Source: a virus
Direction: 5' to 3' (one strand)
Length of the DNA stretch: 49,335 bases
IMG/VR virus record: IMGVR_UViG_3300031839_000948
Location: 1-49,335 of that record
A program made the position numbers and the translations under genes. Every line of letters starts with the position of its first letter. Within the stretch, counting starts at the first letter, position 1. The notes under the pieces were generated by a model. That model was not told the origin of the DNA. It searched no databases and worked only from the letters and a program-made list of their open reading frames with translations. This document shows positions 1-49,335 of this stretch, in pieces.

Positions 1-7
1 GGGGGGA

Positions 8-83
8 TGGCTGGGGCGGCGGGACTCGAACCAACAACTTCCTGGGTAACAACCAGGCGTTCTGCCAATTGAACTACACCCCA
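8..83 (-). tRNA. tRNA-Asn (anticodon GTT)
   Basis: Read on the minus strand, the sequence folds as a full cloverleaf: acceptor TGGGGTG (83-77) pairs with CGCCCCA (18-12), D-arm GTTC/GAAC, anticodon stem CCTGG/CCAGG enclosing TTGTTAC with anticodon GTT at 50-48, and a T-arm with loop TTCGAGT and one T-C mismatch. The discriminator is G and CCA is encoded at 10-8, both normal for bacterial tRNA-Asn. It lies at the 3' end of the early operon, and its 5' ten bases overlap the end of the resolvase gene, so it is probably cut out of that transcript. Confidence 0.95.
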
Positions 84-595
84 AGGTTAATCGCATACAT
101 AGCTATACAAGCGGCGTCAGCTAGGCCGTCGTGAGGTTTTCTCTTTGCTCCAGGGGTAAGGTCTAGCTTAGGCAAACGGGACGTTACAGCGTAAATAGAG
201 CGTCCTTTACCAGTACCAGGCACACCAGCTAAGATTGATTTAATCCATGCTGATGCTCGAACCTCTGTAAGAGGGATACCAAACGAGGCCACAGTTGCTA
301 CCCATAGACCATATCCATAGCCACAACTGAACATCGAGGTCACACCCTGCCCCGGCATAGCGTGTTGTTTCTCTAATACAACAAGTCTCACGTTGTATTT
401 TTCAGACAAACACTTGATTGCATATGCCATTCTTGGGGCAAGGTACTCCCTCTTTGAGCCTTTACCGACACCAATAGTAAAGTCTTGCTTAGTCATATAA
501 CTAGCAACAACGGTTCCCTTGTTATCTAAGGCAACAAGGGCTCCATCTTTACCTGGATCGATACCTACGTACACATCTGTCTTACTATCGGGCAC
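74..595 (-). CDS. RuvC-like Holliday junction resolvase
   Basis: The 173-residue protein has the RNase H-fold layout of RuvC: GIDPG near the N-terminus (Asp13), a hydrophobic strand ending in LVVLEKQ (Glu75), and a C-terminal HDGLADAACIA block (Asp156, Asp160). These acidic residues are the expected metal-binding set. In phages such enzymes resolve recombination branches before packaging, which fits its place after Rad52-like, nuclease and SSB genes. The start is GTG at 595, overlapping the stop of the preceding small gene. The TAG stop lies inside the tRNA-Asn gene. Length is close to the usual 150-180 residues. Confidence 0.88.
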   Translation of the reverse strand: MPDSKTDVYVGIDPGKDGALVALDNKGTVVASYMTKQDFTIGVGKGSKREYLAPRMAYAIKCLSEKYNVRLVVLEKQHAMPGQGVTSMFSCGYGYGLWVATVASFGIPLTEVRASAWIKSILAGVPGTGKGRSIYAVTSRLPKLDLTPGAKRKPHDGLADAACIAMYAINLGV

Positions 596-836
596 TTACC
601 ATCTCTTGTGTAAGACCAAAGGTTGAGCCGTTTGATGGAGAGCGGTACCAGTACAGTCCCTCATCACCATCGCTAAACAGCGCACCCATTAAGTTACCCG
701 TAGTATCTACTGATATGACAGTTACTCCGTCTTCTATAATCTTGCATAGAGATGATCTCATAGCATTGATAGTGTGGGGAATAACCATAACAGGGCCTAC
801 TGTATCATCGATTTCAGAAGCCATACTTTTCATCAT
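585..836 (-). CDS. Small protein of unknown function between SSB and resolvase
   Basis: This 83-residue reading starts at ATG 836 (ATGATG), with AAGGA ten bases upstream, and overlaps the last 23 bases of the SSB gene. A longer reading of the frame back to 1082 is only a shadow of SSB. The protein is globular looking, with hydrophobic strands (VGPVMVIPHTINAM, DGVTVISVD, GLYWYRSP) and no motif I recognise. Its stop overlaps the resolvase start, so it is translationally linked within the recombination operon; a role there is inferred only from position. Confidence 0.7.
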   Translation of the reverse strand: MMKSMASEIDDTVGPVMVIPHTINAMRSSLCKIIEDGVTVISVDTTGNLMGALFSDGDEGLYWYRSPSNGSTFGLTQEMVSAR

Positions 837-1272
837 ATCCAGCGTTTCCTTGTGCAACAGAGCTTCCGTTTTGTTGAGAGGTAGTCGGAGGATAGGCTGA
901 TGGCGCTGACCCATGCTGCGCTTGTTGCGCTTGTGGCGGAGCACCGCCCTGTGCAGACTGAGCTTGTCCCTGCTGTTGCTCGGCTTCTCCAACGCGAGAA
1001 ACAGACGAAGCAACGATTGCCGTAAACCAAACCTTTTGCCCGTTCTTCTCATATGATGAATGCTTAATAGCTCCTTCAACACTTATCAGTTCTCCTTCTC
1101 GAAGAGAAGAGATCAACTCTCCTGTCCGACCAAACCCTTCTACAGAGTGTGTAGTATCAAACCTTCTCCCATCGTGGATAATCTTCCAGGTTCCCATTCT
1201 AAACGATGTTGCAGACCCACGGCTTTGTGGCTCGCTCTTTACTTTTCCAACTAGCATTACTTTATTGATCAC
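814..1272 (-). CDS. ssb: Single-stranded DNA-binding protein (SSB)
   Basis: The 152-residue protein has an N-terminal OB-fold (about residues 1-95): INKVMLVGKV, a TSFRMGTWKI strand, VEGFGRTGELISSLREGELISVEGAIKH, then KVWFTAIVAS. A Gln/Ala/Pro/Ser-rich linker follows, ending DEKYGF. That final aromatic residue recalls the SSB tip that recruits partner proteins, although the usual run of aspartates is weak here. The start is GTG at 1272 behind TAGGAG, overlapping the nuclease gene by 11 bases. It would coat single strands during replication and annealing. Confidence 0.88.
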   Translation of the reverse strand: MINKVMLVGKVKSEPQSRGSATSFRMGTWKIIHDGRRFDTTHSVEGFGRTGELISSLREGELISVEGAIKHSSYEKNGQKVWFTAIVASSVSRVGEAEQQQGQAQSAQGGAPPQAQQAQHGSAPSAYPPTTSQQNGSSVAQGNAGYDEKYGF

Positions 1273-2227
1273 GATCTTCTCCTACTGAGACTTTAATTTT
1301 ATGGGATTTCTTGAGCCAACGTGACTCTTGAACATGTTCTTCTGCAAACGGAAAGCATCGTTTGTAGTACCTGCAATAGTCGCAGGGGAAAGACAACCGA
1401 CCTTTCTTGTCCGGCCCATGTGGTCTTTCAATATCTTCTGGCTCAATGCTCTGAACCACCCGTCTAAACTTATCTTTGATGTTGACTACAGCGTCAGCAT
1501 CATACTTGATCCACTGTCCATGCAAGGCAGACACGGGCAACCAACTGCCATCGTCAAACACCTCTGCATCCTTTGCGCCTGCTGTCTTACTATACGCTAC
1601 CAAGTAAGCCCACTCGTAGCCCTTGCTGGCCATGTAAGACTGCACCTGATTGTAGTATGAATCATCAGGGCCTAAGCCCTCTTTCCTAAACTTACCAAAG
1701 CCATACTCAGACATGGACTTAACTTCTAAGATTGCATGTATTGGTTCACTGGACTGTGTCATCACAACCATTGAGCCATCTGGGTGACCACTGATTTTAG
1801 CAGTATGTCCTGGCTTAATAGGAACTTGAAGCATTACCTCCTCTTGCTCATTAAGCGCACCAAATAGTGTACCTGCACCGCTCTCCTCAAATGCCTCCAT
1901 CAGTGCAGATACAAGGATTGCTTCTGTTGTATCTCCAACAATAAAGGCAAGCTTAGATGCAGCATCAATACCAAGCCCGCTCTCTTCAGCATGGTGGTAC
2001 TGATATGCCAACTGTCTAATGCAAGTACCGCTCTGTGATAAACGCAGACCACCAGTTGAGTCTCGAACTTCATGCAACTGCCTAAGTATTGACTCACCAA
2101 GCTTTTGTGCTGAGTGATTGCTGCTCAATAGCTTTGCTGGTTTAGCAAGCCTATCAGCTATTAATGACGCCAAGTCAGGCATCCACAACTCAGAACCATT
2201 CGGTTCAATTATATGATTCCACTTCAT
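1262..2227 (-). CDS. Cas4/RecB-type PD-(D/E)XK nuclease with four-cysteine cluster
   Basis: Counting from ATG 2227 (behind GAGGA), the 321-residue protein shows the RecB nuclease core: GHPDG (Asp150), ILEVK (Glu168, Lys170) and a QVQSYM helix (Gln195). One early cysteine (Cys69, SGTCIRQ) and a C-terminal CDYCRYYKRC (Cys282, Cys285, Cys291) match the iron-sulfur arrangement of Cas4 and AddB-type nucleases. In phages such enzymes resect ends for a partner annealing protein, here the Rad52-like gene upstream in the same operon. No CRISPR array or other cas gene is present, so a CRISPR role is unlikely. An in-frame start at 2266 is possible but has no better ribosome site. Confidence 0.85.
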   Translation of the reverse strand: MKWNHIIEPNGSELWMPDLASLIADRLAKPAKLLSSNHSAQKLGESILRQLHEVRDSTGGLRLSQSGTCIRQLAYQYHHAEESGLGIDAASKLAFIVGDTTEAILVSALMEAFEESGAGTLFGALNEQEEVMLQVPIKPGHTAKISGHPDGSMVVMTQSSEPIHAILEVKSMSEYGFGKFRKEGLGPDDSYYNQVQSYMASKGYEWAYLVAYSKTAGAKDAEVFDDGSWLPVSALHGQWIKYDADAVVNIKDKFRRVVQSIEPEDIERPHGPDKKGRLSFPCDYCRYYKRCFPFAEEHVQESRWLKKSHKIKVSVGEDRDQ

Positions 2228-2543
2228 AAATATTATCCTCATCAAGAGATTTAATATGGTCAGCAAGAACGTAGAGGCTCAGTCCACTACCCGTACTAAC
2301 CATGGCCATGCGGCCTATTACACTTACAAGATCACCAGACTTTGCTAGCTTCTCAACTATACGCGCTGGCCTACCAAGGGCCATCAACGGAACACGCAGG
2401 TCATATTTTCTGTACTGCTCACTTGGATTGTAAAGCTTTGCTATTACTTTAGTTCCAGAGTTTTTAGTATGGCCCATATTTGAAACACCCTCAAGGTATC
2501 CAATAAGCGTCACACTATTAGGGAACTTATGTTTGAATGACAC
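2205..2543 (-). CDS. Second SSB-like OB-fold protein
   Basis: The 112-residue protein has an SSB-like strand order: NSVTLIGYLEGV, KVIAKLYNP, YDLRVPLMALGRPARIVEKL, then SGDLVSVIGRMA and LYVLADHI. The arrangement resembles a minimal OB-fold without the C-terminal tail of the SSB at 814-1272. I chose the GTG start at 2543 because GAGGAGG lies six bases before it; an upstream ATG at 2570 lacks such a site. It overlaps the nuclease gene by 23 bases. Presence of two OB-fold proteins in one operon suggests distinct roles, perhaps one for replication and one for annealing; this is inference. Confidence 0.62.
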   Translation of the reverse strand: MSFKHKFPNSVTLIGYLEGVSNMGHTKNSGTKVIAKLYNPSEQYRKYDLRVPLMALGRPARIVEKLAKSGDLVSVIGRMAMVSTGSGLSLYVLADHIKSLDEDNIYEVESYN

Positions 2544-2784
2544 TATCGTCCTCCTCAAAACAATCGACACATGTCACCACACCTGTGTCGTCATCTATAT
2601 GTTTGATTCCATTCTTCGAGTACCAATGTTCGCAGTTGTTGCATATATCTGCTGGTTCACAAAACTCTTGGTCTCCAACGAGATATCCATGAACTCTGCA
2701 CCCAGTACACCAGAACTCATCTAAGTCCTGTACTATTTTTAGTTCGCTTTTAAGTGAGCTTCTTTGGCATACATCACACTTCAT
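2527..2784 (-). CDS. Small cysteine-rich, probably zinc-binding protein
   Basis: The 85-residue protein has four CxxC pairs: Cys3/Cys6, Cys26/Cys29, Cys48/Cys51 and Cys72/Cys75, plus Cys42. They suggest two zinc ribbons or knuckles. The rest is acidic. The ATG at 2784 overlaps the previous stop as TGATG, with GAGGGTGAG immediately before it; an in-frame GTG one codon earlier is too close to the ribosome site. Partner and function are unknown; nucleic-acid or protein binding is plausible for such ribbons. Confidence 0.65.
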   Translation of the reverse strand: MKCDVCQRSSLKSELKIVQDLDEFWCTGCRVHGYLVGDQEFCEPADICNNCEHWYSKNGIKHIDDDTGVVTCVDCFEEDDSVIQT

Positions 2785-3074
2785 CACTCACCCTCATAGA
2801 ATCTGTCGGAGTTGTAGTCAGGTACTTCTTTCGGTTCATACGATGCAACCCGTCTGGCGTGGTGGTATCCACTCGTTGCGCTTATCGAGTTCAAGGCTCT
2901 GATTAGCCCCACTTTCTTTGTGGGTAGCTCGAATACGGACACTTCTATAGCCGTGTCATTGTCGGTGTCTTCGATGAAGGTTTTGGCTGCTCGTGTAGCC
3001 TCTGCTTTGTTGGCGTAGAAGGTAACCGTTGGTCCTTCTTCGTGTTCCCATCGATATACTTGGTAGATTTTCAT
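2784..3074 (-). CDS. Small accessory protein, unknown function
   Basis: The 96-residue protein starts MKIYQVYRWEH and contains a predicted helix FYANKAEATRAAKTFIED, then a strand-rich middle (AIEVSVFELPTKKVGL). Its layout is like the many small phage proteins that begin MKIY and carry an NKAEA helix, whose function is unknown to me. It ends Glu-Gly-Glu because the next gene's ribosome site (GAGGGTGAG) is translated. Start and stop are coupled to both neighbours through TGATG junctions. Confidence 0.65.
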   Translation of the reverse strand: MKIYQVYRWEHEEGPTVTFYANKAEATRAAKTFIEDTDNDTAIEVSVFELPTKKVGLIRALNSISATSGYHHARRVASYEPKEVPDYNSDRFYEGE

Positions 3075-3403
3075 CACTCACCTCCTTCGTTTATTGAAAT
3101 CATTACGACCTTGTCCGCGCGTAGCTTCTGAGACTCTTCCATATGAAAAGCCTCGACGGCATCCAATCCGTAGTGCCGCCTGAGTCGCTTCTCGAAATGC
3201 TTCAGAGTTGCTGCTATTGAGTCAAGCAGTTCGAGCTTAGTCTCTGCACGCTGCGAATAGATTTCGCGAATATCGTCGCCCCATTTGTCCTTACTGCGCT
3301 CGTAATCTTTACGCGCCCTGGTCCGCATCCTGCGTATAGCAGTGTTCAGGACGCACAACTCATACCAAGACAGCCCAGCCGTGTCTGATTCTATAAAGTC
3401 CAT
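3074..3403 (-). CDS. Small helical accessory protein, unknown function
   Basis: This 109-residue protein is strongly helical and charged, with LNTAIRRMRTRARKDYERSK and KLELLDSIAATLKHFEKR segments suggesting a coiled coil over residues 20-80. No known motif is visible. It begins at ATG 3403 in a TGATG junction (preceding sequence GGGGGTGAG) and ends Asn-Glu-Gly-Gly-Glu, the C-terminal Gly-Gly-Glu coming from the ribosome site of the next gene. Confidence 0.62.
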   Translation of the reverse strand: MDFIESDTAGLSWYELCVLNTAIRRMRTRARKDYERSKDKWGDDIREIYSQRAETKLELLDSIAATLKHFEKRLRRHYGLDAVEAFHMEESQKLRADKVVMISINEGGE

Positions 3404-3612
3404 CACTCACCCCCTACGTTACGGCGCCTTGCAATCACAGCTTCGCAAATACGTTTGAGAGTAAAGAGGTCGTCCATGTCGAGGCATTCATCCAGCAAAT
3501 CCTCGTTTACGATAACGGAAGCATGGATAGCGGGTTGAAAGGGTTGCGCTGAATCGACACATACATTGAGAATCCATTTGAATGAGTCAGGTAGTTGGAC
3601 CTTGTCTTCCAT
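3403..3612 (-). CDS. Small accessory protein, unknown function
   Basis: A 69-residue protein containing PDSFKWILNVCVDSA, an acidic LLDECLDMDDLFTLKRICEAV helix, and a basic IARRR end followed by Gly-Gly-Glu. I recognise no family. The ATG at 3612 is coupled to the preceding stop by GGAGGTGAGTGATG. Base composition resembles its neighbours, so it is likely a genuine, co-translated member of the block. Confidence 0.6.
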   Translation of the reverse strand: MEDKVQLPDSFKWILNVCVDSAQPFQPAIHASVIVNEDLLDECLDMDDLFTLKRICEAVIARRRNVGGE

Positions 3613-3863
3613 CACTCACCTCCATTGTGTGCTGAGAGTTTCTGATTGAGTTCGGAGATTGCTGCTTCGAGCACGGGGTGGTCTGCTGATCGTAAATAGC
3701 GGGGAGACATTACGGCTGCGAAGTACATAGGGCGCTTGCCGGGTATCCGATAGAGCGACATATTCTCAAGGTGACAGTAGTAAATGTCCGTCATTGGTCG
3801 GCGTTTACCTTTGTGATCCTCGTCGCGTTCGACGTATATCCATTCGTAGGTATCAACCGGCAT
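3612..3863 (-). CDS. Small accessory protein, unknown function
   Basis: The 83-residue protein starts MPVDTYEWIYVERDEDHKGK, has a central strand-like YYCHLENMSLYRIP and a C-terminal helix HPVLEAAISELNQKL, then Gly-Gly-Glu. No family recognised. The ATG at 3863 is joined to the Rad52-like gene's stop by GGAGGTGAGTGATG, so it should be translated by ribosomes finishing that gene. Being immediately downstream of the annealing protein does not by itself show a shared role. Confidence 0.62.
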   Translation of the reverse strand: MPVDTYEWIYVERDEDHKGKRRPMTDIYYCHLENMSLYRIPGKRPMYFAAVMSPRYLRSADHPVLEAAISELNQKLSAHNGGE

Positions 3864-4630
3864 CACTCACCTCCCTGTTTGGCCAGACGCTCTTTAAATG
3901 TCGAATAGTTTCCAACTGCAGTGTCAAACACATCGTCTTTGTGCCAAGTAAATAAACGAGAAGACGCTTCCAGAAGCTCATCCAATGTCATATTGGAAGG
4001 AACAAACTCCTCTTGACCAAGACCATGGAACTTTCCGTCTTTGTATGAAGCTGTTGCAGCCTCCATTACAAGCGGAATATTCTCACGAAGAACACCCTGA
4101 TTACGAAGAACAGAACGAATGCTTTCCAGCCTTTCCTGTCGTGGGTCTGGCGGATACAAGTGCTTTTGTAGCTCTTGTACCGAAGGCGCAATGCCGTACT
4201 TGGTCTGCTCTCCTCGCTTTGAAGCGATTACAATGTAGTGCTTAGGGCAGGACGGCCTCTCTGTAGACAGGTTTACCTTGGTCTCACCCAATGAGTAAAG
4301 GTGTCTACCAATGCCCCACTTTACAGCGGCCCTCTTGAATGCGTCAGAGATTCCACCCTTGTCGCCCTCAATATTAGTATTGCCTGCACCATCAGACTTA
4401 GTGACCCACTCGCCATCTACCTTAATAGATAGCTCACACATGTTCTTACCATTGGGCGTCTCGAAGTACTTGTCTTGCCAGTTACCCGGACCAACGGCTG
4501 AGTCCAGTCTATTCATTACAGCACGCGCATCCAGATAGCAGAGCACACGCGCCCAGCTTCCAAACGACCTATCAATACGCCAGAAAACATCTTCATCATC
4601 GAAGGGTTTTGTCAGTTTATTCCAATCCAT
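3863..4630 (-). CDS. Rad52/Sak-type single-strand annealing protein
   Basis: The 255-residue protein carries the Rad52/Rad22 family signature: RVLCYLDARAVMNRLDSAVG, strand ELSIKVDGEWVTKSDGAG, and DAFKRAAVKWGIGRHLY (about residues 96-112), typical of phage Sak-like recombinases that form rings and anneal complementary strands. The C-terminal 100 residues are more divergent and may bind SSB or other partners. The start is ATG 4630 behind AAGGAG; a TTG two codons earlier is unlikely. It overlaps the HTH gene by 14 bases. With the downstream nuclease and OB-fold proteins it forms a complete recombination set. Confidence 0.88.
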   Translation of the reverse strand: MDWNKLTKPFDDEDVFWRIDRSFGSWARVLCYLDARAVMNRLDSAVGPGNWQDKYFETPNGKNMCELSIKVDGEWVTKSDGAGNTNIEGDKGGISDAFKRAAVKWGIGRHLYSLGETKVNLSTERPSCPKHYIVIASKRGEQTKYGIAPSVQELQKHLYPPDPRQERLESIRSVLRNQGVLRENIPLVMEAATASYKDGKFHGLGQEEFVPSNMTLDELLEASSRLFTWHKDDVFDTAVGNYSTFKERLAKQGGE

Positions 4631-4922
4631 TATCAATCTCCTTTTTGAGATACATTGCCAGGTTTTGAAGACTACCTAAAAAGGTAGCTGAAGGGACTCC
4701 TTGTGGAGCCATAAGCCTCTTTATGAGGACATGTGTTGGGGGATAGCCCCGCTTTACTATGTGAGCGATATCGGGGGATGTAACCCCAGCATCGCGAAGC
4801 AACTGATTAACTGTGATACCCCTTGCTGATGCTACAAGGGACAGTCTGTGGCGGAATGATTCCACCGGGAGGTCTGTTCTTTTCTTCTTACCCACTGTTA
4901 ACCCGTTGTTATCAGGTGTCAA
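4617..4922 (-). CDS. Small helix-turn-helix protein
   Basis: The 101-residue protein contains a probable XRE-like helix-turn-helix: RLSLVASARGITVNQLLRDA, then SPDIAHIVKRGYPPTHVLIKRLM (about residues 25-70), with SATFLG as the following helix. It could regulate the operon or assist the helicase. The start is uncertain: TTG 4922 overlaps the helicase stop as TTGA but lacks a clear ribosome site; GTG 4895 is an alternative. It lies between the helicase and the annealing protein and was probably acquired as part of that operon. Confidence 0.6.
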   Translation of the reverse strand: MTPDNNGLTVGKKKRTDLPVESFRHRLSLVASARGITVNQLLRDAGVTSPDIAHIVKRGYPPTHVLIKRLMAPQGVPSATFLGSLQNLAMYLKKEIDNGLE

Positions 4923-6331
4923 GCAGGAAAGTCAGGTGACCAGTCTGGTTCTACGAACCCTTGGTCTCGTGAATCGTAGACACGTTGCACGTTTAGCTGA
5001 GAGTAGAGAGTGATGCTTTTCTTAGAGTGGTCGCGACTCTTAAGCGCTATCAACTCGAAGGGTTGCATCCGACATGCAAGCTCCTCGTTTGTGTACTCTT
5101 GACCCATTGGCTTCTTAGGCTTCTTGTATTGGAACTGACGATAGACACCAAAGGCAAGAGCGGAATCATGTAATGGTTTATCAGAGCCTCTAAAGTGGTG
5201 GGAGTTTGGGACACCCTTACGTCCCTCGCTAAAGGATTCTTCTGTGCCTCTATTAAGCTGCATCATAGATACAATAGCTACGTTCTCTTGCTTAGCGCAT
5301 CGCCGAAGGGTCTCGCTTATCTCATCAACTTCCCAAGAACGATTACGTGTACTTGGAAGGTGAGTTGGTGGACGTATTAGTTGTAAGTAATCAACCCAGA
5401 TAACCTTACATCCATGCTGTCTTGCCATCCTACGTATTGAAGACTCAACTGAGTCAGCAGTATTCGAGTTGTCATCAAGGTAAATGGGTTCCTTTGCAAG
5501 CATATCTGCAGCTTGCATTACCTCCTCAGCCTCAGCCTCAGACTTCTCATGCAATGCAGATATAGATACACCTGCAATAATAGAAGCCATACGGTCTACC
5601 AGCTTCCATCGTGGCATCTCAATAGAGAGTACACCCTGGGGTATACCTGATTGTGCAGCACGAAGGACAGCAGACACCAGGAACATGGTCTTACCAATCT
5701 CAGGGCGACCACCAATGATTGTCATATAGCCACGAGGCCATCCAACGTAATGCTCATCAAAGGAACCAAACCCAGTAGGTACATACTCTACTTCTTCACC
5801 GGACATAATACGTCCCCATGAAGCCTTGCGTTCTGCCGCAGCCTCTTGCATTGAGAGGATGCTCTTTATTGAATCAACGCCACCACTTACATCAAGCACT
5901 GATGTTTCTGCAAAGTTTATAATCTGGTCGGGCGGTAAAGTAAGGTCATCAAGGTGGCCAAGTATCTGCTTAGCAGAAAGCTCAAGCTGCCTAAGCCTAT
6001 TGAATGAAACTATTCTCTCAGCAAACTTTCTAAGTTGTTGGTCACTTACGATTGTGTCATCACCAAGACCACAAACATATGTAATACCACCAAAATTATT
6101 TATTGTTTTACTGCCTACACTATCTACTAATGAAACAACGTCAGCAGGTTGTCCTTCTGAAAATCTACTAACTATCCATTTATAAATATTCTTATGGTAC
6201 TCATTAGAAAATGAATTTAAATTTAGAACATCATCAACTAGTACTAGTTTAGTACCACTAGATACTAGTAGAGTTCCTAGTACTTGTTGTTCTGTCTGTC
6301 GTGGTTTGAGATTTCTCTCTTTATCGGTCAT
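4919..6331 (-). CDS. dnaB: DnaB-type replicative helicase
   Basis: The 470-residue protein follows DnaB: an N-terminal helical domain (EQQVLGTLLV... to about 120), a linker, and a RecA-like motor with Walker A GGRPEIGKT (Lys214), SIEMP (Glu238), Walker B VIWVDYLQLI (Asp314), QLNRGTEE and an arginine-finger-like HFRGSD. It unwinds DNA ahead of the fork. No primase or loader gene is visible, so host DnaG and perhaps host DnaC/DnaI would be used. It is the first gene of the early leftward operon, transcribed away from the repressor. ATG 6331 is preceded by AGGGG. Confidence 0.92.
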   Translation of the reverse strand: MTDKERNLKPRQTEQQVLGTLLVSSGTKLVLVDDVLNLNSFSNEYHKNIYKWIVSRFSEGQPADVVSLVDSVGSKTINNFGGITYVCGLGDDTIVSDQQLRKFAERIVSFNRLRQLELSAKQILGHLDDLTLPPDQIINFAETSVLDVSGGVDSIKSILSMQEAAAERKASWGRIMSGEEVEYVPTGFGSFDEHYVGWPRGYMTIIGGRPEIGKTMFLVSAVLRAAQSGIPQGVLSIEMPRWKLVDRMASIIAGVSISALHEKSEAEAEEVMQAADMLAKEPIYLDDNSNTADSVESSIRRMARQHGCKVIWVDYLQLIRPPTHLPSTRNRSWEVDEISETLRRCAKQENVAIVSMMQLNRGTEESFSEGRKGVPNSHHFRGSDKPLHDSALAFGVYRQFQYKKPKKPMGQEYTNEELACRMQPFELIALKSRDHSKKSITLYSQLNVQRVYDSRDQGFVEPDWSPDFPA

Positions 6332-6391
6332 GTCAGCCCCTTATTCTGCTGCTGTTGGTCGGTGGCCGCTTGCTTGGTCGGCTTCAGGGTG

Positions 6392-6406
6392 TTAACCCAG
6401 GGTCAA
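6392..6406. promoter_or_regulatory. Candidate operator in the helicase/repressor divergence
   Basis: On the minus strand the sequence TTGACCCTGGGTTAA is close to a perfect palindrome (TTRACCC-N-GGGTYAA). A second copy with 13 of 15 bases identical, TTGACCCCAGGTTAA, lies at 7732-7746 before the DUF932-like gene. This copy sits between the divergent helicase and repressor genes, directly before the repressor's ribosome site. A dimeric XRE repressor would fit such a site. No convincing minus-10 box could be assigned next to it. Confidence 0.5.
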
Positions 6407-6417
6407 GAGGTGGGCAA

Positions 6418-6684
6418 GTGAAAAGTCAAGATCATCCCGCACAAGGCTTTAGCCTTGTGGTTTCTAAGATTCTTCGCGAGCGTAGGCGAGACGCGGGCTT
6501 CTCTCAGCGGGCGCTTGCGGAGCGCGTCGGAGTGACGGCAGCAAGCATCTGCTACTACGAGTCAGGCAAGCGTGTGCCATCATTAACTACATTCATGAAG
6601 CTCAAGTGTGCGCTTGAGTTTTCTTTGCGTGATTGCATTACAATTATTGAGGTACTTAACAATGAAGAAGGCGTGGACTACTAA
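6418..6684 (+). CDS. XRE-family transcriptional regulator (probable phage repressor)
   Basis: The 88-residue protein has a textbook Cro/CI helix-turn-helix: ILRERRRDAGFSQRALAERV, then GVTAASICYYESGKRVPS and LTTFMKLKCAL. There is no oligomerisation or protease domain, so it is more Cro-like than lambda-CI-like. I chose GTG 6418 because GAGG lies seven bases upstream; a TTG at 6355 would extend it through the operator-like sequence. It is divergent from the helicase and overlaps the next gene, so it probably controls the early switch. Confidence 0.82.
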   Translation: MKSQDHPAQGFSLVVSKILRERRRDAGFSQRALAERVGVTAASICYYESGKRVPSLTTFMKLKCALEFSLRDCITIIEVLNNEEGVDY

Positions 6685-7582
6685 GAATAATATTGTAGTA
6701 CCAAATAAAGCATTAGCAGGTGGACGGATAGACCTAAGAAAGCTTGGTATACCACTTGGTTGGTATCATAAACGACAGCGTAAGAAGGTGCGCTGGCAAA
6801 TATTAAACGTAGGTCTAATACAAATAGGTATTACAACTTACTTTGTTGGTGTTTGCGTAAGTAGAAAAGATATCTTTATAGGTAGAGACGGAAAGCTTTG
6901 GAGGTATGAGGGTATCCAATTGCGTGAGCAGGTTCCATCCATCCTTGGATTAGATAAAGAAGATCTTACGGCGTGGGCTGATGCTATCTCAAGAGCAATA
7001 ATAGACAGGCTGTCTTCCGAAAACGAAACAGAAGTATTAGATAAGTCAAACCTTAGATATCGTAAGATAGTAAAGGCTCTTGTACAGCAAAGAATACTGG
7101 ACGCAGCAACCCTTGGGTATGAGTGTACACCTGAAACATTTGCTCGCGGTATATCAGTAAGCTGGGACTACCTTGACTTACTAAATCCACGCATTGCATC
7201 CATAAGACATGCAACATTAGTATCTCTTGTTCTTGCTTTAGAGGCGGACAAAGCAGCACAGCTAATAGAACTTGCAGCACTAATAGAGATGCGTGTTCCA
7301 ATGGTATCAAGAGAAGCAGCACTATCCATCTATCAACAGTCAGTGTCCTTACTATCGAGGTTGTGTCCACAATGGTGGAACCAGGGGTATACGTGCAACT
7401 GGTCTCTTGTTGGAGACATAGACAGACTATTTCGTGCTCAATATATACGCATGATTAACAATGCTTTTGATTCTGGTATCCAGTTTGAAACTGCTGGGGG
7501 TCAAGTGCTTAGAGACATGACAGAAAGCGAGGCTTATTACGAAGCGAACAAGGGCGATTGGGATGAGTTCATAGAAGAGTAA
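6662..7582 (+). CDS. Protein of unknown function, about 306 residues
   Basis: Starting at ATG 6662 (MKKAWTTKNN) behind GAGG, the protein overlaps the repressor by 23 bases. Its N-terminus is basic (WYHKRQRKKVRW), then strands GLIQIGITTYFVGVCV and DIFIGRDGKLWRYEG suggest a small beta unit, followed by a mostly helical region and a tryptophan-rich segment (LCPQWWNQGYTCNWSLVGDIDRL). The end is acidic. I recognise no family. Its early position after the repressor suggests regulation or host takeover, but that is only context. The frame back to 6608 is a shadow of the repressor. Confidence 0.75.
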   Translation: MKKAWTTKNNIVVPNKALAGGRIDLRKLGIPLGWYHKRQRKKVRWQILNVGLIQIGITTYFVGVCVSRKDIFIGRDGKLWRYEGIQLREQVPSILGLDKEDLTAWADAISRAIIDRLSSENETEVLDKSNLRYRKIVKALVQQRILDAATLGYECTPETFARGISVSWDYLDLLNPRIASIRHATLVSLVLALEADKAAQLIELAALIEMRVPMVSREAALSIYQQSVSLLSRLCPQWWNQGYTCNWSLVGDIDRLFRAQYIRMINNAFDSGIQFETAGGQVLRDMTESEAYYEANKGDWDEFIEE

Positions 7583-7816
7583 GATGATTGCATACATGTG
7601 TGTGCCGTGTGCCGTGTGCGCTGCGGGCTGAGTCTCCGGTGCTCACCCTCGACAGGCGAAGACACGCAGGCATGATGCGCGTGTAGAGATCTTTCTCCCT
7701 TCGGGAGGGAGTGGTTCGGCTTGACTGCCTGTTGACCCCAGGTTAAGCCCTCCGAGGACCGGCAAAAAAACCGGCCATCAACCCAGTTCGGCAAAGTCCG
7801 ACGTTAAGGAGCAGAC
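7583..7816 (+). promoter_or_regulatory. Structured leader of the DUF932-like gene
   Basis: This 234-base gap has no credible gene. In order it holds a GTGTGCCGTG-rich segment (7591-7627) resembling 13667-13702, a hairpin CTCCC-TTC-GGGAG, a TTGACT box, the operator-like TTGACCCCAGGTTAA (7732-7746), a CCGG-N8-CCGG hairpin (7769-7784), the CAAAGT-loop hairpin (7788-7801) and the ribosome site AAGGAG. A reading on the opposite strand covers it but looks like low-complexity noise. It probably contains both promoter and post-transcriptional control for the following gene. Confidence 0.5.
7788..7801 (+). promoter_or_regulatory. CAAAGN-loop hairpin before ribosome site (copy 1)
   Basis: TCGG-CAAAGT-CCGA forms a four-pair stem with a six-base loop. 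AAGGAG starts five bases later and ATG 7817 follows. Three further hairpins with loop CAAAGA or CAAAGC and different stems stand in the same place before minus-strand genes. Confidence 0.55.
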
Positions 7817-9619
7817 ATGTTTACATTTAATTATACAAACCCAGACGGTGATATCGTAGAGTTTACTGATTCCAATAAGGAAGGCGCAAGAGACCAAGCG
7901 CAACTTGCTTTCTTTAAGGATTACAGGGCTGGTCTTTGGCAAGGTAAGCCTACTGATGGGTGTATTAACGAATCCGATAACACTACAGAAGACAAGCCAG
8001 AGGAAGACAATACATATGCATTGACTTCGGACGGCACCACACCATCTATTGCTAATGGTAATACATGGGAGGAATCTGTAATAAATGAAGAGACTCCGGC
8101 TAAGGTAGATGAAAAGCCGTTCTCATACATGGACCAGTTCATGCAAGATGCTCCCGCAGAGCAACCCCCTGCGGAGGAAGATGTCGAAGACATGGCTTCA
8201 GACTATGAGCAAACCAATGATGCAATGGATGCTGTATCGGAGGACATGAACCCTGTTGAGCCAGCCCCTACATTCCAAGGTGGCTGGGGTTCTGGTGACA
8301 ATGGAGTAAGCAACCACAGCGATAAGCGTACTGTTAATTACAATACAGTCAGCCAAGTTGCAGTCGAGCGTCAGAAGAATCACGATACGTGGCTTGCAGA
8401 CCTTGGGTTGTGCCGACCCCCAGAGAATATCTCTATCACAAAGGCAGGATACAATCGTGGTACTGCTGTTGTTGACCTTGGCTACGATAACCTTGCTGCT
8501 GCTCGCACTGTATGGGATGAGAAGCCGGATGCATACGTTGCTACTACACAGTTCATGGACATGATTGCATCAGAGAATCGTGAAGACATGGACTTTACGT
8601 TGTCTTCATTGAGAATGAATGACGATGGTATGCTTCAGACTACATGTGGTGACCTTGCATTAGAGGAGCACGGACTAAAGCAGTTGCTTGCAGCCACACA
8701 GCGTGGTTCTGGTTTTGATATGCATTCCGATGGTCCACTATTCCCACGTGGTTTCCATACAATGAAGAGCCTTGACCCAGACGTTAGAGCTTATGTATTC
8801 AATGAGCATATGAAGCGTCACTGCAGCCTCGATAAGGCAATGAAGTTCCGTACTCGTATGTCTGGTGGTGTTCGTAGTATCTTCGGTGTCGTTGGCCAAG
8901 GGTATAAGTCATATGATGCAGACCAAGTTGCAAACATGATTCGCATGGCTGTTGATGACATGCCTTACAAGGCAGAGATTCAATACAATGCAGCCACTAC
9001 CAACTTCACAATGGACGTTACAATGCACGCTCCATCAGACCTGACTGACTTTAGTGCAGGTGATTTGTATGAGGTTGGATTCCGGTTCAAGAGCAATGAC
9101 CGTGGTGGTGGCTCCATTAACGGTAATGCTATTGCGTTCTGGAATGAATGCCTGAACATGATCATCCTTCACAGTGAGAAGGCTGAGATTATGAGAGCAA
9201 TCCACAAGGGTAATATGCAAGAGAAGATGGAGGCTATCCGACAGGGTATGGCTGATGCCCGTCCTGCAATGGAACGGTTCGCTCAGGACTGGGGCCTTCT
9301 TGGTGAGACGCCAATCCATACTGCACTTACAACCAGGGATATGGAGGACTATGGATTGCCTGGTGAGGTCCATGCACATACACTATTGCGTAAGATGGTA
9401 GCGACTGGAGAGATTGGTTCGGGACTCGGACGTGATGCTGCAGTGCAGATGCTATTCGATTCCTATGCAGACCAAGGTGGAGGTGGCAGCATTCAGGATG
9501 TCATCAATGCAATCACACGTATGGCTCATCAAAACCTCGTCAACGATTGTGCTCGTGACACATTGGAGAGGGAGGCCGGACTGTTGGTCCCCGCGTATGC
9601 CAAAGCTGCTATCGCATAA
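7817..9619 (+). CDS. DUF932-like phage/plasmid protein
   Basis: The 600-residue protein has an acidic, low-complexity segment at residues 45-165 and a conserved-looking core beyond 180. The core shows the DUF932 pattern: SIFGVVGQGYKSYDADQV (about 353-370) and, near 415-440, VGFRFKSNDRGGGSIN followed by AFWNECLNMII, like the family's SD-G and C-N-G blocks. DUF932 proteins are common in phages and plasmids; their function is not established. The gene has an elaborate leader, a candidate operator and a strong ribosome site, so it is probably an abundant early product. Alternative: an unrelated fold sharing these motifs. Confidence 0.6.
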   Translation: MFTFNYTNPDGDIVEFTDSNKEGARDQAQLAFFKDYRAGLWQGKPTDGCINESDNTTEDKPEEDNTYALTSDGTTPSIANGNTWEESVINEETPAKVDEKPFSYMDQFMQDAPAEQPPAEEDVEDMASDYEQTNDAMDAVSEDMNPVEPAPTFQGGWGSGDNGVSNHSDKRTVNYNTVSQVAVERQKNHDTWLADLGLCRPPENISITKAGYNRGTAVVDLGYDNLAAARTVWDEKPDAYVATTQFMDMIASENREDMDFTLSSLRMNDDGMLQTTCGDLALEEHGLKQLLAATQRGSGFDMHSDGPLFPRGFHTMKSLDPDVRAYVFNEHMKRHCSLDKAMKFRTRMSGGVRSIFGVVGQGYKSYDADQVANMIRMAVDDMPYKAEIQYNAATTNFTMDVTMHAPSDLTDFSAGDLYEVGFRFKSNDRGGGSINGNAIAFWNECLNMIILHSEKAEIMRAIHKGNMQEKMEAIRQGMADARPAMERFAQDWGLLGETPIHTALTTRDMEDYGLPGEVHAHTLLRKMVATGEIGSGLGRDAAVQMLFDSYADQGGGGSIQDVINAITRMAHQNLVNDCARDTLEREAGLLVPAYAKAAIA

Positions 9620-9628
9620 CAATACAAA

Positions 9629-9687
9629 GGCCGGTCCCATTTCGGGGCCGGCCCATCCAACTACACCTACAAAGAAAGGTAAATATA
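9629..9687 (+). promoter_or_regulatory. Hairpin plus conserved leader (copy 1)
   Basis: GGCCGGTCCC (9629-9638) pairs with GGGGCCGGCC (9644-9653) over a five-base loop, followed by CATCCAACTACACC and ACAAAGAAAGGTAAATATA before ATG 9688. There is no T-run, so it is not a standard terminator. A near copy with different stem bases stands at 9901-9960. Confidence 0.75.
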
Positions 9688-9891
9688 ATGCTTCCTCAAC
9701 TACACTTAGACCAAGTATTTAATATTCAAATCAATCAATCAGATGCAGCCCTGCTGCACCGAGTCATCAATATTGCGCAGAGCGAAACAGATATAGCAAA
9801 CATGATGTCTCCTAAATCTTACCGAAGACTTCAAGCAATGAACCGTCAGCTTGAAGAGATTGTAACTACACTCGTGACTTACTCGGAGTAA
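9688..9891 (+). CDS. Small accessory protein, unknown function
   Basis: A 67-residue, largely helical protein: LHRVINIAQSETDIANMM, then SYRRLQAMNRQLEEIVTTLV. No family recognised. It has AAAGGT before ATG 9688 and is enclosed by two copies of the same hairpin-leader element, so it behaves as one unit of a cassette series. Confidence 0.65.
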   Translation: MLPQLHLDQVFNIQINQSDAALLHRVINIAQSETDIANMMSPKSYRRLQAMNRQLEEIVTTLVTYSE

Positions 9892-9900
9892 CCATTCAAA

Positions 9901-9960
9901 GGGCTGGCCCCATACTGGGGCTGGCCCATCCAATTACACCTACAAAGAAAGGTAAATACA
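9901..9960 (+). promoter_or_regulatory. Hairpin plus conserved leader (copy 2)
   Basis: GGGCTGGCCCC (9901-9911) pairs with GGGGCTGGCCC (9917-9927), eleven pairs with two G-T, around a five-base loop. The following CATCCAATTACACC and ACAAAGAAAGGTAAATACA differ from copy 1 at only two positions, while the stem bases differ but still pair. Confidence 0.75.
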
Positions 9961-10254
9961 ATGACGATAGATGACATCGAAGAATACGCTGACTTAAATA
10001 AGATGAGGATTCAAATACAAGTCCTTCATTCATATATTGAATCAATAATACAACGCATGAATGATAGGCCACATGAGTCAGGCGCTATCGCTGAAGGTGT
10101 ATTGAGGGACATCGTTAGCATGGGGCTGACAAGCGAGTTGATAAAGTTTGCTGATGGGTACCAAAAGCATACCGATATTACATGGGCTGGCCTTGGTTAT
10201 CACAGAAACAAGGACGGGATGCTTATACCAAAGACAGAATGGGAGATGACATGA
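9961..10254 (+). CDS. Small accessory protein, unknown function
   Basis: The 97-residue protein begins MTIDDIEEYADLNKMRIQIQ, continues as a helix through SYIESIIQRMND, and ends with a GYHRNKDGMLIPKTEWEMT segment. No family recognised. It has the conserved AAAGGT leader and its stop overlaps the next start as ATGA, implying coupled translation. Confidence 0.65.
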   Translation: MTIDDIEEYADLNKMRIQIQVLHSYIESIIQRMNDRPHESGAIAEGVLRDIVSMGLTSELIKFADGYQKHTDITWAGLGYHRNKDGMLIPKTEWEMT

Positions 10255-10451
10255 ATAAAACATATGAAGACCTGGCTACTGCAAGGGCAATACTATCTGA
10301 CATCAGGTATTCCATTAAGGTTACTAAGCATCAATGTGATAAGTGTGGGACTGATAGATGGGATGATTGGAAAGCATACCAAATAAGACAGAACCTTGAT
10401 GGCGCTCTCAATAGAGTTGTTAAAGCAATGGAGGTTATCAATGGAAAATAG
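10251..10451 (+). CDS. Small accessory protein with one CxxC
   Basis: Starting at ATG 10251 (MNKTYEDLATARAIL), the 66-residue protein has one CDKC pair in KHQCDKCGTDRWDDW and a C-terminal helix NLDGALNRVVKAMEVI. A single CxxC could bind metal as a dimer. It overlaps both neighbours and its last codons contain the next gene's GGAGG ribosome site. Function unknown. Confidence 0.6.
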   Translation: MNKTYEDLATARAILSDIRYSIKVTKHQCDKCGTDRWDDWKAYQIRQNLDGALNRVVKAMEVINGK

Positions 10452-10797
10452 AATCCGTCCACGTCCGATAGGTTTCATTGATTGTGAGGGTATCAAGTAT
10501 CGGTTGTCGCTCGGTAGCTATACAAACAATGGGCGTATAGCTTTGATGCTTCATGATGAGGATGGTATTCCATACGCTACGATATCCAAGAACATACCCA
10601 GCCTATCAATAGATGGTGACCAGTTCTTTGTTAACTGGTACAACCTGACTCCTCAGTTGCTGCAATCCATCAGTGATTGTGGGTTTTTTGAGGACACGGG
10701 GCAAAGGGTACGTCCTGACGGGTCTCATGTAGAGATACCGCTATGGGAGATGAAGAGCGTTATCAGTGCGAGCTATGTCGGAACGCACGAAGAGTAA
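10441..10797 (+). CDS. DUF4313-like small protein
   Basis: From ATG 10441, behind GGAGG, the 118-residue protein shows the order typical of DUF4313: KYRLSLGSYTNNGRIALML, HDEDGIPYATISKNIP, DQFFVNWYN, then a helix LLQSISDCGFFEDTGQRV and a closing VEIPLWEM strand. The family is widespread in phages and mobile elements, with no known activity. It is the last gene before the terminator at 10822-10858. Confidence 0.72.
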   Translation: MENRIRPRPIGFIDCEGIKYRLSLGSYTNNGRIALMLHDEDGIPYATISKNIPSLSIDGDQFFVNWYNLTPQLLQSISDCGFFEDTGQRVRPDGSHVEIPLWEMKSVISASYVGTHEE

Positions 10798-10821
10798 GCT
10801 AATCCCAATAGCAGACAAAAG

Positions 10822-10858
10822 AAAAGCCCCAGGGGAGTAATCCCGTGGGGCTTTTTTG
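10822..10858. terminator. Rho-independent terminator, probably bidirectional
   Basis: AAAAGCCCC and GGGGCTTTTTT pair around an inner GGG/CCC stem (AGCCCCAGGG...CCCGTGGGGCT). A T-run follows on the plus strand and an A-run precedes it, so it can stop both the rightward block ending at 10797 and the leftward block ending at 10877. Confidence 0.88.
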
Positions 10859-10876
10859 TATCAGTAATGTATTGTA

Positions 10877-11059
10877 TTACATATGGTGTTTAACTACCAT
10901 CCAGGTTTCAATAGCGCAGATAGCCTTACTTTTTTCTTGTCCATGCCAGAAGACATTGAACCTATCGTTACCACGCTTTGTGACGTAGCCCTTTCCAACC
11001 TTGATTATCCACAAGCCCTCATCAATAGCGTCACGATAATATATATTAGGCGTCGGCAT
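10877..11059 (-). CDS. Small accessory protein, unknown function
   Basis: A 60-residue protein starting MPTPNIYYRDAIDEGLWIIK, with strands WIIKVGKGYVTKR and RFNVFWHGQE. No family recognised. ATG 11059 is coupled to the preceding stop by GGAGGTGAGTAATG. It is the last gene of this leftward block. Confidence 0.6.
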   Translation of the reverse strand: MPTPNIYYRDAIDEGLWIIKVGKGYVTKRGNDRFNVFWHGQEKSKAICAIETWMVVKHHM

Positions 11060-11381
11060 TACTCACCTCCTTCGTTTAGTTTTATAGTAATAAAGCTTCC
11101 ATCCCACTCATTCCCATTCAGGTGAAGCACTGACCCGCTATTGTATACCCGTACATTGGGAAGCCCGTTAAGGCGTTCCCTTGTTGTCATTGTATTCCAA
11201 CCGTCGGTTGTAATATCAATCTCGTCATTGCAGTCACGTTGTGCAATCAGATTGTCGAAGAGGTATAGTCCAACCCACCCGTCCTTCGTTGCAATAACCT
11301 GAGTATTGTCTCTACCGAAATGCTTGCCTTCCATAAAGGCTTTACATGCGTCTCTTGTAATGGCTCGCATCACTCACCTCC
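11057..11381 (-). repeat. Two further GGAGGTGAGT(G/A)ATG junctions
   Basis: The same stop/ribosome-site/start junction as at 2782-3874 recurs at 11381-11368 (GGAGGTGAGTGATG) and 11070-11057 (GGAGGTGAGTAATG). Both upstream proteins end Glu-Gly-Gly-Glu. Confidence 0.9.
11059..11370 (-). CDS. Small phage accessory protein of a widespread type
   Basis: The 103-residue protein begins MRAITRDACKAFMEGKHF and includes NTQVIATKDGWVGLYLFDNLIA, GWNTMTTRERLNGLPNVRV and VLHLNGNEWDG. I recall this pattern (GWNT-TTRERLN, LNG-WDG) from many phage and plasmid proteins of unknown role. It ends Gly-Gly-Glu. ATG 11370 is coupled to the previous stop by GGAGGTGAGTGATG. Confidence 0.7.
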   Translation of the reverse strand: MRAITRDACKAFMEGKHFGRDNTQVIATKDGWVGLYLFDNLIAQRDCNDEIDITTDGWNTMTTRERLNGLPNVRVYNSGSVLHLNGNEWDGSFITIKLNEGGE

Positions 11382-11735
11382 TTCATTGCAATCATCCCAG
11401 TCATCATCATCATCGAACTCGGGGAATGCATCGCCCCATTCTGATGCTGTAATGCCCGTTTGTATGAACTCTCGGTGCTCAGCATTGATGCCAGTGAATG
11501 CAATCTGCGATGACTCTTCAGACATCCATAGTCTGAGCATACTTATTGTAAGTCCATCGATGTAGATATCTCTGGTCTCACCTGTCAGCATTGACGTCCT
11601 TCGGATTACAAGACCACTATCTAATAGAGTCGGGTCTATATCCTTCGGATATACAACCATACTATCAATACGCTGCTCAATCTCAGCATCAGTTGGCTTG
11701 TATAGTGCCTTGCTTATTACGTTTGTAATGTCCAT
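11370..11735 (-). CDS. Acidic accessory protein, unknown function
   Basis: From ATG 11735, behind AAGGA, the 121-residue protein starts MDITNVISKALYKPTDAEIE and ends in the acidic run FDDDDDWDDCNEGGE. The middle has DSGLVIRRTSMLTGETRDIY strands. No family recognised; a negatively charged tail can mimic DNA or bind basic partners, but this is speculation. The CAAAGA-loop hairpin lies just before its ribosome site. An in-frame start at 11786 would read through that hairpin and is unlikely. Confidence 0.62.
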   Translation of the reverse strand: MDITNVISKALYKPTDAEIEQRIDSMVVYPKDIDPTLLDSGLVIRRTSMLTGETRDIYIDGLTISMLRLWMSEESSQIAFTGINAEHREFIQTGITASEWGDAFPEFDDDDDWDDCNEGGE

Positions 11736-11750
11736 TTGTCTCGTCCTTTG

Positions 11751-11766
11751 GACCGTCTTTGCGGTC
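11751..11766 (-). promoter_or_regulatory. CAAAGN-loop hairpin before ribosome site (copy 2)
   Basis: On the minus strand GACCG-CAAAGA-CGGTC forms a five-pair stem. AGGA follows three bases later and ATG 11735 after a further eight. Confidence 0.65.
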
Positions 11767-11831
11767 TCTATTGTGCTTGATTGCACAGTATAGATGCTGG
11801 ATACAATAGACCCAGCACCTATCCAATGTAA

Positions 11832-12011
11832 TCAGGCGGCTCGTCTGTGTAGCTCTACGGTCACCATATGGAGTTGCTTGCCCCATTGTTTGTACCAATA
11901 GCGTTGGTCGTCCGTCTGATAGTCACGATACCGCTCCCTTTGCTCATAGTATTTGCGCTCAAGTCTCATGAGTTCATCGAGGCTAACGGTCTGGATATAC
12001 TTTGTATTCAT
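11832..12011 (-). CDS. Small protein of 59 residues, unknown function
   Basis: A short but well-supported gene: ATG 12011 (MNTKYIQTVSLDELMRLERK) follows GAGGAG with six-base spacing, and that GAGGAG encodes the final Glu-Glu of the upstream protein. The protein is helical and rich in Tyr, Gln and Arg (YYEQRERYRDYQTDDQRYW) and ends with LHRRAA. Codon use is normal. No family recognised. Confidence 0.7.
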   Translation of the reverse strand: MNTKYIQTVSLDELMRLERKYYEQRERYRDYQTDDQRYWYKQWGKQLHMVTVELHRRAA

Positions 12012-12014
12012 TGT

Positions 12015-12296
12015 TTACTCCTCGTTATCTGGGTCGCCATACTCACTGGATTGTGGCTCATTACACTGTACGCAGTACTGTGGAGGCCCTTCCCAATAAA
12101 TATCAGTATACCCGGCTTGCCAGGTACCATATCCATTGATGGAATCGTATACTATTTCGCGCCACTCCTCACGAGCGCACCGATTACATATCCGTTCACT
12201 ATCCCTTAAGTAAAGGGCTATTGTATACCCTCCAGTATACGGTCTCCTGATGGCCTCCTTTAGTGCGTGCAGTCGGTACTGATATTGCTGTAGCAT
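12015..12296 (-). CDS. Small zinc-ribbon-like accessory protein
   Basis: The 93-residue protein has two CxxC pairs, CNRC (37-40) and CVQC (75-78), typical of a zinc ribbon, with GGYTIALYLRDSER and EIVYDSINGYGTW strands between. The start is ATG 12296 behind AAGGA and a CAAAGC-loop hairpin. It ends Asn-Glu-Glu, the Glu codons forming the ribosome site of the next gene. Substrate unknown. Confidence 0.68.
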   Translation of the reverse strand: MLQQYQYRLHALKEAIRRPYTGGYTIALYLRDSERICNRCAREEWREIVYDSINGYGTWQAGYTDIYWEGPPQYCVQCNEPQSSEYGDPDNEE

Positions 12297-12310
12297 TTGT
12301 ATTGTCCTTC

Positions 12311-12326
12311 ACCCGGCTTTGCGGGT
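12311..12326 (-). promoter_or_regulatory. CAAAGN-loop hairpin before ribosome site (copy 3)
   Basis: On the minus strand ACCCG-CAAAGC-CGGGT forms a five-pair stem, followed two bases later by AGGA and then ATG 12296. Stem bases differ from copies 1, 2 and 4, but the pairing and loop are kept. Confidence 0.65.
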
Positions 12327-12365
12327 CTTATTGTGTATGTATTCAATCGAGGTCGAGTATGTATG

Positions 12366-12398
12366 TAGTCACCCCTATCAATACGATAGAGGTGACTA
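12366..12398. other. Long hairpin between two leftward genes
   Basis: TAGTCACCCCTATC (12366-12379) and GATAGAGGTGACTA (12385-12398) pair over 13 of 14 positions around a five-base loop. There is no T-run on either side, so it is not a clear intrinsic terminator; it could protect or delimit the transcript, or be a palindromic protein-binding site. Confidence 0.6.
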
Positions 12399-12427
12399 TG
12401 AAGCAATCCCATAGGATTACAATGGCG

Positions 12428-13273
12428 TCAAGCACTGTACGTGACGTGGAAGTGTGTACCGTCGAACCCTCCGATAGTCGCACCCTCAAGGGCAGCCAGT
12501 GTGGCTTGCAATGAGTCAGCAGATACCTTGATTGTAGACGCCGTAGGCTTTGCCTTAGGCATTACAGGCTTCGGCATCACAATACGCGCTGGGGCAATAG
12601 GCGCTGCCTTGACGGGTGCTGGCTGAGTACGCTTCGTGTGGATTGTCTGAGGCTTGGACTGCAGCGAAGTCTTTGCGGCTTTCCATGCTGCGTTCCACTC
12701 TGTGGCGGTAAAGCCCTGAGCCTTGCGATTGCCTGCATAGCGACCATATGAGCCCACACCACACATCTCCTCAGGGGTAGGCGCTGGGCATTCCCTGGCC
12801 TCTGTGGATTGTGTGACTGGCGGTGCCTTTGTGGCCTGGTCTCCGTACGCTATTGTATGAGCGCTGGGTGCCTTGGCTGCCTTAGGTGCCCCTGGCTTAG
12901 GTGCATCGAATACTCCGTATTGGCGATTGCATTTGGTGCCAGCGGACAAGGTCTTTGGGTCTGCATTGAATCCAGCAGACTGGAGAACCTTTAGGTTGTG
13001 CTGTCCAATGTGCCAGCCCTGGTATTGTGTCCATACACCGCCCTTGCTTGCCGCCCAGCGGTAGCGAGGGAGCTTGCCATGGGTACGCTCCATAGCCACA
13101 ATCTCCGTAGGAGAGAGCTTAATGTGCCCAGGGTGTGTACCGGCAACAAAGTTGCCCATCGCAATGAGTTGATTCAGGGTTCCAATGTCGAGACCCTCTG
13201 GGCTCGTCAGCATAATGCCGGTCTTGACGCAGTGGAGGGACTTAGGGTCGAGTGTGACTTGTGTAGCGGTCAT
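12428..13273 (-). CDS. Protein of unknown function with Ala/Pro/Lys-rich linkers
   Basis: The 281-residue protein has three parts: an N-terminal region (1-115) with LNQLIAMGNFVAG, KLPRYRWAASKGGVWTQYQGWHIGQHNLKVL; a linker rich in Ala, Pro and Lys containing CGVGSYGRYAGNRKAQGFTATEWNAAW; and a C-terminal module SADSLQATLAALEGATIGGFDGTHFHVTYSA. Low-complexity linkers suggest a multi-domain scaffold or DNA-associated protein. No family recognised. ATG 13273 has AGGAG and a CAAAGC-loop hairpin in front. It is the first gene of the leftward accessory block. Confidence 0.65.
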   Translation of the reverse strand: MTATQVTLDPKSLHCVKTGIMLTSPEGLDIGTLNQLIAMGNFVAGTHPGHIKLSPTEIVAMERTHGKLPRYRWAASKGGVWTQYQGWHIGQHNLKVLQSAGFNADPKTLSAGTKCNRQYGVFDAPKPGAPKAAKAPSAHTIAYGDQATKAPPVTQSTEARECPAPTPEEMCGVGSYGRYAGNRKAQGFTATEWNAAWKAAKTSLQSKPQTIHTKRTQPAPVKAAPIAPARIVMPKPVMPKAKPTASTIKVSADSLQATLAALEGATIGGFDGTHFHVTYSA

Positions 13274-13287
13274 GATGTGCTCCTATG

Positions 13288-13354
13288 GGTTCGCTTTGGA
13301 ACCGTGTTGTAGTTGCCAGTCGACTACCGACCGGCCCAAACAGAAGAACACGGT
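13288..13354 (-). promoter_or_regulatory. Structured 5' leader with CAAAGN hairpin (copy 4)
   Basis: On the minus strand GGTTC-CAAAGC-GAACC (13303-13288) lies three bases before AGGAG and ATG 13273. Immediately upstream, ACCGTGTT (13301-13308) and AACACGGT (13347-13354) form a perfect eight-pair stem enclosing an inner GTAGT/ACTAC hairpin. The two structures share three bases, so they may exclude each other, as in a switch. Confidence 0.5.
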
Positions 13355-13433
13355 GGGAGGAATGATGCAAGCCAGATTGGCGCAAATCAAGATTCCCCGA
13401 AGGGGGATTTCTGAAAAAACTTGTTGGAGCCTT

Positions 13434-13468
13434 GTGTGCTTGCTGGGTGCCTTTCGTGTGCTTGCTGG
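13434..13468 (+). repeat. Direct repeat, 13 bases at 22-base period
   Basis: GTGTGCTTGCTGG occurs at 13434-13446 and 13456-13468, start to start 22 bases, about two helical turns. Only two copies are present. Confidence 0.75.
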
Positions 13469-13842
13469 TGTAGGGACATGACCAGCGGACTGTGAGCCAG
13501 TGTAGGGGTGATAGCTGGCTACGGTGTGTGTGAGAGGATGAGAGATGGAGAGAGGGGATAACATCCACTTGCATTGAAACTCATCACAAACAACGTGTGA
13601 TTCCAATCGTGTGTATTGTTCTACATGGGTGTGATTGCAATGGTGGGTATGTATGCATCATGCGCGCATCATGTGTGCGCCGTGCGCGGGTGTGCAGGCG
13701 GGTACCCCCAGGGGGGCGTGTCCCCCCCCGAGACATATCTGATACTATAGATACACCCCTTCTAAAAAAAATACCCATTTTCAAACTGGACTTCCCTACA
13801 TCGTTCTCGTAGGTACTTAAATAGTTTTTCGTTTACCGGGTG

Positions 13843-13871
13843 TTGCTAGAATTTGCTTCTCTTATTACACT
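13843..13871 (+). promoter_or_regulatory. Candidate sigma70-type late promoter
   Basis: TTGCTA (13843-13848) and TACACT (13866-13871) are spaced by exactly 17 bases and point toward the late genes starting at 14011. Four of six and four of six positions match the TTGACA/TATAAT consensus. A second possible minus-10, TATAAT at 13936-13941, has no good partner box. Confidence 0.45.
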
Positions 13872-13941
13872 AGGGGAGGTGGTCGGGAATAGATATACTT
13901 AGTATTAGTTTAAATAGAATAGATAAGTATAAGAATATAAT

Positions 13942-13979
13942 TAGTACTACTTAGAGTAATAACTAGTACTACTTTAGAG
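13942..13979 (+). repeat. TAGTACTACTT direct repeat at 22-base period
   Basis: TAGTACTACTTAGAG (13942-13956) and TAGTACTACTTTAGAG (13964-13979) differ by one inserted T. They lie directly after a TATAAT box and before the first late gene, a suitable place for a late-gene regulator to bind. Confidence 0.65.
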
Positions 13980-13993
13980 ATTGGTGTTAGCGT

Positions 13994-14010
13994 AGTAACA
14001 GGAGGTTACT
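13994..14010 (+). promoter_or_regulatory. Hairpin presenting the first late ribosome site
   Basis: AGTAAC (13994-13999) pairs perfectly with GTTACT (14005-14010), leaving AGGAG as the loop, and ATG 14011 follows at once. An alternative hairpin, GTTA-GCGTAG-TAAC, uses the same TAAC and would free the site. Confidence 0.5.
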
Positions 14011-14403
14011 ATGGACTATGCTGCTGAGGCTAAGGAAGCCCTTAGGTTAGTTACTTTGTTGGAGCGTCAGTTCCACGAGAGTGAACTTTACTGTGAGTCT
14101 GGTATTGAGTCTGACGGAGTCTGGTTTCGCTGGAGTCCTAAGTTACGACAAATACAGTATCGTGAAGACTTAGATGACTCGTGGTCTCATGTGGCCAGAG
14201 TATTTAAGATGGAGATACCGGGTATACTATTAAAGAATGCCGAGGCTTTGTATGAGTCTTGCTTGTCTGAGCAAAGTAGAGTTGCTACTGTTCTTTCAGA
14301 AGCCACTGAGACAGGTGGAGAGTTTGCTGATAGACTAGCGAAGAACTTAAGTGAGGGTAACGAAGATGGCCGCAACATCGGACGCACTAGCGATTACAAC
14401 TGA
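14011..14403 (+). CDS. First late gene, unknown function
   Basis: A 130-residue acidic protein with helical segments AAEAKEALRLVTLLERQF and ILLKNAEALYESCLSEQSRVATVL, and a beta-like core GVWFRWSPKLRQIQYRED. No family recognised. AGGAGG precedes the ATG. The end overlaps the next gene. Its position between the late promoter and the packaging genes is a common place for small late regulators or head proteins. Confidence 0.68.
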   Translation: MDYAAEAKEALRLVTLLERQFHESELYCESGIESDGVWFRWSPKLRQIQYREDLDDSWSHVARVFKMEIPGILLKNAEALYESCLSEQSRVATVLSEATETGGEFADRLAKNLSEGNEDGRNIGRTSDYN

Positions 14404-14566
14404 AGACGTACACTTTGATAGTGTGAGCCCTAAAGAAGCTTTTAAGATTGTTCAAGACGCTATGGCGGCTGGCCAAGAAGCTTTTGATAACGTACCTAAA
14501 GATATTAAAAAGAAGGCCAAGGACTACTCCGAAGGCTCTCTTGTAGACACTGACTTTTCCTCCTAA
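14366..14566 (+). CDS. Small late protein sharing a module with its neighbour
   Basis: From ATG 14366 the 66-residue protein contains EAFKIVQDAMAAGQEAFD followed by KKKAKDYSEGSL. The next protein starts with EAYKKFTAALRRGQAGLD followed by VKKMAMGPAEASL, so the two share a 36-residue module with about a third of positions identical. Function unknown; such short modules may be virion-targeting or scaffold-binding segments. Confidence 0.6.
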   Translation: MAATSDALAITTEDVHFDSVSPKEAFKIVQDAMAAGQEAFDNVPKDIKKKAKDYSEGSLVDTDFSS

Positions 14567-14578
14567 GGAGATACTGAC

Positions 14579-15973
14579 ATGCCTGGACCTCAAGAAATGA
14601 ATGAAGACGAAGCTTATAAAAAGTTTACTGCAGCCCTTCGGCGCGGACAGGCTGGTCTTGATGAGCTTGACCCTGAAGTAAAGAAGATGGCTATGGGTCC
14701 GGCAGAAGCTTCTCTTGATCGTAAGGGGTATGACCTCACCAAGGAAGAACTGGAGAGCCCAGACCGCGAGGGCTTTACGCCTGTAGTTGAGCCGCCCTCT
14801 GACGAAGTAGACCGTAAAGGGTATGACCTTACAAAAGAAGAGCTTGCCAGTCCCGATCGTGAAGGCTCTACTCCTGTAGTTTCTCCACCAAGAGAAGAAT
14901 ACAAGGGGTTTATGGCTCCTTCAGGGATGAGCGACAAACAAACTTCTGCGTGGAAAGCAGGCATTGACGATCGGCTCTTAGATAAGCCTGAAAGGATTCA
15001 GGAGCGTATTGAAGGAGAGCACCCTAAAGAACAACTGATGGACATAATTCGTCGTGCTTCAGAAGGAGACATGGAAGCCATTAAGGATATGGGATACTTT
15101 GGACTTAATGTTGCCTCTATGGTTGGTCCTCAGCAAGCTGCCGCAGACCTTGGTGTAGGCGCTATGGACCTTGCTGAAGGGGATTACGCTGGCGCTGCTA
15201 TGTCTGGGGCTGCAGCAGTACTTCCCGTAATTTCTGCTGGTATGGCAAAGCAGATAATGAAAGGAGACTTTGGCGAAAAGGCTAGAGAACTTTATACTGG
15301 CGCAGGAGACGCTGAATACAGAATGAATCAAGAGCTTCTTAAAACCAGGGGAGAAATGGTTGGAGGAGCCCTAGAAGAAAAAGAAGAAATGGACTGGCTT
15401 CTACAACAAGCCAGGAATGCTGTTAGAGCCGAAGAAGTTCGTAGGACCGGTGGTCAGGCATTTAATTTAGATGAATTGAGAGAGAAGGTGTTTGTTTCGG
15501 AAACGCTTGGTAGTGCAGAGAAATTAAAAGTCTTAAAGGGTGAGTATGGAGATGAGGCCAAAGAACTTTATATAGGTATCATGGAGTCTCAACAAGCTGG
15601 TAGCGATGCTGTTGCAAACATCCTTCGTGGAACAGAAGACACGCTAACTAAATCACCTATGTCTCGTGAAGCTGCAATATTAGACGCGCGAAAAATTGCT
15701 GCTGAAGTAAATGACGATACATACAAGTTAAGAAATTTACTTATTCAGAATTCACCGGACATCGCTCCCATGGACATGGCGAAACTAGACTCTGACTTGA
15801 TGGATGCAACTGGTCATTCTCTTGATGACATCATTGAGGCTGCAAAGCAGGGAAAGACGCTTCCTACTAATGATGAAATGCTTTACAAATCAGCCCAGCA
15901 CCGATCAACGGACCCCTGGGAAAAAGACACCTTTGTTTCAGATCAGCAAAAAGCTTACGAAGCAGAGAAATGA
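14579..15973 (+). CDS. Late protein with internal 31-residue repeat, probable virion component
   Basis: The 464-residue protein begins with the module shared with its neighbour (residues 11-46), then has two tandem copies of a 31-residue unit, DRKGYDLTKEEL followed by SPDREG (starting at residues 47 and 78). A central hydrophobic, Ala/Gly-rich stretch (GPQQAAADLGVGAMDLAEG, AGAAMSGAAAVLPVISAG) could contact membrane; the rest is helical and charged. This mix resembles phage ejection proteins, but no family is recognised. AAGGAG precedes the ATG. It converges with the leftward island starting at 16012, with no visible terminator between. Confidence 0.65.
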   Translation: MPGPQEMNEDEAYKKFTAALRRGQAGLDELDPEVKKMAMGPAEASLDRKGYDLTKEELESPDREGFTPVVEPPSDEVDRKGYDLTKEELASPDREGSTPVVSPPREEYKGFMAPSGMSDKQTSAWKAGIDDRLLDKPERIQERIEGEHPKEQLMDIIRRASEGDMEAIKDMGYFGLNVASMVGPQQAAADLGVGAMDLAEGDYAGAAMSGAAAVLPVISAGMAKQIMKGDFGEKARELYTGAGDAEYRMNQELLKTRGEMVGGALEEKEEMDWLLQQARNAVRAEEVRRTGGQAFNLDELREKVFVSETLGSAEKLKVLKGEYGDEAKELYIGIMESQQAGSDAVANILRGTEDTLTKSPMSREAAILDARKIAAEVNDDTYKLRNLLIQNSPDIAPMDMAKLDSDLMDATGHSLDDIIEAAKQGKTLPTNDEMLYKSAQHRSTDPWEKDTFVSDQQKAYEAEK

Positions 15974-16011
15974 TGGTTGAGTCTATTAGGCGCGGGGAAG
16001 GTAGATAAAGG

Positions 16012-16125
16012 TCAGTAGCCTTTCTTCTTCTTATCCATTGAGTAAGCAATGGCTGCGGCCTGCTTCTTGGGCTTGCCCTCGCGCACAAGCTTAGCGATCT
16101 TCTTTCCGATAGATTTCTTGCTCAC
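16012..16125 (-). CDS. Small basic phage protein, 37 residues
   Basis: A short gene on the minus strand starting at GTG 16125, overlapping the previous stop as GTGA. The product includes IGKKIAKLVREGKPKKQ, then AAAIAYSMDKKKKGY. Small basic proteins of this pattern (KLVREGKPKKQA-AIAYS) are common in phage genomes; they may bind nucleic acid. It is below the usual size limit for automatic gene calls. Confidence 0.7.
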   Translation of the reverse strand: MSKKSIGKKIAKLVREGKPKKQAAAIAYSMDKKKKGY

Positions 16126-16436
16126 CACTTTACCTTGTTTGCCCAGTATGCTGCGCTCATTACGCCTCTGGCTATGTTCTTTCGATGACGGGCCTTAAAG
16201 CTTTTCCTCTTAGCCTTCATTCGAGCAGACTCACCTGACTTAGGCTTACCAGCAGTGCTTGCGCCCTGCTCTCCAAACCTAATAGTCTTTACTTTGCACC
16301 CTTTCTTAGCAACGACAACGTGGCTCTTCTTAGGATGGCTAGGTGTTCTCTTGGGTTTGTTTACTCCCTTTACACCAGCAGACTTAACTCTTGATGCTAC
16401 TTTCTTGGCGAAGTTCTTTCCGCATGAAGAAGCCAT
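16122..16436 (-). CDS. Basic conserved phage protein, unknown function
   Basis: The 104-residue, lysine- and arginine-rich protein contains KSHVVVAKKGCKVKTIRFGE, SGESARMKAKRKSFKARH and a C-terminal MSAAYWANKVKW. I recall proteins with this KTIRFGEQG...SFKARH...AYWANKVKW pattern from many environmental phages, always of unknown function. High charge suggests nucleic-acid binding, perhaps packaged with DNA. ATG 16436 overlaps the previous stop as TAATG. Confidence 0.75.
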   Translation of the reverse strand: MASSCGKNFAKKVASRVKSAGVKGVNKPKRTPSHPKKSHVVVAKKGCKVKTIRFGEQGASTAGKPKSGESARMKAKRKSFKARHRKNIARGVMSAAYWANKVKW

Positions 16437-16765
16437 TAGTAGTCCTTTTTAGCATTAGGGTTCGGAGGTGAAGCGAGCGCTTGACCAATAGATTCGCGCT
16501 TTGATAAAGCTTTTTCTTCTTCCATTCCCGCTATTGACCCAAGTACGTCTCCACCAGCAGCAAGACCAGGGTTACCCGTAGCAGCACCGCCTACTTTAGA
16601 TGCAAGGCTTAGTGCTTTTCCAAGAATACCAAAAAATCCCGCTTTCTTTTTTTGTTTTTTAGACTCCGCTAAAAGCCTAATGTTTTCTGCACCGCGAGTT
16701 TGGTCAGCAGGTTGCCGACCAAACTCTTGGCGACCGTATCTAAAACTATCGCGATTTAAGGTCAT
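16436..16765 (-). CDS. Small protein with hydrophobic Gly/Ala segment
   Basis: The 109-residue protein has a polar N-terminus (RYGRQEFGRQPADQTRG), a basic SKKQKKK patch, then a Gly/Ala-rich segment FFGILGKALSLASKVGGAA that could be amphipathic or membrane-active, and a polar tail. This is reminiscent of small ejection-type virion proteins but no family is recognised. It overlaps the upstream gene by 20 bases. Confidence 0.62.
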   Translation of the reverse strand: MTLNRDSFRYGRQEFGRQPADQTRGAENIRLLAESKKQKKKAGFFGILGKALSLASKVGGAATGNPGLAAGGDVLGSIAGMEEEKALSKRESIGQALASPPNPNAKKDY

Positions 16766-17072
16766 CTCTCACCAAGTAGTCTACTTTGCAGAAGGTGTAT
16801 TCCTTCCCACCTGAACTTACTGTAGCTTGTCGTCCAGAGGCGCACTTAAATGTAATCTGTTGGAATGCATGGATAAGATCACTTTGGTTTTCAAATGTCA
16901 ATTCAACAGGTCCGCTTGAAGTAAACACTGTAAAAGAAAGGCTCTGCTTTAGCTGTGCCTTTGGCCTACCAACCTTCTTTACGGGCTTTGGGTCAACGAT
17001 TTCAGTAACTCCTTCATCCTTGATAACAATATCAGTTGTCTTAGTTACTTTACCTTTTGGTGTCCTAGCCAT
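16746..17072 (-). CDS. Small late-region protein, unknown function
   Basis: The 108-residue protein has a basic N-terminus (MARTPKGKVTKTTDIVIKDE, then KPVKKVGRPKAQ, an AT-hook-like GRP) followed by a beta-rich domain SLSFTVFTSSGPVELTFENQ and EYTFCKVDYLV. The GRP core within basic residues could contact the minor groove. ATG 17072 has GGAG eight bases upstream. It is the first gene of the leftward island. Confidence 0.65.
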   Translation of the reverse strand: MARTPKGKVTKTTDIVIKDEGVTEIVDPKPVKKVGRPKAQLKQSLSFTVFTSSGPVELTFENQSDLIHAFQQITFKCASGRQATVSSGGKEYTFCKVDYLVRDDLKSR

Positions 17073-17093
17073 TTTTTGCTCCTTAAATATTAT

Positions 17094-17158
17094 TGTACCA
17101 GATAAACCACTTGATTTACTGGTACATTACTTATATGCGTTGTAACAACAAGTTACAA
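17094..17158. promoter_or_regulatory. Two perfect inverted repeats between divergent genes
   Basis: TGTACCAG (17094-17101) and CTGGTACA (17119-17126) are a perfect eight-base inverted repeat 17 bases apart. TTGTAAC (17140-17146) and GTTACAA (17152-17158) form a seven-pair hairpin with loop AACAA in front of the ribosome site of the packaging operon. The first could be an operator controlling the divergent island and the second an mRNA structure. Confidence 0.55.
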
Positions 17159-17176
17159 ATGGAAGTGGAGATAACA

Positions 17177-17464
17177 ATGCCTGATGACAGCAAGCCAGTA
17201 TCCGATCCAAGATTTTCTCTTCAGTCTTATGACGGGATCCTTCACGTATGTGAAGACGTACTTAAGAACTACCGGATGGGCATTATTGAAAAAGGAGATG
17301 TCAGTGCAATGATGAGCATCATTACTGTATCAAGACAAACTCTTTCAGATAAAAAGAAGTGGGAAAAGCCAAAGAACCCAGCAGTTGAAGAGGCTCAAAG
17401 TGTCAGCACAATGCTTACGTCTTCGGGTCCATTTAATCTTTTGCAGGAACGTAAAGTTCAGTGA
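17177..17464 (+). CDS. Candidate small terminase subunit
   Basis: From ATG 17177, behind GGAG, the 95-residue protein includes GILHVCEDVLKNYRMGIIEK and SAMMSIITVSRQTLSDKKKW, then a polar tail. It is assigned only because it lies immediately before, and overlaps by GTGA, the large terminase gene and is short and helical as small terminases are. No DNA-binding motif is certain. The reading back to 17093 runs through the inverted repeats and is not used. Confidence 0.45.
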   Translation: MPDDSKPVSDPRFSLQSYDGILHVCEDVLKNYRMGIIEKGDVSAMMSIITVSRQTLSDKKKWEKPKNPAVEEAQSVSTMLTSSGPFNLLQERKVQ

Positions 17465-19080
17465 GCTTGATTCTTCCTGATCAACCTGGCTTTTGGGATC
17501 CTGAAAACTATTGCCACTTAAACAAAGTTAGAGCAAAGAGTGGAGCCCTTGTTCCATTTCAGCTTTGGGACCATCAGCGCATTTTAGCTGCAGCAGTTAA
17601 TCAATGCTACGCAGATAATAAGTGGCTTGTTCACGTAAAACCAAGGCAAGAAGGCAGCAGTACTTTCTTTACGTGTGTAGCAACACAACACGCAATGTTT
17701 AGAAAAGGTTGTCGTGTTGGACTGTTAGCACACAAAAAACAAATGGCTCAGAACCTATCTGAGATGGCTGTCCGTTTCCATAGACATATGCCAACGCAAC
17801 TTAAGCCTAAGAAAACCACAGGTTTAAAGCGTACTTTGGAGTTTCCTGGTCTTGATAGCAGAATGGTTGTGGCTTCTGTAAACGATGAAGAGCCACTCCG
17901 TGGTGAAACAGTTCAGGTTTTAATGGCTACTGAGATATCGGCGTGGTCTGAAATTGCAGGACCAGAGGCTTGGACATCAGCACTAAACGCTGTTCCAGGA
18001 AATGGAGGCTTTGTTATCGCTGAGTCAACTCCTAGATACCATGGAGACCAGCTACATGAAATCTGTATGGATTCAGAAAATCCACACAGCAAATGGATGA
18101 AAGTTTTTGTTCCATGGACAATGGTGAATGAGTATTCAGTCACACCACCACCCATGTGGAAACCAGACGCACTTATAAAAGAATACTCTGATGCAAACTC
18201 TCTAACAGCAGCGCAGGCTTTCTGGATGCAGACAGAAGGCTTGCAGAAGTGCAGGAATAACCTAGATAAGTTTAGAGCAGAGTACCCAGTTAATGAGCTT
18301 GATTGTTGGGTCATGGCTGGAGAGTCAATATTTAATACTAAACGACTAGTAGAGATGCTGGATCTAATCGATAAAGGCACTGGTCTTAATGTTGAAGTAG
18401 ACCCATATGTTCAGTTTACTCCACCAAAAGAAGAAAGCAGGTATTTAATCTTTTGTGATCCTGCGGGTTCTTGGGCATCAAGAGATATGTTTGGTGTTCA
18501 GATTATTGATATAGATAATTGTGAACAAGTTGCTGAGTACCTTGGGCATAGCGAAGCATTTAAAATGTCTGACCTTCTTATGAAGTGGTCCGCTGAGCAC
18601 AACAATGCTAGAATTTATATTGAAGCCAATGGTGTTGGTGAGGCAGTTCTCTCTCACCTTTTAGCTTCTGGTTGCAGAAACGTTTACCACAGAAAAGCAA
18701 GCATGAACTATAAGGGTAGTAGTTCTCGTATCCCTGGTTGGTATTCAACTGCGAAAAGCAAGGCTCAGGCTATTAGCTTTTTACAAGAGATTATTGAAGA
18801 TGGGTCTCTTACTTTGCATTCAACTCGATGCGTGCGCCAATTGATTAACTATCGCGGACAATGGGATAAGCTTTCCCGAGATTCTCACGGAGGTCACTAT
18901 GACCTTGCAGCAGCTATGTCTGGCGCAGCTTGGGCTTGGCGTGTTGAGATCGGTGCTAAATGGGATAATCGCAAGCTTTCTAATACAGAAATAGCTAATA
19001 AAAACTGGAAAAGATTGATGAGGAAAATTGATAAAGCCTCTACAATGTCTTCAAATAGTCCATGGGGAACCCACAAATGA
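17461..19080 (+). CDS. terL: Terminase large subunit (packaging ATPase/nuclease)
   Basis: The 539-residue protein has an ATPase half with VKPRQEGSST in the Walker A position (about 59-68), VQVLMATEISAW as Walker B/catalytic Glu (Glu158), a following AESTP coupling motif, and an RNase H-like nuclease half with RYLIFCDPAGSWASRD, ARIYIEANGVGE and GGHYDLAAA supplying the three acidic residues. It cuts concatemers and pumps DNA through the portal. The P-loop lacks the usual Gly-Lys-Ser/Thr. The start is GTG 17461, coupled to the preceding gene. Confidence 0.9.
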   Translation: MSLILPDQPGFWDPENYCHLNKVRAKSGALVPFQLWDHQRILAAAVNQCYADNKWLVHVKPRQEGSSTFFTCVATQHAMFRKGCRVGLLAHKKQMAQNLSEMAVRFHRHMPTQLKPKKTTGLKRTLEFPGLDSRMVVASVNDEEPLRGETVQVLMATEISAWSEIAGPEAWTSALNAVPGNGGFVIAESTPRYHGDQLHEICMDSENPHSKWMKVFVPWTMVNEYSVTPPPMWKPDALIKEYSDANSLTAAQAFWMQTEGLQKCRNNLDKFRAEYPVNELDCWVMAGESIFNTKRLVEMLDLIDKGTGLNVEVDPYVQFTPPKEESRYLIFCDPAGSWASRDMFGVQIIDIDNCEQVAEYLGHSEAFKMSDLLMKWSAEHNNARIYIEANGVGEAVLSHLLASGCRNVYHRKASMNYKGSSSRIPGWYSTAKSKAQAISFLQEIIEDGSLTLHSTRCVRQLINYRGQWDKLSRDSHGGHYDLAAAMSGAAWAWRVEIGAKWDNRKLSNTEIANKNWKRLMRKIDKASTMSSNSPWGTHK

Positions 19081-20846
19081 GCGCTTCTTACTCAGATATG
19101 GAACAATTTTCTAAAGAAGAGAAAGAAGTAAACAAGCTTTCTACTCTTATTTTCCAGACAGAAGAAAACTTTAAAAAGAATCGTGCTGAAGAGTTGATTC
19201 GTAATCTTGCTTACTATCGTGGCGAGTTCTGGCAGGGCGATGGGTACTCTGTTGGTACAGCGCAAGACACAGCACGAAAGTACAATGCAGTACAGAATGA
19301 AGTATTTCCTATTGTAGATACAATTGCGTCTTCTCTTGCTATGGACCTTCCTCAAGTAGAAGCAATTGATCAAAGAGAAACAGCATACAAAGTCCCTTCT
19401 CGAACGCAAGACCCTACATTTTCTGGCCGAAGAGTTGCCTCTGCTCTGAACTTTTTTGCAGAAGAAGATTCTTTAGATGAAAGCCTTCGAGAGCTTATTC
19501 TTCATGCGCTTATATTTGATATGAGTGTAATCAAGGTGATGTGGTCATCTGACCTTGGGCGACCGATCTGGAGAACAAAGCTACCGTGGGAGGTTCATTT
19601 TGATCCCAACGCAAAGCGCGTTGAGGATGCAATGTGGTGCTTTGAGCGGTTTGTTATCCACATGGAAGACCTAAAGTCTCGCATTGATAAGGGGGTATAC
19701 TCAAAGCCAAAGAAGACTATTAAGGGTGACACATACCCAAGAAGTCTTGTTTACAATCAAATGAAGGACGAAGCAGAAATTAAGCTTCGTGATGCTGGTC
19801 TAAAAGAGTACGTTTCTCTTGTTGAGTTTTGGGACTTTAAGCACAACAAGCTTTACCATATGCATCCAGATACCAAACAGATCCTAATGGAGTCTGAGAT
19901 ACCTTATGGTAGACCTTATGAAGTACTTGTTTTTCATCCTGGGATTGGTAGGATTCGTGGCATATCTGATGTTAGTTTGGTTGCGCCTATCCAGCGAGAC
20001 ATCAATGAACTGGTAAGCGCACGAAGAGAGGTTGTTGCCCGTCTTCCACGACGCATGATGATTGACTCTAAGCTGTTTCGTTCAGATGATGAGTTTGAAA
20101 GATTTAAGAATGCTAAAACCTGGGAGCCAACCCTTGTTCAAGGGCCTCCTGATGGAACAATAGACCAGCATATTTTTGTTAGTCCTGAAATGCCCACAAC
20201 GTTTGATTTTAATCAGCACCTTGCTCAATCAGTAGACTCTATTCGCTGGCTTCCAGGAATGGGTGACTACCAGCAGGGGCAAGTAAAGAACATCCGTACC
20301 GCTGCAGAAGCAAACATGATTAGGTCTGCTATTGAGGGACGTCTAGCAATTCGGTCTAGAAAAGTTGTCCGTGTTGTGACTACAATGTTTAGAAAAGCTC
20401 TTGATGCTTTTAAGTGGGCCATTGTTCATGATGATGTTTCAGGAATTAACTTTGATAGAATATCAATGCTTGTTCAGGATGACGTTGATCCTGGAGTCTT
20501 TAGGGAAGAAGTGGTAGAAAAAGCAACTCGATTCCGGTTGCTTCCGTTTAGTCCTCTTATGGAAGACAAGGTTGCTAGACGATCACATCTTGTTGATCTT
20601 CTTATGCCTCTATCTTCTGGTGGACCAATGTCAGAAGCTATAGATCAAAGTGAACTTGCACGAGAAATTGTAGATTCGTTTGGATTTAGGCCATCTCTCG
20701 TAAAGAAAGATGCTCCAGAACAAGCAGAAGTTGAAAATGAAGAAATGCCTATGGACCCAGCAGCGTCAGCTATTGAGGACATGGCCGCAATGGGAGCAAA
20801 CCCAATGATTGGGTTGCCCACTATGCCCGGTATGGGCGAGTCTTAG
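19077..20846 (+). CDS. Portal protein
   Basis: The 589-residue protein directly follows the terminase (ATGA overlap) and has portal-like features: RNLAYYRGEFWQGDGYSVG, YNAVQNEVFPIVDTIASSL, LILHALIFDMSVIKVMWS, LPWEVHFDPNAK, a DEAEIKLRDAG helix, VSLVAPIQRDINEL and a long C-terminal helical stretch. This matches portals of podoviruses and N4/P22-like groups in size and order. The dodecameric ring at a capsid vertex passes DNA and binds the adaptor. The Met- and Pro-rich C-terminus is probably flexible. Confidence 0.82.
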   Translation: MSASYSDMEQFSKEEKEVNKLSTLIFQTEENFKKNRAEELIRNLAYYRGEFWQGDGYSVGTAQDTARKYNAVQNEVFPIVDTIASSLAMDLPQVEAIDQRETAYKVPSRTQDPTFSGRRVASALNFFAEEDSLDESLRELILHALIFDMSVIKVMWSSDLGRPIWRTKLPWEVHFDPNAKRVEDAMWCFERFVIHMEDLKSRIDKGVYSKPKKTIKGDTYPRSLVYNQMKDEAEIKLRDAGLKEYVSLVEFWDFKHNKLYHMHPDTKQILMESEIPYGRPYEVLVFHPGIGRIRGISDVSLVAPIQRDINELVSARREVVARLPRRMMIDSKLFRSDDEFERFKNAKTWEPTLVQGPPDGTIDQHIFVSPEMPTTFDFNQHLAQSVDSIRWLPGMGDYQQGQVKNIRTAAEANMIRSAIEGRLAIRSRKVVRVVTTMFRKALDAFKWAIVHDDVSGINFDRISMLVQDDVDPGVFREEVVEKATRFRLLPFSPLMEDKVARRSHLVDLLMPLSSGGPMSEAIDQSELAREIVDSFGFRPSLVKKDAPEQAEVENEEMPMDPAASAIEDMAAMGANPMIGLPTMPGMGES

Positions 20847-20854
20847 GAGACATA

Positions 20855-21226
20855 ATGAAGATGAACTTTCACGATATCGCTAAAAAAGCCCATGGTGGAG
20901 ATAAGGAGTCCATGACTCTTCTAATCATTGAAGCACCAAAAGGAATGCAAGGGGACCGATCTGCAGAAGAGTTTGCAGAGTACCTTGCTTCTGATTCTGG
21001 AGCTTGTAAGAAAATGGAAGATATGGACTATACTTCTAAGAATACTTTCGATGCTTATGCTGAAGAGCACTCAGAAGAAGGCCCTCATGATCTTCAGTCT
21101 GATCTTCAAGGATTGATTGATAACTGGACAGAAAGAGACCCAAGCACGCTAGCGGGTCAATACTACGAAGACTTGAAGTCGGTAATGGATCGGCAGTTTG
21201 GTACACAAGAAGGTGGAGAAGAATAA
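20855..21226 (+). CDS. Small late protein, unknown function
   Basis: A 123-residue acidic protein, MKMNFHDIAKKAHGGDKESM, with helices SAEEFAEYLASDSGACKKM and DLQSDLQGLIDNWTE, ending GGEE. No family recognised. GGAG precedes the ATG, and its GGTGGAGAAGAATAATG end supplies the next ribosome site and a TAATG overlap. Its place between portal and scaffold is often held by proteases or small head proteins, but no catalytic motif is visible. Confidence 0.65.
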   Translation: MKMNFHDIAKKAHGGDKESMTLLIIEAPKGMQGDRSAEEFAEYLASDSGACKKMEDMDYTSKNTFDAYAEEHSEEGPHDLQSDLQGLIDNWTERDPSTLAGQYYEDLKSVMDRQFGTQEGGEE

Positions 21227-21738
21227 TGCCAATGTTTATGTACGAATGCAGGTCGTGCTCAAACAAGTTTGAAGAGCTTTTTATGTCAGTAAATGCTGAA
21301 ACAGAAACAACTAGTTGTCATTTCTGTGATGAAACCGCTACTAAGTGTGGAATCCAGCGATTTACTCATGTTGGTCCAGTGTTTGAGGGTTTAGATGATT
21401 ACTCAATTGCTTTTGGAAAAGAAGTAAAGACATACAAAGACATTAAAAAGCTTGAAGACGAAAACGGCTGGTCTCGAATGACTCACGATACGCAGCGATA
21501 CAAAGACTACGTTTCTAATGCTAAACAAGAAATGTATGAAATGGGCGAAGCGTACAATAAGGGAAGTCACATTGGTCTTACTGATCATATCTACAAAAAA
21601 GAAATGATCGATGGGACTGGGTGGTCTGAATCAAAATACGCTAAGTGGAAGTCTAAAGCCGACGTAGTTGAAACTACCGCTCGTTCCGGTAAAGTTGATA
21701 TCTCTCAAAAAGCAACGGCTAAGCCGTCTGCTAAATAG
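21226..21738 (+). CDS. FmdB-type zinc ribbon protein with extended tail
   Basis: Residues 1-42 form an FmdB-like zinc ribbon: MPMFMYECRSCSNKFEELF with Cys8/Cys11, then CHFC (Cys31/Cys34). The family typically begins MP-Y-Y-C--C. About 125 polar, helical residues follow (TYKDIKKLEDENGW, then KYAKWKSKADVVETTA), with a Lys/Ala-rich end. A second, free-standing FmdB-like protein is encoded at 48440-48625. Location among head genes suggests a virion or assembly role. Confidence 0.7.
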   Translation: MPMFMYECRSCSNKFEELFMSVNAETETTSCHFCDETATKCGIQRFTHVGPVFEGLDDYSIAFGKEVKTYKDIKKLEDENGWSRMTHDTQRYKDYVSNAKQEMYEMGEAYNKGSHIGLTDHIYKKEMIDGTGWSESKYAKWKSKADVVETTARSGKVDISQKATAKPSAK

Positions 21739-21747
21739 GAATTTATA

Positions 21748-22266
21748 ATGGCCGCAGAATACACATCAGAACAACTTGCATCTATGCCTCTTGAAGACCT
21801 TGAGGCTCTTGTAATGCAAGAGAGCGAAAACCTTAGCAATCTATTGGCGACTGGTTCAGCAGAAACTCTTCCAGCCTCTCCTATGCCAGAAGAGCTTGCA
21901 GCTATGCCAGATGAGCCCACAGAGCTTATTGAAGAAGAGCTTCCTGATGTTTCTGCGCCTGCGGTTATGGATCCAGAAGTTCCTCTGGATATGCTTTCTC
22001 CAGACATGATCCAATCTGCAACAGCAGCTTTGGTAGAAGCTGGATTTCTTGATCAGGCAACTAATCAAATGTCACCTGATTTGATTCAGGTATTTCAGGG
22101 TGTGGCTGATATCCAGTCACCAGGAATTTATAATCTAAGCAACGACGCAGACTTAATGGAGTTCGTCAATGGAATCGCAAACGGAATCATCCCCCTCGCA
22201 GGAGCAGCAGGAAGCGCTGCCCCAATCATCCCCGGACCAGCAGCACCTCCAATCCCCGGAGCTTGA
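21748..22266 (+). CDS. Acidic head-region protein, possible scaffold partner
   Basis: The 172-residue protein is very acidic and Met/Pro/Ala-rich: MPLEDLEALVMQESENLSNL, MPEELAAMPDEPTELIEEEL, a PDMIQSATAALVEAGFLD unit echoed by SPDLIQVFQGVADI, and an Ala/Pro-rich hydrophobic end. Acidic proteins before the capsid gene are often scaffolds or head-completion proteins. The last 98 bases overlap the start of the scaffold-like gene in another frame. Confidence 0.6.
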   Translation: MAAEYTSEQLASMPLEDLEALVMQESENLSNLLATGSAETLPASPMPEELAAMPDEPTELIEEELPDVSAPAVMDPEVPLDMLSPDMIQSATAALVEAGFLDQATNQMSPDLIQVFQGVADIQSPGIYNLSNDADLMEFVNGIANGIIPLAGAAGSAAPIIPGPAAPPIPGA

Positions 22267-23068
22267 CAGTGGTACAAGTCAAGAATCATCAGATGCCCCT
22301 GAAGTTGTGGGTACTGAAGAATCAGGGGAAAGTCTTGCACTTGAAGCCGCACAGAGTGACCCGGAGTTGCTGGCTAACCCCAATGAGGCAGAAGCTCCTA
22401 CAGAGGAAGAAGCACCTGAAGCCCCCGCGCCTGAGATAACATTTGATAGCTTTGATGATATAAATGTTGACTCAATGCCGGAAGAGGTAAAGTCTTACGT
22501 TCAGCCAATCATGAGCCTTGTTGCTCAAGAAGTTGCTGTAATGAAGGCAGAAAAAGAGTCTTTTGAAAGTGCCCGTAAAGAGTTTGTTGATCTAATCGAT
22601 GCAATGGAAAGCTCTGGATACGACGTAAAGCCCCTGCAAACACGTATTGATGAGCAGAATGATTTCATATCTTCTATGTCTACAGATATGATTGATACTG
22701 CTTGGCAGGCGTTTAATGAAACGCACCCTGAGTTTGAAAATATCCCAGACAATGCACGAGAGTTGTTCTCAAAAGAACTTGAACAACTTTATGAGCGGCA
22801 TGAGGGTAAAACTGTTTTAGATAGAATGAACAATGCCTATTCATACTCTTTGTGGAAAGCAGGTGTTGACAAAAGTTCACTAACTCAGAAGAAACATGAT
22901 AGTGTTTCAAAAGAAAATACTACAGAAACAAAACAACCTAATGAAGCTGCTCACAAACAAGCCGCTATTGCAGACGGCAGGATTGCAACAAGTTCTCCTG
23001 TACGTAGCCTTGGCGAGCTTGATTGGGGTGAAGTTTTAGATAGGCACTCTCACCTTTTGGACAGATAA
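22169..23068 (+). CDS. Probable scaffolding protein
   Basis: The 299-residue protein has a Glu/Ser/Pro-rich N-terminal third (to about 95), a long helical middle VKSYVQPIMSLVAQEV, VMKAEKESFESARKEFVDLI and an acidic-helical DTAWQAFNETHPEF region, ending SLGELDWGEVLDRHSHLLDR. Size, acidity, predicted coiled coil and location directly before the capsid gene fit a podovirus scaffold. The start ATG 22169 has GGAG seven bases upstream, so the 98-base overlap with the previous gene appears real; ATGs further in would shorten it without a better ribosome site. Confidence 0.7.
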   Translation: MESQTESSPSQEQQEALPQSSPDQQHLQSPELDSGTSQESSDAPEVVGTEESGESLALEAAQSDPELLANPNEAEAPTEEEAPEAPAPEITFDSFDDINVDSMPEEVKSYVQPIMSLVAQEVAVMKAEKESFESARKEFVDLIDAMESSGYDVKPLQTRIDEQNDFISSMSTDMIDTAWQAFNETHPEFENIPDNARELFSKELEQLYERHEGKTVLDRMNNAYSYSLWKAGVDKSSLTQKKHDSVSKENTTETKQPNEAAHKQAAIADGRIATSSPVRSLGELDWGEVLDRHSHLLDR

Positions 23069-23088
23069 CCCCTCCTCGGAGATAAAAA

Positions 23089-24189
23089 ATGGCTCTTCTA
23101 GAGTACGCAACCCTGACAGTGCCGGACGTCGTTAAGAAGTCCGTCGTATCCTTTTACAACCGTGATCCACTGCTCAAGGCTCTCCAGTCTCGTATGCAAG
23201 TCAAGCGCTCTGGCGGAACAAATGTCCGCGTTGTTCGCGTCAAGTCTGGTCACTCAGACGTTGTCGAGATCAATGAGACAAACCTTTCGGTTCCATTGGC
23301 TAAGCGTGAGACGCTCAGTGCAATGACCGGTGACTGGGCTAAGTACATCAAGCCCGTCATTCTTCCGCACATCGATCGTGATCGTATGAGCAGCAAGGAA
23401 GAGGTTAAGCGCTTCGTTCAAGACGAGTCTAACGCTGCAATGCAGTCTCTTCGTAACGATGTCACTCGTCAGATCTACCTCGGAAACGTTTCTAATCTTC
23501 TTGGTCTTGCAAGCCTGAATGGTGCTCGTACTTCTGGTACTGCTTCTGGTTTTGCAAACGGTGCTATTCAGTTCCAGAGTCCTGCTGCTCAGGCAACTGA
23601 GGGACTTAGCTATCTGAATGAGACTCGCGTTAACGATGTTACCAACTTTGTTGATAACTGGTTCAACCAGTTTGCACTTGGTACTGTCGGCACAACCTTC
23701 CTTCCCGCTGCGGAAGAGTTGAAGATTACTGCTGACACCTACGCTGACGATGAAGAAGGCATCTCCTTGGGTATCCTTGGTATTGCTGATCACGTTCTGC
23801 TTGGCGATGAGGTTCGCACTACCGGTGCTGCTTCTGGTCCTCAACTTATGTACACAGTGAATGACATTACCTCTGGTAAGGCCAACCCTACTGTGCACAT
23901 TGTGAACGGTGTTCAGTACCATGCAAACCGGTGGATGACTGCTGGATCAGTGGTCGGATCTGGAGGACGAGCAGTAGTAAACCCTGTGTATCTGCTCAAC
24001 CCCAACACTATTGAGTACTGGGTAAACGCAAACAATGACTTCCGAGTCACTAAGTTTACGGATCACCTTGAGACTTCAAACGTTGATGCTGACGTTGGTT
24101 ACATCATCATGGAAATCCAGTTGGCTACAACCAACCCGATGGCCAATGGTGCAGTTGCTACTGCCGCCGTTGACTCAACCGACGCTTAA
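23089..24189 (+). CDS. Major capsid protein
   Basis: The 366-residue protein follows the scaffold and opens MALLEYATLTVPDVVKKSVV with an N-arm, then NVRVVRVKSGHSDVVEINE and an extended-loop-like region KRETLSAMTGDWAKYIKPVI, a spine-helix-like VKRFVQDESNAAMQSLRNDV, and later strands (YHANRWMTAGSVV). This is compatible with the HK97 fold. Codon use shifts to C-ending, major-tRNA codons (CGT, AAG, GTC), as expected for the most abundant virion protein. A UUCG hairpin follows. Confidence 0.85.
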   Translation: MALLEYATLTVPDVVKKSVVSFYNRDPLLKALQSRMQVKRSGGTNVRVVRVKSGHSDVVEINETNLSVPLAKRETLSAMTGDWAKYIKPVILPHIDRDRMSSKEEVKRFVQDESNAAMQSLRNDVTRQIYLGNVSNLLGLASLNGARTSGTASGFANGAIQFQSPAAQATEGLSYLNETRVNDVTNFVDNWFNQFALGTVGTTFLPAAEELKITADTYADDEEGISLGILGIADHVLLGDEVRTTGAASGPQLMYTVNDITSGKANPTVHIVNGVQYHANRWMTAGSVVGSGGRAVVNPVYLLNPNTIEYWVNANNDFRVTKFTDHLETSNVDADVGYIIMEIQLATTNPMANGAVATAAVDSTDA

Positions 24190-24199
24190 TCATTCACTC

Positions 24200-24215
24200 G
24201 CCCCCTTCGGGGGGC
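24200..24215 (+). other. UUCG-capped hairpin after the capsid gene
   Basis: GCCCCC-TTCG-GGGGGC is a perfect six-pair stem with a tetraloop, 10 bases after the capsid stop. No T-run follows, so it more likely protects or processes the mRNA than terminates it. Confidence 0.75.
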
Positions 24216-24236
24216 AAACTTATTTGGAGGCCAATC

Positions 24237-24695
24237 ATGGCTGAAGTATATCTTACTACTCCTTCGGATACATCGACCGACGCTCCTGGTGTTGTTGGTG
24301 AAATCCGTGAACACATTGACGCAACATATGGCCGTCAGTTTTACCGTCTGGTAAAGGCTGATGGTGCTGATCTTGCTGCAAACATCATGGTTAAGTACTC
24401 TTCTGGTTCTAGTGTTCTCGTTGTTAAGACTGGCGCTGCCCAGGTAAACAACGGAAGCATTGCCGGAGCTACCCAGAACATTATTCCCAATGGTAAGTAC
24501 GGTTGGGTTGTTTGTGGTGGACAGTGCGGAGTGCTCGCTAACGGTGCTATTGCTGCAAATGTAGCAGTTGCTACTCATGGCACAGACGGAAAGGTTGACG
24601 ATGCAACTGTGACAGAGGGAACCACCGTTGGTATCGCTCCTTCTGCAATAACCTCTGGTGCTGTTGGAACCATTCGCCTCTGGGCAATGATGTAA
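24237..24695 (+). CDS. Candidate capsid decoration protein
   Basis: A 152-residue beta-rich, Gly/Ala/Val/Thr-rich protein: VVGEIREHIDATYGRQFYRL, VVKTGAAQVNNGSIAG, CGVLANGAIAANVAVATHG, TVTEGTTVGIAPSAI and a final IRLWAMM. Repeated short turns and the position after the capsid gene resemble decoration or head-fibre proteins. It shares the capsid gene's favoured codons and lies between its hairpin and a terminator, suggesting similarly high expression. Confidence 0.6.
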   Translation: MAEVYLTTPSDTSTDAPGVVGEIREHIDATYGRQFYRLVKADGADLAANIMVKYSSGSSVLVVKTGAAQVNNGSIAGATQNIIPNGKYGWVVCGGQCGVLANGAIAANVAVATHGTDGKVDDATVTEGTTVGIAPSAITSGAVGTIRLWAMM

Positions 24696-24716
24696 GGCTA
24701 ATTGCCGCCTGCTAAG

Positions 24717-24755
24717 ATCCCCTAAGAGTGGTATGCTCTTAGGGGATTCTTTTTT
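24717..24755 (+). terminator. Rho-independent terminator after the capsid pair
   Basis: ATCCCCTAAGAG (24717-24728) and CTCTTAGGGGAT (24736-24747) form a perfect twelve-pair stem with loop TGGTATG, followed by TCTTTTTT. The next gene begins 13 bases later without an obvious new promoter, so termination is probably partial. Confidence 0.9.
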
Positions 24756-24767
24756 GTAGAGGTTACT

Positions 24768-26315
24768 ATGAACCTATCTGATCTTAGAGAAGCAATCCGC
24801 GTAAAGACTGGGTACCCAGAGCGCGGTGATTCGGGCACACGAAGGCTTAATAACGTTATCAATCAGTCGCTTAGGACGCTCTGGGGGGAGATACCTGAAG
24901 TTCTTCTTAGAGATGAAGAGCGGCTACAGCTTGAGCCTCAAAGAGCTTGCACTGTAGTGCTAGACTCAAGTGACAAGAAAGTCTTTAAGATTACAGCAGG
25001 TGAGTCAACTTTTACAAATGCTGAGATATCAAACAAGATTCTATCTGCTCGGTGGTTTGAGTGGAACTACAATGGAAATTGGTATCATCGACGCATAGCT
25101 GAGGTTGGAACATTTACAGCAGATGGCGCTACTCGTCTTATGGTTGTTGTGACTGAGCCTGTCCCGACAGAAGCCGCAAGTACCTCTGTTGCCATGAAGG
25201 CAAACATCTACACATACCAATACCCGTATGATGCAGACATACAGTCTATTAAGAGAATAGTAAAGAACCCTGAGACCAACCCAAGAGAAGTACCTCTTTC
25301 TTTGATTGGCGCTGAAATGAGCGCAATGAAGATTGGGTCTGGATGGCAATCAGAAGGTCAAATTCAATACTTTTCTCGTGGAGACTTCTACCAACAAGAA
25401 GCTCCTCATTACAAAATTAAAGCTGACATACCAAGCAGGAATGCGCTTAATACTAAAAAGTGGGGGTATGACCCTGCAGATTCTGCTGAAGATGCTAGCT
25501 ATGGTCCCGCTGGTGAGTTTAGTTACAAGGTATGCCATGTTTGGGGGCGATACCCCATGGAGATGGGCCAGATAGATGGTGGAGCATCTGACCCAGACTG
25601 TGGATATCCTTTTTATATTTCATCACCTTCTGAATCATCTGAACTAGTTTCAACAAACTGGGGTGAATCAGCAATTAGGCTCCAGCTTCCAGATATTGAT
25701 TATGTATATGGTTTTGGTAAAGAATCTGCTTTGAGTGGAGCAGCGAGTTCTTTCCACAAGTCTGGGATTGAAAAGTGGATCTTCCGTGCTCGACACAAGA
25801 CCAATCTATTTGATGGAGCAGGCAGCACGCTTACCGGAAGTCTTCATGACAACCTTATGGAGAATGACGAAATCTACTACCTGTGGAAAGTTGTTGATGC
25901 AGAAACAACTGAGCTTCTAGATCACGGACAAATGGACCCAGTTTCTAGAAAATACCAACTAAAAGACTTTATGGGTCACTACCACATGAAGTTCGATAAG
26001 AGACCTTCATCTAAAGATCAGATCTTAATGTCTTGTGTTCGTCGTCCTCCAACATTGAACTACGATACAGACAGCCCTAATCTTCCTCCAGAATGCTACT
26101 CATGCATTGTTGAGCTTGCTTGCTCATACTTGGTTGGAGATAGGGATGGGGACATTAAGCGCAAAAGCTTGTACTACGATTCCCATGTTATGGAGCTTCA
26201 AAAGCTAAAGAGAATGTATACGTTCTCTGGACACGAGAGGCCGTCATTCGGCAACGGTCTTCGTACAACTAATTATCTTAGAGTTGGAGACTACCCAGTA
26301 ACGGAGACTTCGTAA
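24768..26315 (+). CDS. Probable head-tail adaptor protein
   Basis: The 515-residue protein starts MNLSDLREAIRVKTGYPERG and RRLNNVINQSLRTLWGEIPE, like phage adaptors, and ends with VELACSYLVGDRDGDIKRKS and YYDSHVMELQKLKRMY helices typical of that family. A large insertion between (about 60-430) may form an extra domain facing the tail. It would bind the portal and connect the nozzle. It ends at the start of the nozzle gene (TAATG). Confidence 0.6.
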   Translation: MNLSDLREAIRVKTGYPERGDSGTRRLNNVINQSLRTLWGEIPEVLLRDEERLQLEPQRACTVVLDSSDKKVFKITAGESTFTNAEISNKILSARWFEWNYNGNWYHRRIAEVGTFTADGATRLMVVVTEPVPTEAASTSVAMKANIYTYQYPYDADIQSIKRIVKNPETNPREVPLSLIGAEMSAMKIGSGWQSEGQIQYFSRGDFYQQEAPHYKIKADIPSRNALNTKKWGYDPADSAEDASYGPAGEFSYKVCHVWGRYPMEMGQIDGGASDPDCGYPFYISSPSESSELVSTNWGESAIRLQLPDIDYVYGFGKESALSGAASSFHKSGIEKWIFRARHKTNLFDGAGSTLTGSLHDNLMENDEIYYLWKVVDAETTELLDHGQMDPVSRKYQLKDFMGHYHMKFDKRPSSKDQILMSCVRRPPTLNYDTDSPNLPPECYSCIVELACSYLVGDRDGDIKRKSLYYDSHVMELQKLKRMYTFSGHERPSFGNGLRTTNYLRVGDYPVTETS

Positions 26316-28648
26316 TGGCATGGCCAGAATACAAAGGTAAAACAATTGGTTTTGCCAAAGTTATGGGTGAACTGCCTGTATCTGATGGGACTGTTGCATA
26401 TGAAATCATGAATTTCACAGCAACCCCTACAGGGTTTCTTGAGAATAAGTTTAGTTTAATGCCGCTTATTCCAACTGAATGGAACATGGAGTCCCCGTCA
26501 GAGACGGATCTAAAGCCTGGAAACAAACAACCAGATGAACTTAAGAAGGTACTCGCTATGCGATACCTTAAGTGGGATGGGGAAAGTCCAGAGCTTTTGT
26601 TTCTAACGAGTACTGGTACCTTTCGTTTTGATCCATCAAATAGAACTGGCCATATAGCTTACGGGTCCACTAATCTTGGAGATACGTCTTCTAACGGACT
26701 TGTAGAACAGTTCTACTACACAAAAGAAAATGAAAAGAAGTCTATAAAGCCTCAAAGCATACCAATGTTTGCTCCTCAAACAGAGGTTGTAGGTAATAGA
26801 GTTTACTTTACGTTTAGTGATGGCGGTGGTGCCTACGTTTGGGATGGGCACAGGATTAGGGATTACGGCTACTCAGTAGCGCCCTCTACGATTAGTGCGC
26901 TCGGGCCTAGGTCAAACATAGGGGCTGGAGGAAAAGGGACTGAGTGGTCAAATGGTGGCGGTTTTAGCGTCTCTGGTAGAATTGGAACCCTAAACTACAA
27001 CCTTACAAATGTTTCTGAAGAACAGGCAGTCACAACAGGTGGTATTGAGGCCGGTCTTTATTACTACTCTGTAGTATATGAAAACGAAGACGGAGCTTAC
27101 TCAGAATCGGCACCTAAAAGTAGCCGAGTAAGTATCCAGTTTCATGTGGCTAGCGTTAATGGTCACCCCAATGGAATCCAAGGTCTTAGACGTAGCTTTT
27201 GGTTAAATGATATTCCAAAGGGACCGCCAGGTACAGTTGCAAGAATCTTACTTAGAACAATGAATCTAAGTTCACTTCCTTCTGGTGAAGTGGGTAATCT
27301 TAGGTTTGTTCATAGAATCCCAAACAACAGTGCAACAGAATATCTTGATGATATTCCAGACTCTGAATTAGGATCAGAGTGGGACAATAGACGTAAAATT
27401 CCGACAGGGTTTTACTTTATGAAGTTCTTTAATGGTTCTATGTTTTTGCTTAGAACTGATTCTCATCCATCCAGAGTTTGGTGGAGTGAGCAAGGTGCGG
27501 GTCATGGGGCTATCCCTGAAAGCTTTATTAGTTCTCAGTGGAAAGATGTGTTCCCTGAAACAGGACCGATTACAGGATCACTACCGATTAGTATTGATAG
27601 CAAGCAGGCTATGCTTGTTTTTAAAGAAAAAGCTACTCACTACATTTCTGGTTCATACGCTCGCCCTGGAACTGAAGGGTGGGCATTTGGAACTATTAGT
27701 ACTATCGCTGGATGCTCTGGTCCCAACCTGAGCCAGTCATCTCCTGATGGTCAAGTTATCTGGTACGGAAACGGCACTTTTTGGATGCTTGATTCAAGCA
27801 AAGGTAAGGGCGCAGTAGACATTGGTGCTGCCATTAGAAAAAGACTTAAGAAAGTTAATTCTAAATATGCTCAATTTGGTAGCTCTTGGGTAGATAAAAG
27901 AACAAAAGAAATGGTCTTCTGTTTGCCTTTTGAAGACTCTTCAACTCCAGATTTACAGTTTGTATGGGACTACCTGAACAGAGGTTGGAGACTTCGACAA
28001 GACCTTAAAATAAGTGCTGTTGAGCAGATTGATGACTTAGTTTTAATCGCTGGCTCTTGGAAGGGCCGCGTTGGTAAAAATACAGAAGTTGGAGAGGCAA
28101 CAGGAGCGATTAAAGCTACTGACACCGTGTGGGTATATCAGCGAGGATACCCAAACTATGAAGTAGGCTCTGATCTTACCTGTACCTATACAAGTGGATG
28201 GATGAGCTTACTAGAGTTTGGTCCAGCATTCCATGCTTCTCAAAGAGCAGCAGATTCAGTATTCACCATGGAAGAGCGATCAGCTAGAATAGCAACTGTC
28301 TCAACGTATGCTGATTGGGATTTTGATAATCCTATATCTAAAGACTTAGAGGTGTCTTTGATTCATCCTGAAAACAACAGCATTGATGTGTATTCGGGAA
28401 CAAACGTTGCCTTAAAACAAGAGACTACAAACTCTGTAGAGGCTAGCTATAGTGACGAAACATCTAAGTACCGAGACTCTAGAGCTTACACGCACAGGCT
28501 TCCTATTGACATACCATCCTGTACAGTGTTTAGTCTTTCTTTAAGCGCTTCCTGTATTGATGACCCTATGGCAATCATTAGCATTGATGCTTACGGTCCC
28601 ATCAGCAGTAACGCTGCGACAAGAAGCCCCGCACTCTACGAGAAATAA
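26315..28648 (+). CDS. Probable tail nozzle / tubular tail protein
   Basis: This 777-residue, beta-rich protein follows the adaptor, as in podoviruses. Repeated blade-like strands are visible (ELLFLTSTGTFRFDPSNR, RVYFTFSDGGGAYVWDG, SVVYENEDGAYSE, AMLVFKEKATHYISGSY, VIWYGNGTFWMLDSSKG, LQFVWDYLNRGWRL), consistent with the beta-propeller nozzles of T7/P22-type tails. A C-terminal region (from about 620) adds a different beta domain that may bind fibres. Confidence 0.68.
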   Translation: MAWPEYKGKTIGFAKVMGELPVSDGTVAYEIMNFTATPTGFLENKFSLMPLIPTEWNMESPSETDLKPGNKQPDELKKVLAMRYLKWDGESPELLFLTSTGTFRFDPSNRTGHIAYGSTNLGDTSSNGLVEQFYYTKENEKKSIKPQSIPMFAPQTEVVGNRVYFTFSDGGGAYVWDGHRIRDYGYSVAPSTISALGPRSNIGAGGKGTEWSNGGGFSVSGRIGTLNYNLTNVSEEQAVTTGGIEAGLYYYSVVYENEDGAYSESAPKSSRVSIQFHVASVNGHPNGIQGLRRSFWLNDIPKGPPGTVARILLRTMNLSSLPSGEVGNLRFVHRIPNNSATEYLDDIPDSELGSEWDNRRKIPTGFYFMKFFNGSMFLLRTDSHPSRVWWSEQGAGHGAIPESFISSQWKDVFPETGPITGSLPISIDSKQAMLVFKEKATHYISGSYARPGTEGWAFGTISTIAGCSGPNLSQSSPDGQVIWYGNGTFWMLDSSKGKGAVDIGAAIRKRLKKVNSKYAQFGSSWVDKRTKEMVFCLPFEDSSTPDLQFVWDYLNRGWRLRQDLKISAVEQIDDLVLIAGSWKGRVGKNTEVGEATGAIKATDTVWVYQRGYPNYEVGSDLTCTYTSGWMSLLEFGPAFHASQRAADSVFTMEERSARIATVSTYADWDFDNPISKDLEVSLIHPENNSIDVYSGTNVALKQETTNSVEASYSDETSKYRDSRAYTHRLPIDIPSCTVFSLSLSASCIDDPMAIISIDAYGPISSNAATRSPALYEK

Positions 28649-28649
28649 A

Positions 28650-29522
28650 ATGAGTCTATACAAGCCATTTGGAAACTCTAAGAATGAAGTTGTTGATCCC
28701 GATAAACTAGCAAGAGATTGGACTGAAGCTAGAAATGTTATCAATAGCACTACTTCTTGGCAGTTTTGTTCTCAAGACAAGAGTGGTCTTTCGTATTCAG
28801 GCATAGCCAAGAATGGCGCTGGCGTTCGTGTTTTACAAAAACAACGGTTTGCTTACGCCTATGCTGGACAAAATGGTAATGTAGATGCCCATAATCTTAT
28901 GTCTTCTGGGTCCGGCCTTAGTCAGCCATGGCTCATACCCTATCTTAGAGGGTACCAAGATGTGTTTGATGGAGACCTAAAGATTACCTGGACCTCTGAA
29001 GAGCCTGAGCTTGTTTTAATTGGCTACTCTATGTGGGCATATAGGCTTTCTTCTTCCCAAGAAAACACAAATAACTATACAAAAAATGACTCGCTTGATA
29101 TTAAAGATGAAAGCACAGAACACTTGGGAAGTTCTTTTTATAGTAATGCTGATGTTCGGGTAAGAACGATTCTTGGTCTTCGTCTTGATGGATCAATAAT
29201 TGAAGGGTCAGGACCAGGAACAAATGTAGCGACTATTGGAAAAGAAGCCACTAGAGGATCTGGCTCCAGAGAAAAGGGTATTGTAACTTCCAGTTCTTCT
29301 GTTCACTTGCTCCGTGCTGGAACGCACACCCTTAGCCCAGTTGCAGGACAAACAGTTGCAGCAAAAGAAGACTCAGGGGAAAATGCACAGGAAAAAATTA
29401 CCTACTTCTCTAACGGATATGTAGATGGAGAAGAAGGAAATAGCACCAACTTGGGTGTAGGCATAATTAACGCAAGGGTACACGTAATACGGTTTCCTCG
29501 CGGAAAAATGCTTGGAGATTAA
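28650..29522 (+). CDS. Tail-region structural protein 1
   Basis: From ATG 28650 the 290-residue protein begins MSLYKPFGNSKNEVVDPDKL and is beta-rich, with ELVLIGYSMWAYRLSS, RTILGLRLDGSIIEGSG, SVHLLRAGTHTLSPVAGQ and INARVHVIRFPRG. The RLDG/LL--GTHTL order recurs loosely in the third protein of this set (LYVDG, LLKLSKGYHTF), suggesting distant relatives. Position after the nozzle suggests a tail-attached spike or fibre-base protein. Confidence 0.6.
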   Translation: MSLYKPFGNSKNEVVDPDKLARDWTEARNVINSTTSWQFCSQDKSGLSYSGIAKNGAGVRVLQKQRFAYAYAGQNGNVDAHNLMSSGSGLSQPWLIPYLRGYQDVFDGDLKITWTSEEPELVLIGYSMWAYRLSSSQENTNNYTKNDSLDIKDESTEHLGSSFYSNADVRVRTILGLRLDGSIIEGSGPGTNVATIGKEATRGSGSREKGIVTSSSSVHLLRAGTHTLSPVAGQTVAAKEDSGENAQEKITYFSNGYVDGEEGNSTNLGVGIINARVHVIRFPRGKMLGD

Positions 29523-29524
29523 TA

Positions 29525-30595
29525 ATGTCAACGTACCCTAAAACAAACGATCAAACAGGAATCAGCAGCATTCAGTTAATGCAAAATACTGTTGCTGATG
29601 AAGCAAACTCTATTGATTCAGAAATGATTGGTAGAGGTTCTGTTGGCTCGGATGTTCTAAATGATTCTGTTATTTATTGCGCTAGAAACTTTAGTGTCAA
29701 TGAGCAGATAGAGTCACAAAATATCTTTCGATATCGGCCTTTTCCAGAAACAATAGCAGGCCCACATTGGAGTGTTACGCCCGTAAACACAGACCCAATT
29801 GTCGATGAGCATACATCTATCTGGCATAGGCAAGAACGAAGAGAGTGGGGAGTTCTTGATTCTCACTCTAGCGGGACGCTAGCAGATCTAGCAAATCCAG
29901 ATATTGTTGAAACAATAACAACTGATGATTGGATTGGTAGCGCTGACTTTGATTCAGACTTGCGCTTTAAGCATCCTTTTAAGTCTAAGATGTTTAAAAT
30001 ACCCAATCGTGGTCGAGGGTATAATCTTCTATTTCATACAGATATAAACTTGTCATTTGCAACAGGAAACAAAGGAGGGCCTGATACAAAATGGATTCGT
30101 TGGTTTGGCGGACAACGGATTTGGACATCTGTAATCTATGCTTTAAAGCCAAACATTAACTCTAAAAGAGTTCTTTGTTGGTCTCCTGGCCATATGATTG
30201 GAGCATCAGCGAGTATTAGTTTCGACAAAAATGATAACTTTCCTAGTATACAAAAAACGCACTCATATACTGATGTCATTAGCGTAAATGATACTTTTAT
30301 TAGGCGCCTGTGTGATGCTCAAGGTATTGATTTTGTTGATAAAAAAATGGAACTTGATGGAACATCATCATTTGGTTGGGCAGTCACAGCATGTTTAGAT
30401 CGTTGGGATGAGGTTGATCCTCATACTGATGATAAGTATGCATTTGGCAGTTCGTTCAGCACATCGTTTGCATCAGAACAATTAACAGGACTAGCCCAGG
30501 GTCAAAGAATACAGGTTGTTGGTGGAAACACTAACTTTATTGCCTTCAAAGACATTGATAATGGCGCAGACAGCCTGACCAACTACGGAAGTTAG
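29525..30595 (+). CDS. Tail-region structural protein 2
   Basis: The 356-residue protein has an N-terminus with fibre-like spacing (SSIQLMQNTVADEANSIDSE, IGRGSVGSDVLNDSV), then aromatic beta segments GPHWSVTPVNTDPIV, YNLLFHTDINLSFATG, RWFGGQRIWTSVIYALKP and a closing QVVGGNTNFIAFKDIDNG. No enzyme motif is seen. It sits between two loosely related proteins and is probably a tail attachment component. Confidence 0.58.
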   Translation: MSTYPKTNDQTGISSIQLMQNTVADEANSIDSEMIGRGSVGSDVLNDSVIYCARNFSVNEQIESQNIFRYRPFPETIAGPHWSVTPVNTDPIVDEHTSIWHRQERREWGVLDSHSSGTLADLANPDIVETITTDDWIGSADFDSDLRFKHPFKSKMFKIPNRGRGYNLLFHTDINLSFATGNKGGPDTKWIRWFGGQRIWTSVIYALKPNINSKRVLCWSPGHMIGASASISFDKNDNFPSIQKTHSYTDVISVNDTFIRRLCDAQGIDFVDKKMELDGTSSFGWAVTACLDRWDEVDPHTDDKYAFGSSFSTSFASEQLTGLAQGQRIQVVGGNTNFIAFKDIDNGADSLTNYGS

Positions 30596-30596
30596 A

Positions 30597-31454
30597 ATGG
30601 CAAAGTTTAATAGTTCATTCATACCAGCAGACACTTCTGTTAATGTAAATGAAATATATGAAGAGTGCCTGTACAAGCCTACAAGCTTTGTTTCTGACGA
30701 CATTGATCATACTTTTGAAGCCCTAAATGGTGGGCTGACAAGGGCAAACCTTGCGTCTTCTCTAATTAATTCTGGTGATTCAGACGGGGCTACAGGTTTA
30801 TCTGCCGAACAGTTTAGAAGTGGATCCTTTTGTAGGGGGTACTTCTATGGGTTTAACTTTCCAGATAGATACAATGAGTCTCAGTATAATCAAGACGCTG
30901 AAGCAGCAGCATCAGTCTTTGGTCCTTTAAATTTACAAGAATCAGTAAGGCCATCAAAAAGATTTTTTAATACTTCGTACTCGTTGTCTGCCAACGTATT
31001 TATTCCTTGGGACTCTGTTGTTTACGTAACTTACCAAGGATTTTTCTCTCAAGCGTTAGTTGTTAGTTCAAGCTCTAATACTTTAAACGACCCAGCTAGA
31101 GTAGACATTGGTGATGAGTCTATTCACAGGCTCTATGTTGACGGCGAATACGAAAAAGGAACTCAAACTAAAACACCAGCATCAAGAGAGAATGGTGAAA
31201 AGAATAATGAGTACCAGTACAGGTGGCACAATAAAACAAAGCTATTGAAACTAAGTAAGGGATACCATACCTTTGACGTGCTTATTTATTTGTTTCTTCA
31301 GGCCCACAATAAAGATAGCTCAATAAGAGTTCTTGATAATCTTTGTGGCTCAATAAGTCTGGTTGCGATTAAGGCTGGAAAAGAAAAAGACTCTGGTATT
31401 CTTGAGTGGTACGGATTTGATACTAACGATTTAAAAGGCAAGACAGTACGGTAA
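30597..31454 (+). CDS. Tail-region structural protein 3
   Basis: The 285-residue protein contains SVVYVTYQGFFSQALVVSSS, SIHRLYVDGEYEKG, KTKLLKLSKGYHTFDVLIYL and SISLVAIKAGK, a strand order resembling protein 1. The first 70 residues (KFNSSFIPADTSVNVNEIYE, then LTRANLASSLINSGD) look like an attachment segment. No catalytic motif. With the two preceding genes it forms a tandem set of tail-associated proteins. Confidence 0.58.
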   Translation: MAKFNSSFIPADTSVNVNEIYEECLYKPTSFVSDDIDHTFEALNGGLTRANLASSLINSGDSDGATGLSAEQFRSGSFCRGYFYGFNFPDRYNESQYNQDAEAAASVFGPLNLQESVRPSKRFFNTSYSLSANVFIPWDSVVYVTYQGFFSQALVVSSSSNTLNDPARVDIGDESIHRLYVDGEYEKGTQTKTPASRENGEKNNEYQYRWHNKTKLLKLSKGYHTFDVLIYLFLQAHNKDSSIRVLDNLCGSISLVAIKAGKEKDSGILEWYGFDTNDLKGKTVR

Positions 31455-31485
31455 GCATTGCTGTTAATTGCACCCAAAGGAAAAC

Positions 31486-32145
31486 ATGTCGGCTGAAGAA
31501 GAATATTACGCAAGGCTAAATGCAGAAGCAGCAGAAAATAAGGCAGAAAAAGAAGTCTTAGCCAAAGGTCAAAAGAAGGCTGCTGGAATTAAGATTGGTA
31601 CCGATGTTGCTATGGGCGGCATCAGGGCAATCTTGCGACAGATGCAGATCAATAAGATCAAGAGAGCGCAAGAAGCTGATCGTAGGGCAATGGCTGCTCC
31701 TATAATGACAGATAAGATGCTTGCTGAAGCTTCTGCAATACAAGACTCAATGGTTAGACAGGCTAAAGCAATCGAAGCTAGAGGCTCCTCAACGGGCGCT
31801 GGAGGCATTGATTCTGAGCGGATGCGTCTTGCACGGGATGCTGGCCTAAAGAAGGCAGCAATGGCCCTTAGCGCTCGACAGGGCGGTGAGCTTAAGCGTA
31901 GGCAAATACTTGCACAGACTGCTGCCAATAGAGCCCAAGACATTAATAAAAGAATTGATGCTCAACATGAGGGAATCATGTCTGATGCGACTAAGATTCT
32001 TAGCGATAAAGCTGTTGTAAACATGCTTGGTCAAGCTGGAAAGAAAAAACGAGAAGGCAAAACCGCTGATATTGGAACAGATACTGAACCGCTTGAAAGC
32101 GAAGTAAGTGGAAGAATAGATCCAAAGACTGGACGGAGATTATAA
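31486..32145 (+). CDS. Small ejection-type internal virion protein
   Basis: From ATG 31486, behind AAAGGA, the 219-residue protein is almost wholly helical, alanine- and lysine/arginine-rich (YYARLNAEAAENKAEKEVLA, then LKKAAMALSARQGGELKRRQ). A TTG 18 bases earlier is less likely. Position before two much larger proteins, helical composition and lack of signal peptide parallel T7 gp14, which enters the host outer membrane with the DNA. This is analogy, not sequence homology. Confidence 0.58.
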   Translation: MSAEEEYYARLNAEAAENKAEKEVLAKGQKKAAGIKIGTDVAMGGIRAILRQMQINKIKRAQEADRRAMAAPIMTDKMLAEASAIQDSMVRQAKAIEARGSSTGAGGIDSERMRLARDAGLKKAAMALSARQGGELKRRQILAQTAANRAQDINKRIDAQHEGIMSDATKILSDKAVVNMLGQAGKKKREGKTADIGTDTEPLESEVSGRIDPKTGRRL

Positions 32146-32146
32146 A

Positions 32147-34177
32147 ATGGCTGAACCATACGAAGGCGCAAACATTCTAGGTGCTGGCATTGCTGGTTAT
32201 CAAACGCCTGTAGGTTCTGGCCTTACACCAGAACAAGAACAAGTATTTAGAGAGTCGTACATAAAGCAACTTACTGCTCTCTCTAAGCTCAAAATGGAAA
32301 TGGCTACGCAGTCCATTACAAGCAACGCAAACGTTACTGTTAGTGTTTTAAATGCAGTAACAAGCGGAATAAACAGTGCTGTAAATGCAGCCCGAATAGG
32401 GCAAGCAGACAACGCACTTCAAGCAAACGCCCTATTAGAGCTATACGGGCCGACCCTTGGTGCAGCAAGCGGTATGTCTACGCCTCATCCAAAGGTTGCA
32501 GAAAAACTTATTGCTGGTGGAGATTCTCTTCTTAATCAAATGGTTGCAGGGGGAGCAAGCGAAAATTCGATTATCAAACTAATAGCTCAACATCAAAATA
32601 GATTAACTCCACAACAATTTGCAGAAGCCCTTGTAGAAAACATGGGAAGTAAAAATAGATCGTATGCAGCAGGTCATACAACATCTATAGATAGTCTTAA
32701 AAGAAGTGGCGTAGATATTAAAACTCTTGTCGATACAAAAAAATTAGCCACAGAGCAAATGTCTTCTGCATCTCAGAAAGGCTTACAATATGCAATGCAA
32801 AGTTTGGGTGATGACCCATGGTCACAACAAGTACTAAACTACTTAGGACAAAACAGTGATCGCATTATTACCAACTCTATTGTTGGTGATAGGGGTGTCT
32901 CTACAAGAGATCGAGACATATTTGTAAGCCCACAAGAAGAACAGGATGCAGCAAGGTATCAATCTGATGCTGAAATTAAGCTACAAGCTCTTACAGAAAA
33001 GATGGAGTCGTTTAGCTCAGGTGTATCACCAGAACTATCAAAAACCTTTGGTGAGCTTATCGGGATGTCTAAAAAGCTTGTGGCAGATGGGCCTATAGCT
33101 TTTGCTGAATCCTTAGAAAAAATGCCTACACCTTTGTCTGTTCAAATGACAGAGCAAAAGTTGAACCAACAGCTACAACAAATTGATAATCCAACAGATC
33201 CCTTGTCTCAGGCTGTAGGTTTATACGCATCTAAGATTCCATTTATGGAAACCTACATGGCTGCTATGGGCTTTGATGATACTTTTAAAGCCGTTGAATA
33301 CTTAAGGTCTCACCCTGATGACAGAAAGCAGTACTTTAAGATTGTACGTGCTCTGTCTCAGCAGGGAGAACTTGATGAGCTTAAAAACCCTGAGGCTATT
33401 CAAGCAAGGCTTCGTGTTGCAGGGTCATCAGATAACGACAGTATCTTTAGAACAAGTATTCTTACGAAGCCTATTGAGCGTCTTCTTGGTATTGGAATAA
33501 ACAAACCAGCAGCTTGGAGAAGATTTAGTGGAACTAACACTTCAGAGCAACTTGAAAACGCTATTGCTGCAATAGAGAGTGTTGGGGTAGAAGAGTTTGA
33601 CCGTAGCTTGCCAAGCTATGACCAAGCCCCAGGCGCCTTAGGCGCACAAGACTTGTCTGATGAAGCAGATATTCCTGTAGAGGCTATTGAGTTCGCTCAA
33701 GAACTTTCACCAGGACAGCGCAAAAGAACAATGAGTGCCGCTAAGAAGTTTCTTAGTAAGATAGATCCTGAGTACGTTGACAAAGACAAAGAAGACGACA
33801 GTAAAGATCGGGCTGTATTACCTGGCTTTGAGCCAAAAGCTGTGCCAGCCAGACAACCTGTACAATTGACTGAGGCAGAATCACCAACAGAGCCTACTAC
33901 TGCTGCACAAAGGTTTGGTTTTGGCGGACGTGCTAGAACTGAATCTCTTGCAGATATAGAAGCCCGTCTAAGAAAAGAACGAGATCAAGCCTCAGTTCCA
34001 GCAGCAGGCAGCACTAATCCTCCTTCTTCTGGCGCCATTACCGCAGCAAGTCAAGATACAAACCGAGTCACAAAAGACGATGAAGCTGCTTTTGGGGGGC
34101 CGGGAGACTTTATGAAAAAGAAAAATAAAGATACAGGTCAATATGAACTACATGGATCAGATACAGGGAGACCTTAA
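32147..34177 (+). CDS. Mid-size ejection-type internal virion protein
   Basis: The 676-residue protein is helical, Gln/Ala/Ser-rich, with an N-terminal amphipathic region (LTALSKLKMEMATQSI, TVSVLNAVTSGINSAVNAAR) and a disordered, Pro/Thr/Asp-rich C-terminal 150 residues. It sits between the 219- and 2731-residue proteins, like T7 gp15 between gp14 and gp16. No transglycosylase or other catalytic motif is seen. Confidence 0.58.
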   Translation: MAEPYEGANILGAGIAGYQTPVGSGLTPEQEQVFRESYIKQLTALSKLKMEMATQSITSNANVTVSVLNAVTSGINSAVNAARIGQADNALQANALLELYGPTLGAASGMSTPHPKVAEKLIAGGDSLLNQMVAGGASENSIIKLIAQHQNRLTPQQFAEALVENMGSKNRSYAAGHTTSIDSLKRSGVDIKTLVDTKKLATEQMSSASQKGLQYAMQSLGDDPWSQQVLNYLGQNSDRIITNSIVGDRGVSTRDRDIFVSPQEEQDAARYQSDAEIKLQALTEKMESFSSGVSPELSKTFGELIGMSKKLVADGPIAFAESLEKMPTPLSVQMTEQKLNQQLQQIDNPTDPLSQAVGLYASKIPFMETYMAAMGFDDTFKAVEYLRSHPDDRKQYFKIVRALSQQGELDELKNPEAIQARLRVAGSSDNDSIFRTSILTKPIERLLGIGINKPAAWRRFSGTNTSEQLENAIAAIESVGVEEFDRSLPSYDQAPGALGAQDLSDEADIPVEAIEFAQELSPGQRKRTMSAAKKFLSKIDPEYVDKDKEDDSKDRAVLPGFEPKAVPARQPVQLTEAESPTEPTTAAQRFGFGGRARTESLADIEARLRKERDQASVPAAGSTNPPSSGAITAASQDTNRVTKDDEAAFGGPGDFMKKKNKDTGQYELHGSDTGRP

Positions 34178-37100
34178 ATGGCCAAAGGTACACCTATTGC
34201 TCCAGCCACAGAAACATCTCCTCAGACTGAAGCATTTACAAAAAAAGATGTAGTACTGGACTTGCCTGAAATAGTTGCGCCACTACCTAAAAGTGCTCCT
34301 TTAGAAGTAACTGAACAAGATGATGACTCTTGGTTCAGTACTTTGTTTGATGACGACGATGATTATGTACCTTTAGAAGAGCGTCAGATTGAAGATTCTC
34401 GGATGCTTCCGTCTAAAGATGACTTTAAAGCTGCACTTAATTTAACGAAAGAATCAAGAGATCCAATTGAATCTCAGTTTGGTGTAGTCGATTCTTACAG
34501 TACTAAAAAATTAGACATTGAGCAGTATGAGAAAGAGAGTGAACTTGAGCCTATAGAGATAGTAAAGACAGTCGCTTCTTCAGCTTATAAAAGTGCTGTT
34601 CCTGCTCAAACAAGAGCACTGAATACTGTTCTATACACTACTGTTTCAGAAAAAATAGGCTCAATTGCTAAGGCGGGAGGCTTCCTTCTTGGCAATTTAG
34701 AGTACGCAGATGTTCCAAGAAGCGAAACATGGACTACCGGATACTTAGCCGGGTCTGCCTTGCCAGATACAGACACTTTTACTGGTGATGCTCTTGAAGA
34801 CCTTGCAGGCAAGGGATTTTCTGGAGCAGCAAAGCTGTATGACTTCTTTGCTTCTGATATGACTTCTAACTTTCGCTCAGATCAGCAAGAAGAAGACTAC
34901 TACAAAGACATTCAGAAGCTTGGTGAAAACATATACTCAGCTTTTGCTGATAAAACGCTCTACAACAAAGCAATTCAAACTCCTGGCTACTTTATTGATC
35001 GACCAGATGCAGGAATCTTGCACGGTGGAAACGCTACAGGAGAAGACCTACTTAATATAGCTTTTCCTATTGATATGATGAGGAGGCTGGAGGCTAATGC
35101 TCCAGCTTGGGGTTCTGATAAAACACTAAGACCAGATTCAACAGCATTTAAGCTTAAAGCGTTGTCTGATCCTGTGACTCGAATGGGATTAGGGCTTGCT
35201 CTTGAAGTTGCCGTTGATCCATTGTGGTTTTTTGGTTCAGCCAAAGCAACACAAGTAGTCCATACTGGAGGAAAAGCATATCATCTAAGCCGATCTGGAT
35301 CGCGTGTTGCTGGACTACTTGAACGGTATTCAAACGTAGTTGGAAGCGCAATACGGCACCGTAAAACGGTAGTAAAAGCTATAAATGGAGCAGATTTAGA
35401 CGAAGTTTCTAAGGCTCAAGCTCAGTTGTTTGAAGTATCGGACAATGCTTTATCAGAAGCACGAGAAGCACAAGTAAAAGCTGCAAAGTTTCAAAAGCTT
35501 TCTGAATCAGCCAAGTCTGGGAATATAGATGAAGCCGTTGAAGTACTTAAAAAAGAATATCTTGATGAAGTAGAAGAACTTAAAGACTTGTCATTAAAGT
35601 ATTCTGGTGAAGAGTCTGGAAAGCTAGTAAAAGCTAACTATACTAAGACCTTACAGACAATAGAAAGAATTAAAAAGGATATTGAGCTACTTTCTTCTGG
35701 AACTCCTGAGGGTGTTCGCAAAGCTTTGCTTTCTAAGGCTAAGAATTGGATTGATACAGCACGTACACATCGTGCAGCAGCTTCAGAGATACGCTCATTT
35801 TTAGATGTAGTTAATACTAGTGGTTCCGCTAAAACAGCAGGGCTTGTAGAAAAAAGTAAGATCCCTTTGCTTGGAACAGTTCATGTTCCTTTTGCAGAGT
35901 CTACATATACAGTCGGCACTAAAGGACAGATTGAAACAGCAGCTAAATACATCAATACGGCACTTGGCCCTGATAGTAGAATACTGACTCCAATTAGAAC
36001 CCTAAAAGAAGGGTACGAAACCCTTTCATCCTCTGCTATTGGTAGAAAAATATCGGCAGCAAGAAATGCTGGATACGATGCGTTGGCGTACCTTTCTCCT
36101 GGAGAAAGGCTTGCTTACATATCACGTATAGTTTCAGTTCCATTTAGAGAAATGACCTATAATGTTGCAGACACAATGGCGGAAATACTTGGAACACGTC
36201 ATTGGCAGGGCCTGGTAGCCTCTGAGAGCCTTAAGGCTGAGATGGCGTACCTGGGCAACAGAAGCGCTACGATGATGGGCCTAACGCCCGCTGAGAGCGG
36301 TTTAGTTAGAATGAAAAGACTCCGCCCTGAATTGTGGGAGAGCTACCAAGCAGCCACAACAAACTACATGAAGCAACTTTCTTTTGAGACAGCTAATGCT
36401 GCTCTTAAAATTAAGACTATGTGGACACTTGCTGGAGGAACAAACGGAAAAGGCGGAGCACTAGCTGAGTGGAAAAAGAGAATAAAAACTAGAGATCTTC
36501 CTCTACTTGATTCTGAAATTGAGTCACTAGTGGTTTCAATTAGAAAGTCTAACTCTACTTCACAAATAGATATTTTAAAGAAAGAGCTTAATTTTAAGCG
36601 GTCAAAAAGAAATGACTTAAATGAAATTATTAGTGATGAATACACTATAGAAGACTTCATGCAAGAGATTGCAAGGCTTCATGAGACTGGTGCTGGAAAG
36701 ATACAAGACAACCCTTGGCTACAAAGCATACATAATAAATGGTCTGAAATTGAGTCTGAGCTATCTCAACAGCTAAGCAAGCCTACTGAAGAAATCAGAC
36801 AAGCACTGATTGCTATGCTTAGGTACGGCGAAAGAGATGATGTAAAAACAGCAGGCATTGTTAGGCGACTTCAAAATATTGGACAGCTAAAGACGTCGCC
36901 AGGAAAAGCTGATTCTGCTGCTAAAGTTAGCGTTGACGAAATAACGACTGCTCAAAAAGTCCGGATTAATTCAAAAACAAAGCTTTTAAACTCTGTTACC
37001 ACCAAGAAGCTTACTGAGATTCTTTACAGAACACTGGAAGTATCTGGAGAAGCAAAGTTTAATAATGAAATTGCTAAGGCAATTGATAATGCTTTGCTTA

Positions 37101-40100
37101 AAGCGCTTGATGGAGATCGTGATTTAGCTGATGAAATACTCACTTATGCTGGTGCGTACTACGGCAAATCACCTGAAGAGTCTCTAAAGTTTTTAGCTTT
37201 GGAGTACTCTGGAGAAGCAGCAAGAATAAAAGAGCAGATTAAAGCTGGAAATCTTCGTGCTCGTTGGCCAGCAACAAAGAAAACGCCTACTGCTGAACCA
37301 CATCCTTTTTGGTCTGAATCTACTCCAGATACCCCTGGAATAGACAGCACTATAACCATAGAAGAATTTGCTCAGATAATTAAAAACAAAGACCTTGAGC
37401 ACGCTGCATTTTTTGACTTTAAAACAGGAAAGATAATCACCTACAACATAGGTGAAGCAGACAAAGTTGATCCTGCTGTAAATCTGTACTCAAAACTTTC
37501 AACTGATGAAGAAAAAGCACTACAAGCAGCACAAAAACTTCGGAGTGATCAAGCACCCGATGAATTTTTTGAAAAGCTCACAGAGCTAGTCGCTACTGGT
37601 GATGTAGTAGCAATACACAATCATCCTATTTCTACTAGCAAAAGCGCTATTGCAGAAGTTTTTACTGAAGAAGGCATCGCTCAATTTCCAGAGCTAGCTG
37701 GATTGAAACCTTCATTTGATTCTGTCATTACAAACATTCCTCCAAGCATTGAGGATATGAAGTACACAATTGCAATAAATGCAAAGTACCACCTTGTGGT
37801 TAATCCTGATGGAACTGCTTGGTTTATTAATCGCCCAAGAAATGGGTGGCCGCTTGTAAGCAATGACTCTATTAATTTTAGAAAAAGAATGGAAGAGATT
37901 GAAATTAATCTCAATAGAGTAGATGATTCAAGTCCGTTTAGTAGTGTACAAATTAATGATGACTTAGCAGAACGGTATCAAGCTTCTAATGAAGCTCTTA
38001 ATGATCAAATAATTTTAATGATTGAAGATCTTCAAGATCTAAAAGAGTCATTTGATAATGGCCTTCTTTCATTAAAGGCATATAAGACACTTAGGCAAAA
38101 CAAAGTTGATGATTGGTCATCTACTTTAATTAATAAGCAATTTAGAGAACTTACGGAGATCGAACTAAATGTCTTCCAAGAATACTTCGGAATCAAGCCG
38201 TTCAGAGTCAACCTTCCCGGAAGGTTCAAGTCAAAGTCAGCGCTTCTCTTGGGCGACACGGCAGACGTTGCAAAAATTGAAAGACGCATTGTTAGAGACA
38301 GAATTAAAAACTCGATCCAAGACGCAAAGCTAACGACTCAAGCCGCGTTAAATGAAATTCGAGACTACCGACTAAACCCAGAAGGTAGTCATAAATTGAC
38401 TATGGTCTCTTCTGAGGCTCAGTCTATTGTAGATACACGCTACGCTAACAGTATTGACGAGTTTGATGAGTTTGCCTCCCGGCATAACTTTTTAAACGAA
38501 GAGTCTGAAGAGGCTCTTTACGATGAACTGGTTCGATGGGTTGAGTCTGACTTTCCAGAGGGAGTTGCTATACCTGGCGTTTCTCGTAGTGCTGGTGACT
38601 GGCTCATTGAGAAAGCAGAAGTTCTAGAGCTACCAGAAAGTATTGTTGCCCGAGACATAGACGACATGAAACGGTCTATTCTCAGAGTTAAACAAGTAGA
38701 AGACAGCTTTAGGGAACGCATAAGCATACTTACAAAGGCTTCTAAGCGACTTGAGCGGACAGGTGGACCCCTGACTAAGGGTCAGATCCTAAAAGACAAA
38801 GCAAAGCTACGTAAGCAGCTTACAGAAAATGTAATAAGAAACCTTCTTAAGGATTCTCCAGACGAAGCTACTGCTATAGTTAGAGTACGCAATGCTTTAG
38901 ATGAGTTGCTTGATCTTCCAGATGATCCAATCTTTACTAAAGTTAAAGACGAGATGTCTGAAGTCTTAGTTAAAAAGACGTACAAGAAAACCAAGGTCAG
39001 TGATGTTTTAGCTGAAGCAAAAGCATCAGGTAAATCACTAGCTGCAGTAGAAGTTGAGAAGCTTAAAAAAGAATTGGCTGAGTCTATTCCAAGACTAAAG
39101 ATTCCCAATCTTAAAGAATCTGGAACTTTTAATGTTAAGCCTCTTGAGCAGTGGGAAGTTGATGTATGGGATCGCTTCAACGCAGTAACTGCAAACCTAA
39201 GCGAAGAAGAAGTGCTTCTTACTGCTTATGCCGCCCTTTCAGACTCTCCTAAGCTCTTTAATGCAAAGACTCTTAGCGGTGACTACTACAAAGAACTTGG
39301 TGTTCAATACGGCAAGATTAAAGAGCGGTATGAAAACCTTGTTGGTCGCCGAATGGAAGAAATTCCAGAGGAGCTACAGCCTGTAGTTGATGCTTTCAAG
39401 GGACTTATAGAGCATTACCAAGACCTGTATATAAAGTATGGAATGGACTTTGTTAAGTCTCCAGTAGACATGATGAAGATGTGGGGAACAGTCAACTATG
39501 CTCCGCATGAAAAACTGACTCTTAGAGAGACCATTAAGGGAGATCCAATAAGACAAAAGTTATCCAGTAAGGCTGGATATAAGGCAAACGTTACTGCTCG
39601 ATCTTTAGAGGATGCGTTCTCTGCTAATATGGACCAGAGAAAGTATAGAAAGCTGTCTGGAACTATGGCTGAGCTTAATGATGCTTTAAACGGAAAGGAT
39701 GGAATTTACGGGATTGATCCTATGAACCTTGCTTCAAGGTTTATGAAAGCAGCAAGGGTTATTTCCGGCGAAGAGTTCATGTTCTCTCTGATATCTACCG
39801 GAGTCATGAAACCAATTTCTTCAAAGACTGTGTACGACAGCATGATTGAAGAGCTTGCTAATAAGTACAAACTTTATCTTGATAGAGAAATAGATACAGT
39901 TGCATCAGATGTTTTAGATATTGCAGTAAGAAACAAGGCAACAAAGTCTGAGCTTAAAACCCTTGATGATGCTCTTGAAGCAGCAGAAGAAGCTAAATCA
40001 CTAAACCTTCCTGTAGAGATGGTTCCATCAGCACAGCGTGCTGCTGATATGAACTATGTCCCAGTATTTAGGGTGGCTTCTCCAAAGTTGAGCGGAGATT

Positions 40101-42373
40101 TAGTCAATATAGTAAACAAGCTTACAACAGATTTGATTATTTCTGGAGACGCTTCTTCTTGGGCTCGCATAGGTCTAACGCCAGACAATGTTCTTGAGTT
40201 ATTTCAAGACATGAAGACCTACACTAAAGATAGAAAAGAAGACTTGTTTGCTAAGTTTACAAGAGAGTCTACGACTATCCGTAACTCAGATAAAATTATT
40301 GCTACTCTTTCTGAGATTAAAGCCGACAACTTCTTAAAGAATGAAGAGCTATACAATCCATTAGTTGCTTTTGAACGTTTGTATTCTGAAGAACTTAATA
40401 TGAAGAGATTGCTTTACGGAAAGCGTGGGAAATCTCCAGATGAAATTGCATCTCTTTTAGCAAAAGAAGCAAACAACCTAAAAATAAAATCTTGGGATCG
40501 TGTTGCTGATGAAATGAATGCAGCAGCATCAGCCATCAACTCACAAAACAGGGTGTCTAGTGGTGAATCACTAAAGACTTTTTATACTGAAGGTCAAGAG
40601 CTTTGGAATCTATACCTTCCTGCTGTAGTAAAAACATCTATGGACAACTTGTTTGTTAAAAGCAAGTACTTAGACAACTGGGCAGGAGATACTGCTCGTA
40701 AGTTTAATAACTTCTGGAAGATTAGAACTACAATTATTGCTTCAGCGTTTCACGCTCGAAACTTTACTTCAAACCAGTTGTCTAATGTTTTAGATGTTGG
40801 CGCTGCTATGCTTGACCCTGCCGTTGCTCTTGAGGCTGGTCGATTAACCACACTATCACATGTGTTTGATAGGTATGGGTCTATTGAGGCAGCCAAAAAA
40901 GTCTTAGGAATGAAGAGAGGCTTGGCAGAGAGCGCCGCTCGATTCAATAAGCGAAAAACTTCTTTAAGTATTATTAATTCTTTAGGCGCAGATAAAGGTT
41001 TCGATCTTGGTGACGGGGTCATTAAGACTGCTGATGAAGCTATTGAAATTCTTAGAGAGCGTGGTGTTGTTTCTGGTGGAATGCAGCAGTTTGTTGATAT
41101 TGATCTATTTGAAAGCTCATTAGCCGATGTTTATGCTTCTGCTGGCGTAAAAGATAAGCTTACTAAAGCAAAGAAAGTTCTATCCTTCCTTGAGGATGGA
41201 ATGATTGTTGGTTTACCCATGCTTATTGCAGGTATGCCTATACCTGTCGGTCTTCCAAAGGGTCTTGGTTCTGCTGTTGGTCGTACTTTTGAAAACCACG
41301 CTAGAATTTCAAACTTTATTATCAATACAAAGAAAACTTTAAGCTACGACACTGCTGCTAAACATGTAGATAAGTTTTTGTTTAACTATGGTGATTTGAC
41401 TCAAAAGCAAAAAGGTTGGATGCGTCTGTTAGTTCCGTTCTTTACTTGGACACAGAAAAACGTTGCCCTTCAGCTAGAAATGATGCAGAAAAACCCTATT
41501 TTCTATGCAAACTTTCAGCGTCTGCTCATCCACCAAGGGCCAGAGATTGTTGAAAGATACAACGCAGAGACTCTCGGCATTCCATACATACCTAGACGTG
41601 GATCTAGTAAAGAGTCGTTAGCGTTTCAAGATGCTCATGTCAGGAACTTGGTTCGCTTTCCAGTACCTGGACAGCCTGGGTATTACATAGAAGGTCTTGG
41701 TCTTCCACAAGAAGCGTTTTTCCAACAGATTGAAGATATTACTCAACTGTCCGGTATTGTTAAAAAGACACGGCTAGACAGAAGAAAGCCTCATCTAAAG
41801 ATGATTGGTCAAACTCACTTTGCTCTTAAGCTTGCCTATGAATTAGCTGAACAAAGAAGTGCGTTCTTTGATAGACCAATGGCTGATATGACCTACGGTA
41901 GAGATGCCCTTACGATGATTAAGGGTATTAGACGAATCCCCCTTGTAGGCAACGGTCTCTCTGATTTCCTGGCAACAGAATCAGGGCTTGTAGTTACTCA
42001 GCCATGGAGAGCAAAAAGTGCCTCGATGATGGATGACGTTCATATAAATGGAACTGCCAACTGGGTACTAAACAATACTCCATGGTCTCGCGTTATGAAA
42101 GAAGGTGCAGCAGCAGCAACTCTGTACAATTTGACCTATCTGGACAGGATGCCAAGAGACATGAGAGAAGATTACCTTTCTCATGATTATGAGCCTATTG
42201 CTCCTTGGTGGAAAATAGCTGATGCGGTAGGAACTATTCGTATAGTTGCAGATAATCCTGAAGCCAGACAAGCACGATACAACCGTGATATAAACATAAG
42301 GCGTGAAGCCCTATTGAGAGATGCGGGTATTAGTGGTTCGGTTCCAATTAGATTTATTAAGGATAACAAATGA
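34178..42373 (+). CDS. Giant virion/polyvalent protein with JAMM-like motif
   Basis: The 2731-residue protein occupies one sixth of the genome. The first third is charged and helical. Around 1080-1220 lies a compact beta region with VAIHNHP (His1147, His1149) and PPSIEDM (Ser1190, Asp1193), then KYHLVVNPDGTAWFINRP; H-x-H-P plus S-x-x-D is the JAMM/MPN metalloprotease signature, here with a 39-residue gap. Near 2350 is a hydrophobic LPMLIAGMPIPVGLP segment, and at about 2407-2430 TQKQKGWMRLLVPFFTWTQK resembles the LPD38 domain of phage polyvalent proteins. Together with the two preceding genes it is placed as a T7 gp16-like ejection protein. Injected metalloprotease activity is a hypothesis. 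Confidence 0.7.
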   Translation: MAKGTPIAPATETSPQTEAFTKKDVVLDLPEIVAPLPKSAPLEVTEQDDDSWFSTLFDDDDDYVPLEERQIEDSRMLPSKDDFKAALNLTKESRDPIESQFGVVDSYSTKKLDIEQYEKESELEPIEIVKTVASSAYKSAVPAQTRALNTVLYTTVSEKIGSIAKAGGFLLGNLEYADVPRSETWTTGYLAGSALPDTDTFTGDALEDLAGKGFSGAAKLYDFFASDMTSNFRSDQQEEDYYKDIQKLGENIYSAFADKTLYNKAIQTPGYFIDRPDAGILHGGNATGEDLLNIAFPIDMMRRLEANAPAWGSDKTLRPDSTAFKLKALSDPVTRMGLGLALEVAVDPLWFFGSAKATQVVHTGGKAYHLSRSGSRVAGLLERYSNVVGSAIRHRKTVVKAINGADLDEVSKAQAQLFEVSDNALSEAREAQVKAAKFQKLSESAKSGNIDEAVEVLKKEYLDEVEELKDLSLKYSGEESGKLVKANYTKTLQTIERIKKDIELLSSGTPEGVRKALLSKAKNWIDTARTHRAAASEIRSFLDVVNTSGSAKTAGLVEKSKIPLLGTVHVPFAESTYTVGTKGQIETAAKYINTALGPDSRILTPIRTLKEGYETLSSSAIGRKISAARNAGYDALAYLSPGERLAYISRIVSVPFREMTYNVADTMAEILGTRHWQGLVASESLKAEMAYLGNRSATMMGLTPAESGLVRMKRLRPELWESYQAATTNYMKQLSFETANAALKIKTMWTLAGGTNGKGGALAEWKKRIKTRDLPLLDSEIESLVVSIRKSNSTSQIDILKKELNFKRSKRNDLNEIISDEYTIEDFMQEIARLHETGAGKIQDNPWLQSIHNKWSEIESELSQQLSKPTEEIRQALIAMLRYGERDDVKTAGIVRRLQNIGQLKTSPGKADSAAKVSVDEITTAQKVRINSKTKLLNSVTTKKLTEILYRTLEVSGEAKFNNEIAKAIDNALLKALDGDRDLADEILTYAGAYYGKSPEESLKFLALEYSGEAARIKEQIKAGNLRARWPATKKTPTAEPHPFWSESTPDTPGIDSTITIEEFAQIIKNKDLEHAAFFDFKTGKIITYNIGEADKVDPAVNLYSKLSTDEEKALQAAQKLRSDQAPDEFFEKLTELVATGDVVAIHNHPISTSKSAIAEVFTEEGIAQFPELAGLKPSFDSVITNIPPSIEDMKYTIAINAKYHLVVNPDGTAWFINRPRNGWPLVSNDSINFRKRMEEIEINLNRVDDSSPFSSVQINDDLAERYQASNEALNDQIILMIEDLQDLKESFDNGLLSLKAYKTLRQNKVDDWSSTLINKQFRELTEIELNVFQEYFGIKPFRVNLPGRFKSKSALLLGDTADVAKIERRIVRDRIKNSIQDAKLTTQAALNEIRDYRLNPEGSHKLTMVSSEAQSIVDTRYANSIDEFDEFASRHNFLNEESEEALYDELVRWVESDFPEGVAIPGVSRSAGDWLIEKAEVLELPESIVARDIDDMKRSILRVKQVEDSFRERISILTKASKRLERTGGPLTKGQILKDKAKLRKQLTENVIRNLLKDSPDEATAIVRVRNALDELLDLPDDPIFTKVKDEMSEVLVKKTYKKTKVSDVLAEAKASGKSLAAVEVEKLKKELAESIPRLKIPNLKESGTFNVKPLEQWEVDVWDRFNAVTANLSEEEVLLTAYAALSDSPKLFNAKTLSGDYYKELGVQYGKIKERYENLVGRRMEEIPEELQPVVDAFKGLIEHYQDLYIKYGMDFVKSPVDMMKMWGTVNYAPHEKLTLRETIKGDPIRQKLSSKAGYKANVTARSLEDAFSANMDQRKYRKLSGTMAELNDALNGKDGIYGIDPMNLASRFMKAARVISGEEFMFSLISTGVMKPISSKTVYDSMIEELANKYKLYLDREIDTVASDVLDIAVRNKATKSELKTLDDALEAAEEAKSLNLPVEMVPSAQRAADMNYVPVFRVASPKLSGDLVNIVNKLTTDLIISGDASSWARIGLTPDNVLELFQDMKTYTKDRKEDLFAKFTRESTTIRNSDKIIATLSEIKADNFLKNEELYNPLVAFERLYSEELNMKRLLYGKRGKSPDEIASLLAKEANNLKIKSWDRVADEMNAAASAINSQNRVSSGESLKTFYTEGQELWNLYLPAVVKTSMDNLFVKSKYLDNWAGDTARKFNNFWKIRTTIIASAFHARNFTSNQLSNVLDVGAAMLDPAVALEAGRLTTLSHVFDRYGSIEAAKKVLGMKRGLAESAARFNKRKTSLSIINSLGADKGFDLGDGVIKTADEAIEILRERGVVSGGMQQFVDIDLFESSLADVYASAGVKDKLTKAKKVLSFLEDGMIVGLPMLIAGMPIPVGLPKGLGSAVGRTFENHARISNFIINTKKTLSYDTAAKHVDKFLFNYGDLTQKQKGWMRLLVPFFTWTQKNVALQLEMMQKNPIFYANFQRLLIHQGPEIVERYNAETLGIPYIPRRGSSKESLAFQDAHVRNLVRFPVPGQPGYYIEGLGLPQEAFFQQIEDITQLSGIVKKTRLDRRKPHLKMIGQTHFALKLAYELAEQRSAFFDRPMADMTYGRDALTMIKGIRRIPLVGNGLSDFLATESGLVVTQPWRAKSASMMDDVHINGTANWVLNNTPWSRVMKEGAAAATLYNLTYLDRMPRDMREDYLSHDYEPIAPWWKIADAVGTIRIVADNPEARQARYNRDINIRREALLRDAGISGSVPIRFIKDNK

Positions 42374-42816
42374 GTATTCATTCATGGAGTAGATCAGCCT
42401 ACTCATATCATCACAATACAACTCTTCCTGCTGCCTTGAGCACTAGTTTTCAGGCTTTCCCTGTTACAGTTGATCTTGCAAACAATTCAGGATCAGAGCC
42501 TTTTCCAGACACATGTAATATTCAATCTGTAGAGTTTGATTTTGTAAACAAGCAGAGCGTTGGTACAGTCACGATGTACATTGCTCGCGATTCAAACGGA
42601 AGCTCTGCTGTAACTCCAGGCTCTAATTCTGGGTCAACAGCAAGCATTACAGCAGGTGCTGGGACAACTGCCAGTGCAGTATTTGGAGTAGATACTGACT
42701 ACCACTTTGACCCGAGTGTAAGCAACACAACTACCGGTACAGTTTATGTAATGGCTAAAGTTGATGATGCCTCAAGCAACCCAACAGCAAATATTCGTAT
42801 TAACTGGAGGGGATAA
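42370..42816 (+). CDS. Small beta-rich virion protein
   Basis: A 148-residue, Ser/Thr/Asn/Gly-rich protein with strands SFQAFPVTVDLANNSG, IQSVEFDFVNKQSVGTVTMY and TGTVYVMAKVDD. It resembles small head- or fibre-associated beta-sandwich proteins. It overlaps the giant gene (ATGA) and the fibre gene (TAATG). Function unknown. Confidence 0.6.
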   Translation: MSIHSWSRSAYSYHHNTTLPAALSTSFQAFPVTVDLANNSGSEPFPDTCNIQSVEFDFVNKQSVGTVTMYIARDSNGSSAVTPGSNSGSTASITAGAGTTASAVFGVDTDYHFDPSVSNTTTGTVYVMAKVDDASSNPTANIRINWRG

Positions 42817-44333
42817 TGAGCGGTTCAGTTTTTGATAACGATCCCCTTAGTGGTGTTACCGCTACTGTCTCAGAGTTAAACCTGTTGGATGGCGACACAA
42901 GTGTTGGATCTAGCATTACGATTACCAATACTGATGGCTTTATCGTACATGATGGTAGTACCACTAAGCTGATTCCAGCCTCGGATGTGGCTACTTATGC
43001 GGCTGCTTCGGCGGGTGACATCACAGCGGTTACCGCTGGCGATGGATTGACTGGTGGAGGCACCTCAGGAGCACTTAGCCTTGCTGTTGGTGCTGGTACT
43101 GGTATTGATGTAGCAGCAGACGCTATTAGCGTTGATGTATCTGACTTCCTGACGAATGGCGCAGACAACCGTCTCGTGACGGCGACGGGCACTGATGCCA
43201 TGAACGGCGAAGCGAGCCTTACGTTCGACGGCAATACACTAACCGTTACTGACTTGGTCACCGATACAAATGCGGGAACGTTTACGGCAGTCGATATTAA
43301 CTTCGATAAGACTGGAGCAAGCACGTCAAACAACACCATGATCGGAATCAACATCGACATGGACAACACGACGGCGAATAGCGGCACTAATACTATGACT
43401 GCTATTAAGGCTACGCCAACACTTCAGTCGGGTGGCGGTGTTCTAACCCTCAAGGGTATGGAAATTATAGCCACAAGTCACGATAGCCCAGAGGACTCTA
43501 CCGTTCGTGCTCTTGATCTGACTTCGACTGGTGGAGACTACAACCAGGGCATCTTCATCAACACTGATGACGCTAATGGTTGGGACATGAGGATTGTGTC
43601 TAGCGCAGACACTGGAGACTACTTCCAGATTGCCACGACGACTCATGGCGCGACAACAATCAAAACAAAAGATGATGATAATAACGCTGCAGCCCACCTA
43701 TCGTTTGATGTTGATGGAGACGTAATCATTGGCGGCGTCACTCCGAAGCTAGTTATCGGTGACGCTGGCGCAGAAGACACCATGCTGGTCTTCGATGGTA
43801 ATGCGCAAGACTTCCGTATTGGACTGGATGACGGAACGGATACTCTTGAGATTGGAAAGGGTTCTGCTCATGGCACAACCACCGCTATTACAATCGACAG
43901 CAATGTAAATGTGCAGATTATGCACAATACAGCAGTTGCTGATGGTGAAGTGTCTGGTGAACTCGCTTTATTCCAAGCAGGAGAAGACCTTACTGCTGGT
44001 GAGGTTGTTTACTTTAAGTCAGACGGAAAGGTTTACAAGGCCGTTGCGACTGCCGCAGCCACTTCGCGATGTATAGCAATGGCAACAGCATCTATAGGTA
44101 TTAATTCTATGGGTCCATTTCTTCTTAAGGGCTTTGCACGATTCAACTCTGAGTTCCCCACCTGGACCGTAGGTGGTGCTCTGTACACACCAGAAGCTGA
44201 AACATCTCAGAAGAATGTCCCTGAGCAAGCGGCTCCCGATACGGACGGAGACTTCGTTCAGATTGTCGGGTATGCAATATCTGCTGACGCAATCTACTTC
44301 AATCCTGACAGTACTGTAGTCGAGGTTGCATAG
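42816..44333 (+). CDS. Tail fibre protein
   Basis: The 505-residue protein has the VSELNLLDGDT motif near the N-terminus that marks many phage fibres, followed by repeated short beta units rich in Gly, Thr, Asp and Ala (DGLTGGGTSGALSLAVGAGT, LTFDGNTLTVTDL, NTMIGINIDMDNT, LSFDVDGDVIIGG). The C-terminal 120 residues (AGEVVYFKSDGKVYKA onward) form a distinct compact end. It probably trimerises and binds the host surface. GC content and codons rise from about 43150 compared with preceding genes. Confidence 0.75.
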   Translation: MSGSVFDNDPLSGVTATVSELNLLDGDTSVGSSITITNTDGFIVHDGSTTKLIPASDVATYAAASAGDITAVTAGDGLTGGGTSGALSLAVGAGTGIDVAADAISVDVSDFLTNGADNRLVTATGTDAMNGEASLTFDGNTLTVTDLVTDTNAGTFTAVDINFDKTGASTSNNTMIGINIDMDNTTANSGTNTMTAIKATPTLQSGGGVLTLKGMEIIATSHDSPEDSTVRALDLTSTGGDYNQGIFINTDDANGWDMRIVSSADTGDYFQIATTTHGATTIKTKDDDNNAAAHLSFDVDGDVIIGGVTPKLVIGDAGAEDTMLVFDGNAQDFRIGLDDGTDTLEIGKGSAHGTTTAITIDSNVNVQIMHNTAVADGEVSGELALFQAGEDLTAGEVVYFKSDGKVYKAVATAAATSRCIAMATASIGINSMGPFLLKGFARFNSEFPTWTVGGALYTPEAETSQKNVPEQAAPDTDGDFVQIVGYAISADAIYFNPDSTVVEVA

Positions 44334-45478
44334 TGCCTAACTACGAGAAAGTAAATGACGTTGTTGCCGGTAGTATTGCTGGCGTCAATGGCGTTGCTGT
44401 GGCCAATATCCAGAACGTTAACGGGCAAGACAAGCCTACAGCGTCTGGCGCTTCGCTTTGGGTCGCTGGTGGTAACGACAGAAGGGTTGGGTACATCAGC
44501 AACAGCGATCTCTTGGCTGACAATAACTGGTCTGACTATGACGCCTTCGCGGGCGGCTCGTCACCCTTTCCAAGCGGTAGCGTTGATAACTACTACTTGG
44601 CCTATGGGAAAGACGGATCGGGGGGTAGTCTGTGGGTATCGCTCTATGAGACTGACAACCCAGAAATAACGATCCACGACGATGGCGCCTCAGGACCATG
44701 GACCGGGATCAATACAGACGAAGACGGAAACAACCTCTCGATCAGACGGTTTGCCGTCGAGTGGGGAAACAACGTCTGGATCGCTGTGGGCAATATGACC
44801 AGTAGCATCAAAGAGGTCTGGAGGTCCACTAATGGCACTGACTGGGAGGTGATCGACATTTCTGGCGTTACTGGCATTACCTCCGAAGGCATCTATACCA
44901 TTAGGTCGAATGGTGCGGGTACTTGGTGGTTTGCTCAAGAGAATCGTATCTACACAAGTACTTCAAATGGCGCGTCTGGCTCATGGAGCTTAATGCACAC
45001 CCTGCTCGACGGGGGTAACGACCCCGGTAATATAAGGTGTATGGCATACACAAACAATACGCTGCTGGTGGGCATCGTTAACAATGGTAAGTTCTACACG
45101 GCATCAACGTCTGACTTGACCGACTGGTCTGGTTCAACGACGCTAAACCATCATGCCGCGCTGTGCTTTGACGATCAGAGGCACATCGCATCAGCGGCCG
45201 GCCGGGTAGTTGTTGTTGGTGGTCAGTATAAGTCTACGTTTGATATCAACGGCAAGACGACCACCATGGACGAGAACGGTGCCGACTTCAGCGGAGACGG
45301 AACCGGACACGGAAACGTCTACGGTGTCGCAACAGATGGTTCTACCTGGGTGGCTTGCAGCCTAACAGGCGACATGTTCTACTCAACTAATGGTGGCGAC
45401 ACCTGGGTTGCCTCAACCACAAATGTCGGTAACGAGGACATGATGCACGTGGCCGCTGACGTAACCTTACCTCTCTAA
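44333..45478 (+). CDS. Probable beta-propeller receptor-binding protein
   Basis: The 381-residue protein has repeated Asp-box-like (BNR) units, each S-x-[DN]-G or similar followed by Trp: VWRSTNGTDW, YTSTSNGASGSW, FYTASTSDLTDWS, MFYSTNGGDTW, spaced 40-70 residues apart, as in sialidase-like propellers. No catalytic Asp/Tyr/Arg set of a sialidase can be assigned by eye. It begins at GTG 44333 overlapping the fibre stop. It may cap the fibre and bind surface sugars. Confidence 0.65.
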   Translation: MPNYEKVNDVVAGSIAGVNGVAVANIQNVNGQDKPTASGASLWVAGGNDRRVGYISNSDLLADNNWSDYDAFAGGSSPFPSGSVDNYYLAYGKDGSGGSLWVSLYETDNPEITIHDDGASGPWTGINTDEDGNNLSIRRFAVEWGNNVWIAVGNMTSSIKEVWRSTNGTDWEVIDISGVTGITSEGIYTIRSNGAGTWWFAQENRIYTSTSNGASGSWSLMHTLLDGGNDPGNIRCMAYTNNTLLVGIVNNGKFYTASTSDLTDWSGSTTLNHHAALCFDDQRHIASAAGRVVVVGGQYKSTFDINGKTTTMDENGADFSGDGTGHGNVYGVATDGSTWVACSLTGDMFYSTNGGDTWVASTTNVGNEDMMHVAADVTLPL

Positions 45479-45500
45479 TCTATTCCTACAAGGATAAACC

Positions 45501-45878
45501 ATGTCTATTAAAGTTTCCGGTTTTAGTAGCGCTGCTCTTGATTACAAGATCATCTACTTTGATAACCAAAATACACCAACTGCTGCTATTCAAGAGAACG
45601 TTACTGGATCTTCTGGTAGATGGTATTCGATTGATATCGATAATAAGTCTGGATCTGCTGTTTTTGCTAGACTGTACGACGGATTTGGACCTGTTCTTGG
45701 TACAACTGCTGCTCATTGGCAGTTTCATGTACCAGCAACATCTACTAAGCGTGTAGAAATTCCAGGCGGAGCACCGTTTGACAGCGCTCTCAATCTTTGG
45801 ACAAGCAGCACACAAGACCCTAAGGGTAGCGCTGCTCCTGCCAGTAATGGTGTAATCGTAACAGTTGTTACTTCTTGA
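45501..45878 (+). CDS. Small beta-rich virion protein (paralogue a)
   Basis: A 125-residue protein, MSIKVSGFSSAALDYKIIYF, with NVTGSSGRWYSIDIDNKSGS and a later LNLWTSSTQDPKGSAAPASN. The downstream protein repeats this plan (NDVTGSSSTVVYSVTVDNSA, LTFWSVISP, GPASK), so they are probably duplicates. Likely a minor virion or fibre-associated protein. Confidence 0.62.
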   Translation: MSIKVSGFSSAALDYKIIYFDNQNTPTAAIQENVTGSSGRWYSIDIDNKSGSAVFARLYDGFGPVLGTTAAHWQFHVPATSTKRVEIPGGAPFDSALNLWTSSTQDPKGSAAPASNGVIVTVVTS

Positions 45879-45886
45879 GGTGAATG

Positions 45887-46273
45887 ATGTCTTTGACCGT
45901 AAGCACTATTGCTGATCCACTTGGATCAAAACTTGTTATTGATGATGACTCAGATGCAACACCAGAAAATGATGTAACTGGAAGTTCTTCTACTGTGGTT
46001 TACTCTGTAACAGTAGATAATTCTGCCAATACAACTGTTCCTACATACACGAAGCTTTCTGCTGCTGCTTCTGCAACTGTTGGAACAACAACACCAGAAG
46101 ACCAAGTGCGGGTTGCTGCAGGAGTAAAGGAAACCTACATTATTGGTACCGGAACTGCTTTTGCAAACCTTACTTTTTGGTCTGTTATTAGCCCTTATGC
46201 GCTAAATGGCGATGATGACAATGCTGATGTTGGCCCTGCAAGCAAGGTCACCGTTAAGATTCTTTGCACTTGA
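45887..46273 (+). CDS. Small beta-rich virion protein (paralogue b)
   Basis: The 128-residue protein resembles the preceding one: LVIDDDSDATPENDVTGSSS, YSVTVDNSANTTV, RVAAGVKETYIIG, LTFWSVISPYALNG. Two ATG codons are adjacent; the second (45887) is better spaced from GAGG. It is the last virion-like gene before the lysis cluster. Confidence 0.62.
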   Translation: MSLTVSTIADPLGSKLVIDDDSDATPENDVTGSSSTVVYSVTVDNSANTTVPTYTKLSAAASATVGTTTPEDQVRVAAGVKETYIIGTGTAFANLTFWSVISPYALNGDDDNADVGPASKVTVKILCT

Positions 46274-46280
46274 GGTAATT

Positions 46281-46472
46281 ATGAAGTTTATTAATGCACT
46301 ATTCTGTTCACAAAAACGAGTTTCATGGCGACGCCTTGCGGTTTTAATGCTCGGTACTGGCCTGCTAGTAGCAGGTATGCTTGCTTCCGAGCAATGGCTG
46401 TACCTTGGCCTTGCTTATATAGCAGGCGACTCCGCAGAGAAGGCGATGTCGGCCATTTCTAAGAAGTCGTGA
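46281..46472 (+). CDS. Small membrane protein, holin candidate 1
   Basis: From ATG 46281, behind GAGG, the 63-residue protein has a basic start (CSQKRVSWRR) and a hydrophobic hairpin-like region LAVLMLGTGLLVAGMLASEQ, then WLYLGLAYIAGDS. One or two membrane helices and its position upstream of the lytic enzyme make it a holin candidate. Overlaps the next gene as GTGA. Confidence 0.55.
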   Translation: MKFINALFCSQKRVSWRRLAVLMLGTGLLVAGMLASEQWLYLGLAYIAGDSAEKAMSAISKKS

Positions 46473-46708
46473 AGTCTTTCTGGAAATGGTTTATTGGCGC
46501 AGTCACAACAATTGTGGCTGCGCTTTTTATTTTCCGTAAGAGTAAAAAAATAAAAGAACCTCCTCCTTCAAATAAAGTTTCTGAAGTTATGGCTGAAGAG
46601 ATTAATAGTGATTTGAAGGAAGAGTTAGATACCATATCTGTTGCATTGGAGGACGATACTCCTGCTGAAAGATTGGCTGAATTAGGAAATGTGCGGAGTA
46701 GACGTTGA
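46469..46708 (+). CDS. Small one-helix membrane protein of the lysis cluster
   Basis: A 79-residue protein starting at GTG 46469, with N-terminal membrane helix WKWFIGAVTTIVAALFIF, a basic RKSKKIK stop and a long acidic helix (EEINSDLKEELDTISVAL). Such an N-in/C-out or inverse single-pass design fits an inner-membrane spanin or a holin accessory. The choice cannot be made from sequence alone. Confidence 0.5.
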   Translation: MKSFWKWFIGAVTTIVAALFIFRKSKKIKEPPPSNKVSEVMAEEINSDLKEELDTISVALEDDTPAERLAELGNVRSRR

Positions 46709-47145
46709 TACTTTCTTTGCTGGTTGGCGTTGTACTGGCTGTACCTCCAGTTCCTGAACGCCCTGCACCTCCAGCTAAAGTAAAGGGCGAATGCAGAGTT
46801 AATTTTCCTATCAGTCAGGGGCGGTCGCTACCGGATGGCTTGGTATCTCCATCTGTCCTGGCCAACTGTTCGGCAGTGGCCGTCCCGCTTTCGGAATATG
46901 CAGACCTACTCGCTAATGAGCGGTGGGGTTTAGCAATAGAAAAAAGATATAAGCTAGATACGACATATTTAATGCGCGAAAGAGACTGGTATCAGTCTAG
47001 ATTAAATGATGAATTGTCACCTAAGCCTTTCTTGGACAGGCCCTCAACTCAGCGATGGTTAGGTAGAATAGAGACGTTAGTGATAGTAGGAATTGTAACT
47101 GCTGGTCTTGGCGCTACATATCACTACACTTCAGGGAAGCAGTAA
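46705..47145 (+). CDS. Secreted/membrane lysis-cluster protein
   Basis: The 146-residue protein starts at TTG 46705 (GGAG six bases upstream; TTGA overlap with the previous stop). It has an N-terminal signal-like LSLLVGVVLAVPPVP, a proline-rich stretch, two cysteines (Cys30, Cys54) that may form a disulfide, a charged helical region, and a C-terminal hydrophobic LVIVGIVTAGLGATY. Two hydrophobic ends suggest a periplasmic loop anchored at both sides. It may act in envelope disruption; function unproven. Confidence 0.52.
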   Translation: MILSLLVGVVLAVPPVPERPAPPAKVKGECRVNFPISQGRSLPDGLVSPSVLANCSAVAVPLSEYADLLANERWGLAIEKRYKLDTTYLMRERDWYQSRLNDELSPKPFLDRPSTQRWLGRIETLVIVGIVTAGLGATYHYTSGKQ

Positions 47146-47435
47146 TGAATACTAAAGAATGGATAGTGCCTGGTATTACAATTGTTTTTGCAGCAGGAAT
47201 ATCGTTTGCGTCATTGGAGTCTGCCGCTCAAGAGTCTAAGGACTTAGATGATCGGGTAACAGTTCTTGAATCTAAATCAGGAAAGCAAGATGTTGTAGAC
47301 GTTAAGATTGAGGGCATCGAACACCGTCTTGATAAGATGGAGGACATTGTAGCCAAGATGCTTGAGATGCAGCAGCAACAAGCAATCAACCAAGCGGCTA
47401 TCTGCCAAGCTACAAACGCGAACTGCAGTCGATGA
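47145..47435 (+). CDS. One-helix coiled-coil protein, spanin or holin candidate
   Basis: The 96-residue protein has a membrane helix WIVPGITIVFAAGISFAS followed by a coiled coil LDDRVTVLESKSGKQD and GIEHRLDKMEDIVAKMLEMQ, with two cysteines near the C-terminus. A single N-terminal helix plus coiled coil is the plan of inner-membrane spanins. It overlaps the previous gene by TAATG and the lytic enzyme by ATGA. Confidence 0.55.
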   Translation: MNTKEWIVPGITIVFAAGISFASLESAAQESKDLDDRVTVLESKSGKQDVVDVKIEGIEHRLDKMEDIVAKMLEMQQQQAINQAAICQATNANCSR

Positions 47436-48004
47436 GACCTGTACTCTTAGACTATGTAGAGTCTCTTGGTCACGCTGTGTTTGAGTCAGGTGATTACAAC
47501 TTAAACATTATTGGTATTCGGAGTAAGGATCACAAGGCTAATAGCTTTGATGACCGTATCTGCGTAGTCTATAGGGATGAGCAGGGTTGGATTACTCGCA
47601 CCTGGGAATGCACTACTGAGCCAGGAAGATACTGGCTTGAGAACCCCAGTAACGTAAAGGGTACTGCTATCCTTGTACCTGGGCAGTACCGGTCTGTATG
47701 GAAGATCGACAAGCACCAGGGGAGATACGATGCGCTCTGTCAGAGGAACGGTACGGTCAAGACTTATCGTGATGACAACAAAGACGACATTATTGATCTT
47801 GACGTACAGTCTATTACTGAAGGTTATTATGGAATCAATATCCACAAAGCCGGGTCAGACTCTACACAAGTAAACAAATGGTCCGCAGGTTGTCAGGTAT
47901 TTAGCCATAGCGCAGACTTCGATGAGTTCATGAGCCTTTGCTATGCCGCTAAGAGTAAGTGGGGGAATAGCTTTACTTACACGCTTATTGAAGAGCCTGT
48001 ATAG
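47432..48004 (+). CDS. Probable endolysin with YkuD-like SAGC motif
   Basis: The 190-residue protein has GYYGINIHKAG (His138) and, 16 residues later, WSAGCQVF (Cys154), the His...S-x-G-C arrangement of L,D-transpeptidase/YkuD-fold enzymes. Upstream strands (TRTWECTTEPGRYWLE, GTAILVPGQYRSVWKID) fit that beta-rich fold. Several phage lysis enzymes use this motif to cut peptidoglycan cross-links. No signal peptide is seen, so a holin is needed for export. Four of its immediate neighbours are membrane proteins. Confidence 0.72.
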   Translation: MRPVLLDYVESLGHAVFESGDYNLNIIGIRSKDHKANSFDDRICVVYRDEQGWITRTWECTTEPGRYWLENPSNVKGTAILVPGQYRSVWKIDKHQGRYDALCQRNGTVKTYRDDNKDDIIDLDVQSITEGYYGINIHKAGSDSTQVNKWSAGCQVFSHSADFDEFMSLCYAAKSKWGNSFTYTLIEEPV

Positions 48005-48315
48005 TGGAAGCTTTAATAGACTCACTGTTAGCTGATGGGCATCTTGGTGTCTTTGCTGCGTTTCTTGTTTATCAATTTGTCATGATGCAAAAGCGTTTGG
48101 ATAAACTGGTAGAAGGATTCCAAGAACAAATAGATGAGATACGAAAACAATACTCTGATCGTACTGAACGAATGAGAGAACGGTATGACCGTGTCATTCA
48201 AGAGTACAGAGACACAGCGGATAGCCAGTCAAAAGACTTTTTGATTACTAGAACCAAAGTTCACAACGACATTGTGTCTAAGCTTGATCGCATCATTGAT
48301 AGTACTAAGTCTTAA
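48004..48315 (+). CDS. One-helix coiled-coil lysis-cluster protein
   Basis: From GTG 48004 (TAGTG overlap), the 103-residue protein has a short membrane helix HLGVFAAFLVYQFVMM and a long charged coiled coil (KRLDKLVEGFQEQIDEIRKQ, then TERMRERYDRVIQEYRD). This design is seen in BhlA-type holin-like proteins and inner-membrane spanins. It is the last gene of the late operon. Confidence 0.6.
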   Translation: MEALIDSLLADGHLGVFAAFLVYQFVMMQKRLDKLVEGFQEQIDEIRKQYSDRTERMRERYDRVIQEYRDTADSQSKDFLITRTKVHNDIVSKLDRIIDSTKS

Positions 48316-48322
48316 AAAGATA

Positions 48323-48360
48323 CCCCACTTAAGTTTTTACACCTAAGTGGGGCCAGGTTT
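48323..48360. terminator. Convergent hairpin terminator after the lysis genes
   Basis: CCCCACTTA (48323-48331) pairs with TAAGTGGGG (48344-48352); CCAGGTTT follows. On the minus strand AAAAA of the loop and CTTTTTAAG downstream (48319-48311) give a T-rich exit. It lies between the rightward late operon and the leftward end genes and probably stops both. The rest of 48316-48439 shows nothing else clear. Confidence 0.75.
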
Positions 48361-48439
48361 ATTCCACTCATGTTGTACCGTAAACACTCAGCCAATCTGA
48401 GAGCCTACGGCTTAGTTCCCACCACAAGATAGTGGATAT

Positions 48440-48625
48440 CTACCTTTTCTTTAGACCATAGTTATCATTAGCCCAGCCTCCACCCTTTAGGTGAAAGCTA
48501 GTAAGCGCTACTTGTTTCTTCATATCGCAAGAACATGATTTACAGATAGGCTTTGGGTCATTGAATGCCTGCAGTATTTCTACTTTCTTATCGCAGCTTT
48601 CACACTTGTATACATAGAGAGGCAT
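48440..48625 (-). CDS. FmdB-type zinc ribbon protein
   Basis: The 61-residue protein starts MPLYVYKCESCDKKVEI and has CxxC pairs Cys8/Cys11 and Cys28/Cys31 (CKSC), the FmdB family plan, followed by a tail LTSFHLKGGGWANDNYGLKK, also usual in that family. FmdB-like proteins are thought to be small regulators. ATG 48625 has AGGA six bases upstream. It is the last gene before the terminator. Confidence 0.8.
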   Translation of the reverse strand: MPLYVYKCESCDKKVEILQAFNDPKPICKSCSCDMKKQVALTSFHLKGGGWANDNYGLKKR

Positions 48626-48633
48626 TTCAAATC

Positions 48634-48942
48634 CTATCGTCTACTGTTCTTATCAAGGCATTGAGAATGTTTGAATGCTTCTATTCCCATCTTTGTTGGG
48701 TATAAAAGGAATCCTTTCCTGGTCTTCTCACCAGTCACAACGTACCCGCGCTTTTGTAATCTAAACAAAGCTGTTTCATAAGTACTTTTAACTCTGCTTC
48801 CTCCACCCATATCTTGAGCCACAAGCGGAACAGACCACTCTCCAGGCTCAGAGACCACATAGTTTAGTAGTTGCCATGATGAGGAGTTTCTATAAATCCT
48901 AGTCGATGGTGGTGGTGTTGATGATGTTGTACCTTTAATCAT
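48634..48942 (-). CDS. Winged-helix protein (paralogue a)
   Basis: The 102-residue protein includes SSWQLLNYVVSEPGEWSVPL, VAQDMGGGSRVKSTYETALF and RLQKRGYVVTGEKTRKGFLL, a three-helix-plus-wing arrangement. The next gene encodes a clear relative with the same blocks. It likely binds DNA. ATG 48942 overlaps its paralogue's stop as TAATG. Confidence 0.68.
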   Translation of the reverse strand: MIKGTTSSTPPPSTRIYRNSSSWQLLNYVVSEPGEWSVPLVAQDMGGGSRVKSTYETALFRLQKRGYVVTGEKTRKGFLLYPTKMGIEAFKHSQCLDKNSRR

Positions 48943-49256
48943 TATTCTGCCCTCGAAAATGCTTCTATTCCTGCTTGAGTTGGTATCAGTACATGAGCAC
49001 CATGGAACCCAGAAGAATCCTTTGAAAGAATGTACCCAACATTAATAAGCTCTGTTCTTACAGCAGCATACGACTTTGTTGTGATGTTCATATCGTGAAC
49101 TATCTGCGGCAATGTCCACTCACCCGGCTCATTGACAACGTAGTTTAGGATTATCCAGGCTATAGAGCCCATCTTGATTTTCTTTTTAAGTGAGCGAGAC
49201 GGTCTTCTCTTCACTATTATTTCAGGTTCAACTATGAACCCTCTTGGTCTTCCCAT
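48942..49256 (-). CDS. Winged-helix protein (paralogue b)
   Basis: The 104-residue protein has a basic N-terminus (EIIVKRRPSRSLKKKIKMG) followed by AWIILNYVVNEPGEWTLPQI, VHDMNITTKSYAAVRTELIN, VGYILSKDSSGFHGAHVLIP and TQAGIEAFSRAE, aligned with its neighbour at LNYVV-EPGEW, V-DM and GIEAF. GGAG precedes ATG 49256. It may regulate early or late transcription. If the genome is circular it would follow tRNA-Asn in the early operon. Confidence 0.68.
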   Translation of the reverse strand: MGRPRGFIVEPEIIVKRRPSRSLKKKIKMGSIAWIILNYVVNEPGEWTLPQIVHDMNITTKSYAAVRTELINVGYILSKDSSGFHGAHVLIPTQAGIEAFSRAE

Positions 49257-49335
49257 TCATTTCTCCAATGGTATTGCTTAAGATAGCCCCAGACCCCCTA
49301 CCCGGTAGGAACAATTGTGGATTGTGTGGGTAGAG

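Follow-up and report, generated by a model that had tools for sequence, protein, structure and literature searches.

A repeated 14-bp stop/start joint is a boundary of small-gene exchange in uncultured phages

A 14-base sequence, GGAGGTGAGTGATG, is repeated at successive gene boundaries in a group of related uncultured phages and is a boundary of gene exchange: genes of the same family stand between copies of this joint beside different neighbors, and DNA identity of approximately 85 to 99% between them ends at base 1 or base 14 of the joint. We regard it as likely that the 14-mer acts as a universal gene joint with two roles, coupling translation and marking the boundaries at which small genes (cassettes) are exchanged, with annealing recombinases probably joining the cassettes. 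The stretch of DNA analyzed, here called the window, consists of positions 1 to 49,335 of IMG/VR record IMGVR_UViG_3300031839_000948; L numbers denote the other viral contigs and loci with which it was compared.

The main array of the window lies at positions 2,527 to 4,630 on the minus strand (Table 1) and includes five successive boundaries with the joint, of which three are exact, one has a single mismatch, and one has two mismatches. All five were located where the initial annotation, made from the letters of the window, had reported a 14-mer or a variant differing by one or two bases. The reading frame at each is GGA GGT GAG TGA, with the stop codon overlapped by the next ATG, so the same sequence supplies the last codons of one gene, the ribosome site of the next, and a TGATG overlap, as that annotation had described. 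Its heading, by which the successive proteins end in Gly-Gly-Glu, was slightly too general; it holds for four of the five upstream proteins (the Erf-like protein and those of 83, 69, and 109 aa) and not for the 96-aa protein, which ends in EGE. The joined proteins were mutually dissimilar, again in agreement with the annotation, with the best blastp match between them having an E value of 0.07. The 83-aa cassette had no PHROG family and no Pfam family above its cutoff, and the 69-aa cassette had a distant relative (40%) in L346. A second, shorter array, which had been overlooked, is found at 10877 to 11735 on the minus strand; its first gene is a 138-aa open reading frame from a GTG start and is shorter if the ATG at 11735 is used. 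Elsewhere in the window, a tRNA-Asn (GTT) gene at 8 to 83 (minus strand) lies right at the record's end, beside the gene for the RuvC-like resolvase, and a 2731-aa reading frame at 34178 to 42373 (plus strand) occupies 8.2 kb of the right half.

Table 1. Features of the two arrays and the adjoining genes, in window coordinates
Feature	Coordinates	Strand	Remarks
RuvC-like Holliday junction resolvase	74..595	-	PHROG 1770, E 2.7e-23
Single-strand DNA-binding protein	814..1272	-	PHROG 44, E 1.1e-16
Cas4-domain/RecE-like exonuclease, partner of the annealing protein	1262..2266	-	PHROG 1990, E 8.4e-23
Backbone gene SFKHKFP..., 112 aa	2205..2543	-	end of the array interval in those Erf relatives readable throughout
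Cys-rich, zinc-ribbon-like protein, 85 aa	2527..2784	-	
Joint 5, GAGGGTGAGTGATG	2782..2795	-	2 mismatches
Cassette c96, 96 aa	2784..3074	-	C terminus YEGE
Joint 4	3072..3085	-	exact
Cassette c109 (family F18), 109 aa	3074..3403	-	C terminus NEGGE
Joint 3, GGGGGTGAGTGATG	3401..3414	-	1 mismatch
Cassette c69, 69 aa	3403..3612	-	C terminus NVGGE
Joint 2	3610..3623	-	exact
Cassette c83, 83 aa	3612..3863	-	C terminus HNGGE
Joint 1, GGAGGTGAGTGATG	3861..3874	-	exact
Erf-like single-strand annealing protein gene	3863..4630	-	PHROG 1097, E 2.5e-49; last codons GGA GGT GAG form the first joint
Second array, last cassette, 60 aa	10877..11059	-	
Second array, joint GGAGGTGAGTAATG	11057..11070	-	1 mismatch
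Second array, 103-aa cassette	11059..11370	-	C terminus NEGGE
Second array, joint	11368..11381	-	exact
Second array, first gene	11370..11735	-	C terminus CNEGGE

In related uncultured phages, single arrays contained as many as 13 exact joints, and the joint direction was uniform within each array. The joint is a repeated start-associated element on unrelated families, with the 261 cassette genes falling into 154 families; the cassettes with joints on both sides numbered 118, with a median length of 94 aa, and 93 of them ended in GGE. The arrays were distributed over at least three backbone types: type 1, that of the window, with the Erf-like protein, helicase gene F33, and a Cas4-type exonuclease; type 2, which carries most of the arrays, with primase and helicase, RecE-like, and RecT genes; and type 3, an SSB/helicase type. 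Eighteen cassette families occurred on more than one backbone type. The most widespread cassette, family F0 (e.g., L127, 2383 to 2868), is pyrimidine dimer DNA glycosylase-like (PF03013, PHROG 624) and occurred on four or more backbone types; its relatives below 60% identity were present in 601 records of the phage collection. With the exception of F0 and weak matches to unknown PHROGs, the cassettes mostly lacked a family in PHROG and Pfam searches. Searches for a close cultured phage found none, and those with cassettes gave no match. One 66.7-kb contig (L109, G019), in which there was no RecT match and no ERF-domain match, carried two arrays on opposite strands, at 46796 to 47819 (plus) and 59769 to 60171 (minus).

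The movement of single cassettes can be followed between contigs. The 109-aa cassette of the window was found in four contigs on two replication backbones with a different left neighbor each time, standing between joints in L095/L126 and L127, which have the other backbone, and in L136, which shares that of the window. The window copy was approximately 88% identical in DNA to those of L126 and L127, with the identity starting and stopping at the joints and none outside. L126 and L127 were themselves nearly identical to the right of the joint and unrelated to its left, where the slot next to the cassette is flanked by homologous genes and is occupied by genes of 148 aa in one contig and 383 aa in the other. 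The cassette is present in L095, whereas L144 and L069 have the same neighbors separated by a single joint, with flank identities to L095 of 91/93% and 90/86%, respectively; L135 and L136 shared 97% identity across 6.4 kb ending with the joint's last base, after which L136 continues with the 109-aa cassette. In L345, a copy of the 96-aa cassette with 91% DNA identity had other neighbors, and a homolog of it was the sole cassette, directly after the Erf gene, in L132.

The interval between the Erf-like gene and the SFKHKFP backbone gene varied among relatives. It was without a cassette in L142 and L138, contained a joint but no cassette in L134, and held one gene in L131 and L132 (with a joint) and in L141 (without a joint), where a homolog of the 85-aa Cys-rich protein of the window follows the Erf-like gene. 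Two genes were found in L135 and L139/L140, one cassette between two joints was found in L137, and the window had five genes. The Erf C terminus aligned as GGE in most relatives. Two contigs nearly identical to the window (samples 3300034407 and 3300032081) contained its array with the gene order unchanged, a point against exchange; an assembly artifact is unlikely given these two further contigs and also because cassettes recur between joints in many samples.

Clean cassette changes between joints, with flanks 80 to 99% identical, were seen in 12 indel and 23 replacement comparisons of contig pairs, which were pairwise and not all independent observations. L157 and L158, for example, which were 98 to 99% identical, differed by a 496-bp indel of two cassettes that left a single 14-bp joint, as well as by a one-cassette replacement between families F15 and F37. 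Among 39 nonredundant contigs, sharp left homology ends fell at a joint in both contigs in 81 of 151 cases, most often at base 1, and sharp right ends did so in 55 of 180, most often at base 14; the crossover point within the identical 14-mer is not visible, and contig pairs do not count as independent observations. Family F0 was found 14 times behind a joint with 14 different left neighbors, and family F6 was found 10 times with 10. The relatives thus did not keep the same genes in the same order but had gained, lost, and replaced cassettes exactly between joints, which supports the proposal in the initial annotation of a modular joint for the insertion or swapping of small genes.

The joint might instead serve translational coupling only. 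Recombination would then take place anywhere, and selection would keep the recombinants with intact genes and ribosome sites; visible breakpoints would therefore lie at gene ends, and the joint would have stayed identical through common descent, kept so by its overlap with coding sequence. The Shine-Dalgarno sequence plus the stop/start overlap does account for 13 of the 14 bases, and exchange at gene boundaries without a joint also occurs at a lower rate, with some breakpoints exactly at start codons. The joint is therefore not the sole route of exchange, and selection that keeps genes intact also plays a part. As a full explanation, however, coupling alone is unlikely. Homologous genes had unrelated upstream DNA in 99 of 110 joint-joint pairs versus 31 of 118 non-joint pairs (90% versus 26%) and unrelated downstream DNA in 59 of 67 versus 13 of 162 (88% versus 8%). 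Restricted to array spans, the difference was 88 of 95 joint pairs versus 8 of 17 non-joint pairs with an unrelated side (93% versus 47%), a comparison that rests on only 17 non-joint pairs. Moreover, the identical joint is common to unrelated backbones, its base 9 is G although T is favored by Shine-Dalgarno pairing, and other genes with strong Shine-Dalgarno sequences have not converged on it.

A joint that both couples translation and delimits exchange would act at two levels. In the RNA, it provides a Shine-Dalgarno sequence of 8 nt, GGAGGTGA, whose spacing is constant and close to optimal and which lies over the last three codons and is followed by the TGATG overlap; from this anatomy, we infer that the joint couples translation and that a gene between two joints would be translated in any frame. 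In the DNA, it is the border at which whole small genes (ATG...GGAGGTGAGTGATG, median 94 aa) are inserted, deleted, or replaced, probably by annealing during replication, either at joints alone or at one joint and, on the opposite side, a shared cassette. The enzymes would be the phages' own annealing protein and exonuclease, Erf-like with Cas4-type in the window and RecT with RecE-like in the other lineage. RecT was found in 12 of the 18 related records, and another 4 are of the Erf-like lineage; RecE/Cas4-type exonucleases, SSB, and RuvC are also encoded. The annealing protein of the window appears to be Erf-like and of the wider Rad52-like kind, an assignment that rests on PHROG 1097; it had no match to PF04404 (ERF), and the Erf profile retrieved no close bacterial relatives, only partial matches of 38 to 39%. 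The minimal efficient pairing segment is 23 to 27 for Red beta and 31 to 34 for RecA (PMC3945230). The 14-bp joint falls short of these published lengths and would on its own work poorly; in many exchanges, one of the crossovers may instead lie in a neighboring cassette that both phages share. Rad52-like phage recombinases, including an Erf, efficiently recombine diverged phage DNA (PMC3945230), and phage annealing recombinases can use poor homology (PMC2327257, PMC3945230). Replication slippage may also give deletions between direct joints. Of the earlier suggestion that genes are exchanged at the joint by the annealing system of the phage itself, the exchange boundary is upheld, and the case for the recombination mechanism is circumstantial, consisting of the Erf-like protein and exonuclease, RecT in 12 of 18 records, and searches of those records that found no tyrosine or serine site-specific recombinase. 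The outcome would be an accessory gene array that forms a common pool for phages with unrelated replication modules. The chances appear evenly balanced that this amounts to an open cassette-exchange system in widespread uncultured phages, in which a 14-bp plug, a common pool, and annealing are combined with immediate translation of the incoming gene.

Integron-like movement of the cassettes by a site-specific recombinase, transposase, or homing nuclease that recognizes the joint would fit the short fixed sequence, the directional arrays, and the clean excision that leaves one copy. Site-specific recombination was nevertheless rejected, as neither a tyrosine integrase (PF00589, 0 of 18) nor a serine resolvase was found in the 18 records, which may be incomplete; the joint is also asymmetric and nearly all explained by its coding and Shine-Dalgarno functions, with no attC-like structure seen. 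We consider such a mechanism very improbable.

The recurrence of the joint exceeds what would be expected by chance or from a good ribosome site. Simple arithmetic gives approximately 0.007 14-mers with two or fewer mismatches in 1.1 kb on both strands, compared with 5 observed; over the whole window, 10 copies with three or fewer mismatches were observed versus 3.8 expected, and as many were found in 3 of 100 shuffles. At least two copies of the joint, and up to six, were present in 14 of 120 loci among the matches listed, whereas a control pattern in which base 9 is changed to T, giving longer Shine-Dalgarno pairing, occurred at least twice in 0 of 120 loci among the matches listed. The reversed pattern was absent from all 30 whole records searched. 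In a contig found via a cassette protein, 8.5 kb contained 13 exact joints, and the whole record contained 14. Array contigs contained 186 GGAGG-N6-ATG starts, 129 of them with TGAGTG as the middle; in control loci, this middle was present in 0 of 7 such starts, and in single-hit loci, with the hit masked, 80 starts had 78 different middles, with TGAGTG not among the commonest shown. In the pattern GGAGGTGA-N-TGATG, N was G in 138 of 144 cases, though T would extend the pairing, and conservation was high across the 14 bases and dropped to approximately 0.3 bits or less right after the start codon. The joint was therefore strongly enriched over an equal or better ribosome site, a comparison that the initial annotation had proposed. 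Ordinary convergence of tightly coupled genes on the best possible ribosome site, which would account for a perfect 8-nt Shine-Dalgarno sequence at a spacing of 6, is rejected by the one-base control scan, the survey of spacing and middles, and the breaking of DNA homology at the joint, and is hardly credible.

The origin of phage mosaicism, by random joining and selection or through short boundary homologies, has been debated for decades. In lambdoid phages, the boundary/linker hypothesis (Clark et al. 2001, HK620, as cited in PMC2327257) explains module exchange by short conserved flanking sequences. The joint resembles those boundary sequences in being a short conserved sequence at the gene border that is common to both phages and at which homology stops. 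One joint stands at every junction, however, so that any cassette can go anywhere, and the 14-mers at successive starts of the lambdoid nin region differ (mean mismatches, 7.3 in lambda and 7.9 in P22), compared with 0.3 to 1.0 in four arrays here. The closest anatomical parallel is provided by the Start-Associated Sequences (SAS) of cluster K mycobacteriophages, a 13-bp repeat with a Shine-Dalgarno core, GGGATAGGAGCCC, that stands a few bases before the starts of numerous small accessory genes, which come from different families and have one orientation, and that sometimes contains the stop codon of the upstream gene (PMC3203893). Like the joint, SAS recurs at the starts of genes from unrelated families; only the Shine-Dalgarno core is common to GGGATAGGAGCCC and GGAGGTGAGTGATG. 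PMC3203893 gives the function of SAS as unknown and does not describe it as marking points of exchange. Among four cluster K genomes, the upstream DNA of SAS genes was homologous in 10 of 15 pairs and unrelated in 5 of 15, a small sample, compared with 11 of 110 and 99 of 110 pairs, respectively, for joint genes, and in this small test SAS genes look less mobile than joint genes.

Integron cassettes are likewise single-gene units with a common boundary and the same orientation that are gained and lost as units. The arrays differ from integrons in the absence of an integrase (PF00589 in 0 of 18 records) and of any attC-like site found and in having a 14-bp joint inside the coding sequence and ribosome site, which equips each cassette with a ribosome signal of its own. 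T4-type mobile regulatory cassettes (promoter stem-loop elements) are short shared intergenic elements proposed for modular phage shuffling. Unlike these promoter or terminator elements between genes, the joint is a stop/Shine-Dalgarno/start overlap without intergenic space. As in the mosaicism attributed to phage annealing recombinases, a Rad52/RecT-type annealing protein and an exonuclease are encoded. A phrase search of the literature for the 14-mer gave no match; short boundary homologies are an old idea, and a single joint across every junction and across unrelated backbones is new.

The arrays provide natural replicates, in which genomes of approximately 99% identity are distinguished by entire cassettes at an identical 14-bp sequence, and the ordinary gene boundaries beside the joints serve as an internal control, making the question of mosaicism directly testable. 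A simple search for the joint finds swappable accessory genes; many have no assigned function, and some may serve counter-defense or host takeover. The joint could also be used to design the frame-independent assembly of genes in standard laboratory phages.

Several cassettes showed further peculiarities. Family F7 (60 aa) was the last cassette, at or next to backbone gene F1, in L153, L157, L158, L162, L064, L069, L095, L127, and L170, as if the array were closed by it. Family F51 had two different 5' ends (L157, 4596 to 4650, versus L158, 6395 to 6450), and its first bases in L157 (ATGGACCTGAGTGACGAACGACTTC) are those of family F7, which suggests an exchange just inside the start codon. In L136, at approximately 6756 to 7277, an altered joint between a 64-aa cassette and the 109-aa cassette fuses both into one 173-aa frame, a possible route from swapped cassettes to multidomain proteins.

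Follow-up and report, generated by a model that had tools for sequence, protein, structure and literature searches.

A small hairpin with a loop of the form C-NNN-G-N stands directly before the ribosome-binding sites of accessory genes in an uncultured phage and its relatives, with a stem that varies in sequence while its pairing is kept. We regard the motif itself as near certain to be real. Our tentative reading, which we rate just short of probable, treats the hairpin as an RNA element acting in cis, the site for a trans-acting and probably phage-encoded RNA-binding protein through which initiation at the accessory genes would be controlled; confidence in the mechanism overall is moderate. 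The element is unmatched in Rfam (release 15 matched only tRNA in the phage sequence, with nothing credible in 11700-13450) and is broader than the three copies of the preliminary description.

The window, the whole 49,335-bp virus record that was analysed, contains terminase, portal, major head protein, endolysin-like, DnaB helicase and Rad52-like genes. The closest isolate terminases are ~23% identical to its own, its capsid and 600-aa protein found no match among isolates, and a host search found no relative in genome contigs and no close isolate. The relatives used for comparison are other uncultured contigs (G002, G004, G005, G008, G009, G010 and G016), forming a small sample in which some entries are fragments and start codons were set by simple prediction rules. 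Clear copies of the hairpin drop with distance of the relative, with two in G010, one in G016 and none in G017.

The preliminary description had placed hairpins with CAAAGN loops before three leftward genes. All three are present to the base, with AGGA 2-3 nt and ATG 14-15 nt downstream (Table 1, sites A to C). These copies stand, whereas the restriction to leftward genes and to CAAAGN does not, as the element also occurs on the plus strand (site D) and its constant part is rather C-NNN-G-N. The whole window contains six CAAAGN hairpins with a stem of at least 4 bp, and an SD-like sequence follows only those at sites A to D. In the window, all sites fall within the accessory block at 7.7-13.3 kb and belong to genes that have an intergenic gap to themselves. 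A subtype, ACCTA-CAAAGA-AAGGT, has an A-A mismatch adjoining the loop and carries AAGG inside the stem; besides the two copies in the window, a third is found in the relative G002 (58731-58746). The window alone is a small sample, and the relatives carry the case.

Table 1 Features of the hairpin sites and their surroundings (window positions unless a contig is named).
Feature	Position	Strand	Remarks
Site A hairpin GGTTC-CAAAGC-GAACC	13288-13303	-	before 281-aa ORF starting 13273
Site A Shine-Dalgarno AGGA	13281-13284	-	from sequence
Site A 281-aa ORF	12428-13273	-	no family; position conserved in group
Site A upstream inverted repeat GCCGGTCG-GTAGT-CGACTGGC	13315-13335	-	dyad also in G004, G002 and G005, with different sequence
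Site B hairpin II GACCG-CAAAGA-CGGTC	11751-11766	-	before 121-aa ORF starting 11735
Site B hairpin I TGTGC-AATCAA-GCACA	11772-11787	-	loop AATCA kept in 5/6 leaders
Site B hairpin 0, long stem	11790-11822	-	from fold; strong covariation, 8/11 pairs change on both sides
Site B Shine-Dalgarno AGGA	11744-11747	-	from sequence
Site B 121-aa ORF	11370-11735	-	phrog_20898, no known function
Site C hairpin ACCCG-CAAAGC-CGGGT	12311-12326	-	before 93-aa ORF starting 12296
Site C Shine-Dalgarno AGGA	12305-12308	-	from sequence
Site C 93-aa ORF	12015-12296	-	phrog_18452
Site D hairpin TCGG-CAAAGT-CCGA	7788-7801	+	before 600-aa ORF starting 7817
Site D Shine-Dalgarno AAGGAG	7806-7811	+	from sequence
Site D 600-aa ORF	7817-9619	+	no clear family; relatives' versions 60-65% identical
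Subtype ACCTA-CAAAGA-AAGGT	9665-9680	+	before ORF 9688; one stem mismatch
Subtype ACCTA-CAAAGA-AAGGT	9938-9953	+	before ORF 9961; one stem mismatch
Sites with the order GC-rich hairpin, linker, hairpin, SD	window 7788, 9665, 9938; G002, G004, G005, G008
Long intergenic hairpin CCCTGAACGAAGTGAAGGG	L005, L008, L009, L138, L136		before site D and other plus-strand sites

Across the group, the element consists of a stem of 4-6 bp, in most cases 5 bp, the hexaloop C-NNN-G-N, and then AAGGA or AGGA, with the start codon usually 12-15 nt off and unpaired, A/C-rich flanks around the hairpin. In a hand tally of 21 hexaloop sites, base 1 was C, base 5 was G, and the last base was A, C or T and never G. 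The hexaloop is mostly CAAAG followed by A, C or T; its middle triplet is mostly AAA, with some GAA, CAA and TAA, and loops lacking the last base are a plain C-NNN-G triloop. Variants exist, with loops CAACGA, CATCGA, CTATG and GAAAGT at some sites (the last at a G009 site near a G005 site, outside the tally) and stem mismatches at others; the site at G004 28200 is without a clear SD. The base pattern suggests a C-G pair across the loop with a free last base, which would make the loop a pseudo-triloop. Such loops are 1-3 kcal/mol stabler than expected, and in other RNAs of this type a real triloop sometimes substitutes (PMC8466369). Part of the loop constraint could therefore be structural, stemming from the stability of the pseudo-triloop itself.

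Comparison of orthologous leaders revealed covariation of the stems. Thirteen leaders from orthologous gene positions had 96.2% of cells paired, with a covariation score of 0.947 against 0.222 for shuffled controls and at most 0.16 when slid; this count omits the site D leaders of G002 and G004 and the G005 site B triloop and includes two G008 site-B-type leaders found via the motif, so that it somewhat flatters the motif. C1 and G5 were both present in 12 of the 13. At site A, the window stem GGTTC/GAACC corresponds to GGCTC/GAGTC in G004, GGTCC-CCAAGT-GGACC in G002 and GTCC/GGAC in G005, and the compensatory changes persist even at a protein identity as low as 32-42%. Site B reads GACCG/CGGTC in the window, GAGCA-CAACGA-TGCTC in G004 and GACCA-CAAAGA-TGGTC in G002, with two copies in G008 and a true triloop, TCCGC-TAT-GCGGA, in G005. 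For site D, TCGG/CCGA in the window is matched by GCTGG-CGAAGT-CCGGC in G005 and CCGG-CGAAGT-CCGG in G008, and the two odd leaders still form hairpins with another loop (GTCGGT-AGT-ACCGGC in G002, GCCGG..TCGGC in G004). G-U pairs occur in the stems. With stems that covary and pairing that is kept in orthologous leaders, the data support the earlier proposal of a selected RNA structure. The site B leader precedes a different gene in G002 than in G000 and G005, as expected of a modular regulatory site, and non-orthologous genes carry the element too, including one of the pyrimidine-dimer glycosylase kind.

The loop is also enriched in the group. Among 454 group leaders, C1/G5 hexaloops were closed by a stem of 5 bp or more at 28 of 807 positions (3.5%), compared with 82 of 14629 (0.56%) for the remaining loop classes taken together (Fisher p = 1.5e-12). 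The corresponding counts were 29/4295 (0.68%) and 269/51737 (0.52%) for 1648 leaders of unrelated contigs, and 1/412 and 28/6966 for three isolated phages. CNAAG loops lay in 5-bp stems at 15/118 leader positions in the group, 4/307 in unrelated controls and 0/40 in the three isolated phages, and 12/102 in the group once the window was removed; CAAAG ranks first as loop word among all pentamers.

A covariance search in related phages, suggested in the preliminary description, recovered further copies in the held-out relatives G004, G010 and G016. For the model, R1, only the window and G008 served as training data; it scored 27.2 and 23.7 bits in G004, 24.8 in G010 and 25.4 in the later-found G016 (range ~20-27), while the best score in 496 kb of control contigs, preselected for CCGCAAAGNCGG before AGGA and ATG, was 19.3 bits, a maximum below which some true sites fall. 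Isolates gave at most 14 bits. The idea that the motif is general across phages was rejected, since in the 120 matches listed from a scan of viral contigs (at least 119 stretches) for CCGCAAAGNCGG-AGGA-ATG the outer flanks pair at about the chance level. The hairpin was likewise not found in the leaders of homologous genes of Vequintavirinae, Xanthomonas, Stenotrophomonas and Gordonia phages.

Additional structure lies upstream of the element at sites A and B. The site B leader, from 11822 to 11751, folds by prediction into three tandem hairpins, with a z of -5.4 for the window, -4.3 for G004 and -4.2 for G002. For upstream hairpins 0 and I, 94.8% of cells were paired over six leaders, with a score of 0.754 against 0.227 for shuffled leaders; the predicted minimum-energy fold of G002 favours another pairing over hairpin I. 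A T7-like promoter reading of CACAATAGAGACC was rejected, as the scanned window proteins include no phage RNA polymerase and the upstream bases form covarying hairpins. In contigs of other phages, hairpin I occurs alone as GTGC-AATCAA-GCAC before AAGGA and ATG (L164 568-591, L167 5914-5938), and a search with the hairpin I pattern GTGCAATCAAGCAC..CAAAG returned mostly unrelated sequence. A recurrent long intergenic hairpin, CCCTGAACGAAGTGAAGGG, lacks a U-run and lies a few tens of nucleotides upstream of the CNNNGN hairpin.

Constrained folds were used to examine how the hairpin might act. When it was barred, SD accessibility was almost unchanged (19 sites), and so by prediction the hairpin alone neither hides nor frees the ribosome site; SD masking or insulation through folding was accordingly rejected. 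UUCG or GNRA loops were found in 0 of 80 hairpins at the leader position, indicating that bare stability is not a full account of the loop. Together these two results favour a shared binding protein, and protein recognition is also what the constancy of the loop points to. Given its evolutionary preservation, the element probably serves as a common on/off handle in the production of accessory proteins. The element lies in leaders of genes of the phage group that are non-structural and initiated independently; in the mechanism that we propose, its constant loop would be read there by one trans-acting RNA-binding protein, probably encoded by the phage. Placed at the edge of the 30S footprint, the bound protein would jointly regulate initiation at the accessory genes, with repression through steric clash likelier than activation. 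The window proteins that were searched against Pfam showed no RNA-binding domain, and the site A protein was rejected as a candidate regulator, its AlphaFold model being weak (pLDDT 64) with no fold match.

The main rival to such a protein-binding site is 5'-end protection or a processing stabiliser, which we consider possible but doubtful. Here the message would be cut, or would start, upstream in the A/C-rich linker, leaving the hairpin at a new 5' end where it would block 5'-end-dependent decay, and the upstream GC-rich hairpin present at several sites would do likewise for the message before it by covering its 3' end. This account requires no specific protein. Several sites do show the order of a GC-rich hairpin without a U-run, an unpaired A/C-rich linker, the hairpin and the SD (Table 1), the independence of SD accessibility from the hairpin is in keeping with this account, and a pseudo-triloop is unusually stable (PMC8466369). 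However, the other stable loops, UUCG and GNRA, are absent at the hairpin position, the three middle loop bases are dominated by NAA, and the spacing of the hairpin is fixed to the SD and not to any mapped 5' end.

Direct enhancement of translation is improbable. The hairpin would in that case dock on the 30S platform, or help S1 and the adjacent unpaired sequence in mRNA capture, with no regulator involved, consistent with the near-constant spacing to SD and start (12-15 nt at most sites), the unpaired A/C-rich linker preceding the stem, and the location of sites at genes with an intergenic gap of their own, not at overlapping starts. Against it, the hairpin was not found before virion genes, which would profit most from an enhancer, the identity of the loop is hard to account for, and predicted accessibility is unaltered. 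More improbable still is a promoter or operator dyad acting at the DNA level, as proposed for the ESAS inverted repeats of cluster K mycobacteriophages, which hold putative SigA promoters (PMC11373665). Dyads do lie upstream at sites A and B, but the half-sites of the hairpin differ wholly between copies, the non-palindromic loop is fixed and always sense before the SD, the stems include G-U pairs, and 10800-13800 contains no sigma-70-like site on the leader strand. Chance, or sequence conservation by descent alone, is already disfavoured and scarcely credible: the stem is short, copies per genome are few, and the sequence around site D in the window does not fold preferentially into the hairpin, but compensatory changes in orthologous leaders, even between the diverged site A genes, the CNAAG enrichment without the window and the held-out match in G016 all speak against it.

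The nearest systems in kind are the SAS and ESAS of cluster K mycobacteriophages (PMC3203893, PMC11373665), in which a short repeated element in sense orientation likewise lies by the starts of some non-structural genes of one phage group, with inverted repeats upstream at some genes and a role that is also unclear. SAS is one fixed 13-bp sequence containing the SD, whereas the hairpin leaves the SD outside and retains its pairing and loop through changes of sequence. The consensus of SAS, GGGATAGGAGCCC, had only two matches in the window, with 3 mismatches each, below the chance expectation. In loop shape, the nearest is the iron-responsive element (IRE; PMC8466369), which can also lie in a 5' leader and shares a five-bp upper helix and a C-NNN-G-N hexaloop whose last base is not G, the cross-loop pair of the phage hairpin being read from sequence. 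IRE membership was rejected, as the phage hairpin has no bulged C and no lower helix, its triplet is mostly AAA and not AGU, and it belongs to a bacterial virus; there is no reason to expect an IRP-type partner. Hairpins I and II of site B resemble the tandem hexaloop hairpins of ANTAR dual-hexaloop leader RNA (PMC8934654), and membership was rejected on loop bases and terminator overlap: the loops CAAAGN and AATCAA lack A1 with G4, the SD directly follows hairpin II, and no terminator-like site occurs there on that strand. The gp43 and gp32 operators of T4/RB69 (PMC3014915) are leader RNA structures bound by a phage protein that represses initiation, and that of gp43 is, like the phage element, a hairpin with a constant loop. 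These operators serve the autoregulated gene, with the gp43 hairpin ~40 nt upstream of the start, whereas here several genes share a hairpin 12-15 nt before the start. A broader proposal, which we think rather unlikely, is a phage-wide post-transcriptional regulon in which one phage-encoded RNA-binding protein would read the pseudo-triloop that precedes the ribosome site in several accessory genes, the module moving between genes and the IRE-like loop having been reached independently.

Phage accessory genes are mostly regarded as passive operons. If the protein-binding reading is true, one recognition event would let the phage control a group of its accessory genes post-transcriptionally, and nature would have supplied a pseudo-triloop recognition system that could serve as an RNA tag. 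The 16-nt hairpin is a small, precise target for finding the partner protein, and with it the start-associated elements of phages gain a second example next to SAS/ESAS.

Several observations concern the genes and leaders around these sites. Public records annotate phrog_18452 as 'DNA ligase' (Vequintavirinae), a name that is unlikely for the site C protein because it is only 93 aa long. For the site B ORF, the ATG after the SD is preferred over the listed GTG start at 11786, which would place the hairpin inside the gene. A 30-codon ORF (window 12343-12435, minus strand) overlaps the stop of the 281-aa gene and encodes a small hydrophobic peptide, MLDAIVILWDCFIVTSIVLIGVTTYILDLD; a similar peptide is found at the same place in G002, G004 and G005. 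On the plus strand (13985-14011), the hairpin TGTTA-GCGTAG-TAACA adjoins GGAGG before ORF 14011, where GTAAC-AGGAG-GTTAC would give the SD a loop position like that in SAS. In Salmonella phage SSBI34 (L175), which represents another phage group with repeated leader hairpins, the starts of two adjacent genes are both preceded by a leader hairpin of another sequence, GCGACACAACGTCGC.
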